Source: Buxus sempervirens (lineage: Eukaryota; Streptophyta; Magnoliopsida; Buxales; Buxaceae). From it: 64,000 nucleotides of DNA. The stretch lies in assembly GCA_947561395.2 (NCBI GenBank), contig OX387193.1:35724255-35788254 (forward strand), in the 5' to 3' direction. Below are positions 1 through 64,000 of the stretch, in pieces (within the stretch, counting starts at the first letter, position 1; each line of letters begins with the position of its first letter). Both the position numbers and the translations under genes were made by a program. The notes beneath the pieces are model-generated. The model was not told the DNA's origin, did not search any database, and saw only the letters and a program-made list of their open reading frames with translations.

Positions 1-143
1 TTTGCCCTAAAATTGCCTTTTGTGCTTATTTGATATTATGGTGTCCATTCACACCTAAATTGAATGGTGGCGACTCTTTGTTTTATTTAATCCCGTGTGA
101 TGATAGAGGAAATCATTAGATCGATTTTTTCCCATGTCTCACA
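1..143 (+). repeat. 3' end of the 5' LTR of element 1
   Basis: All 143 bases match 10038-10180 by eye, and the segment ends in CA. The rest of this LTR (about 1.6 kb, by comparison with the 3' copy) lies left of the window. Confidence 0.93.
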
Positions 144-145
144 AC

Positions 146-165
146 TGGCGACTCTGCTGGGGACT
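146..165 (+). promoter_or_regulatory. Primer-binding site of element 1
   Basis: Two bases after the LTR end comes TGGCGACTCTGCTGGGGACT. It begins with TGG, the complement of a tRNA CCA tail, and its complement would end GTCGCCA. A tRNA-Arg primer, as reported for Ogre elements, is my guess; aligning it to plant tRNA 3' ends would settle it. Confidence 0.75.
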
Positions 166-1640
166 TGTGGATTTGAGCCTTTTGGTGTTTGTTCATGTTT
201 TTGATTTTTTGATTTGCTTGCTATTTTGTGTTCTTAAGCATGTTGAGTATATTTTAAATCTGAATTATTGCTTAAGAATTCATGGGGGTAAAAACATGCT
301 TAATTTTGATTTATAGGATTGTTTCTACAAACATGCGTAGGGGAGGTCCGTTTTGCTGAACCATGCTTATTTCTTGCTATATTTTTAGGATAGCATGTTT
401 TAATTTTCAGCATGATTTCCATGATGATTTTGGGGTGTATAACATGATCATATGTTTGCATGATAGATGATTTTTTTTATGAGCATGTTTTGGGTGCTAT
501 AGGATTGCCTTATTTACTTGTTTATTTTAAATATGCTTTCCTATTATGCCTTGGTTTGTTTATGCATGGCTGCGAAAAGAGTGGCAAGGGTTTGGGACGT
601 TGTGAATGTGACGTATTTTTACAATGCACTGTGCACCTTTTATTTTTACACAGCCTACCCTTAACCTATAGGAAGTTGAACCCGAATGTGTGTAGCTTGG
701 CGCAACGAGGTCGATACTTCGGAAAGCGAAAGTGAAAACATTCACCTTAGAACTTTGAGCTAATGATGTGATGATAATGTGGATCTGGGATTCTGGTCAT
801 CACTAGGCTTGAGTGCTAAGTTGCCATTAAGCCAAAACCCAAAACCCCTACGCTTGAAGGTGGAGTTACACGTTTTTGGCTAAAGTATACAATTACGTGG
901 GGATATGGGTTTGTATGATTGTGGGAAGGCCGTGTGCATGGCTTACAAACCAGGGCATAATGCGGATGCCATATTGAAGGTAAACAAGGTAACAAGGTAA
1001 TCCTATTGCTTTGCATTATTATCATGTCATAGGGGTGTCATGGTGCCCATTGGTTGGGGACAAAATTGGTCCCAAATATGTTTGTTCTTAAGCATGGTGT
1101 AGCCCATAGGAAGAGTCTCTAACTCTGTTTAAAATCAATCCTACCCTATGTACACACAAGAGGCAACAAAAGGGTACCGAATTCTTGAGTATGGTGTCAA
1201 TTTGGAGCGTACATGTGCCTTCCTAAACATGTGTTCTAGCAAAAAGGTCAAGGTCCACTTTGGGACATTGTAGAAGCTTTGCAATGGGTGAACCGTACGT
1301 TTGGATGAACAATGAAAGTGATCAGACCATGTAAAAACTGGAAAAACATAACAGGGTTCCGTAAAACCGCATTTAGTACACGGGCTGAGCTTGCCCGTAT
1401 TAATTATACGGGCTAGGCTTGCCCGTGTTTTCCATATGGTCACGGCTTGCTCGTAATTTGAATACGGGCAAGGCCGGACCGTGGTGAATATACGGTTTTC
1501 TCGGAATATTCAACTTTAATCGGTTTTTCCCACTAAAATCTTCCTTTAACCTTTAAGTAATAATAAAGGGAAACAAGTTTGAATAAAATGCTTCAAAAAA
1601 AAAAAAACAAAATAATTGAAAAAAAAAATGTGAGAGAAAG
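166..1640 (+). other. Upstream leader of element 1, non-coding
   Basis: About 1.5 kb between the PBS and the hairpin array. Small ORFs here are short, with no recognisable domain and no repeat-wide conservation. Two adjacent stem-loops with identical arms, ACGGGC/GCCCGT, sit at 1380-1398 and 1408-1426, and a less perfect related one follows to about 1487. Their ACGG/CCGT arms resemble the hairpins in this element's own LTR at 8517-8564. Confidence 0.6.
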
Positions 1641-1644
1641 GTTC

Positions 1645-3243
1645 CTTGGGCTTCTGAAAGCCTTTGAATTTCAGACTTTTTCAAAACTCTTGGGCTTCTG
1701 AAAGCCTTTGAATTTCAGACTTTTTCTCAAAAACTCTTTGGGCCTCTGAAAGCCTTTGAATTTCAGACTTTTTCTAAAAAAAAAATCCTTTGGGCCTCTG
1801 AAAGCCTTTGAATTTCAGACTTTTTCTCAAAAAAAAAAAATCCTTTGGGCCTCTGAAAGCCTTTGAATTTCAGACTTTTTCTCAAAAACTCTTTGGGCCT
1901 CTGAAAGCCTTTGAATTCCAGACTTTTTATCAAAACTTCTTGGGCCTCTGAAAGCCTTTGAATTTCAGATCCTTTTTCCTTTTCGGGACCTGTTGGAAGC
2001 CCTAGAATATTCCAACAAACCTTTTTGGGCCGTCTATAAGCCTCTGAATTATAGACACATATCTTTTTGGGCCGTCTAAAAGCCTCTGAATTTTAGACAA
2101 CCTTTTCTTTGGGCCGTCTATAAGCCTCTGAATTATAGACACATATCTTTTTGGGCCGTCTAAAAGCCTCTGAATTTTAGACAACCTTTTCTTTGGGCCG
2201 TCTATAAGCCTCTGAATTATAGACACATATCTTTTTGGGCCGTCTAAAAGCCTCTGAATTTTAGACAAACCTTTTCTTTGGGCCGTCTAAAAGCCTCTGA
2301 ATTTTAGACAAATCATTTCTTTGGGCCGTCTAAAAGCCTCTGAATTTTAGACAATCATTTTTTTGGGCCGTCTATAAGCCTCTGAATTATAGACACATAT
2401 TCTTTGGGCCGTCTAAAAGCCTCTGAATTTTAGACAATCATTTCTTTTGGGCTGTCTAAAAGCCTCTGAATTTTAGACAATCATTTCTTTGGGCCGTCTA
2501 TAAGCCTCTGAATTATAGACACATATCCTTTTTGGGCCGTCTAAAAGCCTCTGAATTTTAGACACAACCTTTTTGGGCCATCTAAAAGCCTCTGAATTTT
2601 AGACAAATCCTTTTTGGGCCGTCTAAAAGCCTCTGAATTTTAGACAAATCATTTCTTTGGGCCGTCTAAAAGCCTCTGAATTTTAGACAAATCATTTTTG
2701 GGCCGTCTATAAGCCTCTGAATTATAGACACATCCTCTTTGGGCCGTCTAAAAGCCTCTGAATTTTAGACAAATCATTTCTTTGGGCCGTCTAAAAGCCT
2801 CTGAATTTTAGACAATCATTTCTTTGGGCCGTCTATAAGCCTCTGAATTATAGACACATATCCTTTGGGCCTCTGAAAGCCTTTGAATTTCAGACCTTTT
2901 TTCAAAAATATCCTTGGGCCTCTGAAAGCCTTTGAATTTCAGACTTTTTTCAAAAATTTCTTTGGACCTCTGAAAGCCTTTGAATTTCAGACTTTTATCA
3001 AAAATCCTCGGGCCTCTGAAAGCCTTTGAATTTCAGACCTTTTCTCAAAATATGCCTGGGCCTCTGAAAGCCTTTGAATTTCAGACCTTTTTCAAAAATA
3101 TCCCTGGGCCTCTGAAAGCCTTTGAATTTCAGACCTTTATTAAAAAAAAAAAAAAAAACCCCCAGGCCTCTGAAAGCCTTTGAATTTCAGATCTTTCTCT
3201 CTTTTGTGGGACCTGTTGGAAGCCCTAGAATATTCCAACAATT
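1645..3243 (+). repeat. Tandem hairpin minisatellite, 36 stem-loop units with covarying arms
   Basis: Units of about 42-50 bp, usually starting GGGCC, each hold a short inverted repeat around a conserved loop GCCTYTGAA. A-type arms are TCTGAAA/TTTCAGA. B-type arms are GTCTAAAA/TTTTAGAC or GTCTATAA/TTATAGAC. T-type arms are TGTTGGAA/TTCCAACA. The order is 7 A (to about 1975), 1 T (1986-2018), 20 B (2027-2862; 7 with TATAA and 13 with AAAA arms), 7 A (2867-3205), 1 T (3207-3241). When one arm differs between classes, the other differs to match. Two units carry a mismatch (near 1919 and 2580). The array lies in the leader upstream of gag. ORFs that cross it are by-products of the repeat length. 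Confidence 0.95.
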
Positions 3244-3335
3244 CAAAAAAAAAAAAGCAAATAAATAAAAAAAAATCCAAACTCGTGTTCACCCAGCTTG
3301 CACATAGGCATTCCTAGGCATGTGAATGAGATTAA

Positions 3336-5123
3336 ATGGGCACTGATATTTTTCCTTTATTGTTTTGCCAGGTACCAAGTACACTTGCAACCATAGCTCC
3401 TGTAACCAGATCAAGAGCTCGCGCCATGAATCCCATTGAGAATGAAGCTAATACTCCTCACCCAGATATGGTCCTGCTTCAGGAGCAAGTGGCAGGACTA
3501 GCCCAAATGCTAGAGAACATACTATCAGTGCAAGCCCAACAAGTTCAAGCCCAGAACCAAGCATCCACTTCCAACCAAGCACCTCCACCTCCAATCAATA
3601 TCCCACCTCCGGTTCAACCCATTCCTGAACCCATTTCTGAACCTACCCCTGAACCTATACTGATCAGGGAGGAGATGGTTGAGTCTGAGAAAGAGAATGA
3701 AAAAGAAAATATGAGGGATGAAATAGAAAGAAAATTCATGCACAGGCTGGAGATGATCCAGGATGAAATGAGGGAAGTGAAAGGGATACGTAACTTTGGG
3801 GGCACCAATTTTGAAGATCTGTGCCTATACCCCGATGTATGTCTACCGGCCAAGTTTAAATGCCCAGATTTTGATAAATATGATGGCACTGGCTGCCCAA
3901 TGAGCCATTTGAAGTTATACTGCGGGGCTTTATGCCAGTTTGGCCGGGATGACGGCATACTAATTCAGCTCTTCCAGAGGAGTTTAACTGGAGCTGCTTT
4001 GAGGTGGTTTGCCACTTTGGATCATGGGAAAATAAGAAGGTGGAAGGATTTAGCAGATTCCTTTTTGGCACAATACAGGTTCAACTCTGAGATTATACCA
4101 GATAGGTATGACATAATGAGGATGACAAAGAGAAATGATGAGACCATAAGGCAATATGCTAAAAGGTGGAGGGAGTTGGCTGCACAAGTTAAGCCACCCG
4201 TGGGAGAACCAGAAATGATCTCAACTTTCATCATGACATTAGGGCAACCATTTTACAGTCACTTGGTGGGTCAAACTACCACCAACTTTGCTGCCCTAGT
4301 GCAAGTGGCAGACAGAATTGAAGATGGGATCAAGTCTGGGAAAATAGCTGATTACTCTGCAGTGTTGAACCAGGAAGCTTCCACCACTTTCTCTACACTG
4401 AAAAAGGAGAATGGTAATGAAAGAATAATGAATGAAGAAAGGAGAGAAGCAAAAGTGAATATGGTACAACTTCCCAGGGAACCCTTTCAAATCAATGTCC
4501 ATCCACCTCCTATCAAGCCAACCCATCAAGTTCCTTTGCTGCCTATTCAAATTAATGTCCCTTCTGCACAGCCTGTGAAGAAGGAAACAGAAGTAAGGAA
4601 GAGAAGGGAATTTTCTAAATTGCCTATGAGACCATCTGAGCTTTTGCCTACTTTACTTCAAAAGGGTTATGTGACTTTGAGGTTGCCAAATCCTCATGCA
4701 AGTAAGGGGAAGGGTTATGATTCATCTGCAATCTGTGATTATCATATGAGCACTCCAGGGCATACCACTGATCGCTGCTTGGCCCTAAAGCATGCAATTC
4801 AGGATTTACTGGATAATAACTCCTTATCATTCAATTCAGTTACACCTATCCCACCTACCGATAACAATGGGGCAGGCAACTCAAATGCAATAGGGGCAAT
4901 TTTCTCTGGAGAAAGAAGATTTGACCCTTCTCAGCTTATCGCTCCTATTGGTCCAACAGTCAGGGTTTATCTTGAAAGAAATGCTCCTGGTTATGAGCAG
5001 GAAGGCTTGCCTTACTCAGCAGGAGAAAGAAATTATCTGAAAAAGGGAGAAAAGTCAACTTTTGCCTTTGAGAACAGGGGCAGTTTTCGAACTCCCATGT
5101 TCTCTGAAAAGAAACCTGCATAA
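3336..5123 (+). CDS. gag: Gag polyprotein of element 1, intact
   Basis: A 595-codon ORF for the structural protein that would form the virus-like particle. The N-terminal third is proline- and glutamine-rich with an acidic, charged stretch at about residues 120-150. A retrotransposon Gag core follows at about residues 165-345, with the landmarks FDKYDGTGCP, FQRSLTGAALRWF and RFNSEIIPDR. Near residues 468-482 is a histidine-containing zinc-knuckle variant, CDYHMSTPGHTTDRC (CX2HX5HX4C), as in Tat/Athila-type Gag. The ORF stops before any protease. The first ATG is at 3336; a second in-frame ATG at 3426 (start MNPIENE) aligns better with the start of the element 2 Gag. A pyrimidine-rich run ending CAG at 3371 looks like a splice acceptor, so part of the leader could be an intron; this is speculative. 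Confidence 0.88.
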   Translation: MGTDIFPLLFCQVPSTLATIAPVTRSRARAMNPIENEANTPHPDMVLLQEQVAGLAQMLENILSVQAQQVQAQNQASTSNQAPPPPINIPPPVQPIPEPISEPTPEPILIREEMVESEKENEKENMRDEIERKFMHRLEMIQDEMREVKGIRNFGGTNFEDLCLYPDVCLPAKFKCPDFDKYDGTGCPMSHLKLYCGALCQFGRDDGILIQLFQRSLTGAALRWFATLDHGKIRRWKDLADSFLAQYRFNSEIIPDRYDIMRMTKRNDETIRQYAKRWRELAAQVKPPVGEPEMISTFIMTLGQPFYSHLVGQTTTNFAALVQVADRIEDGIKSGKIADYSAVLNQEASTTFSTLKKENGNERIMNEERREAKVNMVQLPREPFQINVHPPPIKPTHQVPLLPIQINVPSAQPVKKETEVRKRREFSKLPMRPSELLPTLLQKGYVTLRLPNPHASKGKGYDSSAICDYHMSTPGHTTDRCLALKHAIQDLLDNNSLSFNSVTPIPPTDNNGAGNSNAIGAIFSGERRFDPSQLIAPIGPTVRVYLERNAPGYEQEGLPYSAGERNYLKKGEKSTFAFENRGSFRTPMFSEKKPA

Positions 5124-7840
5124 GAAGAATGCACATTTCCTGAGAATCCTAAAGAGCCTTGTTCTCAGGAAGTGATTTCAATAAAGGCTCTTCAAAAAAA
5201 AAAAAAAAAGATTTTCCCCTTTAACATTTTTCTAGAAAAAAAAAAGTTTTCATCAAGGTCCTTTTACTTATAAATCATATCTCTTATTGAATTTCATTGA
5301 GTTGAATATGACTTTGACATTGGGCTCAATTTTGAGACCAAAATCAAAGAAAAAGACATTTTATATGAAAATTCAAATCTTTTTAAGTGTCATGAGAAGA
5401 ATATTTTGCAAAATTATGAAGTGACCAATTTTATGGCCTTTGGAACCAAAGATGACCCACAGTCTTCAACAGAAAAGATAGAAGAAGATTTGAAGTTTCT
5501 TCATTAGAATACAGAAAAAATCGCACCACTTGCTGATTCGTTCAAAGGGAAGTTGATAATATTGTTTGAAGAAAATTTAGGGCTTTGCACTTGAAAATAT
5601 GGGAGAAGATTTGACATTTTCGTTGGAAATAGAATTGGGCATCATTTGATGGAAAGAATCCAAATTCAAAAGATTGATCAAAAGGTGAAGAACTTGTTTA
5701 TAACAGAAGTTCTATTTAAAGAGGCTTTCATGTTGGCAGAAGGTGATTAAGAAGAAAAAAAAAAGAGAAAAAAAAATCCTGAGCCAGTCATGTAATGCAA
5801 CTTTACCAAGTCTGATAATTCAATTTTTTCTTAAAATGATAAGAGGCCTTTCTTTCTTATATCCCGAAAATTTTTGAAATCCCTAGTTAAACCCTTTGAG
5901 CTTGATACATTTTTTTCCAAGTAACCTAAACTGAGAATTGTAACCCCACACTGGGGCAAATTTATTAAGGCATAAAAAAAATGAAGGGACGATTATTGAA
6001 GTTCAAAAGGGATTTTGAATATGTTTTCAGAAAATGGGGCAAAGAAAAAAAAGAAATGAAGAAAAAGAAAGAAAAAAAAGGAAGAAAAAGAAAGAAAAAA
6101 AAGGAAGAAAAAAAATAATCAAATGCTATTTGGAGAATGTCTTCAAAATTGTGAAAAAAAGAATGGAAAAAAGAAGTTCAATATTGGAAAATAAGTTTCA
6201 AATGAAGAAATTAAGTTGAGGGAAGAACTTCATTACTGGGGCAATTTTGTATTCATTCCAAGGGAAGAAATGCCTTAAAAATTACAATTTCAGTTAACCC
6301 ATTTAATCATATGGTATTTGAGCCTTTTATTCCTTTTCTTTCTAAACAAACACCATGCCTTCATTTCGTCCCATTCATAAGTCCTCTTTGATTAAGAAAT
6401 TTTGAATTAAGGTAGCTTTGACTACATAGTTGCTGGTGATGAAGGATTAAAAAAAAAAAGAAAAAAAAGAAAAAAAGAAAAAAAATGGAGAAAATGTAGT
6501 GAAATCCGGAAGGGCGCTACATGGCAAATAATCAGCTATCTACAAGAAGGAAATCGTCAGAGAGGAAAGTCTAGAATTGGCATAGATCCAGGTGAAGTCC
6601 TCATGTTGGTGGTTATTTTGAGATATAGTCACTCTTCAAGTGATTGAGGAAAATTCTCTTTTCAAGACTGAAGCAACATAATCAGAACTATGATATGAAT
6701 CATCTGTGAACAAGTTGATGGCCATCAAAATTGCCATTAGGAAATTATTGCTGAAGTTGAAGTCATAAATTCTCATATCATGGATACAATGGAAAAACAA
6801 TTGCTCTTCAATTGAATGAATGAAAATTTCCTTCTAGACTCGGGCAAAATAGTCAGATTGAAAGAATCGTCATATCTGCAGCATCAATTGACAGACCGAT
6901 GGTCATGGGAATGATTCTAAAGGTTTCGAAGGCTTATTTTGGTCATTCTTCATTTTTTGAAATAATCTTCTCATTATTCAACTTGATTTTAATTCTTTTG
7001 GACTATATGTTAATAAGTGATTGGATCAATTTTTCAAAAAAATATAAAAACACAAAAAAACAAAAACTATATTTTTGGCCTATGATGAGCATCTGTCTTT
7101 TCATAAAACATTCGTTTTGCAAGCATTAGAAAATTCTGAGGCCACTAGTATAAAACATATTTTCTTATGTTTGCATTTGCATTCTTCTATTAGGGTTTCT
7201 TTTTGGCAAAGGTAGAAAAAAAAAGAAAAAGAAAAGAAAAAAAAAAGAAGATAAAAAAGAAAAAAAAGAGGATCATCTCTACTGAGGGGCAAATACTTCT
7301 TCAAACAATCAAAACCGGGGCATGCTCAGTGTTTTTCCTTCTGAGTTTTCATTGGAATGAATTCCAACATCTGGAAGAAGCAATCAAGCTTTAGTCTTCG
7401 AATTTGAAAGAAAAAAAGAAGCTTCGAAGCAATGGCATGTGTTCTTCATTAAACAAGGGTTCCCAATTCTTCAATCATGAAGAAGGATTTTACTAGGGCA
7501 GCAAGAAGGCATGAAAGACAGATCGTGGGTTGTAAAGGCATGAGGTTAGATCAATAGATCATGATCCATCAATCAAGATGGGGGCATTCACTTGGGCAAT
7601 TAAAAAGCATGAAGACAGGTTATGGGCAGTAAGGGCACATACATCGTTATTGAGAGAGAAAGAAGATAAAGAAGCAAAAGCAAGTTACAGAATATTCAAG
7701 CACAGGTTCGGGCATCAAATGACACCCAGGTATATCAAATAAGAAAATCAATCAAGAAAATTCAAAAAGTGAAAAACATCAAAATCAATTGAGTTTGCAG
7801 TGGTCAATTTTAAATCCACATTCTTTTCAAAATTTGCTTG
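5124..7840 (+). other. Non-coding internal region downstream of gag
   Basis: A-rich DNA with several GAAAAA-type runs (6030-6110, 6450-6485, 7215-7270) and no protease, reverse transcriptase or integrase motif in any frame. Phrases such as a TTTGAGCCTT line and a TTTCGTCC line near 6317-6370 recur in the matching part of element 2 (13650-13900), so the two elements share this region by descent. Small ORFs here are lysine-rich products of the A-runs. Confidence 0.7.
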
Positions 7841-8213
7841 TCTCAGATTTCTTTTCATAGCCACGAGAGCTCCAAGAAATCTGAGATAAGGAAGAGACGC
7901 CACCCCATCAGACTTCAAGCAGGGGTTTCATTGGCTATCTTCGAATCCATGTTTTTATCATTTCTTTGTTTGACCAAAGCAAGTTCAATTCCTGAGATGT
8001 TTTTCAAATGTGTAATTTTGAGTTGTGCCTATTCATTGTGCTACACCTGCAGGCCACCCAGAAAAATTGTTTTTTTTATTATTTTCTCCACTTTTTTCAG
8101 GAGATTAATGTCCATATTAGTTGTAAGTTGCAAGGATTGCCACTTTACCCACTTTTGTTTAAAATTTTTTTTGTCTCAAATCTCACTTCATAGCCCACAA
8201 GTGCTCAGTGAGA
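7841..8213 (+). repeat. Two related stem-loops near the 3' end of element 1
   Basis: The first (7841-7886) has a perfect 13-bp stem, TCTCAGATTTCTT/AAGAAATCTGAGA. The second (8181-8213) has a 7-bp stem, TCTCACT/AGTGAGA. Their loops are alike (both contain TCATAGCC and end in a CTC), although the stem sequences differ. An ORF at 7838-8302 crosses both but has no recognisable domain. Confidence 0.8.
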
Positions 8214-8360
8214 GGAGAGAGGAAGATTTGGCCCTTAAGCTGAGGGATTTCTTAGCAAATCTTCCACAATCAATTCTTTTTTTTCAAAAATCATCCCTTT
8301 AATCCTTGCAAAGTGCAATTGATTAGACAAAAATCTCAGAAAGTGCAATTGGTGGGTCTT

Positions 8361-8410
8361 TTTGCTCTCTGCTTGTAATTGGTTCCAATTACCAGCAAAG
8401 AGGGGGCAGC
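8361..8410 (+). promoter_or_regulatory. Polypurine tract of element 1 inside a hairpin
   Basis: CAAAGAGGGGGCAGC directly precedes the 3' LTR (TGTAGACACC at 8411) and would prime plus-strand DNA. Just upstream, GTAATTGG/CCAATTAC (8375-8392) makes a perfect stem with a 2-base loop. It extends through GCT/AGC toward CTCT/AGAG, so the 3' arm reaches into the purine tract. Confidence 0.8.
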
Positions 8411-8516
8411 TGTAGACACCCCAAATTGCAATAAAAACAGGCCAAAAAAGCATAAAAATTGAATAAACAGGCTTTGCCCGTATTTCCTTCACGGGCCCAT
8501 CGCGCCCGCAAATTAT

Positions 8517-8564
8517 CTACGGACAGGCGCGTCTGTAGTAGCTATACGGTCCCTATTGGACCGT
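8517..8564 (+). repeat. Paired hairpins in the U3 part of the element 1 LTR
   Basis: CTACGGAC/GTCTGTAG (8517-8538, one G-T pair) and TACGGTCC/GGACCGTA (8545-8564, perfect). They lie about 215 bp upstream of the TATA box, further than in the other LTRs of this window. Confidence 0.8.
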
Positions 8565-8780
8565 AGTGTATTTACAGGCATTAAAGACACGTGCGAGTTT
8601 TGTCCTTCTCTCGATTTCCGAGCTTTATTTGAAGTCCAATATATCTTTAAACGAGCGAATTATGTCTTTTATTCGCTCAAGTCACCTTGGTTGGCTATGG
8701 ATGTGCATTATCTCTGTATTTCACTCTATCTTAAAGACCAGGCTATATCCTTCTGGACCAACCATGCCCCTGGGTGTGTC

Positions 8781-8788
8781 TATAAATA
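8781..8788 (+). promoter_or_regulatory. TATA box of the element 1 LTR
   Basis: TATAAATA followed by AGAGGCTC, within a U3-like region 370 bp after the LTR start. Transcription would start about 30 bp downstream. Confidence 0.7.
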
Positions 8789-8959
8789 GAGGCTCATTCC
8801 TCTAGCTAAAGGCCACGAAATTTTGAAGTCAAAGAAGTACAAGGAACTCCAAGAGAAGAACTCCTGCTGCTCTGCCTGCTCAATCCAGGTAAGTCCCCTA
8901 TCCCTTTTTATTTTCTGTCTTCAATTCTAGAAGTAATAGGATCATCTCTATTGCTGTAG

Positions 8960-9245
8960 AATAAGGCCATATTTATTTTGTATCCCTAAACTTGTCTCCA
9001 AGTACCTCAAGGATCTCTCTAGCTGTAAAACATGAAGAGAGAACTAGGGGAAAAGAGAACAGGTGGATCCCTAGAATAGAACCCCATATCTGTTTTTTTC
9101 CTTTTTTCTAAAATAAAGCCTGTGATTGTGTTTGTGTACCCAAACCTATCTCTAAGTACCTCAAGAGTCTCTCTAGCCGTAAAACGTGAAGAGAGAACTA
9201 GGGGAAAGGGGAACAGGTGGATCCGTAGGGTAGACCCCCATGTGC
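8960..9245 (+). repeat. Tandem duplication inside the element 1 LTR
   Basis: Two diverged copies of a roughly 150-bp unit. Each carries an AAGTACCTCAAG line, then GAAGAGAGAACTAGGGGAAA and AACAGGTGGATCC. Copy 1 runs from about 8975 to 9105 and copy 2 from about 9125 to 9245. Confidence 0.8.
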
Positions 9246-10183
9246 TCTAATTTGTGAGATGTGGCTGTTTTGAATATCCTGATCATGTTTAATTGTTTTT
9301 ATGATGAATCTGAATGAATAACATGAATCTATGATGTTTATAGCATGAGATCCCCTATTTTTGCCAAAATTTGGATTTTTGCCACTTTTGCACCTACAGC
9401 ACTGTTTTCGTGATTTTTGTGATTTTAGGCTAGGATCTTGGATTTATCATGATCAATATGGTAGATCTGAATCCAGAAGCCTGAAAGTAAATTCTAGGGT
9501 TTCATGATGTGGTTTTTAAATTATTTTTCATTATTGAGAGAAGACCCTACGGTCTCAGTTCTCCCCTTTTGATGTTCTTCATCAACGTGGGTATTTTTGG
9601 CTTTGATTTTCGGATCTAATGTGAAATTTGGGCTCTACCTATGTACTGGACTATTCAAGTTAAATTTTGAAATATTTTATAAAAATCATATTTTTCTAGA
9701 TTTCTAGAATTTGACTTGAAGCCAGATTTTTGGATTTTTCACTTTAAATTGATTTTATTTGATTTTATCTCAATTTTGTTTTGATCATGAAACCCTAGGA
9801 ATGGTATGATCATGTTTGATAGTTCTGGATCAATCAGACTATTCATATGAAAAAACCATACAATTTTGTCCTTTTTTGTGATTTTGTGTGATTTTTATAG
9901 CAAGCTTTTTCCTTTACTTTAAACATGAACAATACCTGGCAACCACCTTGTGTGGATGAATAGGGGTGCCTAACACCTTCCTCTGTTCATAACTTAATCC
10001 CCTTACCCATCTCTGGTTGTTTTTTTAGGAGGGATATTTTGCCCTAAAATTGCCTTTTGTGCTTATTTGATATTATGGTGTCCATTCACACCTAAATTGA
10101 ATGGTGGCGACTCTTTGTTTTATTTAATCCCGTGTGATGATAGAGGAAATCATTAGATCGATTTTTTCCCATGTCTCACACCC

Positions 10184-10690
10184 GGGATAGCACAGCTTTC
10201 AAGACGACCACCCTTGGGCTACCCTTCTCATGTTCGGGATAGCACAGCCTCGGCTACCCTTCCCCCACATACGGGATAGCACAGCTTTCAAGAAGGCCAT
10301 ATACGGCATCCACCCTTGGGCTACCCTTCCCACATACGGGATAGCACAGCTTTCAAGAAGGCCATATACGGCATCCACCCTTGGGCTACCCTTCCCACAT
10401 ACGGGATAGCACAGCTTTCAAGAAGGCCATATACGGCATCCACCCTTGGGCTACCCTTCCCACATACGAGATAGCACAGCTTTCAAGATGTTTCTTTTTC
10501 ATATATATAGCCATATACGGCATTCACCCTTGGGCTACCCTTCCCATATACGGGATAGCACAGCTTTCAAGATGTTTCTTTTTCATATATAGCCATATAC
10601 GGCGTCTACCCTTGGGCTACCCTTGCCAATCCTTGGCATAGCACAGCTTTCAAGACGTTTCATTTTCATGCATAGCCACATACGGCGTTT
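10184..10690 (+). repeat. 65-bp tandem repeat in the element 2 leader
   Basis: GGGATAGCACAGC-type starts occur near 10184, 10236, 10273, 10338, 10403, 10468 (GAGATAGC), 10552 and 10634 (GGCATAGC). The steps 10273-10338-10403-10468 are exactly 65 bp. Between units, GCTACCC faces GGGATAGC across an 11-base loop, a 7-bp stem with one bulged A. GCC/GGC around ATATAC forms a small second stem. The ORF at 10381-10641 is a product of the repeat. Confidence 0.88.
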
Positions 10691-10962
10691 GTCACGCACG
10701 GTCGCAGCGTTGTCTGCAATGCAAAGATTCCTTGTCACCACTCACAGCATCAGCACAAAGCAGAGTTTACCTTTTTAAAAGCACCACTTTTCTGCCACAC
10801 ACGGCACTCTAAACCACGGCTGCCCTCACACAGGAGCAGACCATTTTCGGAAGAAACTAACATATTGCTTGTTTGTCCTTCCTTTTATTTTTATTTTTGT
10901 AACCCCCAAGGTTGAAAGCGGTACAACCATTGCCAATCGGAGCCCGTATCTGCTGAGATCCC

Positions 10963-12540
10963 ATGAACCCAGAAGAGCCACCTGTACCTCAGCCACCAGT
11001 ACCACAACCTCCAGCACCGCAACAGCCTCTGCCTCAGCGCCAGATTGAGGATGAGCCTGTGATTATACACTTAACGCAGCAGATGGGGCAAATCACCCAG
11101 CTGCTCCAAAGTTTGGTCAGGCAGATGCCGCAACCAATCATCCCTCAACCTCAAGGAGAACCACAAGCATTGCCGCAGGCACCGCCCGGGCCACCACATA
11201 CCCCGCCGGTACCTGTCCATCCCATGCCTCCGCAGGCTTTTCCTCCACAAGTTCCGCCTCCGGCGGTGCCCCAAGGCCAACAGCTGCATCAGCCACCTCC
11301 GGAAGAAGCATTGCATCTCCCACACATCACGGAGATAAACCAGGAAGAAGAGGAGGAATGGCATAGACAAAGGGTTGAGGTAAGGGGCATCTCGCCTGAA
11401 CTTAGTGCCACGATCAAAGACCTCAGGGCAGAATGGCAAGAGATGAAAAGAGGGGCAGTGCCAAGTAGGATGACAGTTGACAATTTCTGTTTCTTCCCTG
11501 ACATGTGACTCCCGGTGAAGTTTAGGTCTCCTAACTTTGAAAAATTCGACGGGACTGGCTGCCCCACTGCACATCTGAGATCATACTGTGGAGCCATGAT
11601 GGGGTACAACAGGGATGAGCAGTTGATGATACAGCTATTCCAGAGATCCTTGACCGGGCAGGCACATCGTTGGTTTTCCACCCTGAGCCCTACACAGATC
11701 CGGACTTGGTCAGACCTGGCGCACCTCTTCACTGAACAGTTTAGGTTTAACTCTGAGGTTGTACCTACAAGAATGGAACTGATGAGAATGAGCAAGAAAG
11801 CAGGCGAGATAATCCGGGATTATGCTCGAAGATGGCGCGAACATGCAATGATGGTGCGCCCACCACTGACAGAGGAAGAGATGGCCAGCCTGTTCATCTC
11901 AACCCTGGGGCAACCATACTACTCTCACATGATTGGCCAACAGGCAACAAGCTTTAGTGCCTTGGTCCAAATCGCCGACAGGGTCGAGGGTGGCATCAAG
12001 GCAGGATTGATAGAGGCAGGCTCACCTAGGGCAATGACAAGAAGGCCAATGAATGGAGGCAAGAAGCCTGAAGGCTAGAGAGACGTGGCAAGTGTTGACT
12101 CCGCACATGGGCAACAACCACTCCACCTGCAAGGAAGGTCACATCCACATGGCACAGGGCCTACCGGGTCGGCGCCACCTCAGGGTGCACGAAGGGAAGA
12201 TCGGAGACAGAGGGTATTTACACCTCTTCCCTATACGCTAGCAGAGCTCCTTCCTACAATGCTAAAGGGAGGGTATTTGAGGTTGATAACTCCCAACCCA
12301 AATGCAGCCTTAGGAAGGAACTATGACCCCAAGGCAACCTGTGAATATCACATGGGGTCACCGGGGCATGCCACTAATCAGTGTTGGGCCCTCCGGCATG
12401 CAATCCAAGATCTGATTGATGCCAAAAGAATCACAGTGGACCCTCCTGCTCCTGCCAAAACACCACCAGCCGCTGTATATGTGAACCCTCTCCCGGATCA
12501 CAGCAAGAGGGCATCCTCCAGTGGCGCAACTGAGAAGTGA
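10963..12540 (+). pseudogene. gag: Gag of element 2, interrupted by two stops
   Basis: One reading frame of about 525 codons with in-frame stops at 11506-11508 (TGA) and 12076-12078 (TAG). The N-terminus is strongly proline/glutamine-rich (about residues 1-110), followed by an acidic stretch. The Gag core after the first stop matches element 1: FEKFDGTGCP, FQRSLTGQAHRWF and RFNSEVVPTR. A zinc-knuckle variant CEYHMGSPGHATNQC lies near residues 462-476. The first stop falls where element 1 encodes a cysteine (DVCLPAKF). Without these two stops the frame would be open throughout, so the decay is mild. No protease or Pol follows the final stop at 12538. Confidence 0.88.
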
Positions 12541-15193
12541 GTTGCGGGGCGCAACCAACTCCCAAGAATCCAAAATCTGCACCGGACGCGGTCCCACGCC
12601 GAGTCCGCCATTCCCAGGCTAAGTTCGAATTTACTTTTTGCATCAACCGTTCCTGGTGATGGGTCTTTCTGTACATATTTTTACATGCTTTCACTTTCAT
12701 GCAAACTTTTGTAAAAAAGCCTTTTGAAAAAAACAACAAAGAAGAAAATACTTTTTGAAAAAATGGCAAGTGCTTGGGTCGATGATGACATCATTCTGAG
12801 ACCACACCTTTTGGCACGACCATGATCATGGAAAAGTGCTAAGTTGCTCAAAGGAGTCTTCAGCCGGGTGCAACACACTGCTCCTATGAGAACCTTGACT
12901 GAGCCAAAGGCAACCTTTCCTGATCCATGCCTTGATTTTCCTCCCAAACCTATCTTTACACCGGGGTAAAATGATCCTTGAGAGAAAGGGAAGGAAAAAG
13001 AAAGAGAAGTGAAAGTGCTAGAACCAGCTAAGGGCCGAGGCCGGCTTTAACATCATGTCTTTAAGAAAGGATGAGAGGCCATCCTTCATCCTGAATTTTA
13101 AGAATCGCTAGTCAAAACACTTTGGGCTTGATCGTGTTATTCGAATACCCGTGTTGTGTCTAGCCACCCCACACCGGGGCAAAGCTAAGAAAGAAAATAA
13201 AACGGATGAATAGATTCTTGAATAAATTTGCATGAATATTTCAACCAAGTTGTCACAACTTCTGCAAAAGGACGAAAGGCCATCTTTGCTTTATTTTCCC
13301 AGTTTCAAAATCATATCTCTAGTCAAACCATTTGAGCCTAACTTTTCTTTCTTCTACCCCACTGAGTCATGAGCCCTAAATATGGTGCTTGGTAAAGAAG
13401 AAATGAGACATGGATGAGCAAGAACAAAGGAAAAAGAAAAGAAAGCAGAAAATAAACTGGGGCATGCTAGTCAATGTAAAAAGCTAAGATGACCCCAAAA
13501 CAAAGAAAAGGAAAAGCAAAAATGCTAGAGGAAAAGTGAGGGTCACAAAAGGCCTCAAAGAAGAGAAAATGAAAGAAAGTGAACAGGTATTGGCAAAGCC
13601 CAAGCAGTCAAGAAAAGGGTAGGACATGACTCGACCCATTTACAAAAGACTTTGAGCCATATTCCCTTCCTTTCACAAACCAAAAACCTCAGCCTATGTT
13701 TCGTCCCATCAGAAAGTCCTTTCTGATTACAAAGGATGTGACAACTGAATTCATGCAGATCTATAATGAAGGAATCTAAAGAGAAAAATGAGCTTTGGCG
13801 AGACACAAAGTAAAACCTGAAAATGAAAAGAAAAGAATTTGAGCCTTATATCCCTTCATTTCTCAGATTTAAAACCAAGCCTATGTTTCGTCCTAATATG
13901 AAGACCTCTCTGATCTAGGGGACATGATGCACAAAGGTTGGCCAAAGTCCCTAAAGCTGGGGCAAGCACTAACCCAAGGGAAAAGACAAAAGGAAAACCC
14001 TCAATAGCAAAATCCGGAAACCACCATAAACGGTTGGGTCAAGGTGAGAGAAACCAAGACTGGGAAAGGGAGAACACTCCTTGAGACATCCCTCATCTTT
14101 TAAACTTCTGTAAAGCCTCTGATGGCACAAGTCAATAATCTCATGGGAATGCGTGTCGAACACACCGTCCCAGAACACTTCAAGCTAACAAGGCAAATCA
14201 CCATGGTCATTGGTCCTGCCATTCCTTCTGAAGCACTTGCACGAGAATTCTGAAAAAGCTTTTGAAAAAAAAAAAAACATATTTCACTTCAGTCATGTGC
14301 ACTCGCACACACAATAAAACCCAAATAAGCCACAAGTGCTTATAGTGTGAATTTCAGATACCTCACCATGTTGTGAGAATTCTGCAGGCCCATGCGAGGC
14401 AGGAAGAATCAGAGGATATCAGGAAGCATCCTCAAGTTGGAAGAAAAAGAAAGAAAAGAAAGAATGAAAGAGAGGAAAAGAAAAGCAAAGCGGAGGAAAG
14501 CCATGCTGTAATCCAACGCACACCAAGATGGGGTTTGAAGAAAGCTCACCTGTCCCCTGCGGGTTCTTTCCCCAAATAAAGAACCCCCAGATCCCCAGTG
14601 AAGAACCGTCCAAAGGTCAAGCAAGCTTACGATCAAGAAGAGAAGGCGTATTCTGAAGACAAATGGGAAAATTGGCCCCTCATGTAATTTTTGATTTCCC
14701 ACTTTTGTAAGTAGAGTAGGACAGGTGTGTGAGTCCCCTTGAGGCACCGGACAGCGCCAGGAGCACCTCCTCACCAAGAGCACCTCCTCCTTCCTTTCTC
14801 CTTCCGTTCCTTGGCCCACCTCCAACCCCCCAAAGTTTGAAAAAGAAAAAAAAGAAAAAAAGAAAAAATGCTTACATCCTCACTGAAATCTGAAAATTGC
14901 ATCCTCACTGAAATATGAGAAGCTGAATCATCCAGAAAACCCAAAACCGGAAAGGTGCTAATCACCACCTATTCCAAAGAACCCAAACCCGGAAAGGTGC
15001 TAATCACCACCTTTTCCCCAGAACCAGAATCTAGAAGAGGTGCTAATTACCACCTATTTCTAAGAACCAAAACCGGGAAGGGTACCACACGCATGACCAG
15101 CTCGCGTTAATGTGCTCTGTCCCACCAACCAAAAATTAAATCCTAGGCTCTCTCAGAAGGATGTGAGGAATGCAAAATTTGGGTTTCTTTCAA
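12541..15193 (+). other. Non-coding region of element 2 downstream of gag
   Basis: Purine-rich DNA with GAAAAG-type runs and repeated lines such as GAGCC-ATATTCCCTTC and CTATGTTTCGTCC (13650-13720 and again 13840-13900). No Pol domain is seen in any frame. A short duplication, CATCCTCACTGAAAT, lies at about 14876 and 14901. ORFs in this segment have no recognisable motif. Confidence 0.65.
14940..15080 (+). repeat. Short tandem array containing GGTG/CACC stem-loops
   Basis: Three units of about 53 bp, each with ACC(C)GGAA- or TCTAGAA-type start, then AGGTGCTAATCACCACCT (third copy has TTACC), then an A-rich AGAACC end. GGTG and CACC pair across CTAAT. A partial fourth start (ACCGGGAAGGGTACC) ends the array. 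Confidence 0.75.
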
Positions 15194-15239
15194 CCTTTGT
15201 CGTTCGTCAAACAAGTGACTCCGACAAAGGGGGGCAGCT
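15194..15239 (+). promoter_or_regulatory. Polypurine tract of element 2 inside a hairpin
   Basis: CCTTTGTCG (15194-15202) pairs perfectly with CGACAAAGG (15222-15230). The 3' arm runs into AAAGGGGGGCAGC, the polypurine tract that directly precedes the LTR at 15240. The tract ends GGGGGCAGC, as in element 1. Confidence 0.82.
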
Positions 15240-15775
15240 GTAAGCACCCAAATTTTGATCAAACCAAATAAAAGAGAAAAAATGTGATAAAAGACAGCAG
15301 AAAAGTCAAACCCTGAGGGATTAAAAATTGACCTTTTGATCAAGAGAAAATTGGCCACCATGCTTCATCTCAATGGATAGAGAATCTCGACACGGTTCCA
15401 ACGCAACTAAGTTTGTTGGAATCGGAGTCCGGATGAGGGTTCTGCGGGCGGTCAAACTTGAGGATGAGCCGAAAGTTGACTTTTCCTCGTACCCCGTGCC
15501 AAGTGCTTAACCCTATGTCATCGAATAGAGGGCTCCGATACGAGTTCAACGCAATTGAGTTTGCTCAAATCGGAGATCAGATGAAAGAGATATGATCTGT
15601 CGAAGTTTCCGAGCAGCAAAAACCGGAAACTGCACACGTGGCAGCCAACGCAGCAAAATATCTTAGGGACTAAATCTTAAATATAAAAAAGTCGTACGGG
15701 CGATCCGTAGATATCAAAGAAGGTCAAATCGGTCGAATCGGTCAAGTCGAAGGGCAAATCCGTAATTTTTCGATT

Positions 15776-16022
15776 TGTATCCGGTCATGTATACCGGATA
15801 CACAGCCTCTCCTTCATATCCGGACATGAAGACCGGATATATGAAGATATTTCTGCAGGATTCACGCCACTTGACCGACAAGCTCGCAGCGGCATTTAAT
15901 TTTCAAATGATTGTGTTTGTATCCGGACTTGAAGACCGGATACAAAGGAGCCTTAGTGTATCCGGACTTGAAGTCCGGATACAAAGGAGCCTTAGTGTAT
16001 CCGGACTTGAAGTCCGGATACA
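15776..16022 (+). repeat. Five-hairpin array just upstream of the LTR TATA box
   Basis: Stem-loops at 15776-15802 (TGTATCCGG/CCGGATACA), 15816-15840 (ATATCCGG/CCGGATAT), 15916-15946 (TTTGTATCCGG/CCGGATACAAA), 15957-15983 and 15996-16022 (both TGTATCCGGACTT/AAGTCCGGATACA, perfect 13-bp arms). The last ends 11 bp before the TATA box. The first two differ in their outer base pair (T-A versus A-T) in a matched way. Confidence 0.92.
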
Positions 16023-16033
16023 TTAAGTTTGCT

Positions 16034-16040
16034 TATAAAT
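16034..16040 (+). promoter_or_regulatory. TATA box of the element 2 LTR
   Basis: TATAAAT in a GCTTATAAATAGC context, immediately after the hairpin array and about 790 bp from the LTR start. Confidence 0.75.
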
Positions 16041-16869
16041 AGCAAACAGCAGCTCATTTTCGGGGTTGGCTCCATTTTTGCTGGTTTCCCACTCCTTCTC
16101 CCCTTTGTTCATGCTCCGAAAAACCCCCATTTAGCCCCTCCTTGCCTCCCAAGTCCCAAGGAGACCATTTAGAAGCTTGTCTACTCCCCTTGATCCTTCT
16201 TTTTCTCCATTTTCTCACAACCAAGAGGAGGATAGGCTGCTGTTGGTGGCCAAAGGAGGAGCTCCAGCCCGTGCTCTTGCTGCCAAGAGGAGCCTACACC
16301 CCACTCGAAGGTCACGAGACCCCAAGGTGTTGTTCCTTGACATGATTTATTCAACATATATTAAAATGAGCATCTCTTGAGCATGATATAATTTTTGTTG
16401 TCTAAGCATGTCTCACCTGGCTGATCTTGGCTATCTTGTTTGCATGGGGGAGCATGTTCCCCCATTGTGGTCATCCATCTAATGTACCCCCATTTTAATC
16501 CCCCCTCTCACCCTTTCTTTGCTTTTTTTTTTGTGGTTTTGATGGGTATTTAGTACGCATGATATTTTGGTTCATTACCATGAAACATGCATAAATAGTA
16601 TGATAAGTCTTCGCCTGCTGGAAGGGCCATGAGCCCTCCTCCTGTTTTTAGCATTAGTTTGATGACTTGAGGGTTTCAACATGCATGCTCCCCTACCCTA
16701 TGATTCCCTACTGTAAAACCCCCAAAGGAGACCGAGAGATGAGGTGATTCCTCATCTCTCGAACCACTGTGGGCTCACACAGGGGCCCACAAGACCTCCA
16801 AAACCCTCCTGGGAACCCCTGGAGGTCATCCCAACTGCCGAAAACCCAAAAAAGGCCATTCCAGGGTGG

Positions 16870-17113
16870 TCCGGTAACTCAGGCCGGATCACCAGGGGCC
16901 TGTGCGTATCCGGATACTCAGGCCGGATAACCTATGGCCCCTGTGTATCCGGATACTCTGGCCGGATCACCTGCAGATCAAGTGTATCCAGCCTGAGTTG
17001 CCGGATACACACAGAAAGTGTATTTTGTGCATTGTTTGATCCTTGACCGGATTTTTGAGTGAATTAAACCAAAACCATCGAATCAACAGGGTTTCCGGGC
17101 CATCCGGAAACCC
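16870..17113 (+). repeat. Second hairpin group in the element 2 LTR
   Basis: Three units of about 45 bp carry TCCGG...CCGGA stems with loops related to ATACTCAGG (near 16870, 16908 and 16951). Then comes GTGTATCC/GGATACAC (about 16980-17007) and a perfect 10-bp stem GGGTTTCCGG/CCGGAAACCC at 17089-17113 with a 5-base loop. They lie downstream of the TATA box, so they would be transcribed. Confidence 0.82.
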
Positions 17114-19163
17114 AAGATGGGACTTGGACCAACCGGTCCAGCTTGGCACATCAATGGGCCCTCCAACGGGGCCCACCAAGCCCAATAAACACCAAGGCAT
17201 GCTAAGTAAATAACCTAAGCAATAGTGAACCAATTGACTCGGGCGGGCCAAACCCAATACGGCCCACCCGAGCCTTGCCATATGTATTAATGCATAAACT
17301 GCTTGGTTTGGCCGAGACCAAGGGCTAGGGCCTGTCGGGCCCGCCAAAAGCCCGTTAACCGAACCAAGTTAGGGTGCAAGCCCTAACCCCCAAGGAACTG
17401 GGCTTTTAAAGCCCACAGCCCGGATCATGGGCCCCAAGCCCAATGACCAGCCCACTTTGGAAAACTAAAGAAGATAAAAGATGCAAGATCACTTGGCCAC
17501 CACGTGGGCCCACCTAAGGGGCCCACGAATCAATCCGGCCCACCACTTGCATGAAAACCACTTAAGCTTCCAATTTGAACCTTGATAAAACCAACCCGCT
17601 ATCCAAAGCCCACAGGGCCTCCTAGGGTTAGACAGAGGCCCACCAAGGGCACACGGGCCAACTCAAGCCCATCCAGGACACCGGTTGGGCCTTCCAACGG
17701 GGCCCGCCCAATCAGACCCACATCACTTTAAATTAAGAAGATAAAATCAAGTAAAGGGACCCACACCACTCAGATGGTCCCGCCAAAGACCTAACAAAAA
17801 GCATGCTAGATTAGGAATCGGGTGAGTGAGAGACCAGTGTTGACTCAAACCAGGGAAACTTATGGGACCCATCACTTGACGGGGTGGACTGGGGTGTCTA
17901 CGGACTTCCCCAGACCGCAACCGAGCCCCTACTTAGAATCTCAAAAGCCGCAGACCAAAAGCTTTAATAGAAAATCTAGGCACCCAGGTGTCCGCCTGCA
18001 CTCCATCAGGCGGTGGCGACTCCAAATTCCCACTTTTACCCAGTGCGACCCGGAAAGGGGTGCGCACAGGGCTCAAGGAGTGTTTTTCATTATAAAAATG
18101 TGTGGTGTGTGCTTTCTATGCTTAGGAGCTGAAAAACATTTCTACACCTACAAAGATCAGCTCATGAGTTAAACAAAGTGAACCAATCTACACTTCAAAT
18201 TGTCAAGGATATGCACATACACATGAAATATAAGATAAGAAGTGTGGGGCTGACACCTCATGCTAGTCAAATAGCAACCAAACGTGAGCTAGAACCCCCA
18301 ATTAAAGTACATAAAATAGTAAAAAGGAAACATGCTTATCACACTTGCTATTTACTAACACAAAGCTTCGTTCATACGCATGCTTTGAATACCTAACCAT
18401 GAGGGTAAAGTTGCATGCATGCTTAACTATAAACATATACGAATGAGTAAAAAATGCGTGTATCACACATCACTTATATGATAAACCTCATGCATTTGCA
18501 TCACACATCTAGCTAAAAAAGTATCTAAGGAAGGGAATAGGGGGGTTACATTTGGGCTACATGAGAAGAGGCATAAAGGGAACACACTCCCTTGATAAAC
18601 GGAGGAGCAAACAACAACATCATGCCAGTACAACAGTAACCTTATAATGTACTAAAACCAATCCTAAAGAATCCCCTTTCTCCCTTTGATCCACCCGGAA
18701 TATCCATCTTGCCTTAGGAGACCAACACCCTTGTAATGGTGTAAAGCAAATGGCGGAAATAAGGAAAGCAAACATGAATCTAGTGCTAACAGCAAGTATA
18801 CAACATACATAAAATAGGATGCACTTCAAATCATGCTATATTCATATATGTGAATCACAAAGGTACAAGGAAGCTCACCTTGGGTTTAAAACCCTGGAAT
18901 GAAATGTGTGGAGCCTCCTTAAAGTGAAGGAAGCAGCTGGAGCAGCACCTCCTCCCACCAACAGTAGCCTCTTCTCCTTCTTCAAGTTCTTGAGTGAGGG
19001 AGAGAAGGGAATAGGGAGGGGTAAGATGGTCAAGCAAGGAGGTTGTTGGGTTTGGGAAGCAAGGAGGTGTTAAAGTGGGAGGTTTCGGACCAGGTATAGT
19101 GGGGGAGAAGGGGTGGAAACAGCCTAAGAGAAGCCAACCCCCGAAATGGGGCTGCTATTGCCT

Positions 19164-19170
19164 TTTTATA
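19164..19170 (-). promoter_or_regulatory. TATA box of the reverse LTR
   Basis: Minus strand reads TTTCTATAAAAAGGC. The nearest hairpin starts 10 bp upstream of it (19181 on the plus strand). Confidence 0.7.
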
Positions 19171-19180
19171 GAAACATTTT

Positions 19181-19428
19181 TGTATCCGGCATTTAATGTC
19201 GGATACACTACACTTTCTTTGTATCCGGCATATTATGTCGGATACACTACACTTCCTTTGTATCCGGCATATTATGTCGGATACAAACACAATTATTTCC
19301 AAAATTTAATTTTCTGCACGTATCTGTCAGCGAATCCGCGTGAATCTCACGGGCAAATCTCTTGTATCCCGCAATATATGTCGGATATGAAGAAAAGCAT
19401 GTGTATCCGACATATATGGTCGGGTACA
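19181..19428 (-). repeat. TATA-proximal hairpin array of the reverse LTR
   Basis: Stem-loops at 19181-19208, 19220-19246 and 19257-19287 have TGTATCCG/CGGATACA arms (the third extends to TTTGTATCCG/CGGATACAAA) around GCATATTATGT-like loops. Two weaker ones lie at about 19363-19389 and 19402-19428 (TGTATCCGAC/GTCGGGTACA, one mismatch). The arms match those of the element 2 LTR and the loops differ. Confidence 0.9.
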
Positions 19429-20002
19429 AGCATGATATTTACAGATTTGCCTCTCGACTTGACTGATTCAACCGATTTGACCGATTTGACACTTTTGGAT
19501 ATCTGTGGATTGTCCCCTGTGAATTTTGGTTTAGTCCCTGAGATATTTGGCAAGTTTTGGATATTTAAAGATTACCCCCTGAGATATTTTGCTGTGTTTG
19601 TTGCCACGTGTGAAGTTTCCAGTTTTGCTGTTGGGAACTTCGACAAGTCATATCTTCTGCACCCGGACTCCGATTTGGGCAAACTCAATTGCATTAGAAC
19701 CGTATCGGAGCCCTCTATTCACTGGGATAGGATTAAGCAGTTGATTTAGGGTTCGGCAAAAAGTCAACTTTTGGCTCCCCCTTAAGTTTGACCGGCCTAC
19801 AGATCCTTCATCCGAACTCCGATTCCAGCAAACTCAATTGCGTTGGAACCGTGTCGGGATTCTCTATCCCTTGAGATAAAGCAAGGTGGCCAATTATCAC
19901 TTGATAAAATAGTCAATTTTCGCCCCCTTAGGGTTTGACTTTTCAGCTAGGGTTTTTATTTTCAGCACTTCCAGGGGTGCAAAAATAAGGTGCTTACACA
20001 CA

Positions 20003-20440
20003 TGTACATATGTGTACACATGTGTGTATGTACACATGTACCCATGTGTGTACATGTGTACACATGTACATGTGTATACACATGTACATGTATATATGTG
20101 TACACAAGTACACATGTGGATATGTGAACACATGTACATGTGTGTAAACATGTGCACATGTGTGTACATTTGTACACACACATGTACGTGTACATCTGTG
20201 TACATTTGTACACACAAATGTACATGTACATCTGTGTACATATGTACACATGTGTGTACATGTGTACACATGTATGTACATGTACACGTACAACAACATA
20301 TACTTGTGTACATGTACACACGCACACACATGTATACCTGCGTATGCATGTGTGTACTTGTGTACACATGTAAGTACATTTGTTGATGTGTACCGGCTTA
20401 CTTGCATATATGTGTACACATGTATGTTCATGTACACACG
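20003..20440. repeat. Alternating purine-pyrimidine TGTACA-rich spacer
   Basis: Long runs strictly alternate purine and pyrimidine (ACATGTGTACAC-like) and are full of 6-10 bp palindromes. Similar spacers lie at about 21475-22165, 22735-23035, 23575-23785 and 24600-24885. Confidence 0.9.
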
Positions 20441-20789
20441 CATATATTAAGGTAGGCAACAAGTACCCGCAAATAAAACTAAGGTACCCAGAAAATAATA
20501 CAAAGGTACCCCGCAGTTAAGGCGAAGGTACCCCAAAGAAAGAAACACGAACAAACGTCAACGCGCTGATGTTGATCTCCAACACGCGAATGTTTCAGCT
20601 AAAGAAGACAACTGACGCGCGCGCTTTTAAAAGGACCGTTCGCACGTTGAAGTATGTTAATAATTTTTTCCTGGGGTACCTTCGGTATAAGGGGGTGTAC
20701 CTTCATCTTCCACTGTGGGGTACCTCCGTTTTAAATAGGGTACCTTTACCATATTTTTGGGCATTTTTTTTGGGTGTACCTTAATCTTC

Positions 20790-20802
20790 AATGTGTGTGT
20801 GT

Positions 20803-20834
<32 letters not shown>

Positions 20835-21160
20835 ATACATGCAAACATATATGAATATACACACACACACATATATGTCTATATACACACACATATATGT
20901 ATATCACACACACATATATGTCTATGTACCCACACACACATATACGTATATATACACACACACATATATGCATATCACACACACATATATGTCTATATAC
21001 CCACACACACATATACGTATATACACACACACACATATATGTATATATACGCAAACACATATATACACACACATATATATGTACTTGTACACACCCACAT
21101 ATATATACACACATACATAGTGTGTGTATGTACACACACACATAGAATATTAAGGAACTC
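20790..21160. repeat. (TG)n and ACACATATATGT microsatellite between M1 and M2
   Basis: Starts with an almost pure (TG)n run (20792-20835), then about 300 bp of ACACACATATATG repeats with period near 30 bp. It forms the loop region between the two inverted arms. Confidence 0.9.
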
Positions 21161-23785
21161 CCAAAAAAAAAATTGCACCAAAAAACGGTAAAGGTACCCT
21201 ATGTAAAACGGAGGTACCCCACAGTGGAAGATGAAGGTACACCCCCTTATACCGAAGGTACCCTAGGAAACAATTACTAACAAACTTCAACGCGCGAACA
21301 GTCCTTTTAAAAGCATGCGCGTTAGTTGTCTTCTTTAGCCGAAATGTTCGCGCGTTGATGTTTGTTCGTATTTCCTTCTTCGGGGTACCTTCGCCTTAAC
21401 TGCGGGGTACCTTTGTATTATTTCTTGGGGTACCTTAGTTTTAATTGGGGGTACCTGTTGCCTACCTTAATATATGCGTGTGTACATCTACATACATATG
21501 TACACATATATACAAGTACATGTGTACACATCAACAAATGTACTTACACGTGTACACAAGTACACACATGTATACGCAGGTATACATGTGTGTGCGTGTG
21601 TACATGTACATGTACACAAGTATATGTTGTTGTACGTGTACATGTACATACATGTGTACTAATGTACACACATGTGTACACACATGTACATGTGTGCACA
21701 TGTGTACATGTCTACGCATATATACATGTACATGTGTACACATCAACAAATGTACTTACATGTGTACACAAGTACACACATGTATACGCAGGTATACATG
21801 TGTGTGCGTGTGTACATGTACATGTACACAAGTATATGTTGTTGTAAGTGTACATGTACATGTACATACATTTGTACACATGTACACACATGTGTACATA
21901 TGTACACAGATGTACATGTACATGTGTGTGTACACATGTGTACACACATGTACATGTGTGCACATATACACATGTGTACATGTGTACACATGTGTACATG
22001 TGTACATGTGTACACATGTGTACATGTCTACGCATATAGACATGTACATGTGTACACATATACACGTGTACATGTGTAAACAGATGTACATGTACATGTG
22101 TACACATGTACACACATGTGCATATGTAAAGGTTCACGTACACATGTTAGTGCACAGGTACATGTGTAAATGGCTCAGGTACCCCAAGAAACTAGACCAA
22201 GGGCACCACCCAATTAAGCCTAAGGTACATCAACAAATAAGTCAAAAGTACCCCCCCAATGATGCCTTACTGTAGCCACAATTATGAAGCCAGGTATTGT
22301 ATGGGTACCCCACAAAACACGTAAGTACCGCAAAAATAATATCAAGATACCCTATAGGTAAGGCGAAGGTACCCCAAAGAAGGAATTACTAAGAAAGGAA
22401 AACGTGCAGACGTTAAGGTCCAACGCATGAACGTTTAAGCTATAAAAGAAGATAACGCGCGAGCGTTTAGAAGAACGTTCATGCGTTGAAGTTCTTTACA
22501 CAGAGCATTTACTGAGGTACCTTCAGTATAATGGGTTGTACCCCAATCTTCCATGGGGATTACCTTAATTTTACAGGGGGTACCCATATTTGATTTTGTG
22601 ACTTTTTTTTGGGGACAACTAAAGGCTTGTATGGGGGGTACATTGGGCTGATCTGGGGGATACCCCACCGGCTTACAAGATGGCACCCTGCCTTATATAT
22701 AAATATATGTGTTACATAACCCATAAGATATACGTACAACTACGTACGCGTGTGTACATGTACGTGTACATGTGTGCATGTGTACACATGTGTTCGTATG
22801 CATGAACATGTGTACATGAACCTTTACTTATGCACATGTATGGGTACATGTGTGTACTTGTGATCACATGTATGTACATTTGTATATGTGTACACATGTG
22901 TGTACTTGTGTACACAGGTATGTATGTGTACACGTACAACAACATATACGTGTGTACTTGTACACATTCACGTGTACATGAATAAATATTAGTACACATG
23001 CATGTACATGTGTACACGTGTACATGGCTCAGGTACCCAATGAATTTAGACCAAGGGCACCACCCAAATAAGCCTAAGGTACATCAGCAAATAAGTCAAA
23101 AGTACCCTCCAATGATGCCTTACGGTAGCCAAAATTATGAAGCCAGGTAATGTATGGGTACCCCAAATAACATGTAGGTACCCCAAAAATAATATTAAGA
23201 TACCCTATAGGTAAGGCGAAGGTATCCCAAATAAGGAATTACTAAGAAACAGAAACGCGCGAACGTTTAAGCTATAAAAGAAAATAAGGCGCGAGCGTTA
23301 AGAAGAACGTTCACGCGTTGAAGTTCTTTACCAGAGCATTTACTGAGGTACCTTCGGTATAATGGGGTGTACCCCAATCTTCCATGGAGAGTACCTGAAT
23401 TTTACATGGGGTACCCATATTTGATTTTGTGACTTTTTTTTTGGGGACAACTAAAGGCTTGTATGGGGGGTACATTGGGCTGATCTAGGGGACACCCAAC
23501 CGGCTTACAAGATGGTACCCTGCCTTATATATGCATATATGTGTTACATAACCCATAAGATGTACGTACAACTACGTACGCGTGTGTACATGTACGTGTA
23601 CATGTGTGCATGTGTACACATGTGTGCGTGTGCATGAACATGTGTACATGAACCTTTACATATGCACATGTACGAGTACATGTGCATGCACATGTATACC
23701 TACGTATACATGTGTGTACTTGTGATCACATTTATGTACATTTGCATATGTGTGCACATGTACATGTGTGTACTTGTGTACATAC

Positions 23786-24150
23786 ATCTATTATCTATAA
23801 TTTATAGATAATAGATTTTCTTATAAGAAATTTCTTATACATTTCATATATATATATATATATATATATAAGAAATGTATAAACTTTCTTATACATTTCT
23901 TATATGTATATGTATATAACAATGGATATAGAAATTTATATATATAAACGTATAAGAAATTTTCATATATATTTAAGAAAATTTCATATATACATTTATA
24001 TGTATAAGAAAAATAAATTTCTTACGTATATACATATGTATATATATATAAACATTTATATATATATATACATATACATATACATATACATATATATGTA
24101 CATAAAATCCAATGCTCTTATATATATGTATAAATATATGAATATATATC
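23786..24150. repeat. AT-rich palindromic centre of the M3-M6 inverted repeat
   Basis: 23786-23816 is a palindrome with 15-bp arms (ATCTATTATCTATAA/TTATAGATAATAGAT) around one T. Next, TTATACATTTC and GAAATGTATAA face each other across a (TA)n run at about 23836-23882. The rest is TATATA/TACATA repeat. It sits at the symmetry centre of M4 and M5. Confidence 0.85.
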
Positions 24151-24959
24151 AGCCTTTAGGTACCCCCCATACAAGCCTTTAGGTGTCCCAAAACCCTGTA
24201 AAAGTAGGGGGTCCCCCATGGAAGTTTGAGGTACACCCTGTTATACCGAAAGTACCTCAGTAAATTTTCTGCATAAAGAACTTCAATGCGCGAATGTTCT
24301 TCTTAACGCTCGCGCCTTATTTTCTTTTACAGCTTAAACGTTCGCACGTTGGACCTTAATGTCCGCGAGTTTCCGTTTCTTAGTAATTCCTTCTTTGGGG
24401 TACCTTCGCCTTACCTATAGGGTATCTTAATATTATTTTTGGGGGTACCTACTTGTTATTTGGGGTACCCATACATTACTTGGCTTCATAATTTTGGCTA
24501 CCGTAAGGCATCATTGGGGGGGTACTTTTGACTTATTTGTTGATGTACCTTAGGCTTATTTGGGTGGTGCCTTGGTCTAAATTCTTTGGGTACCTGAGCC
24601 ATGTACACATGTACACATGTACATGCATGTGTACTCATATTTATTCATGTACACATGAACGTGTACAAGTACACACGTATATGTTGTTGTACGTGTACAT
24701 GTACATACCTGTGTACACAAGTACACACATGTGTACGTGTGTACACACATGTACCCGTACATGTGCATATGTAAAGATTCATGTACACATGTTCATGCAC
24801 ACGAACACATGTGTACACATGCACACATGTACACGTACATGTACACACGCGCACGTAGTTGTATGTACATCTTATGGGTTATATAACACATATATGTATA
24901 TATAAAGCAGGGTACCATCTTGTAAGCCGGTGGGGTATCCCCCAGATCAGCCCAATGTA

Positions 24960-24979
24960 CCCCCCCCCCCCCCCCCCCC
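24960..24979. repeat. 20-base C tract
   Basis: An uninterrupted run of 20 C within M6. The corresponding place in M3 (22635-22641) has only 6 G on the opposite strand, so this tract expanded in one copy. Confidence 0.9.
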
Positions 24980-25560
24980 ATACAACCCTTTAGTTGTCCC
25001 CCAAAAAAAGTCACAAAATCAAATATGGGTACCCCTTGTAAAATTCAGGTACTCCCCATGGAAGATTGGGGTACACCCCATTATACCGAAGGTATCTCAG
25101 TAAATGCTCTGCGTAAAGAACTTCAACGGGCGAACGTTCTTCTAAACACTCACGCGTTATCTTCTTTTATAGCTTAAACGTTCGCGCGTTGGACCTTAAC
25201 GTCCGCGCGTTTTTGTTTCTTAGTAATTCCTTCTATGGGGTACTTCGTCTTACCTATAGGGTAGCTTCATATTATTTTTGGGGTACCCACATTTTATTTG
25301 GGGTACCTATACATTACTTGGCTTCATAATTGTGGCTACAATAAGGCATTATTTGGGGGCACCTTTGGCTTATTTGTTGATGTACCTTAGACTTATTTGA
25401 GGGGTGCCCTGGTCGTATTTCTTGGGGTACCTCGCTACAACTGTGGGCTATTGGTGCTCTCTTCGTTGGGTTACGTTTTGGAAAACTTTGCACAGTACCT
25501 TGGGCTTAAGTGTGGGGTAGCTTGGCCTTATTTAGGGGGTACTTAGATTTATATGTATTG

Positions 25561-26111
25561 AAGCTTCAAAAATACGTACACATATGTTACATGAGTCACA
25601 TTCATAACGTGACATGAATGTTATAAACTCTCACATCATTCAATCCTTTTCCCATGATTTGTAGACACATTATTATATCATAAATACATCAAGTCGCTGT
25701 TTCATCAGGGTTAGGTCCCATGAGTAATCGGAACATGGCGATTAAGCATGCGATTAATCTACTGATTTTTACGACTAATCTTGCGGCCGTACGTATTATT
25801 TGTATTCGCACAAGCGAGGGTTTATGTTTGGGTGTATAAATAGAGGGCTTCGCTCCACTTCGTACTCACGATTAATCTAGGGTTTCCTACGCATGGGTCC
25901 CCTTATTCCACTGTTCTCCTGCTGCCTCTCGCCTCCAAATCACAATTAATCTATGGTATCTTATACGCACTTCCTGTTTCTTCCAGGGTTCTCCAAGTCT
26001 CTATACTCTCCAACTCAAGGCCAAATATACGGGGTTTATGATTTGGCTCCACCAAGTTTCCACTGTGAGTTGTGTCAAACATTGTTTTTTTCTTTGTCAT
26101 TTTTTAAAATC
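25561..26111 (+). promoter_or_regulatory. Leader of the forward ORF with GATTAATC motifs and TATA box
   Basis: GATTAAGC, GCGATTAATC, GACTAATC and CGATTAATC-like motifs occur at 25739-25795 and 25866-25876, with a weaker one near 25942. TATAAATA is at 25835-25842, giving a likely start near 25870 and a 240-base leader to the ATG at 26112. The GATTAATC motifs recur at 34125-34325 on the far side of the Mutator-like unit. Confidence 0.6.
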
Positions 26112-27495
26112 ATGCCTAGAACAAAGAATTCTAGCATGCGCCATAAAAGGAGAAGGGATAGGACTCCTGCACCTGCAAGTCCCTCATTATCTTCCAGCTC
26201 TCATTACAGCCCTTCTAAGACAGAGGAACCCAATCCCTCTCAGAATACCATCCATAGGGAGCCTTATTCTCTTGATAATTCATCGTCTGCACCTTCTGAA
26301 GCCGAGCAGATTCTGCAGCGACCCTTGATTGTTGAAAAACCGGTTGTTAAATCATGTTTAGCACCATATGGTAGTGTACAGATTCTGGAAGCTGTTGGTT
26401 GGTCCGGCATTCTAGATTGGGGGGATGCTGCCAACTCCTCGATTGTTGCTCAACTTTACGCCGGATCCCATAACTTGTCCACCCCTCCTTTTCGTGAGCC
26501 TGCATTTGAGATCAAAGTGGCAGACTCTACCTATACTGTCACACCTGACTTGATAAGTGATGTAATGGGTATACTTAGATCAGAGGTCCGTTTCCTGAAC
26601 CCACCAACGCAAGAGGAACTTGCTGAGGCCACTCGATGTCTGTGTGGGATTGATGCACCATGGAAAAAGACTGTGCTTCAAGCTAATCAGCTCTTCCCTA
26701 GGTATAGAATACTCCATCTCATCTTCACATTCAATGTCTATCCTAGGTGCGGTAATAAGTTCAAGCTAATTGTGCGCACCTAAATCTGACCTAGATCGCA
26801 CACGAGGTGCACGTGGAGGTTCGTGCGTGCCTCGGGACATTCAGAGTCGCCACTGCCTGAGAGGTGCAGGCAGACACGGTGATTACCCTATCCGGGTCTA
26901 AGTCTGGTCTGCGGCTTTTCAGAGTTCTAGCTAAGTCTTCGGTTATGTCCGGGGAAGTCCTAAGACACTCCGGCCCGCCCCGTCGGTTTGACGAGTCCCT
27001 CGGGTCTCCCTGGTTTTTTGAGTCAGTCTCACCCTTCCTAGACCAGCATGCTTCTTTTTGGGTCTGGCAGGGTCTTCTGATGGTGTGGGCCCCTTTTATT
27101 TCATTTTATCTTTTTATTTAGATGAGGTGGTCGGATACGGGTCCTGTTGGAAGACTCGTGGGTTGTCAGGTTTGGGCTTGGGCCCAGCAGGGTTATTGGG
27201 TAACCCTTTTTAGGTTATTTGTTTACTAAACAAGCTAAAAGGATCTACTGGACTTGGTTTTGGCCCGAAGATGATTAAAGAGGCGGCCTTGGGCCCATTT
27301 ATTGCAAACGGGCCGGGTTTGGGCCGGTCAAAATGTGGGCTACACATGTGGGCCCGGGGTGTCCTGGTGGGCCCATGATCTTTCAATAGGCTAAAAATGG
27401 CCCAAATAGCCTATTTGAGTCGGGTTAAACCAACTCGGGTCGGTTCAAGCTCATTCAGGTCGAAAAAGTTAATTTTTTAAGTTATTTTTCAATTT

Positions 27496-27589
27496 GACCG
27501 TATTTGATTCATGGTCTGGTCAGAACCGTAAATTTAATGTGGTTCAGGCCAGACCGTATATCAAATACGATCATGCCTGGATCGTAGAT
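27496..27589 (-). repeat. Three-tier hairpin plus a second stem in the solo LTR
   Basis: GACCGTATTTGAT pairs with ATCAAATACGATC (27496-27508 and 27560-27572, one mismatch). Inside it GGTCTGG pairs with CCAGACC, and inside that GAACC pairs with GGTTC. The outer 3' arm overlaps a further stem, TACGATC/GATCGTA (about 27566-27586). Confidence 0.85.
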
Positions 27590-28578
27590 TTAATGCGGGT
27601 TTTGCCCGAATTCATTGTTTTGCTCCGATTTCGCCGAGGATCATCTTGGTTGGCTTATTGGGAGGTCTGACGACCTCTGTTGACATTTTACAGCTTTCCA
27701 TAGCAATGCATTCGCTCCAATTGGCCTTGAAGTTCTTCCCTTTCTCTCTTTTGCACTCTTTGAAGAAATAAGATTTTCTTTTAATCATCCACAGCCACTA
27801 CCAAGAAGGGAAATAGAGAGGGATAATAGGGGTACATGGGATGATTTAGGAGGACAAATCTCCCATAATCAACAAGCAAAATAACCCAAGCAAAGCAACT
27901 TAAGGTTAGTTTAAAAATCCTTTTGAACTTAAAATTGCTCTTCTCCTTTCAAATGGAGTTTCCTCCTTGTTATGGAGAACCCATAACTATGCAAAAATGA
28001 GAAGAAACGGGTGAGATAAAGACTATAAAATAAACAGTAAGTTAAAACCAATTTGGAAAAGATCAAAATGAATATATATGAATTACAATGTTACCCAAAA
28101 TGTCTTTATACCATTACCTTCTCTTTTCGATGTGTGTGTTGATTCTCTGAGAATTTTGGCAGCGCTTCCGCACTCCCGTTGATTTCCAAAAACGGGATTG
28201 AAAAGAGCCTCCTTATCTTAGGTTTGGAGAGAAGGAGGGGAGGAGAAATTTGGGCAGCGCTCCCGCGCTACTGTTGATTTCTCAAAATCGGTTTGAACAG
28301 GGTCTCTCCTACTTTGGGTTAAAAGGGATAGAGGGTAGAGACAAAAGGGTGTGGTATAGGGGCAAAATGGTAAAGGTTTTAGGCTAGCAGAGTTTGGACA
28401 GAGTAGGGTCGTGGAAAAACACCACAGAGGAGAGGACGAGATCTTATGGGGGTTGGCCTCTCTTGAGTGGAAATCAAGGAGGAAGAGAGAAGGGAGGGGG
28501 TGAGTGAAGTGGGTGAGAGAGCAAAAGGGGGAGAAGAAAGAGGTTTGATGCTTAGGATGGAATGGGGGGTGGCCCCCA

Positions 28579-28585
28579 TTTTATA
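28579..28585 (-). promoter_or_regulatory. TATA box of the solo LTR
   Basis: Minus strand reads CAACTATAAAATGGGGG, about 880 bp from the LTR start. The hairpins of this LTR lie downstream of it. Confidence 0.65.
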
Positions 28586-30108
28586 GTTGAAAAAATGACC
28601 TAAAAATGAATTTTAATCACCTTTTTGACTGAATTTTAATTTCATGTTTCATGTAACTAAAACTTAAATATTTTTTATTCTCATCGAATCCAACTCATTA
28701 AGCTTATCCATAGTATTGACATGTGGTTGATATTTTTTGTTTATTTTTTATTTATCTTATTTTTTAGATTCTTTAAGATTTATTATTATTTTATTCTTAA
28801 GATTTTTTTGGTTAGAAGACACATGTGTTTTCTATTTCCTATTTTATTTTTGATTTAATTTAATTGTTAGATATTTACAAAATATTATTATTTTATTCTT
28901 AGATTTTTATTTTTTTGTCATTTCTTCAATCTTGCCACATGTGCAGATTTTCCGAAATTTTTGACTGCTCATAACTTTCTCATTTGATATCCGATTTCAG
29001 CAAACTTAGTGGCATTGGAATCAGGTTGAGATTCCCTATCCACTAAACTAAAGTTTGGCAGCAAATTCGAGCTTTTTAGCAGAAGTGCAAATTCGCGTCC
29101 CAGAGCCAGTTTTGCTCATATCTCCTTCTCCAGGACTCCGATTCCAGCAAATTCAGTTGCGTTGGAGTCGTGTCGATGTGTTCTTTCTGCTGTTGTCCAA
29201 TTGAGCAGCTAATTTGGAGTTTTGCAGAAAGCCGATTTCTGCTATTTCCAGATTTGACCAACCCATAACTTCTTTATCCGGACTCCGATTTGAGCAAACT
29301 CAGTTGCGTTAGAATCGTATTGAAGTCCTCTTTCCAATGGTATAAAGTTTGGTAGTCAATTTGCACCTGATCAAAAAGTCAAAATTTTGACCCCTTCAGG
29401 TTTGACTTTTAATTTGACTTTTAATTTTCTTCATTTCAGGGGTGCAAAAATCAGGTGTCTACACTAACCAAGGCCATGGTCTTCCTTTTCTACCGTCTCA
29501 TTACTTGGACGCGCCTTTGTCTGCCCACATTCATTTGCAAACATATATGTCAAATTGTCCATTCATCTGGTCACAGAGCCCTTCCGTTTGCCTATCTTAT
29601 GACCAGGATTGGGATGAGGTTTGGTTTACGTGGACCTCCTGATTCCATGGTTATTTCAAGACATTTTTCACAGATGAATCTAAATCAAATGCAACTTGCA
29701 CCTTTGCACCACTACTATCATGCGGCTCAGAGATCCGGAGAATCAAGGGAGCTCCAACAGCAGCCACAACAAAGAGAGGAAGCAGAGCCAGCACAACCTT
29801 CTTTGTCATCACATCCTCATCCAACCACTTCTCAACCCAGCTCTTTCAAGACATATTCACGACGTGGACCATCGTCAGAACCCTTTCGTAGGCTTAGCCA
29901 AGACGTTGGAGCGATTCGAGAGGATTTTGGCAGTCTACGACGTGATTTTGGAATGTTTCAGGAATCTATCACTCATGAAGTTGGTGGACTAAAGAAGCTG
30001 GTCAAAAAAGCCGTGAAGATAGTGACTCATCTCTTCACTTGCTCGAGTCAACAGAATCCATCCCTCCCACCACTTCCTGGGTCTGATGACGATGACATTG
30101 CACCGTAG

Positions 30109-31530
30109 TGTGTTGATTTTAGACGTACTTATATGATTTGGATATAAATGTATTGATCTCAACACAACTCAGATGTATAGAATGTACTCATTTCACATAG
30201 CAAAAGTATTCGTAATTACAGCATCATAATCCTCTGTTGTTTCCATTTGATATAACTTTGTCCATCAATTTACTCTGAATCAGTTCCTTCTTTGAAAAGA
30301 TGATTGGCGGTGTACCGTAGGTCTCATTTGGGGGCTACCTAAGGCATCATTGGGGGGATTGCCTGAGGACAAGGGCATAATTACGAGGAACAAAGTGGTA
30401 CGTTAGGAAGTAGGAAGAATTTGCTTCTAACGCGCGGACGTTAGGAAGCAACGTTCGCGTGGTGAAATCTCAATCACCAATTCGTACTGAAACGTTCGGG
30501 TGTTGATATCCTAGGTACACGCGTCATGCTATTTGTGCAGAGGGTACCTTGGACTTATTTGTGGGGTACCCAAAGCATGATTGTGGGTACCTAACGCTTA
30601 ATTGGGGGTACCTAAAGTCCAGATGGGTGGGTTCTTATTGTTGTTTGAGGGGATACCTTAACTCTTCAGTTGGGGTATACAAAATATATATATTGGGGGG
30701 TTTTGGGAGCCATTATGGGTGGTGCCTAAGGTAGATAGGGGGTACCTAAGGGTTGATTTTGGATGTACTTGTGTTATTAATGGGGAAACCTTATTTTGAT
30801 TTGAGATGTACTTGCAAGAGGAACAGCAAGAAGCTCTGAAAATATTAACCAATTAACGGAACTAAATAATTAACTCAAAATTGCGATTCTCATTCCACTG
30901 GAAGTATACATTTGGTACATACACATCCATGTACAATTAGAAAAAATGAACACTTACATTGCACTACAAAAACAATATAATTACAGGACTAACACTGTCA
31001 TCGCATTCAATATACACAATTCACTCCCCCTTTTATGTCGTATCTATATACAAAAGAATCACAAATCTCCGGGGAAATGACCTAAATCTCCTTCTTGACG
31101 ATATAAGCTCTCATCTCCACTATAAACTCCCAGAGATCTCCCTACAGTAGAGTTTGAACAGGAGCCAAATTGATTCTAGCCAACAGTATTGCTTGAGTTG
31201 GATTCTTGGAATATGTTTGGACTCATTGATTCCTGTCATTAATGGAATGTCATTGCAAAGCATTGAAATTCTTCACAAAGTATTGAAGAGTAGGATCTTC
31301 TAGAAAATATACACGCAGTAGCTGTGTGTAAGTACCAAGTTGTTGGAATGGAGACAAAATTGCAAATTCAGCCATAGGATATGTTCTCGATTGCATTCCC
31401 GTCACCACTCCATCTGTTCGAAACTAATGAAAGGCCTATGGAATAGATATAATTCATAAAAAATCATAAAATCACCCATAAAACCATAAACATGATATGA
31501 TAAAACAAATACATTAGTATGAGGTAAGTA
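30109..31530. other. Interval between the two transposon genes, with a GGTACC-type module
   Basis: No gene is visible. A module at about 30300-30800 repeats GGGTACCT-(AAGGCTTA)-like units and contains a core with CGCGCGGACGTT and AACGTTCG, related to the 20-25 kb modules. The rest is AT-rich. Confidence 0.65.
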
Positions 31531-33795
31531 TTATACCATTGCCTTGCTCCATCTAGAGCTTTGACTTGCATATGGTGTTTGTGGTGGAGTTTGAGTGTGA
31601 ATTGTATTTGCCGTTTGAGTTGGTACGTCATGGTTCCTTTTCATCTTTGGAGCCCTTTCTAAAAAATGTTTTGGTGGACGTCCACTATGACCTCGACCCG
31701 GTTTCCTCTTCATTCCAGCAACGGTGATTGGAATATTTTCAGATAAATTCTCTCATTCATTCCCATCCACTGCGCTCGGAGGCTTGTTCTTCAGCACATT
31801 TCCAACTTCGGTCATTAAAATGGCCAGCCCATTCGCAGCGCTTTCATATGCCTCAACAGTTTCGGTAGCAATTGCTGATAATTTAATGGCATTATGGCAA
31901 AGTTCTCTGTACCATTTAACCATGGACAACTTTGTCACTTCCTCATTTGACATACGACTATAACTTGGGCTGCAACCCTTTGCATCCTTTGTCCACTGCT
32001 TTAATATGTATTGACTTGGGATCCTCTTAATATTTAGCATGTCAAGTACTTTTAGTGCATGGCTACACAAAATCCCAACAAATTCAAACTTACGGCAACT
32101 GCATTTCAACATATCATCCTCAGTGTTAACTGTAACAACATGCCCTCGAGGATTATCAAATAAGCTAAATTTATACATTTTGGATGTCTCAGTATGTGAA
32201 GTCTCATTAACAACAAGATTATGAGCTTTTGCATATTCCGATTGAAATTTCTCAAACAGCTTCGGTGTGTATACCTCCCTTGCATGCTTTAATATAATGA
32301 TTTCTGCCATCATTCTTGGAATACGTTGGCTCATATTATAATTGTCTTCCTGTTCCTTGTAACGGATATCATCCAAAAGCCTTGAAAAATGCTAGGAAAA
32401 ACACGAGACGTCCATGTTGTACTTCGTGTATTTCTTTAACCGGCTGTTGAAGCTTTCACTCAGTTAGGTGCTCTTCATGTCAGCACAAAATGTAGTTCTT
32501 CCATATACATGGGCCCATTTCTCCTTTATCTTAAATATGCCCTTCAGCCACTCATTGTCTTGGAGATCGTATTTTTGAATCATTGCATCCCACGCTTCCA
32601 AGAACTCAGCCTCTTCCTCGTAATCATATATACACCAATTGAAATCAGATGAAAAGGAGATTCTCGTTTGGAATACGTGACCGAGATGCTTCAATGAATT
32701 TTGGTGCAAATGACATACACATAACCAATGATAGGTGTTCGGAAAAACAAAAGCAATTGCAACTGACATAGCTTCATCTTGGTCTGTAAAGATGGTAATT
32801 GGCCTTTTCCCATTCATTGCCTTTATAAATGTTTCAAACAACCACACAAAGGATGCCTTCGTCTCATCATAAAACATTGCGGCTCCAAACACTACCATTC
32901 GTTTGTGATGGTTGACTCCAACCAATGGTGCAAATGGCCTTTGAGCTTCGTTTGTCCTATAAGTTGTATCAAAACAAACGACATCTCCAAAATTATTGTA
33001 ATCTTCTTGCATCTTCCGATCAGCCCAGAAAAAGTTTGTTATTTCATTGTTCTCATCAACTTGTATAGCATAAAAGAAAGACGGATTGTCAATCAGTTGT
33101 CCTTCAAAATAAATTAATAACCTTGATCCGTCTCCTACTTGCATTGCTCTCCGTCTGTCACGCATCTGGTTCTTATGGTCAATAGGTAGGAAGCCCAAAT
33201 TCTCTCTTCCGCCGGCTTCTCTACCCATGAACTCAAAAGCATGCTTTGGTCGTATGCCACTGCTTTTTGCTAATACAATTTCTGCTAATTGCGCCTCTAT
33301 AATTTTCCTCTATGAAGGTAGCATGTGGGCCTTACTTGGGGTAACAACCTCATGATTATGCTCCTCCTCAAAGCTCGCTACAAAATACATGCCATTGTCT
33401 TTAGCTTTCACACTCATGTGTGTCAAACAACCTGTACGTGTTTCCTTTCTAGGGCTCTTCACATCTTTATCCCGTTTGTCTGTTCCCTTCTTCCCTTCTT
33501 TATAGCAACAAAACTTCCTAGACAACTCCTTACCATCTTTCAGATTTTTCCATCTTGTACTCTTTCGAATACTAAAGCCCTTTTGTGCTGCATAAGCATT
33601 GTAAAATCTATACGTTTCATCAGTAGATGCGAACTCCATTCCCACGGATGGCCTAAAATTTTGAGTATGCCCTTCGTCGTCATCGAACCTTAGCGCTCTT
33701 ATAACTCTAGGCACTGTATTTATATCCACTATATCATCACTAACCTCATCTCCACTTAATTGCTCACTTCCACTTGTAGAAATGACTTGCTCCAT
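31531..33795 (-). pseudogene. FAR1/MULE-type transposase, four in-frame stops
   Basis: A single minus-strand frame of about 750 codons. It starts at ATG 33795 with an acidic N-terminus. A FAR1 DNA-binding domain follows at 33640-33330, with zinc-ligand-like C/H residues ending EEEHNHEVV. A MULE transposase core lies at about 33030-32700 (CFDTTYRTN and FTDQDEAM carry two of the catalytic acids). A SWIM zinc finger is at about 32110-32040 (CSCRKFEFVGILCSHAL). The C-terminal tail holds a GRPPKHF-type basic motif. In-frame stops lie at 33310-33312, 32464-32466, about 32392-32394 and 31753-31755. Several sit where the family usually has glutamine, so CAG/CAA to TAG/TAA is likely. It would have bound the element ends and cut DNA in the nucleus. 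It is not a domesticated FAR1 gene, given the stops and context. Confidence 0.88.
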
Positions 33796-34109
33796 TTGTC
33801 CCTACATTATAAAACAGATATTCCATTTAGAATATCATACTAATAACAATATATAGTACCCATGAACATCACAGGGTAACCATTCTCTTCAACCATGTGC
33901 CAAGTTGGTGTATTTTGAGGGCTTATTACAAAACTTGATTATTTCGGAATAATTTCTTACTACCTAGACACATGGTACCTACGAATTATTTTTACGGTAC
34001 GCCAAGGGTATGAAGGTGGTACATAAGTTTTGGACCTTCTTCATCCCATAGGTTTGGTTAAAATAAGATAGAATATACTGGTAAAAAATAAAGTCAAAAA
34101 AAAAGACAA

Positions 34110-34330
34110 AACATGTCCGCGCGATTAGCCCAGAGATTAATCATGAGATCCGCGATTAGAATTTTAAGACACGGATTTTCCACGATTAGCATCCACGACT
34201 AATCGCCCAGTCGAGATTAGGTCTCGCAATTAATCTCAAGATTAATCGCAACCTTCCCGATTAACTTTCCAGAGAACATGAAGTCTCTGTTTCATCACGA
34301 TTAAATCCCAGGATTAATCGGTGCCAGGCG
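34110..34330. repeat. GATTAATC-type motif cluster right of the transposase
   Basis: Over 220 bp the motifs GCGATTAG, GATTAATC, GACTAATCG and CGATTAA recur about ten times in both orientations, giving several possible short stems. It mirrors the cluster at 25739-25795. Confidence 0.75.
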
Positions 34331-34940
34331 ATTTTGGGATACCTACGAAAATTTCTTGGCTACCTATGCCTTATTTTGGGGATACCTAACGATTAATTGG
34401 GGGTACCTAGGGCATTATTGGCGGTTTTTTGGTGGGTACCTACAGGTTCTTATGGTGTGTACCTAAGGCTTAATTGTGGTGAACCTCACATTTATTTGGT
34501 GGGTACCTAAGGCTTGTTCGGTGGTGGTAATGGCTTATTTGACAGCTATTTATTTCTGGGCGTACCTAAGGTTATTTTGGGGGTGGTGCTTCATTGTTCA
34601 TTTCGGGGGTACCGAATTCTTATTAGACTAGCCTTTTTGTGTGGGTAATGAGTGCTAAATGGAGTTACCCAAGGCTTATTTGGGAGGGTTTTTTTTTACA
34701 GGTAACTAAAGGTTGTCCTCGGGTGTACCTATGGCTAAATATGCGTGTACCTGAAGCTTAACGTGTACCTTAAGCTTAATTGGGGCTACCTACGACTTAA
34801 GTACACCCAACCTGCGGCTTACTTCGGTAGGTACCTATTACTTAATTGGTTGAATCGTAATTACAAATTTATTATCTCCCTTTACTTTTGAATTTTTTTT
34901 AGTAACCCAGGTGTATCATTGAGGATACCACATGGTACCC
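34331..34940. repeat. GGTACCT-unit array, right side
   Basis: About fifteen degenerate units of 25-45 bp, reading GGGGGTACCTAAGGCTTAATT or variants. It matches the unit type of the 20-25 kb modules and of 30300-30800, in the same orientation as the units at 25200-25560. It ends at CCACATGGTACCC near 34940, next to the host promoter region. Confidence 0.82.
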
Positions 34941-35999
34941 TGTCGATGTGTGGCGGCGCGGCGTTGTTCGCCCGACCATCATTTGAATTTATTTAAGGTT
35001 CCACCATCTTCGGGGGTTGACATTAATGGAAAAGGCCAAAAATCTGTTTATGTACCTGGTTTAGATTGGTTGTTGGAGTTTTAAATAGAAACAAATAATG
35101 GTGGAGTGAGCGGTGGTCCCTTCTTCTTTAACATTTGGAAGTGGAACTGTGGTAGTTGCTTTCCTTTTCTTCGAAGTGAGAGTAAAGATAACACCTTTCC
35201 CACCAATGTCGGAGTAAACACAGAAATGTCTGAGTAAACACAGAGAAAGTTCGGACGTGGACAAGATTATAAGTCAAATAATATAAATGTTTTGCGCGTT
35301 TTCGTCTTGCCGAGGAGAGAGCCAAGTAGAATTTTAATACTTTTTTAAGTATTGTGCTCAAAATTACCATTATAGCCTTCGCTTATTTTGGTCCGTTGGA
35401 TTACGTTTCACAGACAATGTTTTTGCGTCACAAAGGATGCGCTTCACAGAGGATCCGACGCTGTCGCAGAAGATAGATGATGTGAACTCATTACCCAAAA
35501 AAAAAAAAAGATAGATGATGTGAACTCGAGCTATTGAAAGTTGAAACGGTGTCGTGATTGAAGGCAAGTGTCTCGGAGGATCGTGAGCTCGTGAGTCCCC
35601 AGCGCGAACTCCAAAATTTCTTGTTATCCAGAAATAAATATATAACTGAAATCCACGTGGTTGGAGAATGACCGGAGAGATTTGTCAGGTTTGAATGGGT
35701 CATAAGGAAATTGAACGGAGAGATTTTCACTCTCTTACCACGCTTTCTTGTATAAAAGGGGGATGGGACCGGAGGAGAAGCTTCACAAAACACGGGGAGA
35801 ACAATAAAGGCTCGCTGAGCCAGACATATTTTTTTCTTTTCTTCTTTGTCCACAGATATGGCCTCTCGCTAAATTTGCAGTACGTAGAGAGAATATATAG
35901 AATCAATCTTCTTTGTTCTCGGAGGAGTTGGCCATTGTACTTTATATATATCTAACGGAAGAAGAGGAAGAAAAAGAAAAGCATTGCAGAGGGAGAGGT
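34941..35999 (+). promoter_or_regulatory. Promoter and 5' leader of the SKU5-similar gene
   Basis: Single-copy-looking DNA without transposon motifs. TATAAAAGGG lies at 35751-35760, giving a likely start near 35785 and a leader of about 215 bases. A purine-rich stretch (GAAGAAGAGGAAGAAAAAG) lies just before the start codon. An upstream ATG near 35857 opens only a short frame. Confidence 0.55.
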
Positions 36000-37848
36000 A
36001 TGGCCCAGGTTACGTTGCTGCTCGTGCTGTTGTTGTGCATCTCGACAACTGTGGTGGTGGTCCAAGCTGAAGACCCTTATATTTACTTCACCTGGGACGT
36101 GACCTACGGCACTATCTCTCCTCTTGGCATCCCTCAACAAGGAATTCTTATCAACGGCCAGTTTCCAGGACCTAACATAAATTCTACGACCAACAACAAC
36201 GTGGTCGTTAATGTCTTCAATAACCTCGATGAGCCCTTCCTCTTGTCCTGGTAGGTATATATATAGATATATGTTTAATTAATTTGACGTTATATATATA
36301 TTTTTTCTTTAATTGGTGGCTTACATATATACGATCATGAAACAGGAACGGCATCCAACAAAGGAAGAACTCGTGGCAAGACGGAATGCCTGGGACCAAC
36401 TGTCCCATCCCTCCTGGTAAGAACTACACTTACCACTTCCAGGTGAAGGACCAAATTGGGAGCTACTACTATTTCCCAAGCACTGCGATGCATAAAGCCG
36501 TTGGTGGCTTCGGAGGCCTCCGCGTGAATAGTCGTCTGCTCATTCCCGTTCCATTTGCCGATCCAGAGGACGATTATACCGTTCTCATTGGTGACTGGTA
36601 CACAAAGGGCCACGCCGGCCTCAAGAGGCTTCTAGACACCGGACGGACTATTGGAAGACCTGAAGGCGTCCTCATTAACGGCAAGTCCGGAAAGGGAAAG
36701 GACAAGGATAAGCCACTCTTCACCATGAAGCCCAGTAAGACATACAGGTACAGGATCTGCAACGTAGGGATGAAGACCTCTCTCAACTTCAGGATCCAAG
36801 GCCACCCCATGAAGCTAGTTGAGATGGAAGGGTCCCACACAGTCCAAAACATTTACGAATCACTTGACGTACACGTGGGGCAGTGCTACTCAGTGCTGGT
36901 GACCGCTAACCAGGTCCCCAAGGACTACTACATGGTGGCCTCTACCAGGTTTACAAAGAACGTCATCACCACCACGGCCATCATCCGCTACACCAACGGC
37001 AAAGGCCCCGCCTCGCCTGTGCTTCCCCAGGCACCCGTCGGCTGGGCTTGGTCGCTTAACCAATTCCGCTCCTTCCGATGGAACCTCACGGCCAGTGCTG
37101 CCCGACCCAACCCACAAGGCTCCTACCATTACGGACAGATCAACATCACCCGGACTATTAAGATTGTTAACTCTGCTGGGAAGGTGGATGGTAAGCTCCG
37201 TTATGCCATCAACGGGGCCTCACACGTCGACCCGACGACCCCACTAAAACTTGCCGAGTATTTTGGAGTTGCTGACAAAGTTTTCAAGTACGACACAATC
37301 AGCGATGAGCCAGCAGCAAATGGGAGCCAGAAGATCACCGTCGCACCGGTAGTTCTCAATACCACATTCCGTAACTTTGTCGAGATCATCTTTGAGAACC
37401 ACGAAAAGAGCATCCAGTCATGGCACTTGGATGGATATTCTTTCTTCGCTGTGGCGTAAGTATATATCATCTCCTCTTTGTTATATATTCTTACGAAATG
37501 GAAACTTAAATGGGATAACTAACTAGAAAGGTCTTTTAATCTGGCAGAGTTGAGCCCGGGCGGTGGACACCAGAACGGAGAAAGAACTACAATCTGCTGG
37601 ACGCCGTGAGCAGGCACACTGTCCAAGTATACCCAAAATCTTGGGCAGCCATCATGCTGACATTTGACAACGCCGGCATGTGGAACCTGAGGTCCGAGAT
37701 TTGGGATAAGCGATACCTTGGGCAGCAACTCTACATCAGTGTGACCTCTCCTGCCCGCTCCCTCAGGGACGAATATAACATTCCGGACAATTTTGGGTTG
37801 TGTGGCGTTGTCAAGGGCTTACCCATGCCTCCACCTTACACTGTTTAA
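36000..37848 (+). CDS. SKU5-similar monocopper-oxidase-like protein
   Basis: Exons 36000-36250, 36346-37455 and 37548-37848; both introns are GT-AG (GTAGGT...AACAG and GTAAGT...GGCAG) and the joins keep frame, giving 553 residues. Residues 1-23 form a signal peptide ending VQA, so the protein is secreted. Three cupredoxin domains follow. The family resembles ascorbate oxidase and laccase, but copper sites are lost: HWHG is SWNG (83-86), HSHYG is SYYYFPS, and the C-terminal HCHIE region is MWNLRSE (498-504). WHLDG keeps one histidine. Several N-glycosylation sites are visible (NST, NYT, NLT, NIT). There is no hydrophobic GPI-anchor tail. This matches the NTP303/pollen-type SKS subgroup, which act in the cell wall during directional or tip growth. 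An enzymatic role is unlikely. It is the only intact host gene here. Confidence 0.93.
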
Positions 37849-39198
37849 ACTATAAATCTACATCTATGTCCCATCTCCACGCAATAATGAGAAAGATTCA
37901 CAAGTTTTGAGAACGAAGGGAAGGAATCGAGCATCAATTAGAATAGAACATCTGTTGAAGAAAAGAGTTGTGAACAAAGAATGATAAACGTTTTACGAAA
38001 TATCATATGCTTAATTCTACCGCACTCTCCCGCTGTCCTATTTTATACTTGTTCTAACTAATTAATTAATTTCTTTTGCCTTTTTCTTTTGTAGCATATC
38101 CGGCAATCGCTCAATCTTTGTGTGTAATCATTAAAATTTTTTTTTTTATATATAAAAGAGCCATTTGATCTTGAAGAAAATTATCTCGCATGTAGATTCT
38201 AAGGAGTTCCCATATATCTTTGCATTCAGTGCAAGCACCCAAATTTTGCACCCCCAAAATTTTCAGAAAAAAAATAAAAAAGATTAGAGCTAAGAAGGGA
38301 CTTCTTTCATCAAAATTCAAAAGCTTTCTTTCATTCATGAGATAGAGTACTTATAAGAGATGGAGTACTTCTTTCATTCATGAGATAAGAGTACTTTTTT
38401 CATCAAAATGCCAAAGCTTTTTTTCATTCGTAAGAAGAGACTTCTTTCATCAAAATGCCAAACCTCCAACTAAGTTATAGATTTTGCATTAGCATAATTC
38501 CCCTGTTTATCAGTCCTTTTTCTTTGTATTTCTGTGTTCCTGTCCCTGCAGAGTGGGGATTTCAGTCTTAACTATTTTGTATTTTTTTTTTATGCATTTT
38601 GGAGGTTTTTTACAGTCTATCTATGTTTCCCTTAGGTCGGAAAATAGGTAATTAAATTGTTAAATTGCTGGTCATATTTGTGGGGGACTGCCTTTAATTG
38701 TTAAGAGGATTAGCCTCCCAAATGTGTTCTTATTTGTTACTGGAGAAAAGAAATAGGAAATGAAACATTGAGATGATTTTTGCCATGTGAGAACCAAGGA
38801 ATCTGTATGATCAAATTAGAAAAAGATAAATGTTACATCTAGACTATGCTCTGTGTTTTGTTGTAGGTGGGGTTGGCCTCAACTTGGAAGTCTCCAAATC
38901 TAAGCATGGTCCTGATGCTCCAAGCATCAGGTGATAAAAGTTATGGTCCTCGGAAAACACTCACAAGGGAGCTCACAAAATTTCAGAAAATTTTAAACAA
39001 TGCACAATGTAGGATCAATTGTACATTCGTTCCCTAGATAATTGCTCATCAACTTCTAATATATTTGTTATTTCTTTCCTAGTCTTAAATGGCTAATAGC
39101 CTGATACATTTCTGTCATCATTTTTTTTGTTACAAATTTCAATCCCAAGTATACCAAATTCTGTATATAACAAAAAAATATAAAGGAAAAATAGTGAA
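37849..39198. other. 3' flank of the SKU5-similar gene
   Basis: AT-rich DNA. AATAATGAG at about 37883 could serve as a polyadenylation signal. From 38295 to 38465, phrases CTTCTTTCATCAAAATGCC, CTTTCATTCATGAGATA and GAGTACTT recur two to three times, a degenerate tandem repeat. No gene is seen in the rest. Confidence 0.55.
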
Positions 39199-39214
39199 AG
39201 AGTACATCTCAATC

Positions 39215-40566
39215 AAGTTTAACAGTTGCCAGAATGTGAGAGTTGATTTTTATTTTTTTTTATAATTAATGAAGATTTCATTAAGATCAAAGGAAAGGGG
39301 ACCCCACAAGCCGTGGGATGACCCAGGAAATACATCAAAAACAAAAACAAAAAAATAAAAAGGACATCGTGGACCATGAAAAAAATAAAACAGTGAAACA
39401 ATCTACTAGCAACAGTCACCACCCAAAAAACAGCAAGACAGGCGAAAACAAAACTAGAAGCACTAAAGGTAGATCATAGTCGACCAGTCCCTAATAATGT
39501 TTGAAGAAGAATAAGAAGTAAAATCCTTTTGCACCGACGCCCATGAAGCTGTCAAAGACATGGCCCGATCGACCACACCGGATTTGCCAAATGCCATGCC
39601 CTCAAAAATGATCTAATTGCATGCTCGCCATAATGTCCATAAAGTGGCAAAAAAACATATCTTGTATAGCTTTCTCCCCATCCTGCTTAAACCCAGAAAC
39701 CTCCACTGAAAAGCCAAATCAGAAATGGTAGCTGGCAACACCCATGTGATGTTTCCTAATATCAAAAAATGCCTCCAAACATAATCCACCACTGGGCATT
39801 TAAGCAATAGGTGGTCCACAGACTCAGCATCCTTCATGCACATCAAACAAACCTAAGGAGAGAAAACTGAGTAAGGCTGCCAATGTTGCAATATATCAAG
39901 TGTGTTGATCTTATAATGAAATACCGTCCAGGAAAAAACTTTAACCTTCAAAGGAATAGGAGCTTTCCAAAAAAAAGAAATGGGGAAAGCAGTAAAAAGG
40001 GATGTAGAAGGTGATGATAGGTGAGCATAAAAAGACTTGACAGTATAAACACTAGAATTGAGTGACCAAACACGCTGATCTGGTAAGGAAGGCGACAAGA
40101 AGACCTCTTTAAGATTATCTAACAATCTACCCTATTCAACTAGATCTATAGGACGTAAATCACGCTTAAATTCGAGATTCCAAACCACTCCATGAGAAGA
40201 AACTGAAAGAATCTCACAAACCAAGGATCAGGTAGCACACGAATCCTATAGAGTCTAGGGTATAAACTGGACAATCTCTGGCCCTTCCACCAAATGTCAG
40301 ACCAGAATCTAAAAAGATTACCTACACGCACTTTATGATGGACAAGAGGAAAGAAAATACCAGCAAGGCCTAAGACCGCCTTCCAAGGATTATGCCCCCA
40401 ACTTCGAGAAACCGTCTTTGCCTCTATTCCATTTTGATGCATCCCATATATGCTTGCTATAACTTCACAGCTTAGAGACATCCTCTCCTCCCCAAATCGC
40501 GACAGCAATTTGCCAAGTAAAGCCTTATTTCGAAGACCAAGATTACCTAGAGCCAATCTCAAGGAG
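39215..40566 (-). pseudogene. 5'-truncated LINE, C-terminal part of ORF2
   Basis: Minus-strand fragments match the end of plant L1-type ORF2. 40580-40146 has the region before the zinc-binding domain (VGNLFRFWSDIWW). 40125-39853 has VWSLNSSVYTVKSFYAHL and FFWKAPIPLKVKVFSW. 39846-39613 has the reverse-transcriptase zinc-binding signature CMKDAESVDHLLLKCP and ends WTLWRACN. Frames are broken by stops. The 3' end carries TTAATGAAATCTTCATTA followed by an A-rich tail (plus-strand T run 39245-39262). AGAGTACATCTCAATC occurs at 39199-39214 and 40567-40582 and may be the target duplication. If so, about 30 bases lie beyond the A tail. The reverse transcriptase and endonuclease are absent. Confidence 0.85.
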
Positions 40567-40582
40567 AGAGTACATCTCAATC

Positions 40583-41473
40583 TGGTTTAAGTATACATAT
40601 GTTACCTAAAACAGCTGATTGCCAAAAGGGCATTTAGTTTATACATCTCAATCTTATTATCCTCCATAAACACCAAATAAGAACTTAATTTTGGCAAGAC
40701 AGTAATTTATGGAACATATATAGCTAGTTAAAAAATTTTAGTTGTGTAATTTGTAATTCCTTTAGTAACAAGGGGTCTTTATGTCTTTCTCATTTTGAAT
40801 ATGTCCAAATACATGAGATAGAGTACTTATAGGACTACTTGGAACAACCCTCCAAGTATGGGATATTAAGGCTTTCAATTTCCCACCCAAAACAACCTTG
40901 ACTACTCATTTTCAAGTAGACACCTTTGAAAACAAAATGTTAAGTAAGAACTTTTGACCACCTAGTTCCAAGAATGCATTAAAAAACTAAGAAAACTCCC
41001 AATTCGGCCACATATCAGTAGTCCCAAACCACTGTCAAAAAATAAGCCATAACTTCCTCTATAAGACTCCAATTTGTATATCGTTTGATGCGTTGGAAAC
41101 TAGACTTATAGACATTTCCAATGGTACATAAATGCTTGCCAATTAATCTTGGATTTGTACAGGTGTAATTCTTTTTAGAGGGTCAAAACCTGATGTTCCA
41201 GGGACTGGTGTCATGTTTCACAGGAATTTTACTAGCACGCTGCTTGTGTCCCGCAAAATCCGTGGCCTTCATGCTGAAAATTTCCATAAATTCTAAAAAA
41301 ATAAAAAGGTTTATACACACACATACATATCATATGTATTTGTTAACTAGACTCATAGACATTTCCAATGGTATATAGCGCACTTGCCAATACTCATGGA
41401 TTTGTACATATTTAACCATTTTTAGAGGGTCAAAACCTGATTTGCTGGGAACTGGTACCACGTTTCACAGCAT
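40583..41473. repeat. Interval with a direct duplication
   Basis: About 130 bp at 41098-41230 is repeated, diverged, at 41347-41475. Shared pieces include ATAGACATTTCCAATGGTA, GGATTTGTACA and TTTTAGAGGGTCAAAACCTG. No gene is seen. Confidence 0.75.
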
Positions 41474-41740
41474 TACAGGAAAACAAGCTTTTACCATTAG
41501 GCATAAAACCGCCAGCAAAAACATAAAGCCGTCGATAAAGGTTTCTCTGGCAGCCTGATGTTGTGCCCTCTATCGAGTCTTTGTTGGCAGTTTCTACGAT
41601 GGAAGTATAAAAGCCGCTAGAAAATGTGATATTTCTCGATGATTTGGTATTCGCAGGGTAAGCTTTTCATCAGAGGTTATTTGACTGCTGGTAAAGGATG
41701 TTAACACAACGTTGGCTAAGTGATGTACCAGCTATAGAAT
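41474..41740. mobile_element. Possible degenerate CACTA transposon end
   Basis: CATTACAGGAAAAC at 41473 resembles the CACTACAAGAAAA terminus of plant CACTA elements. It is followed by subterminal AACCGCCAGCAAAA, CCGTCGATAAAG, GCCGCTAGAAAA and CTGCTGGTAAAGG motifs typical of such ends. No transposase or opposite end is seen here. Confidence 0.4.
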
Positions 41741-42417
41741 TTTGATTTTTCATAAATATAGTAAATAAATTAAATAAAATATATTAGGATAATTAGAATT
41801 ATAATTTAAAAAAATTATATGGAGAAAGAAATTTAAAGATTTAGATAATAAAATAATACTAATTCAAATAAAAAGAAATAATAAAACTTGGAAGTTTAAA
41901 GGAAATAAAGAATAATAGATTAAAGAATATTTTAGAAATAGAAAAATATGAGATCTGGAGAATTTGGGAAAGAATTAATGTTTAAGAATTAGTAGTTATA
42001 GCATAAGGTTAAATTCAGGATTTTCTTATCGGTTAAGGGGTGCATTTATTGACGCAGTGGCATATCATGGAATCATAACTTTTAAATTAGGACCATGAGT
42101 ATGGGGTTAAGATTACCGATAAGTAAAGAGAAGATTTAGTGAATTAAGGAGATTAAGAATTAGGAAGGATAAAGTGGACATGTGATAGTTTTATAAAATT
42201 AAAAATAAAGGAAGTTTCCTTGTGAGTATAGGAAACCCTAGGGGAGTAGTCATGTGAATATTATTTTGAAAGGGGAATTAGGGTAGGTTTGGTTCTATTA
42301 TCACACAATTGGAGAGGAAAAATAAGAGAGATAGAAAGGGTCTCGGCTAGGAGAAAAGGGAAGGAAGAAAGAGTTTGATCAAGGGGAAGAAGGAGATCAA
42401 AGGCTAAGAGAGGCTAG
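41741..42417. other. AT-rich interval without a visible gene
   Basis: Very A-rich plus strand. No ORF, repeat or transposon end is recognised. Confidence 0.5.
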
Positions 42418-42848
42418 ATGTGTAAGCCCCGGTTCTGAGTCAATTATCTAGACTTGAGGTGTTAGAGTATGTGGGCCAAAGCAATTAAAATCTAGGATAT
42501 TTTAAAACTTTTATAAATTTCATTATTAGAGTGTTTATGCGGAAACATAATAAAATAAAGTTCATTTCATTTAACTTAACAATTACAAGAACTTTTAAAC
42601 TCATGACTGGTTCACATCTACTGACTACCCCTTACATAATATCCCAATGCTTGTCGACTTCTCCAAGAATACCTGAAAAAAATGGGGAAAACTGGAGTGA
42701 GATAAATCTCAACAAGTAGCAATATGCATGCTATAAAACAGTCCATAATTTTATAAAACAAGTAATGAGGTATGCGAGTAAACCAAATCAATGATAATAA
42801 AAATAATAATACACAAATCATAACAATCAGCAAACCACACCGTTACGT
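42418..42848 (-). repeat. Fragment of an LTR related to the one at 42849
   Basis: Begins TGTGTAAGCCCCGGTTCTG, like the TGTAACGCCCC end of the neighbouring LTRs, and contains GAGTGAGATAAATCTCAACAAGTAG, matching a line shared by those LTRs. It is cut at 42848 by the next LTR. Confidence 0.55.
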
Positions 42849-45779
42849 TGTAACGCCCCAGATCTGGGTTACGTAATAAAATCGTAACTCATCTCCGAAG
42901 GGTTAACTTTCCACACATGATCGCTATATCAGAGTGAAGGAGAACATGAAATAAACAATAATATATAATCAGAGTCAACTAAAATCCCCAACTCACCTGA
43001 ACCAAGTATATACCCGCCGGTAACGTCCTTTCCAAGATCTGAAAATAAAATAAAACAAAACGGTGTGAGATACGAATATCTCAGCAAGTAACACATGTAT
43101 GCTCAAATACATTTTATTCAGTTCTAAAACATAGAATATTTGCAAACATATAAGTTTACCGAGAAACACGAATAATCCGAATAATCCTACTAATCCGACA
43201 AAACAATATCAAAGCACGTAGTATGGTGGGACTCGTGATATTTGACCACTTTGTAAGGTTTAGTTCTAGCTCCAAACAGTCCAGTCGGAGAACCTCTGCC
43301 AAATCTGATACCTCTGCAAAATCTGATACCTCTACAACATCTGATTCCAACATCATTGTCTCTCGGTGGAAAGCACAAGACCTCACCCTCTCCAGGGTGG
43401 AAACGAATAACAATCGAGTCTGAGAACCACTGTCAAATCTAATGCCAATAATAGACCTCACCCCCTCTAGGGTGGAAACGGAGCTACTGCAGCACTTCCC
43501 TCATGGAAGGCCTTTTTATCCTGGAGGAAACGCACTAGGGTAATTTGTTTTGTAGCACATCCCTCATGGAAGGCCTCTCCAGATAGAGGAAACGCACGAA
43601 GGAGACTAGACTTAAACCAAACAAGATAGACAGACTTCACTTACTAGCTAAATTATGGATCCATAATGACCTAAGCCCTAAATAGCTTTAAATTTAACCA
43701 ATCAGTGAAACAAAAACTTCGATTCAAACCAAGAAGTATTCAGGTGCAAAACAGCATATAGCCAAGTGCGATCAAACATAACATGGGCCACTCAGGACCA
43801 ACCTACTCCCTCATGGAGTTTCCACAATACTTTCTCAAGCAATAATTCTCAAGAATAAAACACATGTATTTCTAAAACCGACTTTCAGTTAAGAAACAGT
43901 AATCTAATAAATCAATCAGAAAACACTCAGAGTATTCAAATCTATCTCAGCACCATAAATTCAATAAAATTCTGTAAAATAGATATCATCTCAAATTTGG
44001 AGTTTCCGAGATCAAATACATCATTCAGAAAACAAAACCAGCATTAGAACTTCGATTAAACACAAAATAGAAAACAGTTCCTAGCTAATTCGTCTCATCA
44101 TTTTACCTTCATTTTACAACCCAAGACCATAATCAGTGATTTATTAAGACAGCATAGTCAAATTAATATTCAAGTCATGCCAGAATTTCAGCTAATTCAA
44201 TGAGATTAAAATTAGTTCAAGAGTTCCCCAAATGACCATCCCTCTTAGCTCAAGAATTCAGATTTGCTAATTCGCTACTAATTAAGTCTAAAATCAATTA
44301 TGCCATATTTCTTATTGTCAAATTAATCTCCATAGGTTACTAACAGTATTTACATGCTATTTAAACTTAGCTCAACTCAAGTGAAGTAATACCATAAGTT
44401 GTAACTCAGGAATACTTAAAGAACTAGAAACCATAGGTATTACTTAACTAGAGATCAATGCATATTATTTATAGCGGGTATTTATCTTTACTATGCTATT
44501 TTTGAAGGTAAACACAATTATAAAGATTACAACCAACAGATACTTCAGTTTGACACCAATGGAGATTCCAAGCAAATACCTCTTAAGTTTAGCCATTAAA
44601 ACCAGTAAGGAGTACATGGATAATTCCTCCAAACCATGATAATTTCTGCAATCTATTATTGTGAGCCACTACAAACATATATAACCTTTATTTAGGCCTA
44701 ATTGCCTTTGTTTGTGGAGGAAAAGGTATGAAAATTGATTTTAAAGGGTTAGCCGCGCATGATTGTATGAGATAGAGAGGGCGCCTACCTCACTCAGGTG
44801 AGCAATGGTTGGCGCCCCTAAGCATTCTCTGGAAAATGCACTAGTCCGAGGTTAGCAGTCCTGGGCGCTCCTGAGCACCTAGCATGTTTTCCTCTTCGGT
44901 GATTTTCCAACTTGCGGCAATTGCTAAAACTCAAGATCTGAACCAATTTCTTCCATCCAAAACATGTTTATTATCATGAAAAACATCCTAATAACACAAC
45001 TACACCATCATGGATTTAATCTAACTATACTTAAGTTGACTCACAGATTTAAACGCCCCTTTCATGAATAGATCTTTAGATTTTCGTTTAATTCATTTCT
45101 AAATCTTTAGATGATCACAAACCATACGAAAAACATGACAATTCAAAGGTGCTACTTGCCTTAGCTTGCTGATAATCCATCTCAACCGAAATCAACAATG
45201 CTCCAACAGAACCTGGATGTCTAATCTCCTCCGACGAAACTGAAATTTGCAGAAAATTGCAAAAAAACCAATTTGTAATACCTGATCTAATATCTCTGCT
45301 GAAAATTTGATATAACCTAACCGAATCAACTAAAACAGACATTGAATGATTCTTACCTGATCCGAAATGAGATCTGGACAACTTCTGATTAGTATGATCA
45401 GATGCACATCCTCTATGAAACAGAGCTCTCTCTCTTCTTTCAATTCTTCAGATCTGACTGACTCCAATTCACCTTCAATGATTCGATTATCTACTCAGAC
45501 TTCCAATCACACCTTCTGCTATTCCAAATTCTCCAGCGACAAATGGAATTCTGATCGCGCGCATTGAGAAATTTATAATTGTGCTCCAACTCTTCAACTC
45601 CATCTTCATGTTTAGCTGTAGCGCCTCTCCACCAATAATTCTACCCCAACACCTTATTTACCTTCGATCCACTGATTCACCACTCTATCCAACTACACAC
45701 ATATTATTATTTATTAATTGCAAATATTTAAATTTTGTTTACATTATTTATTTAATATTACAATTTGATATACCTACAA
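42849..45779 (-). repeat. Reverse-oriented LTR, about 2.9 kb, related to LTR D
   Basis: Starts TGTAACGCCCCAGATCTGGG on the plus strand, the reverse complement of the end of LTR D (50581), and shares the GTGAGATACGAATATCTCA line (43065-43083). Five small repeats with CTCTGCAAAATCTGATAC or CCTCATGGAAGGCC lie at 43290-43580. Its other end is not clear and meets the LTR starting at 45780. No coding sequence is seen. Confidence 0.65.
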
Positions 45780-46337
45780 TGTAAAACCCCAGTTCCAATA
45801 CCCTTAGCACACCCTAATCAGTGAATGTGTTGTGTAGTGAAGTTGGAGAAGCCCAAGCTTGAAGCCAATCAAAGTGGCTAAGCCCGGGCTCGTCAGTAGC
45901 CTATGAAGGTGAGAAACCTCTAGTTGCTGAATAAGATTTGATCTTAAGTGAGAAAAATGGCTAAGTGTGGGTATTGTGCAATAAAGGAGGAGTGGCAAAC
46001 TTGTAATACCTGGTGTATTGTAAAGTTGCTTAAGTGAAGAAAAACCCAAGGGAAACCCCATACGACCAAACCATCTCCCTTTACCCTTCTTCATTTCCCT
46101 CTTCATCTTCTCTTCTTCCACTCTCATCTCCATTCTTCATCTTCTTCTCCTCATTTTCTCCTCATCACATTCCCCTTTGAAAAGAGATCATTACTAGCAA
46201 GAAAGGAAGAAGAAACCCTAGCTGTAGTGCCATTTTCGTTGGGGTTTTCTTGGAGGATTTGTGAGGCAAGCTTGGAGAAACTGAAGCTTGGAGCACATCA
46301 AGTGTTGTTCGTGGGTTGATTAGGAAGCTAGAAGGTT
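45780..46337 (+). repeat. 5' LTR of element C, first piece
   Basis: TGTAAAACCCCAGTTCCAATACCC matches the 3' LTR at 61118 nearly base for base over about 550 bp. It ends abruptly at GAAGGTTTGC, where a foreign pol fragment begins. Confidence 0.9.
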
Positions 46338-46603
46338 TGCATGATGTATTTCACATTTCTATGCTGAGACGATATATGCCAGACCCGAGTCATGTGATTA
46401 ATGTGGAGCCTTTGGCGATTCAGGAGGACTTATCCTATGAGGAGGTTCTGGTTTAGATTTTAGATCGACGTGATCAAGTTCTGCGAGCCAAAGTGATACC
46501 TTTGGTGAAGGTGCTATGGCAGAATCATTCGACCGAGGAGGCTACATGGGAGAGAGAGGAGGAGATGAAGCAAAAATATCCGGATCTATTTATTTCTTCA
46601 TGA
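46338..46603 (+). pseudogene. pol: C-terminal end of a gypsy Pol (element D)
   Basis: About 88 codons in one frame from HDVFHISMLRRYMPDPSHV to a stop at 46601-46603, with one internal TAG at 46454-46456. It corresponds to the region before and inside the chromo-like end of element C's Pol (VFHISMLRHYVPDPSHI). A polypurine tract (GTAGGAGGGAAGGA) follows, then LTR D. Everything upstream of this fragment is gone; it abuts LTR C sequence directly. Confidence 0.88.
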
Positions 46604-46642
46604 GGTAAATTTTGAGGACGAAATTTTTGTAGGAGGGAAGGA

Positions 46643-49600
46643 TGTAAAATCCCTAATTTTTATGAAAATAAAAATTATTAGTTTAGTATCTTAAATAAAA
46701 ACGAATTGGTGGATTTTGCAGAAAAGGAGACCATATGGGCTTAAATGAAGATCCGGATGAATTGTCTTGGAGAACTTTTATTTATTAAGGTAAGGAAAAA
46801 TGTATGTAGTATTATTGTGAGAATTAAGTGGTTTGATGATGTGGAAATTGAGTGTGTAAAAATAAATCAAGCTGCTGATGTAGGAGAGATGTGGTGGAGT
46901 GGCACTCATGTGAGCATGAATAAATTGCTGCTGGGCGGCAATTATATAAGTTTAAGTGAAATTCAGTCGATGGTTTTGCATTGATCGAACCGAATTGGGA
47001 GCTCTCAGAAAAGAGGAGAAGGAACTAGGGTGCGGGGCCAGATCTGGAGCTTTAGAACTGCTCAAGAGAAATTGTTGTGGTTGATCGATTTCTGTCCAAG
47101 AGGAATGAAGAGCATTTCCAGCAGCACCTGACTTAGGCCAGAAATTTCAATTGGAGCTGTGGTGATTAGAGCAGGTGTGTTCTTCTTGTAACTCAATTAG
47201 GAAATTAGCATTTCGTTTGAGGTTATGGTTTAAGTTTTATTGTAATTTGAAATCAGATCTCAGATCTGATTTATTTTGTTTGGATTGAAGCTTAAAGGAC
47301 AGAGGAAGAGGGCGGCTAAATTGATTTTTGATTTGGGAGTGTGCATGCCAATTGAGAGGGTTCAGATTTGTGGAATTGCGTTAATCAGGTAAGTAGCAAC
47401 AATCAAATTTCGGTTTAGCTGTTTTAATCGAGAAATTGATTTAGTCTTAAAACCTGAGAACGACTGAGTTCTATGTATACTGATTTGGGCGTTTCAGATC
47501 TGGTTAGTAGTTAGTTTTTGATTACATTCAAGTCTACAGCATGATGGTCGGTTGGTTAGAGGATTTCTAAACTGCTGGAGGTGCTAAGATGAAGAAAATG
47601 TGGTTAGATTACATATATAAGAGTGTCTACGAATGTTGCTGGAGAAAATGGATTTTAGTTTATGCATGGACGGCTAGTGTATGATAAAATGTTTCTGTAA
47701 TTCAAGTAAATTCAAATTCGGGTCTAATTGAAACCTGTTGTTATTCATATGTGAGTAGTACCATTAGATTTTTATTGGATGATTTGTTTTGAAATGTTGG
47801 TATAGCATTGAACCTGGATTTCTGTTTGGTAATGGCATGGACGTCAACTTGTAAGTAGCATAAATTGTTGTGGTTTAGATGTTTTAAATTGAATTGTGGT
47901 ACTGAATTAGAATAAGTAATTAGTCTTCCCTGTTTCTGGTTAGCCATGGACGCCTGGGCATGAACAGTTTTTTTTTTGAATGGCTATGAGTGGCTGCTGT
48001 TTGTGTTTGGTCTGAATGACTTAATTAAACCCAAAGTAAGTTAAATATATAAAGTGGAGACTTAGGAATATTCTGGAAGTAAATTGTGAGCAAAGCTTTA
48101 GATCAGTTTTTAAAGAACTTTTGATTGTTGCATTGAATAGTGCTGAAATGGGTTGCTGGCGCCCAGGTTTGTTGAGCATGGCTGAGTGGTGCCCAGTCCA
48201 ATTTCAAATACTTTAGGTGCTGTTATACAGTTATGAGTTATTGCTTGTGTGAATTGTTTGAATGTTTAAATTGAATCTAAACAGGGATAAATGTCAAAGT
48301 TAAGAGGAAAAATCTGGTTGATGGCTTTGGGACTGTAATGGTTTAGAAGCTTGGCGCCTACCTATGTAGAGGTCAGCGCCAGCCTCCATTTCAAATCAGG
48401 CTGTGACTTCTAGCATATATTAGTTGTATAGGTTAAATTCTATAATAGTAATTATGTTATATAATTAGACACTAGTATTTCAGTTAAAGGATTTTTAGTA
48501 TGGTTGCTGATTAATAGAGTAATGGGCAATTGCTGCTGGTGCCTACCTTCTTAGAGGTCAGCAGCAACTCCATCATTACTGTTGGTATCAGGTATTAAAT
48601 TTCAGTTAGGGGTTTTCTCATGACTTAATTAGAAGTTGTATTAAGGTAGGTAGGAGTGAATGTGCTAAGTTTGGCAGCACAGTTGAAGTCCTAAGTTTTG
48701 AAGTCTGAACCTGTGTGTGGAAACCAAGTGCTGTTGTGCTTGGTGACAGCACTTGTTCAATACTTTATGAACTGTTTTAAATTCTAATTGTGGGAAAATA
48801 ATTAGGGAATTAATCAGTGGAATTAAGGAACTATTGGGAAGCAGCAAAGGCTGAATTTGGGAAAAACTTTTCAGGTATTATGGTGTGAAAAATCAGCAAA
48901 CAGTTTAGTGGAAGTTTTGAGTAACGTTTAGGTGCTGAATACTTCTCCAGCTCATGCACCTTGTGCATGGCCCACTAAATTTGAGAGAGTAAGTAATGAA
49001 CTAGTTATAGATAAATAAATGGGTTTTGGATGAACCTTAGGATGCTGAAAAAAAGTAAGTAAACAAGGAATTTAAACATAAATGGAAGGGTTAAAGATAG
49101 GCATTGAGAACTTGAGTAAAGAAAGTTGGTTGGAGTATAAAATACAAGTGGGAGCTGCTGTTTGGGAGTGTATCATATAATATCATGATTTAATTCAGTA
49201 AATGAAGTTAATGGGGTGTTTAGATAAAATAAGAAATACTAAGAAAGGCATTGAAGATTTTAGGCTAAATAAGAGTAGCATGAGTATAAGCTCAGCATGT
49301 AAATTTCTGTTGAAGTAAAAGAAAATTAATAAAAGTTCTGATTTCAAGAGTGAAGTTAAATTCAGATTTAAACACTAAGTTTTGCCGGTTTAACCGAGAT
49401 TTGTCAGTTTTGAAAACTTTTGACTAAAAAGGTACTTTATGCAAGATTTCAGACAAAGGACTTTAAAACCATTTGGTTTGGGAATAAATCTGTTTATTGG
49501 AAATTCTCCATCTATTTGAAGGATAGTTTTATCATTTCTAATGAGAAGATGTTACTTTACTTCCGTGTATCTCGGAATGAATTTGGAACCTCTCCATGTA

Positions 49601-50581
49601 CCTTGGAGAGAAGATTTGTTTACTCCATGTATCTTGGAGGGTGATGATGATTGATTGGCACTATTAAATTTGTTTGGTTATTTTGATTATTGGTTTTGAG
49701 TCTAGATGGCATAACTTGGTGTGGATCCACATTTGTCAAGTTAAGAGCTAGGTAGTGGAATAGATTGATCTTTGCTAGCAGTAATACCTTGTTCGCGCAC
49801 GCGTTTCTATCGTGTAGCTTGATGAGGCCTTCTCTGTATCCGGTTGGCTGCGGCTATATTAGGATAGTACATGCCAACCCATAACTGTATCTGAATGGGT
49901 TCTCCCGCAATAAGTTGATGACCGTGTAGCTCGACTTCGCACATAAGCCGGGAGGTGGCATAGTGAGCTTGGTTTTTACACTAGTTAAAGGCAGTTTATT
50001 TCATGTGTCCACCGTGGACTTATTTCTAATGTTTGCACGTTATAGATTTCTATTATACAGTGATTGTAATCTTTTCCCTTTTATCAGTATATATGTGGTT
50101 TCGGATTATTCGGTTTAATCGATAAGGTGAGTTATCGTTATTTAAGCATGTTTAATTCGGAAGCATGTTCTAAAACTGTTATTAAATGTTTTATGCATGC
50201 ATATTCTACTTGCTCGGATATTCGTATCTAATTATGTTTTGTTTTGTTTTCAGATCCTGGTGAGGACGATATCCGTGGGGTTGAGCCAGTCGCGGATTAC
50301 CCCGAGTATAGGGGAGAGGATTATTTTGTTGAGTGACATTTGAGAGATATCTTTAGTTCTTGATTACATTTGGTATAGTGAGTAAACTTTGAATTGTAAT
50401 TATTTCTTTAATTATGGATTGGTGATTGGCTATTAGTGGCGAACTCTAATATTGTTGTTGATGATAATAAAATGCAATTTCATGTCTTTTACACTTTGAT
50501 ATAGATCCTGCAGTTGTATTTATCTAACCCCTTGGGTACGAGTTACGGTTTTGATACGTAACCCGGATCCGAGGCGTTACA
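46643..50581 (+). repeat. 3' LTR of element D (3939 bp)
   Basis: Begins TGTAAAATCCC after a polypurine tract and ends GAGGCGTTACA. Its end is the reverse complement of the LTR start at 42849. It contains no supported gene; ORFs inside are short. A line reading GATATTCGTATC near 50217-50228 is the reverse of the shared GATACGAATATC motif. Confidence 0.85.
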
Positions 50582-51005
50582 AGAAACCCCAGCTGTAGTG
50601 CCATTTTCGTTAGGGTTTTCTTGGAGGATTTGTGAGGCAAGCTTTGAGAAATTGAAGCTTGGAGCACATCAAGTGCTGTTCGTGGGTTGATTAGGAAGCT
50701 AGAAGGTTTGCTTGATCGATTGCAAGAGGTAAGCAACACCACCCCAACCCATATTTCAATTTTCGGTCATTTTCGTATGTGAATGTGGAACCTAGGGTTT
50801 GAGATATGAAATAGCTTATTTGTGCAAATAGGAGTGATTTCCTTTAGAGGTTTTGTAGGGAATAGATAACCACACATGTTATGAGCAATTTAGAGCCCAA
50901 AAACACAAAAAACAAGTGAGATTTGAGAAAACCTAGAAATCCCAAATGTTCGGATTTCGTGAATTGTCGAGAAGCCTAGTCGCCTGAACCACCGCTCGGG
51001 CTCAG
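50582..51005 (+). repeat. 5' LTR of element C, second piece
   Basis: Starts AGAAACCCCAGCTG and matches 61552-61975 of the 3' LTR. Its first 127 bp also duplicate 46211-46337, so this part of the LTR occurs on both sides of element D. Confidence 0.88.
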
Positions 51006-53380
51006 TGTAACGCCCCGAACCCGGGTCAGTGCAAACCGGCACCCGACCCGAACTCGGTTCACTACTGTAACAACCCGAATTTAGTTCAACAACCAAATCC
51101 GAGGTGTCACTGACCCATATCAAATACATCATCAATAATATACCAGACAATAGAATTAAATAATCCATTCACTTTATTATACTATCAGAGTGCGGAAACA
51201 AGTATGTGCGGAAGTGTAGTCTAAAATCCTCAAATAAACATTAAAGTTAATCATCAATCATTAATATCAAATTCTGGTAAAATAAAATGGTTACTATCTC
51301 TCTCATCTCTCTAGTACATCAATCCAAATGAATAATAGTCTATCAAATATGACTAAGTCTAAACAATCCTCCACCTCAAACAAGATCCGGATAAAAGTAA
51401 TCCTCCGGTGAATACTCAACTACCTCTCCCTGGAAATCACTATGATCCCCTTCTCGCGTATCAGCTGAAAAATGAAATAAAAGCAGGGTGAGATACGAAT
51501 ATCCCAGTAGGTAACACATGCATGATTAAACAGTTAATATAAGTAAAATAACAGTTCATGCACAATTAAGCAATATCGACAAATCAGGCTCGTATAATCA
51601 TTCGTATCATTCATGAATACGAAATAGTATGATAAAAAGTTGTAGAGATGAACTTCAGCAAGTTCTATTATAAGAATCCAATATCAAAATCAATAACATA
51701 ATTCATACTTTGCTAGGATGCACTAAATAGTCACATCCGACCAATATCTCAATTACATGCCTCCAGCATGTATACAATAATAATAACAAGTGCTTGTGAT
51801 TTCAGTGTCATTGTAGGACTCACAAAGATAGATAAACCTTTTGAGATGATTCTCAACCAATTACTATACCACCGTGCGTCTTAGGAGCAATGCTACTAAT
51901 GATACTCAAGTCCCATGCAACGCAGCTTAGACAAGAGCCGTAGTCATTGACTTATTGCACACGTACCCATCAGATTTGGCCTGTACCACCAGCATGCAGC
52001 ACCAGAATCAATACATGGAGATGGTCACTTATCCACATGTACAGGGAATCACTAGCGGCTCACCAGGGTGTCGCTCCAGACATAGGACCTTCCCAGACAA
52101 ACTAACTTGCAAAGGAAGCGCGTCGCACAAGGGAGAAACTTAACCCAAATGACATATCCCTCAGCTATCTAGCAACAACTATGGATCTATAACCAACTAT
52201 GCCCACTAGACTCCAAAATTCCCTAAAATGTAATATTTCTATAAGGGTTGGTGCCTAGCGGCATATAAAGGTTAAATTTGTCAATTACTTTAATATTCGG
52301 GTTATCTGAGTTTTGAATTTATGATCTGAATTCTCTTTCTGTAATTCTCTGAATTATAGTGTAGTTTAAAGGATGTTCTAGTAATTAAATAATAGTTAGG
52401 TTTTCCAAAAACTAGATTTCTCAATTACTTTCAAAGTTTGACAACTAATTTCCTAAATATCTTCCTAATTTTATTTTTCTGTAAAACAGGAAATTAGATA
52501 ATTTATTTTGGTCTTAAAACATCTTAATTAATCATTAAAATTATCTAAAAATAGTTTGGAATTGAATCAGGGTTTGAGATTACGAAAATCTGTAAATTCT
52601 GAACAGAGCGCCTAGGATCGCTCAGGATCGCCTTGGCGGTCTGTGGTCGGCGGTAGTTCAAAATAGGATGCCAACGATAATTCTTCCAACGGTCTTCGGC
52701 GGTCTAAGATTTATAACTAGCACCGAGGATCACCGAGCACAGTCGAGGTCGGCGGTCTTCCAAAACGAACAGAAACAATTTTAAATCATGATTTTTCTCG
52801 TCTAACATCATTCTATCATACATATAACATTGATACTAAACTAAATACATTAATAGATCATATAAAAACATGCTCTTGCGATTAAACGAACATAAATACA
52901 AATCAAACGAACAAAACCGTGTCACCTACCTCTTGAACATGTGTGCTTCTCCTTCTTCTCCAACCAACTATACTCACAAACGTAAGATAACCCCCGGACG
53001 ATGAAGAAAACCAAAACCAGACCTTTCCGCCTCCTCCTCCTTCTTCCTCCTCAATCGCTTGGTCGTTTGTCGCTTGCAGCTATTCAATACGAGCGACAAA
53101 AACAACGTATACGATTTAGGTTATTAAACTAATATTTATACTCCTTGCTCCCATGTATCTCACATACACAAGACTCCATACATACGCCCAATGCTAGCTC
53201 TTAAAATTAAATCGTTAATCATACCTCAATATCTCATGATCGGACGGTCAGATCTGCGTCCAACTCTGGATCTCCACTAATTATATCATCCCCTACAATA
53301 AAAACATATTTCCATCAATTCTCTCAAGAATATTATTTATTAATTTATTTTATTATTTAAGGAAAATTTGGGGTTTTACA
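51006..53380 (-). repeat. Solo LTR (2375 bp) inside the element C LTR
   Basis: TGTAACGCCCC to GGGGTTTTACA; minus orientation by comparison with LTR D. Flanks CTCAG (51001-51005) and CGCAG (53381-53385) form a target duplication with one mismatch. Removing it restores the LTR C line seen at 61970-61990. It closely matches the solo LTR at 54717. Confidence 0.92.
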
Positions 53381-53385
53381 CGCAG

Positions 53386-54063
53386 TATCGGCCACCCCTT
53401 TTAGGAGTTAGTTCAAGGCATGGCCACTTGCTGACCGCTCGAGCAACTGATCAAGCGACCTACCTGAAACAGAGGACCCGAGAGCTATTTTCCAGCCGTT
53501 CGTAGCAAGCTCGAGTGCCCTGTCCAGATTTTCCAAAAATGTGATTTTTAGCTCAGATCAAACTATCAATTGTTTTTATTCAAATCCGACCTATGTATAA
53601 GTTAGAACCCTTAGGTTGTTTCTAGGGATTCGTTCCTTATTTTTTATTGAATAATTATTACTAGTACTCTATGTGATTGAGTGTGATGAGCCAAATTTAT
53701 CTGGTTATACTGAGGTATTGTGAAGCATCGGCCAATGCTGAGTATATGCCGAAGTGGCCAACCTTATACAGATGGGATAGCTTGTTAGCTAAATCTTGCA
53801 TGAAATGAACCCGTATATACATATATACTATTATGAAGAAATCAGTGAAGGGATTTTCATGGCAAACCCCGACCTTCGTATAGCTATAGATATAATGAAG
53901 GGAGTGGTAGTGATGAAGTATTCCTTCAGATTTCTTTTTCCTTTGTAAATTGGTAATGCATGTGAATTCACTTGTTTCCCTTGATTGTATTAATTGGTTG
54001 TGTTAGTCTAAAGTGATTGATTCTATTTTCCTAAATTGGTTGCACCTGTAAAATTCAGTTGAT
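53386..54063 (+). other. Last piece of the 5' LTR of element C and leader
   Basis: 53386-53602 matches the 3' LTR to 62190. From 53603 the two diverge and this side continues as AT-rich leader to the gag start. I saw no TGGTATCAGAGC-type primer-binding site. Confidence 0.65.
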
Positions 54064-57000
54064 ATGGCTACTAGACTGAGAGGCAGAGGCTGTAGAGCAG
54101 CAGCTGCCTATATACCAGTACATGATCCCGCAGATATACTAGCGGATGACCCAGTTATAGACCCAGTGGTAGATCCAGTAAAGGATCCTATCGTAGCTCT
54201 GGCTAGAGTTCCGGCTGCTGCAAATGTTGTTCCCTCTGATGTCCCAGTTGCTAGGGGGCGGATAGACCAGATTTGGAGGGTCTTGGGTGAGGTATCCACA
54301 TTGTTCCAGCAGTAAGCTGCTGCGAACCATCATAGCGGGCAGAATCCACCTGGTCATAAGAGAGGTGACCAGATAGTAGACTCGATGAGACAGTTCAGGA
54401 GGATGTCTCCTCCTCCCTTTCATGGGCATCCTGATCCCATGGAGGCGGAGAGGTGGTTGGTGAGGATCAAGAAGATCTTCGCAGCCACAGGGTGTAGAGA
54501 TGAGGATAAGGTAGGCTTGGCTACCTATGTGTTAGAGGGTGAGGTTGACTTCTGGTGGAGGTCAGTGATGGCAGAGATGGCAGTAAAGGGAGTTCCCCTT
54601 ACTTGGATAGAGTTCAAGGATCGGTTCTACGACCAATATTTTCCTGAAGAGGTCAAGATACAGAAGGAGGCAGAGGTCCTCCACATCTCTCAGGGGAGCC
54701 AGTTTGTGGCTCAGTATGTAACGCCCCGAACCCGAGTCAGTGCAAACCAACACCCGACTCGAACCCGGTTCGCTACTGTAACAACCTGAATTCAGTTCAA
54801 CAACCAAATCCAAGGTGTTACTGGCCCATATCAAATATACATCAAGAATATACCAAACTAAAGAATTAAATAATCCATTCAACTAATTAACTATCAGAGT
54901 GCGGAACAAGTATGTGCGGAAGTATAGTCTAAAATCCTCAAAAGAACTAATATAGTTAACCATCAAAATCAATCATTAAGTCTGGTAGAATAAAAGGTCA
55001 CTATCTCTTTCATCTCTCTATTACATCAAACCAAATGAATAATAGTCTAATCAAATTAACTAATTCTATATCAATCCTCCACCTCAGACAATATTAGGAT
55101 AATAGAAATACTCCAGTGAATAATCAGCTAGCTCTCCCTAGAAATCACTACTATGATTCCCCTCTCGCGTATCAGCTGAAAAATGAAATAAAAGTAGGGG
55201 GTAAGATACGAATATACTAGTAGGTAACACATGCATATTTAAATAGTTCATATAAGTAAAACAACAGTTCATGTACGACTAAGCAATATCAACTAAGCAA
55301 GCTCGTATAATCACTCGTATCGATCATGAATACAAAACAGTATAATTAAACAGTTCTAAATATGATTTTCAGATAGTTCCATGATAGGAATCCAATATCA
55401 GAATCAATAACATAATTCATACTTCGCTAGGATGTACTGAACAGTCACATCCGACCAATATCTCAATCACATGCCTCCAGCATGTATACAATAATAATAA
55501 CAACAAGTGTTTGTGATTTTAGTGTCATTGTAGGACTCACAAAGATAGATAAACCTTTTGAGATGACTCTCGACCAATCGCTATACCACTGTGCGGCTTA
55601 GGAGCAATGCTACTAATGATACTCAAGTCCCATGTAGCGCAGCTTAGACAAGAGCCGTAGTCACTGACTTATTGCACACGTACACATCAGAGTTGGCATG
55701 TACCACCAGCATGCAGCACCAGAATCAATATATGGAGATGGTCACTTATCAACATGTACAGGGAATCACCAGGGGCTCACCGGGGTGTCCCTCCAGACAT
55801 AGGACCTTCCCAGACAAACTAACTTGCAAAGGAAGCGCGTCGCACAAGGAAGAAACTCAATCCAAATGACATATCCCTCAGCTATTTAGCAACAACTATG
55901 GATCCATAACCAGCTATGCCCACTAGACTCCAAAATTCCCTAAAATGTAATATTTCTATAAGGGTTGGTGCCTAGCGGCATATAAAGGTTAAATCTGTCA
56001 ATTACTTTAATATTCGGGTTATCTGAGTTCTGAATTCACTTTATGTAATTATCTGGTTTATAAGGTAATTTAGATATGTTCTGGTAATTAAATAATATCC
56101 AAGTGTTCCAAAAACTAGATTTCACAGTTTTAAACAAAGTTTGGCAACTAGTGTCCTAAATATCTTCCTAATTTATTTTTCTGTAAAACAAGGAATAGTT
56201 TGGAATTATTTTGATCTTAAAACATCTTAATTAATGATTAAAATTGACTAGAAATAGTTTGGTATTGAATCAGGTTCAACATTATGAAAATATGAAATTT
56301 CTACATAGAGAGCCTAGGATCGCCCCAGCGGTCAAAGGTCAGCGGTAGTGGAATTTCGATCGCCGAAGATAAGTCGTCTCGCGATCTCAGGCGGTCTAAA
56401 ATTTTTAACTAGCGCCAAAGAGCGCCGAGGATCGCTGAGCACAGTCGAGGTCGGCAGTCGCTCAAAATCGAACAGAAACAGTTTAAAAACGTGATTTTTC
56501 TCGTCCAATATCATTCTAACATACATATAACATTGTTATCAAACTAAATACATCAATATATCATATAAAAACATGCTTTGGAGATTAAACGAACATAAAT
56601 ACAAAACAAATGAAAACCAGTGTCACCTACCTCTGTCTACGGTTGTTTCTCCTTCTCTTCTCTAAACAGCAATACTCATAGACGTGAGATACTCCCTAGC
56701 TGATGAAAAACACAAACCAGACGTCCTTCCTTCTTCCTCTTCTTCTCTTCTTCCTCAGTCGCTCATGACTTGTTACTTGCGGCTGTAGAATACCAACAAG
56801 TATTCCAATAGTATACGATTAGGTTATTTTACTATTATTTATATTCTCTATTCCATGCATCTCACATGTAGAAGACTCCATACACACGCCCAATCATATC
56901 TCTTAAAATTAAAGTGTTTATCATACCTTGATATCTCATGATCGGACGGTCGGATCTGCGTCCAACTCTGGATCTCCACTAATTATATCATCCCCTACAT

Positions 57001-60000
57001 TAATAAAATATTTCCATCAGTTATAACTCTCCAGGATTTTATTTATTAATTTATTATATTATTTAAGGAAAAATTCGGGGTTTTACATAGTACTTGGCAA
57101 GGTTTGCAGAGTTGTCGAGATTTGCTTCGCACATCGTCGATACAGAGTGGAGGTGTCCTTGAATGGGCGGGATATCAGAGATCGAGTGGAGGTGTTCTTG
57201 AATAGTATTTTCTCCGAATCTGTGAGGAGAGCTACCATAGTTGAGAGGACGCAGTCCAGAGGGACTGAGGAGGCGAGAGCACAGAGGGTGCTGCCTAGGC
57301 CAGCATAGAGTCAGAGGAGGTTTTCTGGCAGAGATGGTAGGCAAAGATACACTACCGGATATCAGAGGAGACCCAGTGGAGGGGTCCAGGCTGGAGGAGA
57401 GCCGAGCCAGAGGGTTATCAGTGCTAGCTGCCAGAGGTGTGGCAAATTCCACATGCCCGGACCATGTTTTGCACCGGTTGGAGCATGCTATTGTTGTGGC
57501 CAGTATGGTCACCGAATTCCTGAGTGTCCACATCCTTCCACCTTCTAGTCGCTTCAGACCAAACCCTACCAAGCGACTAAGGCACCATCCACTGCAGTTC
57601 CACCTAGACATCAGAGGCCACATCCATACCGAGGAGGTCGTGGAGGCCCGAGGTAGCAGGGCAAGCCGGCAGGTAGAGGTAGCTCACAGCAGGTAGAGCA
57701 GAGATCTCACCTTGCACCACTGCAGCCGCAGCCTCTATAGGCCAAAGCCTTCTCGGATGCCCCATCCATTCAGTCTAGAATAGATGCACCAGCAGTTGTA
57801 GGAGGTACCATCTTTATTTTTGGTCATTCTGCCATGAGCTTATTTGATTCGGGAGCTACCCATTTGTTTATTACACCTAGTTGTGCATGTGATATTGGGT
57901 TAGTCCCTTCTTGTTTAGAGACTGCATTGTCTATTTACACACCTTTGGGTGAAACTAGTGAGGTGGAGACAGTCTATAGAGATTGTATGATTAAACTAGG
58001 CAAGATGGAGTTGTCTTGAGACTTGATCCGTCTAAATTTAAGTGGATATGACGTGATCTTAGGTATGGACTGGTTATCAAGACACCATGTGATTATTGAC
58101 TGTCATAACAAGTCAATCACAGTCAGTAAACCAGATAGTCCAATCCATTGCTTTATGAGTTAAGGGTTGAACACCCATATTAGTTTGGTCGCTTCGATTG
58201 AAGTGGAACTAGCAAAAGGCAAGGAGTTGAGTATTGAGGAGGTACCGGTAGTCCGTGAGTTCGCGGATGTATTTTTGGATGACCTACCTGGGTTGCCACC
58301 CCAGAGGGAGTTGGAATTCAAGATCCAACTTATGCCTGGCACACATCCAGTTTCCTAACAACCGTATAGGATGTCTAGACCAGAGTACGATGAGTTAAAG
58401 GTCCAAATTGATGATTTGTTGGCTAAAGGGGTTTATTAGGCACAGTATATCACCTTGGGGTGCGCGGTGTTTGTAAAGAAGAAGGATGGCAGTATAAGGT
58501 TGTGTATAGATTATAGACAGTTAAATCAAGTCACTGTCAAGACAAGTATCCGTTGCCAAGGATAGATGATCTTTTTGATCAGTTGAAGGGAGCCTCCTGG
58601 TTTTCCAAGATAGACCTGAGATCAGGTTATCACCAGTTGAGAGTAGCTCCAGATGATGTAGAGAAGACGGCATTTCGTACGAGATACGGCCACTTTGAAT
58701 TCTTGGTGATGTCGTTTGGGTTGATGAACGCTTCAGCAGTCTTTATGGACTTGATGAACCGGATCTTCCACGAGTACTTGGACCACTTTGTGGTAGTCTT
58801 TATAGACGACATTTTGGTTTATTCAAGGATAAAGGAAGAGCATGAAGGTCATCTTAAGGTTGTATTGCACACTTTACGCAACCATCAGCTGTATGCCAAG
58901 TTTAGCAAGTGCCAATTTTGGTTGAAGCAAATTTATTTTCTTGGGCACATCATATCTGGAGATGGCATATTAGTGGATCCATCCAAGGTGAAGGCAGTAT
59001 CGGACTGGCCTAGACCTACCAGTGTTTCAGATATCTACAGTTTCTTAGGAATGGCTGGGTATTACCGTAGATTCATTGAGGGGTTTTCTAAGATTGCCGC
59101 CCCGTTATCCAACTTGACTAAGAATTTTGTGATTTTTTTATTGGGATCAGAAGTGTGAGGATAGTTTCCAAGAACTGAAAGGCAGGTTGACATCAGCCCC
59201 AGTTTTGGTGATACCAGCTGTGAATGAGGGATTTGCAGTGTATTGTGGTGCGTCTGGCATCAGATTGGGTTGTGTATTGATGCAGAGTGGTAGAGTCGTG
59301 GAATATGCCTCTAGAATTTTGAGGCCACATGAGCGTAATTACCCTACGTATGATCTTGAGCTTGCAGCCATAGTGTTTGCCTTAAAGATATGGCGACACT
59401 ATCTCTTTGGCGCACAATTTGTGATATATTTAGATCACAAAAGCTTGAGATACATCTTCTTTCAAAGATATTTGAATATGAGACAAAGAAGGTGGTTAGA
59501 CCTTTTGAAGGATTATTGATTTGACATTCAGTACCACCCGGGGAAAGCTAATGTGGTAGCTGATGCACTGAGTCGCAGTGGAATTCCAGATGAGTACATT
59601 GCCACCCTAGTGTCATTTATGGCTAGCCAGTGCAGTCTTGTAGCTACAGTTAAAGATTGGCCTGGAGAGTTTCGACTCTTTAGTCAAGGGGTGAGTATGG
59701 CTCGTATGCAGATAGAGCCGGATCTTGTACGCAGAAGCAAAGAGAGGCAATTATCAGATCCTGAATTGCTGAAAACAAGAGAGTTGATGAGCAGAGGTTT
59801 AGAGAAGGCTAAGGACTTCAGTATCAGTGATGGCATGTTGAGATTTAGAGGTAGAATCTGTGTACCAAAATGTACAGAAACCTTAGTGAGATTTATTGGT
59901 GGTCTGAATGAAAAAAAAAATTGTCGAATTTGTATCGAAGTGCTTGGTGTGTCAGCAAGTGAAGGCTAAGCACAAGAGGCCACCTGGGTTACAACAAACA

Positions 60001-61075
60001 CTTCCAATTCCTGAATGGAAGTGGGAGCATATAACCATGGATTTTGTTCCGGGCTTGCTTAAGACAATGAAGCAGCAAGATTCCATTTGGGTTATCGTGG
60101 ACAGACTGACTAAGTCTGCTCACTTCCTACTTGATCGGAAGGATCAACCCCTACGATCACTTGCCGAGTTGTATATACGTGAGATTATTAGGTTGCATGG
60201 TATACCAGTCTCTATTGTATAGACCACGATCCACGGTTCACATCTAAGTTTTGGGATAGTTTTCATGAGGCTTTGGGAACTCAGTTGAAGTTTAGTACCA
60301 GCTTCCATCCACAAACAGATGGGCAATCCGAGCTTATGATTCAAACCTTAGAAGATATGTTGAGATGTTGTGTATTAGACTTTGGAGGTCATTGGAGTAA
60401 ATATTTGGACTTGGTAGAATTTGCCTATAGCAACAGTTACCAAGCGAGTATAAAGATGGCTCCATTTGAGGCATTGTACGGAAGGTTTTGAAGATCCCCG
60501 TTGTGTTGGGAAGAAGTTGGTGAAAGGCAATACTTGGGACCACAGATCATTCAAGATAGTGTAGATAAGGTGAATTTGATCAGGAAGCGTTTGAAAACTG
60601 CCCAAAGTAGACAAAAGAGCTACACCGTTGTGAGAAGGCGAGAATTGAAGTTTGATGTAGGGGATATGGTGTTTTTGAAGGTATCCCCCTACCGTGGCAT
60701 CTTGAGGTTCAGTAAGCAAGGGAAGCTGTCCCCCAGATTCATTGGTCCATTCCGCATTAGTGCGACAATTGGGCCTGTAGCTTACCGATTGGAGTTACCA
60801 CTTCAGCTAGCCCGTGTACACGATGTATTCCACATTTCTATGCTTCGTCATTATGTACCGGATCCTAGCCACATCATTGATCTTGAGCCACTAGAAGTTC
60901 GTGAGGATGTAACGTTTGAAGAGCGTTCCATTCAAATCCTTGATAGAAGAGAGCAAGTTCTCCGCACCAAGACTGTTCCGTTGGTGAAAGTCTTGTAGAA
61001 GCATAACAATGTAGCTACATGGGAGAACAAAGACGAGATGAGGAAGAAGTATCCTACACTCTTTAGTGAATCACA
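54064..61075 (+). pseudogene. gag-pol: Gag-Pol polyprotein of element C, many breaks
   Basis: Gag runs 54064-54716 and resumes after a solo LTR; its zinc knuckles are near 57429-57530 (CQRCGKFHMPGPC and CYCCGQYGHRIPEC). The protease motif DSGATH is near 57846. Reverse transcriptase spans about 58370-59130 with FIDDILVYS near 58800. RNase H is near 59190-59520; its first catalytic position reads YCGAS instead of the usual YCDAS. Integrase spans about 59550-60490, with the N-terminal zinc-finger region mostly deleted near 59890 and a deleted or shifted stretch near 60255. The chromo-like end reaches 61075. Stops include 54313, 58017, 58437, 59517, 60220, 60489 and 60996. Frameshifts lie near 58540 (one base lost), 59135 (extra T) and 59915 (A run). 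It cannot make a working polyprotein. Confidence 0.93.
54717..57087 (-). repeat. Solo LTR (2371 bp) inside the gag of element C
   Basis: Starts TGTAACGCCCC and ends GGGGTTTTACA, flanked by CAGTA (54712-54716) and TAGTA (57088-57092). Gag reading resumes after it (QFVAQY before, LARFAELSRFA after). It shares long stretches with the solo LTR at 51006, including the block at 51955-52140 against 55672-55860. Confidence 0.93.
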
Positions 61076-61103
61076 AGGTAAATTTCGAGGACAAAATTTT
61101 CTT

Positions 61104-61117
61104 TTAGGAGGGGAGAA
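61104..61117 (+). promoter_or_regulatory. Polypurine tract of element C
   Basis: TAGGAGGGGAGAA immediately before TGTGAAATCCC, the LTR start. Confidence 0.85.
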
Positions 61118-62190
61118 TGTGAAATCCCAGTTCCAATACCCTTAGCACACCCTAATCAGAGAATGTGTTGTGTAGGTGAAGTTGGAGAAGCCCAACCTTG
61201 AAGCTAGTCAAAGTGGTTAACCCCCGGCTCGTCAGTACCCTATGAAGGTGAGCAAACTCTAGTTGTTGAATAAGATTTGATCTTAAGTGAGAAAAATGGC
61301 TAAGTATTGGTATTGTGCAATAAAGGAGGAGGAGTGGCAAACTTGTAATACCTGGTGTCTTGTGAAGTTGCTTAAGTGAAGAAAAACCCAAGGGAAACCC
61401 CATACGACCAAACCATCTCCCTTTACCCTTCTTCATTTCCCTCTTCATCTTCTCTTCTTCCACTCTCATCTCCATTCTTCATCTTCTTCTCCTCATTTTC
61501 TCCTCATCACATTTCCTTTGAAAAGAGATCATTACTAGCAAGAAAGGAAGACGAAACCCCAACTGTAGTGCCATTTTCTTTGGGGTTTTCTTGGAGGATT
61601 TGTAAGGCAAGCTTGGAGGAACTGAAGCTTGGAGCACATCAAGTTCTATTCATGGGCTGATTAGGAAGCTAGAAGGTTTGCTTGATCGATTGCAAGAGGT
61701 AAGCAACACCACCCGAACCCATATTTCAATTTTCAGCCATTTTCGTATATGAATGTGGAACCTAGGGTTTGAGATATGAAATAGCTTATTTGTACAAATA
61801 GGAGTGATTTCTTTTAGGGCTTTTGTAGGGAATAGATAACCACACATGTTATAAGCAATTTAGAGCCCAAAAACACAAAAAACAAGTGAGATTTGAGAAA
61901 ACCTAGAAATCCCAAAAGTTCGGATTTTGCGAACTATCGAGAAGCCCAATCGCCTAAACCACCGCTCGAGCGCGGTATCGGGCACCCCTTTTAGGAGTTA
62001 GTTCAAGGCATGGCCGCTTGCTGACCGCTTGAGCGACTGATCAAGCGACCTGCCTGAAATAGAGGACCCGAGAGCTATTTTCCAGCCGCTCGTAGCAGGC
62101 TCGAGCACCCTGTCCAGATTTTCCAAAAATGTGATTTTAGCCCAGATCATCTACCAATTTTTTTTATTCAAATTCGACCTATGTATAAGT
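61118..62190 (+). repeat. 3' LTR of element C, probably truncated
   Basis: Matches the 5' LTR pieces until ATGTATAAGT at 62190, then the two diverge. No CA end is seen at that point, so the 3' end may be lost. Confidence 0.85.
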
Positions 62191-62557
62191 GAGAGTTAGG
62201 TGTGTAGGAAGTGTTCCAACCAGAAGTATCTCAAAATTCCAAATAACAAGGATTTTGGGTACATTTTGCCAAAGAAGGTCTTCTAGAGAGTTTCTGTCAC
62301 AGATTCCTATAGAAATAGGATAAGTTGATTCTACCACTTCAAACACCTTCCAAATAACCCTTGGAAGTAGAAACCAAGAACCAAAACCAAGTTGTATGTG
62401 ATTCCAAAGATTTGAGGCATAGGTTAACTAAGTGAGCCATGAAATGTAGAATTTCGGGAAAGTTAGACTTTTACAATTGCGCTTCATTGTGAGTACACCA
62501 CACATGATATGAAGGGCTTTAGTCAGGTATTTGGCATGATATTAAGGGCAATGGCCC
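62191..62557. other. Unassigned interval
   Basis: No ORF, LTR end or repeat match within the window was recognised. Confidence 0.4.
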
Positions 62558-63767
62558 TGTGCGTATGTCGGAACGCCGCACCTGCGAGGCGCACGGAAGC
62601 GCGCGTGCCTCCTAAAGGGGTAAAACGGGAAGGTTGGAGTCGCCACTTCCTGATGGGGTGCAGGCGGACACTTGGGTGCCTAAGCTTATCTAACTTGGTC
62701 TGTGGCTTGAGATTCTAAGTAGGGTCTCGGTTATGGTCTGGGGAAGTCCTAAGACACCCCGGTCCGCCCCGTCGATTGACGAGTCCTTCGGATCTTCTTG
62801 GTTACGAGTCAACTTGGGACAGGGATCTAGGTGTCCCTGTTTCGGTTCTTCATACTCCACATATCAGCAAACATATGAAACAAATGAAACTCTACCAATC
62901 AATGATACCGTGCATACCTTAAATCATGATGGAAATATATGGCTTCTTACAGGCTAATTGCATTCAAGAGACTATTTGTGTATTCACCTATGCAATGAGA
63001 TGGTTGGTGACACCAACAATAGAAGACCTAGCATGCTTCTAATGAGAAAGTACATGGACATGAGGGCATATCTAATGCATATATGTAAATCAACCTAACA
63101 AACAACAAACCCCATCATAGACTTTATGCTCAAAACAAACACAAGATTATCTAAACAAGACTATTTAGAGAAGGGAAAGAGGGGGGTTAAGATGGGATAC
63201 AATGGATGAGCAAACAAAGTGGAACATACTCCCCCATTTGAATGTGGCAAATCACTTAGTAGAATAGTACACTAAAGGCAATTAAATCATGCATAAAGGA
63301 GACCTCTCCCTCCCTTGTAGCCATTCGTATACTTCCCCTTACCATGGGATTTCCTCATTCCAAAGTGAGTGAGAAAATTGAAGAAAGGAGATATTAATAT
63401 GCTAGAAAAGAAGAGAAAAACATGCTGAAGATGGAAGACACTATTACATATTCAAAAGATGCTCATTCCCATTTATGTTGAACAAAACACCATGGAGATC
63501 ATTGCCTTAGGGTTTACAAACCCTGGAGAGGTGTATTCGAACCTCTTTGAAGCAATGGAAGTGGCTGGAGAGTCTCCTCTTAACACCAACAGCAAGTCCT
63601 TGGTTCCTTCTTTGGGTGGAGATGAAGGAAGAAGGGAGAAGGGAGAGATTTTTTGTAAGTTTAAAGACTTGGGAGGAGAAAAAGGGAGTTCGGAGGTTTA
63701 GGCTGCAGGGGAGACTGAGAAAGATCAGTGGAAAATGGCCATCCTTTGTCTATTGTTCGGATTTTAT

Positions 63768-63774
63768 TTTTATA
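63768..63774 (-). promoter_or_regulatory. TATA box of the right-edge LTR
   Basis: Minus strand reads GTTCTATAAAAATAA. The first hairpin begins 13 bp upstream of it (63788 on the plus strand). Confidence 0.65.
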
Positions 63775-63787
63775 GAACGCAGAGACA

Positions 63788-64000
63788 AAACCGCACACTA
63801 TGTGCGGTTTGGTTGAAACTGCAGGTTATGTGCGGTTCGGCCACGTCTTTTCAGCATTAACTAGGGGACAAATTTTCGCAGGCACAGACTGACGAAAAGT
63901 GAACCGCACTTACAGTGCGGTTGCTTTTCGTCCACCACGCACTGCGATTGGCTCGTGCAGACGGTGGCCGAAAAAATCAACCGCGCACAATATGCGGTCG
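63788..64000 (-). repeat. TATA-proximal hairpin array of the right-edge LTR
   Basis: AAACCGCAC/GTGCGGTTT (63788-63810), AACTGCA/TGCGGTT (63816-63836, one G-T pair), AACCGCAC/GTGCGGTT (63902-63922) and AACCGC/GCGGT near 63980-63998, which may continue past the window. Arms differ entirely from the TATCCGG arms of the other LTRs, while the position relative to TATA is the same. Confidence 0.88.

Follow-up and report, generated by a model that had tools for sequence, protein, structure and literature searches.

A hairpin array of variable unit number in the leader of a putative Gag-only Ty3/gypsy retrotransposon from Buxus sempervirens

The closest described counterparts of the element considered here are the TR-GAG retrotransposons, which are non-autonomous, some of them having been reported as mobile in the accessible part of one account (PMC9784723). 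Element E1, which lies at the start of the 64 kb of Buxus sempervirens DNA analysed here (the window), resembles them in its two LTRs, its single Gag ORF, and the absence of pol, and differs in the hairpin array of its leader, a feature that goes unmentioned in the accessible portions of the TR-GAG descriptions (PMC10552921, PMC9784723). A second point of reference is the Tat lineage of Ty3/gypsy elements, for which a dual RNase H has been described (PMC10508981). A pol-bearing relative of E1, locus L065, has the same set of RT, two RNase H domains, and integrase and is assigned to Tat from this domain content rather than from an RT tree, whereas E1, being devoid of pol, cannot be placed by it. 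Sireviruses also bear multi-copy palindromes in their non-coding parts, and the CGG-CCG repeated motif upstream of the TATA box, called Sirevirus-specific in the accessible part of PMC2829016, has its likeness in the U3 of E1 and its relatives; however, Sireviruses are Ty1/copia elements, and the array units at 1645–3243 have no CGG-CCG core and are located in the leader, not upstream of the LTR TATA box in U3. Finally, BARE1 produces distinct RNAs for Gag translation and for packaging (PMC3735527), which in E1 is only predicted, but the 104-nt BARE1 intron lies just past the end of gag, while the predicted intron of E1 extends from the LTR to just before gag and holds the array. No hairpin or tandem-repeat array in a retrotransposon leader was found in the titles and abstract openings of the literature on the subject. 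To our knowledge, how plant LTR retrotransposons discriminate genomic RNA from gag mRNA, and how the RNA of Gag-only elements enters particles, are largely open questions.

All features of E1 are on the forward strand. The 3′ end of its 5′ LTR (1–143, the remainder being outside the window) is 100% identical to 10038–10180, the end of the 3′ LTR (8411–10180, with the end set by this identity and the start by eye). The primer binding site TGGCGACTCTGCTGGGGA (146–163) begins 2 nt past the LTR end and is exact in 17 of the 20 other copies read. It is followed by a leader of 3.2 kb, which contains a cluster of CGG...CCG quasi-palindromes at 1376–1500 (found by eye, with one perfect stem GCCCGTAT/ATACGGGC) and then the hairpin array, which the sequence-only reading had also placed in the leader and which lies between the primer binding site and gag. 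The Gag ORF (PF03732, E 1e-12) is taken as 3426–5123, from the first ATG after the predicted splice acceptor; the open frame itself begins at 3336, upstream of this acceptor, and the chosen start (MNP...) resembles the MNP start of Gag in the neighbouring element E2. The next 3.3 kb (5124–8396) are non-coding and without detected pol; this part of the element is co-linear with the window in five of the eight copies read (over ~4.6–9.0 kb), while L068 matches in two pieces, L063 to 7.26 kb only, and L065 has pol instead of a match. A polypurine tract recognised by eye (8397–8410) precedes the 3′ LTR, whose TATA box TATAAATA (8781–8788) is kept in 19 of 19 matched copies (20 searched). The description of this copy as Gag-only holds as far as Pfam and tblastn reach: Pfam at E 0.01 gives no match in eight of the nine sense ORFs of at least 60 aa between Gag and the 3′ LTR, and tblastn with a gypsy RT of the same window finds no pol in E1. 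Thus, by its two LTRs, its PF03732 ORF, and the lack of pol domains in those eight ORFs and with that one RT query, E1 appears to be a Gag-only Ty3/gypsy retrotransposon with a variable-number hairpin repeat in its leader.

The array comprises 36 units in the order 7 A, 1 T, 20 B, 7 A, 1 T, precisely as had been noted from the sequence alone. The first A block (1644–1979) contains seven units with arms TCTGAAA/TTTCAGA and is followed by a single T hairpin (1983–2017, arms TGTTGGAA/TTCCAACA), by the B block of 20 units (2024–2862; 13 B1 units with arms GTCTAAAA/TTTTAGAC and 7 B2 units with GTCTATAA/TTATAGAC), by the second A block of seven units (2863–3205), and by the terminal T hairpin (3206–3240). 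Each unit was said to form a stem-loop, and the inner 7-bp stem is indeed intact in 35 of 36 units, the class-length stem (7 bp in A units, 8 bp in the other two classes) being complete in 34. Unit 6 has a single inner mismatch, on the 3′ arm, and unit 22 has lost the outermost pair alone, with 7 bp retained (a hairpin scan with a G+C filter misses it). The loop is 9 nt long in A and B units and 11 nt in T units. The sequence-only reading regarded the loop GCCTYTGAA and the GGGCC lead-in as kept throughout; the former does not apply to T units, where the loop is GCCCTAGAATA, and the latter is missing from units 1, 2, 19, 31, and 35 and from both T units. The outermost pair is unconstrained (C..C in A units). 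Hairpin stability is low (−5.1 to −8.0 kcal/mol), and only 15 of the 36 are present when the array is folded at minimum energy. With the rest of the window as the reference for hairpin excess, the same scan gives 128 hairpins in ~62 kb beyond the array, about 40 of them in TG/CA-type repeats at 20–25 kb.

Several other identities of the array were considered. A coding function is ruled out by 28–32 stops per forward frame. Rfam at gathering thresholds yields no match across 1–10300, and neither a Gag relative nor the exact A hairpin was found in viral contigs. A pseudoknot between lead-in and loop can be drawn in the window (GGGC/GCCT in 32 of 36 units, with AGGC instead in unit 35 and GGG/CCC in both T units, and nothing in unit 31), but was rejected: nearly all departures from it across copies are one-sided, and 16% of shuffled lead-ins and loops form such a helix. 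In the A units (1644–3205), the lead-in together with the 5′ arm (GCCTCTGAAA) looks as if copied from the loop (GCCTTTGAAT), and the B loop is likewise GCCTCTGAA; judging from this likeness, A units may have originated by a short internal duplication.

The family is large. In the 676.5 Mb Buxus sempervirens host assembly, the exact A hairpin occurs 19,085 times on both strands, and the exact B1 and B2 hairpins 3002 and 1782 times. Searching at the DNA level with the array produced 2296 first-look candidates; the 40 that were scored all match (best match rows of 78–100% identity) and were read. In these copies a loose anchor, offset in some units (e.g., window unit 35), picked out 1356 candidate units, and after 56 unclassifiable ones had been dropped, 1300 remained: 528 A, 510 B1, 205 B2, and 57 T. 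The block order A-(T)-B-A-T is retained in most copies; a T unit separates the first A block from the B block in about half of them, and 38 of 40 have one called close to the array end (the exceptions being L009 and L023). A few copies, e.g., L008, L023, and L035, are rearranged or lack blocks. The Gag reading frame is well preserved, 67 of 77 scored matches (from 11,894 candidates) being without stops, and substitutions relative to the window amount to 3.9, 3.6, and 10.6% at the first, second, and third codon positions; therefore, Gag is under purifying selection. At some loci, Gag copies of equal score or arrays with identical unit spacing lie ~10–12 kb apart (C10: 18210622, 18220506, 18230400; C1: 15836487, 15848601), which suggests that whole elements may have been tandemly duplicated there.

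The central claim of the sequence-only reading was that the two arms change together between hairpin classes, and this has been borne out: along the shortest path, all five inner-pair differences between classes are two-sided (A/B1 at pair 5, B1/B2 at pair 6, A/T at pairs 2, 3, and 6), only the outermost pair showing a one-sided change between A and B. Within classes the picture is the opposite. Among 9157 pair cells, 145 departures are one-sided (58 G-U, 56 A-C, 31 other) and only 5 two-sided, the latter representing one haplotype in four loci against 1.14 expected under independence, and among variant types found in at least three loci, 13 are one-sided and one is two-sided. The contrast between class differences (5:0) and within-class types (1:13) gives a Fisher p of 5e-4, to be read with the caveat that events within arrays are not independent. 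Single-arm changes as frequent as paired ones in independent copies had been named beforehand as a refutation, and the outcome is mixed: within classes they far outnumber paired changes, while the class-defining changes are paired. Many of the within-class single-arm changes presumably represent neutral decay after insertion. Taken together, the counts indicate that pairing was maintained whenever a new hairpin class spread and was amplified.

Paired change had also been taken as the usual sign of selection for structure, but selection on RNA rather than on DNA is not supported. No preference for G-U over A-C is seen, either in the 40 copies (58 vs. 56) or in genome-wide exact matches at pair 5 (744 vs. 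864), and, therefore, the wobble test for RNA-level selection is negative. Genome-wide, 374 double changes at pair 5 were left out of the count of new events, since an identical string arises from B units with T in the loop. Exact B-type matches across the genome number 4873, and pair 6 is intact in 4784 of them (3002 + 1782 vs. 70 + 19), a strong linkage that is largely due to descent. Linkage between arm and arm was compared with that between arm and spacer, and the recombination test in B units reveals no clear difference: per unit, B1/B2 chimaeras breaking pair 6 (10 of 712) are about as common as arm/spacer chimaeras (7 of 639), although the interval is about twice as long. In ten arrays of pol-bearing elements, one-sided changes comprise 10 G-U and 4 A-C, which are small numbers, and two-sided changes are absent. 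A general lesson is that covariation of the arms in tandem arrays should be taken for RNA structure only after a wobble test and a contrast of class differences with within-class variants.

The hairpin core, including lead-in and loop, varies less than spacers and flanks. In the 40 copies, arms depart from the class majority at 0.54% of A/T and 2.09% of G/C sites, and loops at 0.60% and 1.81%, respectively, whereas the outermost positions of A and B units show 14% departures over both. The flanking leader diverges pairwise from the window by 4.95% at A/T and 7.82% at G/C sites; against the halved values (~2.5% and ~3.9%), variation in the core is reduced ~4–5-fold at A/T sites and ~2-fold at G/C sites. 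Single spacer positions vary by up to 55%, a value inflated by indels since offsets were fixed. Homogenisation could also reduce core variation, though it should affect the spacers alike.

The array had been noted in an element that lacks pol, but it is not special to such an element: pol-bearing relatives carry arrays at the same place. Locus L005 together with the adjoining L065 has an A+B array and Gag, followed on the same strand and in separate frames by RT, RNase H, a second RNase H (RVT_3), and integrase; in L065 Pfam identifies PF00078, PF17917, PF13456, and PF00665 (RT, native RNase H, additional RNase H, and integrase). With the L065 RT, 91 matches were scored out of 11,565 candidates, 90 of them stop-free and, the query itself aside, 98% identical; L065-type pol is therefore young and abundant. 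Leaders were read upstream of 10 of the 91 RTs, picked for long open frames, and all ten contain an array of A hairpins that closes with T and has no called B unit; a similar acceptor comes next. One of the 91 RTs also lies 4.4 kb downstream of the L032 array on the same strand. The array of E1 thus appears to be shared with pol-bearing relatives of the Tat type.

Leader and Gag do not diverge in step. In tblastn with E1 Gag, L032, L040, and L005 show 68–71% protein identity, the other 36 matching loci (window included) 84–100%, and L014 gives no match. Nevertheless, the leader pieces of L032 and L040 are 87–97% identical to E1, and identity falls to 77–81% at the gag start. This similarity is in part a selection effect because these loci were found by their arrays, but leader pieces of L069 and L075, selected by RT and read over the leader, are also 87–97% identical to E1. 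L005 is a mosaic, with 90–91% DNA identity to E1 over the first 600 nt of gag and then a drop. Such sharp drops, which coincide with the gag start in L032 and L040 and lie inside gag in L005, suggest that a leader module may have been exchanged between elements.

Splice-site scoring, with a position matrix drawn up for the purpose, places the array within a predicted 5′-UTR intron. The predicted donor CAG/GTAAGT (8886–8894; here and below, the slash in splice sites marks the junction, with the exon ending at 8888) is located in the LTR and is the second best on the forward strand of the 64 kb by this matrix; it is identical in 19 of 19 matched copies (20 searched) at a local identity of 84–91%. 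The predicted branch point, polypyrimidine tract, and 3′ splice site before gag occupy 3348–3372 (exon start 3372); with a score of 10.4, this acceptor ranks fifth on the forward strand by the same matrix. Among 39 matched copies, 38 are complete, 36 of which retain its AG/G; the preceding T-rich tract varies in length and sequence while remaining T-rich, and CAG/GTAC is present in 10 of 10 leaders of pol-bearing elements. Because the array is inside the predicted intron, only unspliced RNA would be expected to carry it. The comparison here would be with a retroviral Psi-like packaging signal, confined to unspliced genomic RNA and bound by the Gag nucleocapsid; on the first of these points, the array offers splice sites that are predicted and conserved.

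On these grounds, we tentatively regard the array as a multivalent cis-acting element of the genomic RNA, situated in a leader common to Gag-only and pol-bearing elements, a reading that is quite possible, if short of probable. Transcription is predicted to start in the LTR; joining of the LTR donor to the acceptor before gag would yield a spliced gag mRNA that loses the rest of the LTR, the primer binding site, and the whole array, so that the array would be retained by full-length genomic RNA only. Its main role would then be capture by Gag, i.e., packaging, and perhaps dimerisation, as an arm could find its complement in any unit of its own class, whether on that RNA molecule or on another. 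By keeping a leader like that of pol-bearing ones, Gag-only elements might have their RNA enter the same particles. The array would grow and shrink via slippage or template switching, and new arm versions would spread only with both arms matching. Packaging is the likeliest role, and the anatomy seems to fit a cis-acting RNA element best, with a mutational origin close behind because the hairpins are weak, the wobble signal is missing, and broken units are tolerated. An objection to the RNA-signal reading is that high leader identity could arise from repeated recombination without any function.

A bolder version is that an intronic array of tens of hairpins serves as a fast-evolving packaging code marking genomic RNA only, which Gag-only parasites would share with their pol-bearing partners by leader exchange at the gag boundary, and which would pass from A to B and on to B2 only when both arms change as a pair and the new version is then amplified along the array; at present, we consider this unlikely. 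Whatever the array's function, this single genome contains a wealth of natural variants of the family (the 19,085 exact A hairpins), together with intact Gag and young pol-bearing relatives, and as the leader is common to elements whose Gag differs, packaging specificity is directly testable.

The strongest competitor of an RNA signal, doubtful but deserving serious attention, is that the array arose by mutation and has no function. While the element is replicated or reverse-transcribed, hairpins would induce slippage or template switching, perfect ones would multiply best, one arm may copy the other, and paired classes would simply be what amplifies. The wide range of unit number (23 to 54 anchors per copy), the rearranged copies, the tolerance of single-arm variants in many units, the absence of a wobble bias, and the single within-class paired haplotype (5 cells in 4 loci vs. 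1.14 expected) speak for this. The form in which the sequence-only reading had proposed it, repair of one arm from the other, fares worse, since copying between arms seems infrequent, with 145 one-sided and 5 two-sided cells, and functionless growth stays as the main rival; however, it does not readily explain either the low variation of lead-in and loop relative to spacers or the presence of same-place hairpin arrays in Gag-only, pol-bearing, and E2-type elements.

Rather improbable is a role at the DNA level, in which the units, like the Sirevirus motifs, would bind a dimeric plant factor as an enhancer or chromatin element in the transcribed leader. The missing RNA-specific wobble signal would agree with it, as would the CGG-CCG palindromes in U3 upstream of the TATA box and the cluster at 1376–1500, which recall Sireviruses as described in the accessible part of PMC2829016, but A, B, and T arms differ and have little common recognition sequence beyond AAGCC...GAAT, and the array, as mentioned, has no CGG-CCG core and sits outside U3. 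Least probable by far is control of splicing or translation by a long, weakly structured leader that would delay splicing or block scanning, with 3′ arms as decoy acceptors held in stems: A and B 3′ arms do end in CAG or TAG, and those of A units score 6.6 where the acceptor before gag reaches 10.4, but T units have no AG in the 3′ arm, and the decoys are putative acceptors scored with the matrix drawn up here. A cis-acting element of the genomic RNA remains the preferred reading.

The related element E2 also has a leader array. This tandem array (10252–10688, forward strand) is built of a different weak hairpin, unrelated to that of E1 yet located at the same place in the leader. The E2 Gag core is 59% identical to that of E1, its gag is broken by stops, and tblastn detects no E2 RT; the same matrix finds no good acceptor before its gag, the best, with a score of 6.0, lying inside the E2 array. 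E2-type arrays have 40 matches in the genome (284 candidates), and two copies were read besides the window. Central arm triplets, assigned by eye in 27 units, are CCC/GGG (14), CTC/GGG (5), CTC/AAG (3), CTC/GAG (2), and CCC/GAG, CCC/AGG, and GCC/GGC (one each), i.e., a paired version coexists with wobble and broken ones. The 3′ LTR of E1 directly abuts E2 array units at 10181, and E1 seems to have been inserted into the leader array of E2, the 5′ flank of E1 being outside the window.

Other palindromes are also present in the window. Those with CGG or CCG cores are located in U3 just upstream of the TATA box in E1 (8467–8565, forward strand), in E2 (15776–16013), and in a third LTR on the minus strand (19181–19287). 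In the E1 palindromes, inner bases change on both sides between copies, as judged by eye. Farther along, open frames at 31753–33801 on the minus strand resemble a FAR1/MULE-type transposase, and in the region 20000–25400 palindromic repeats of TGTACA/ACATGT, including inverted duplications, span ~5 kb.
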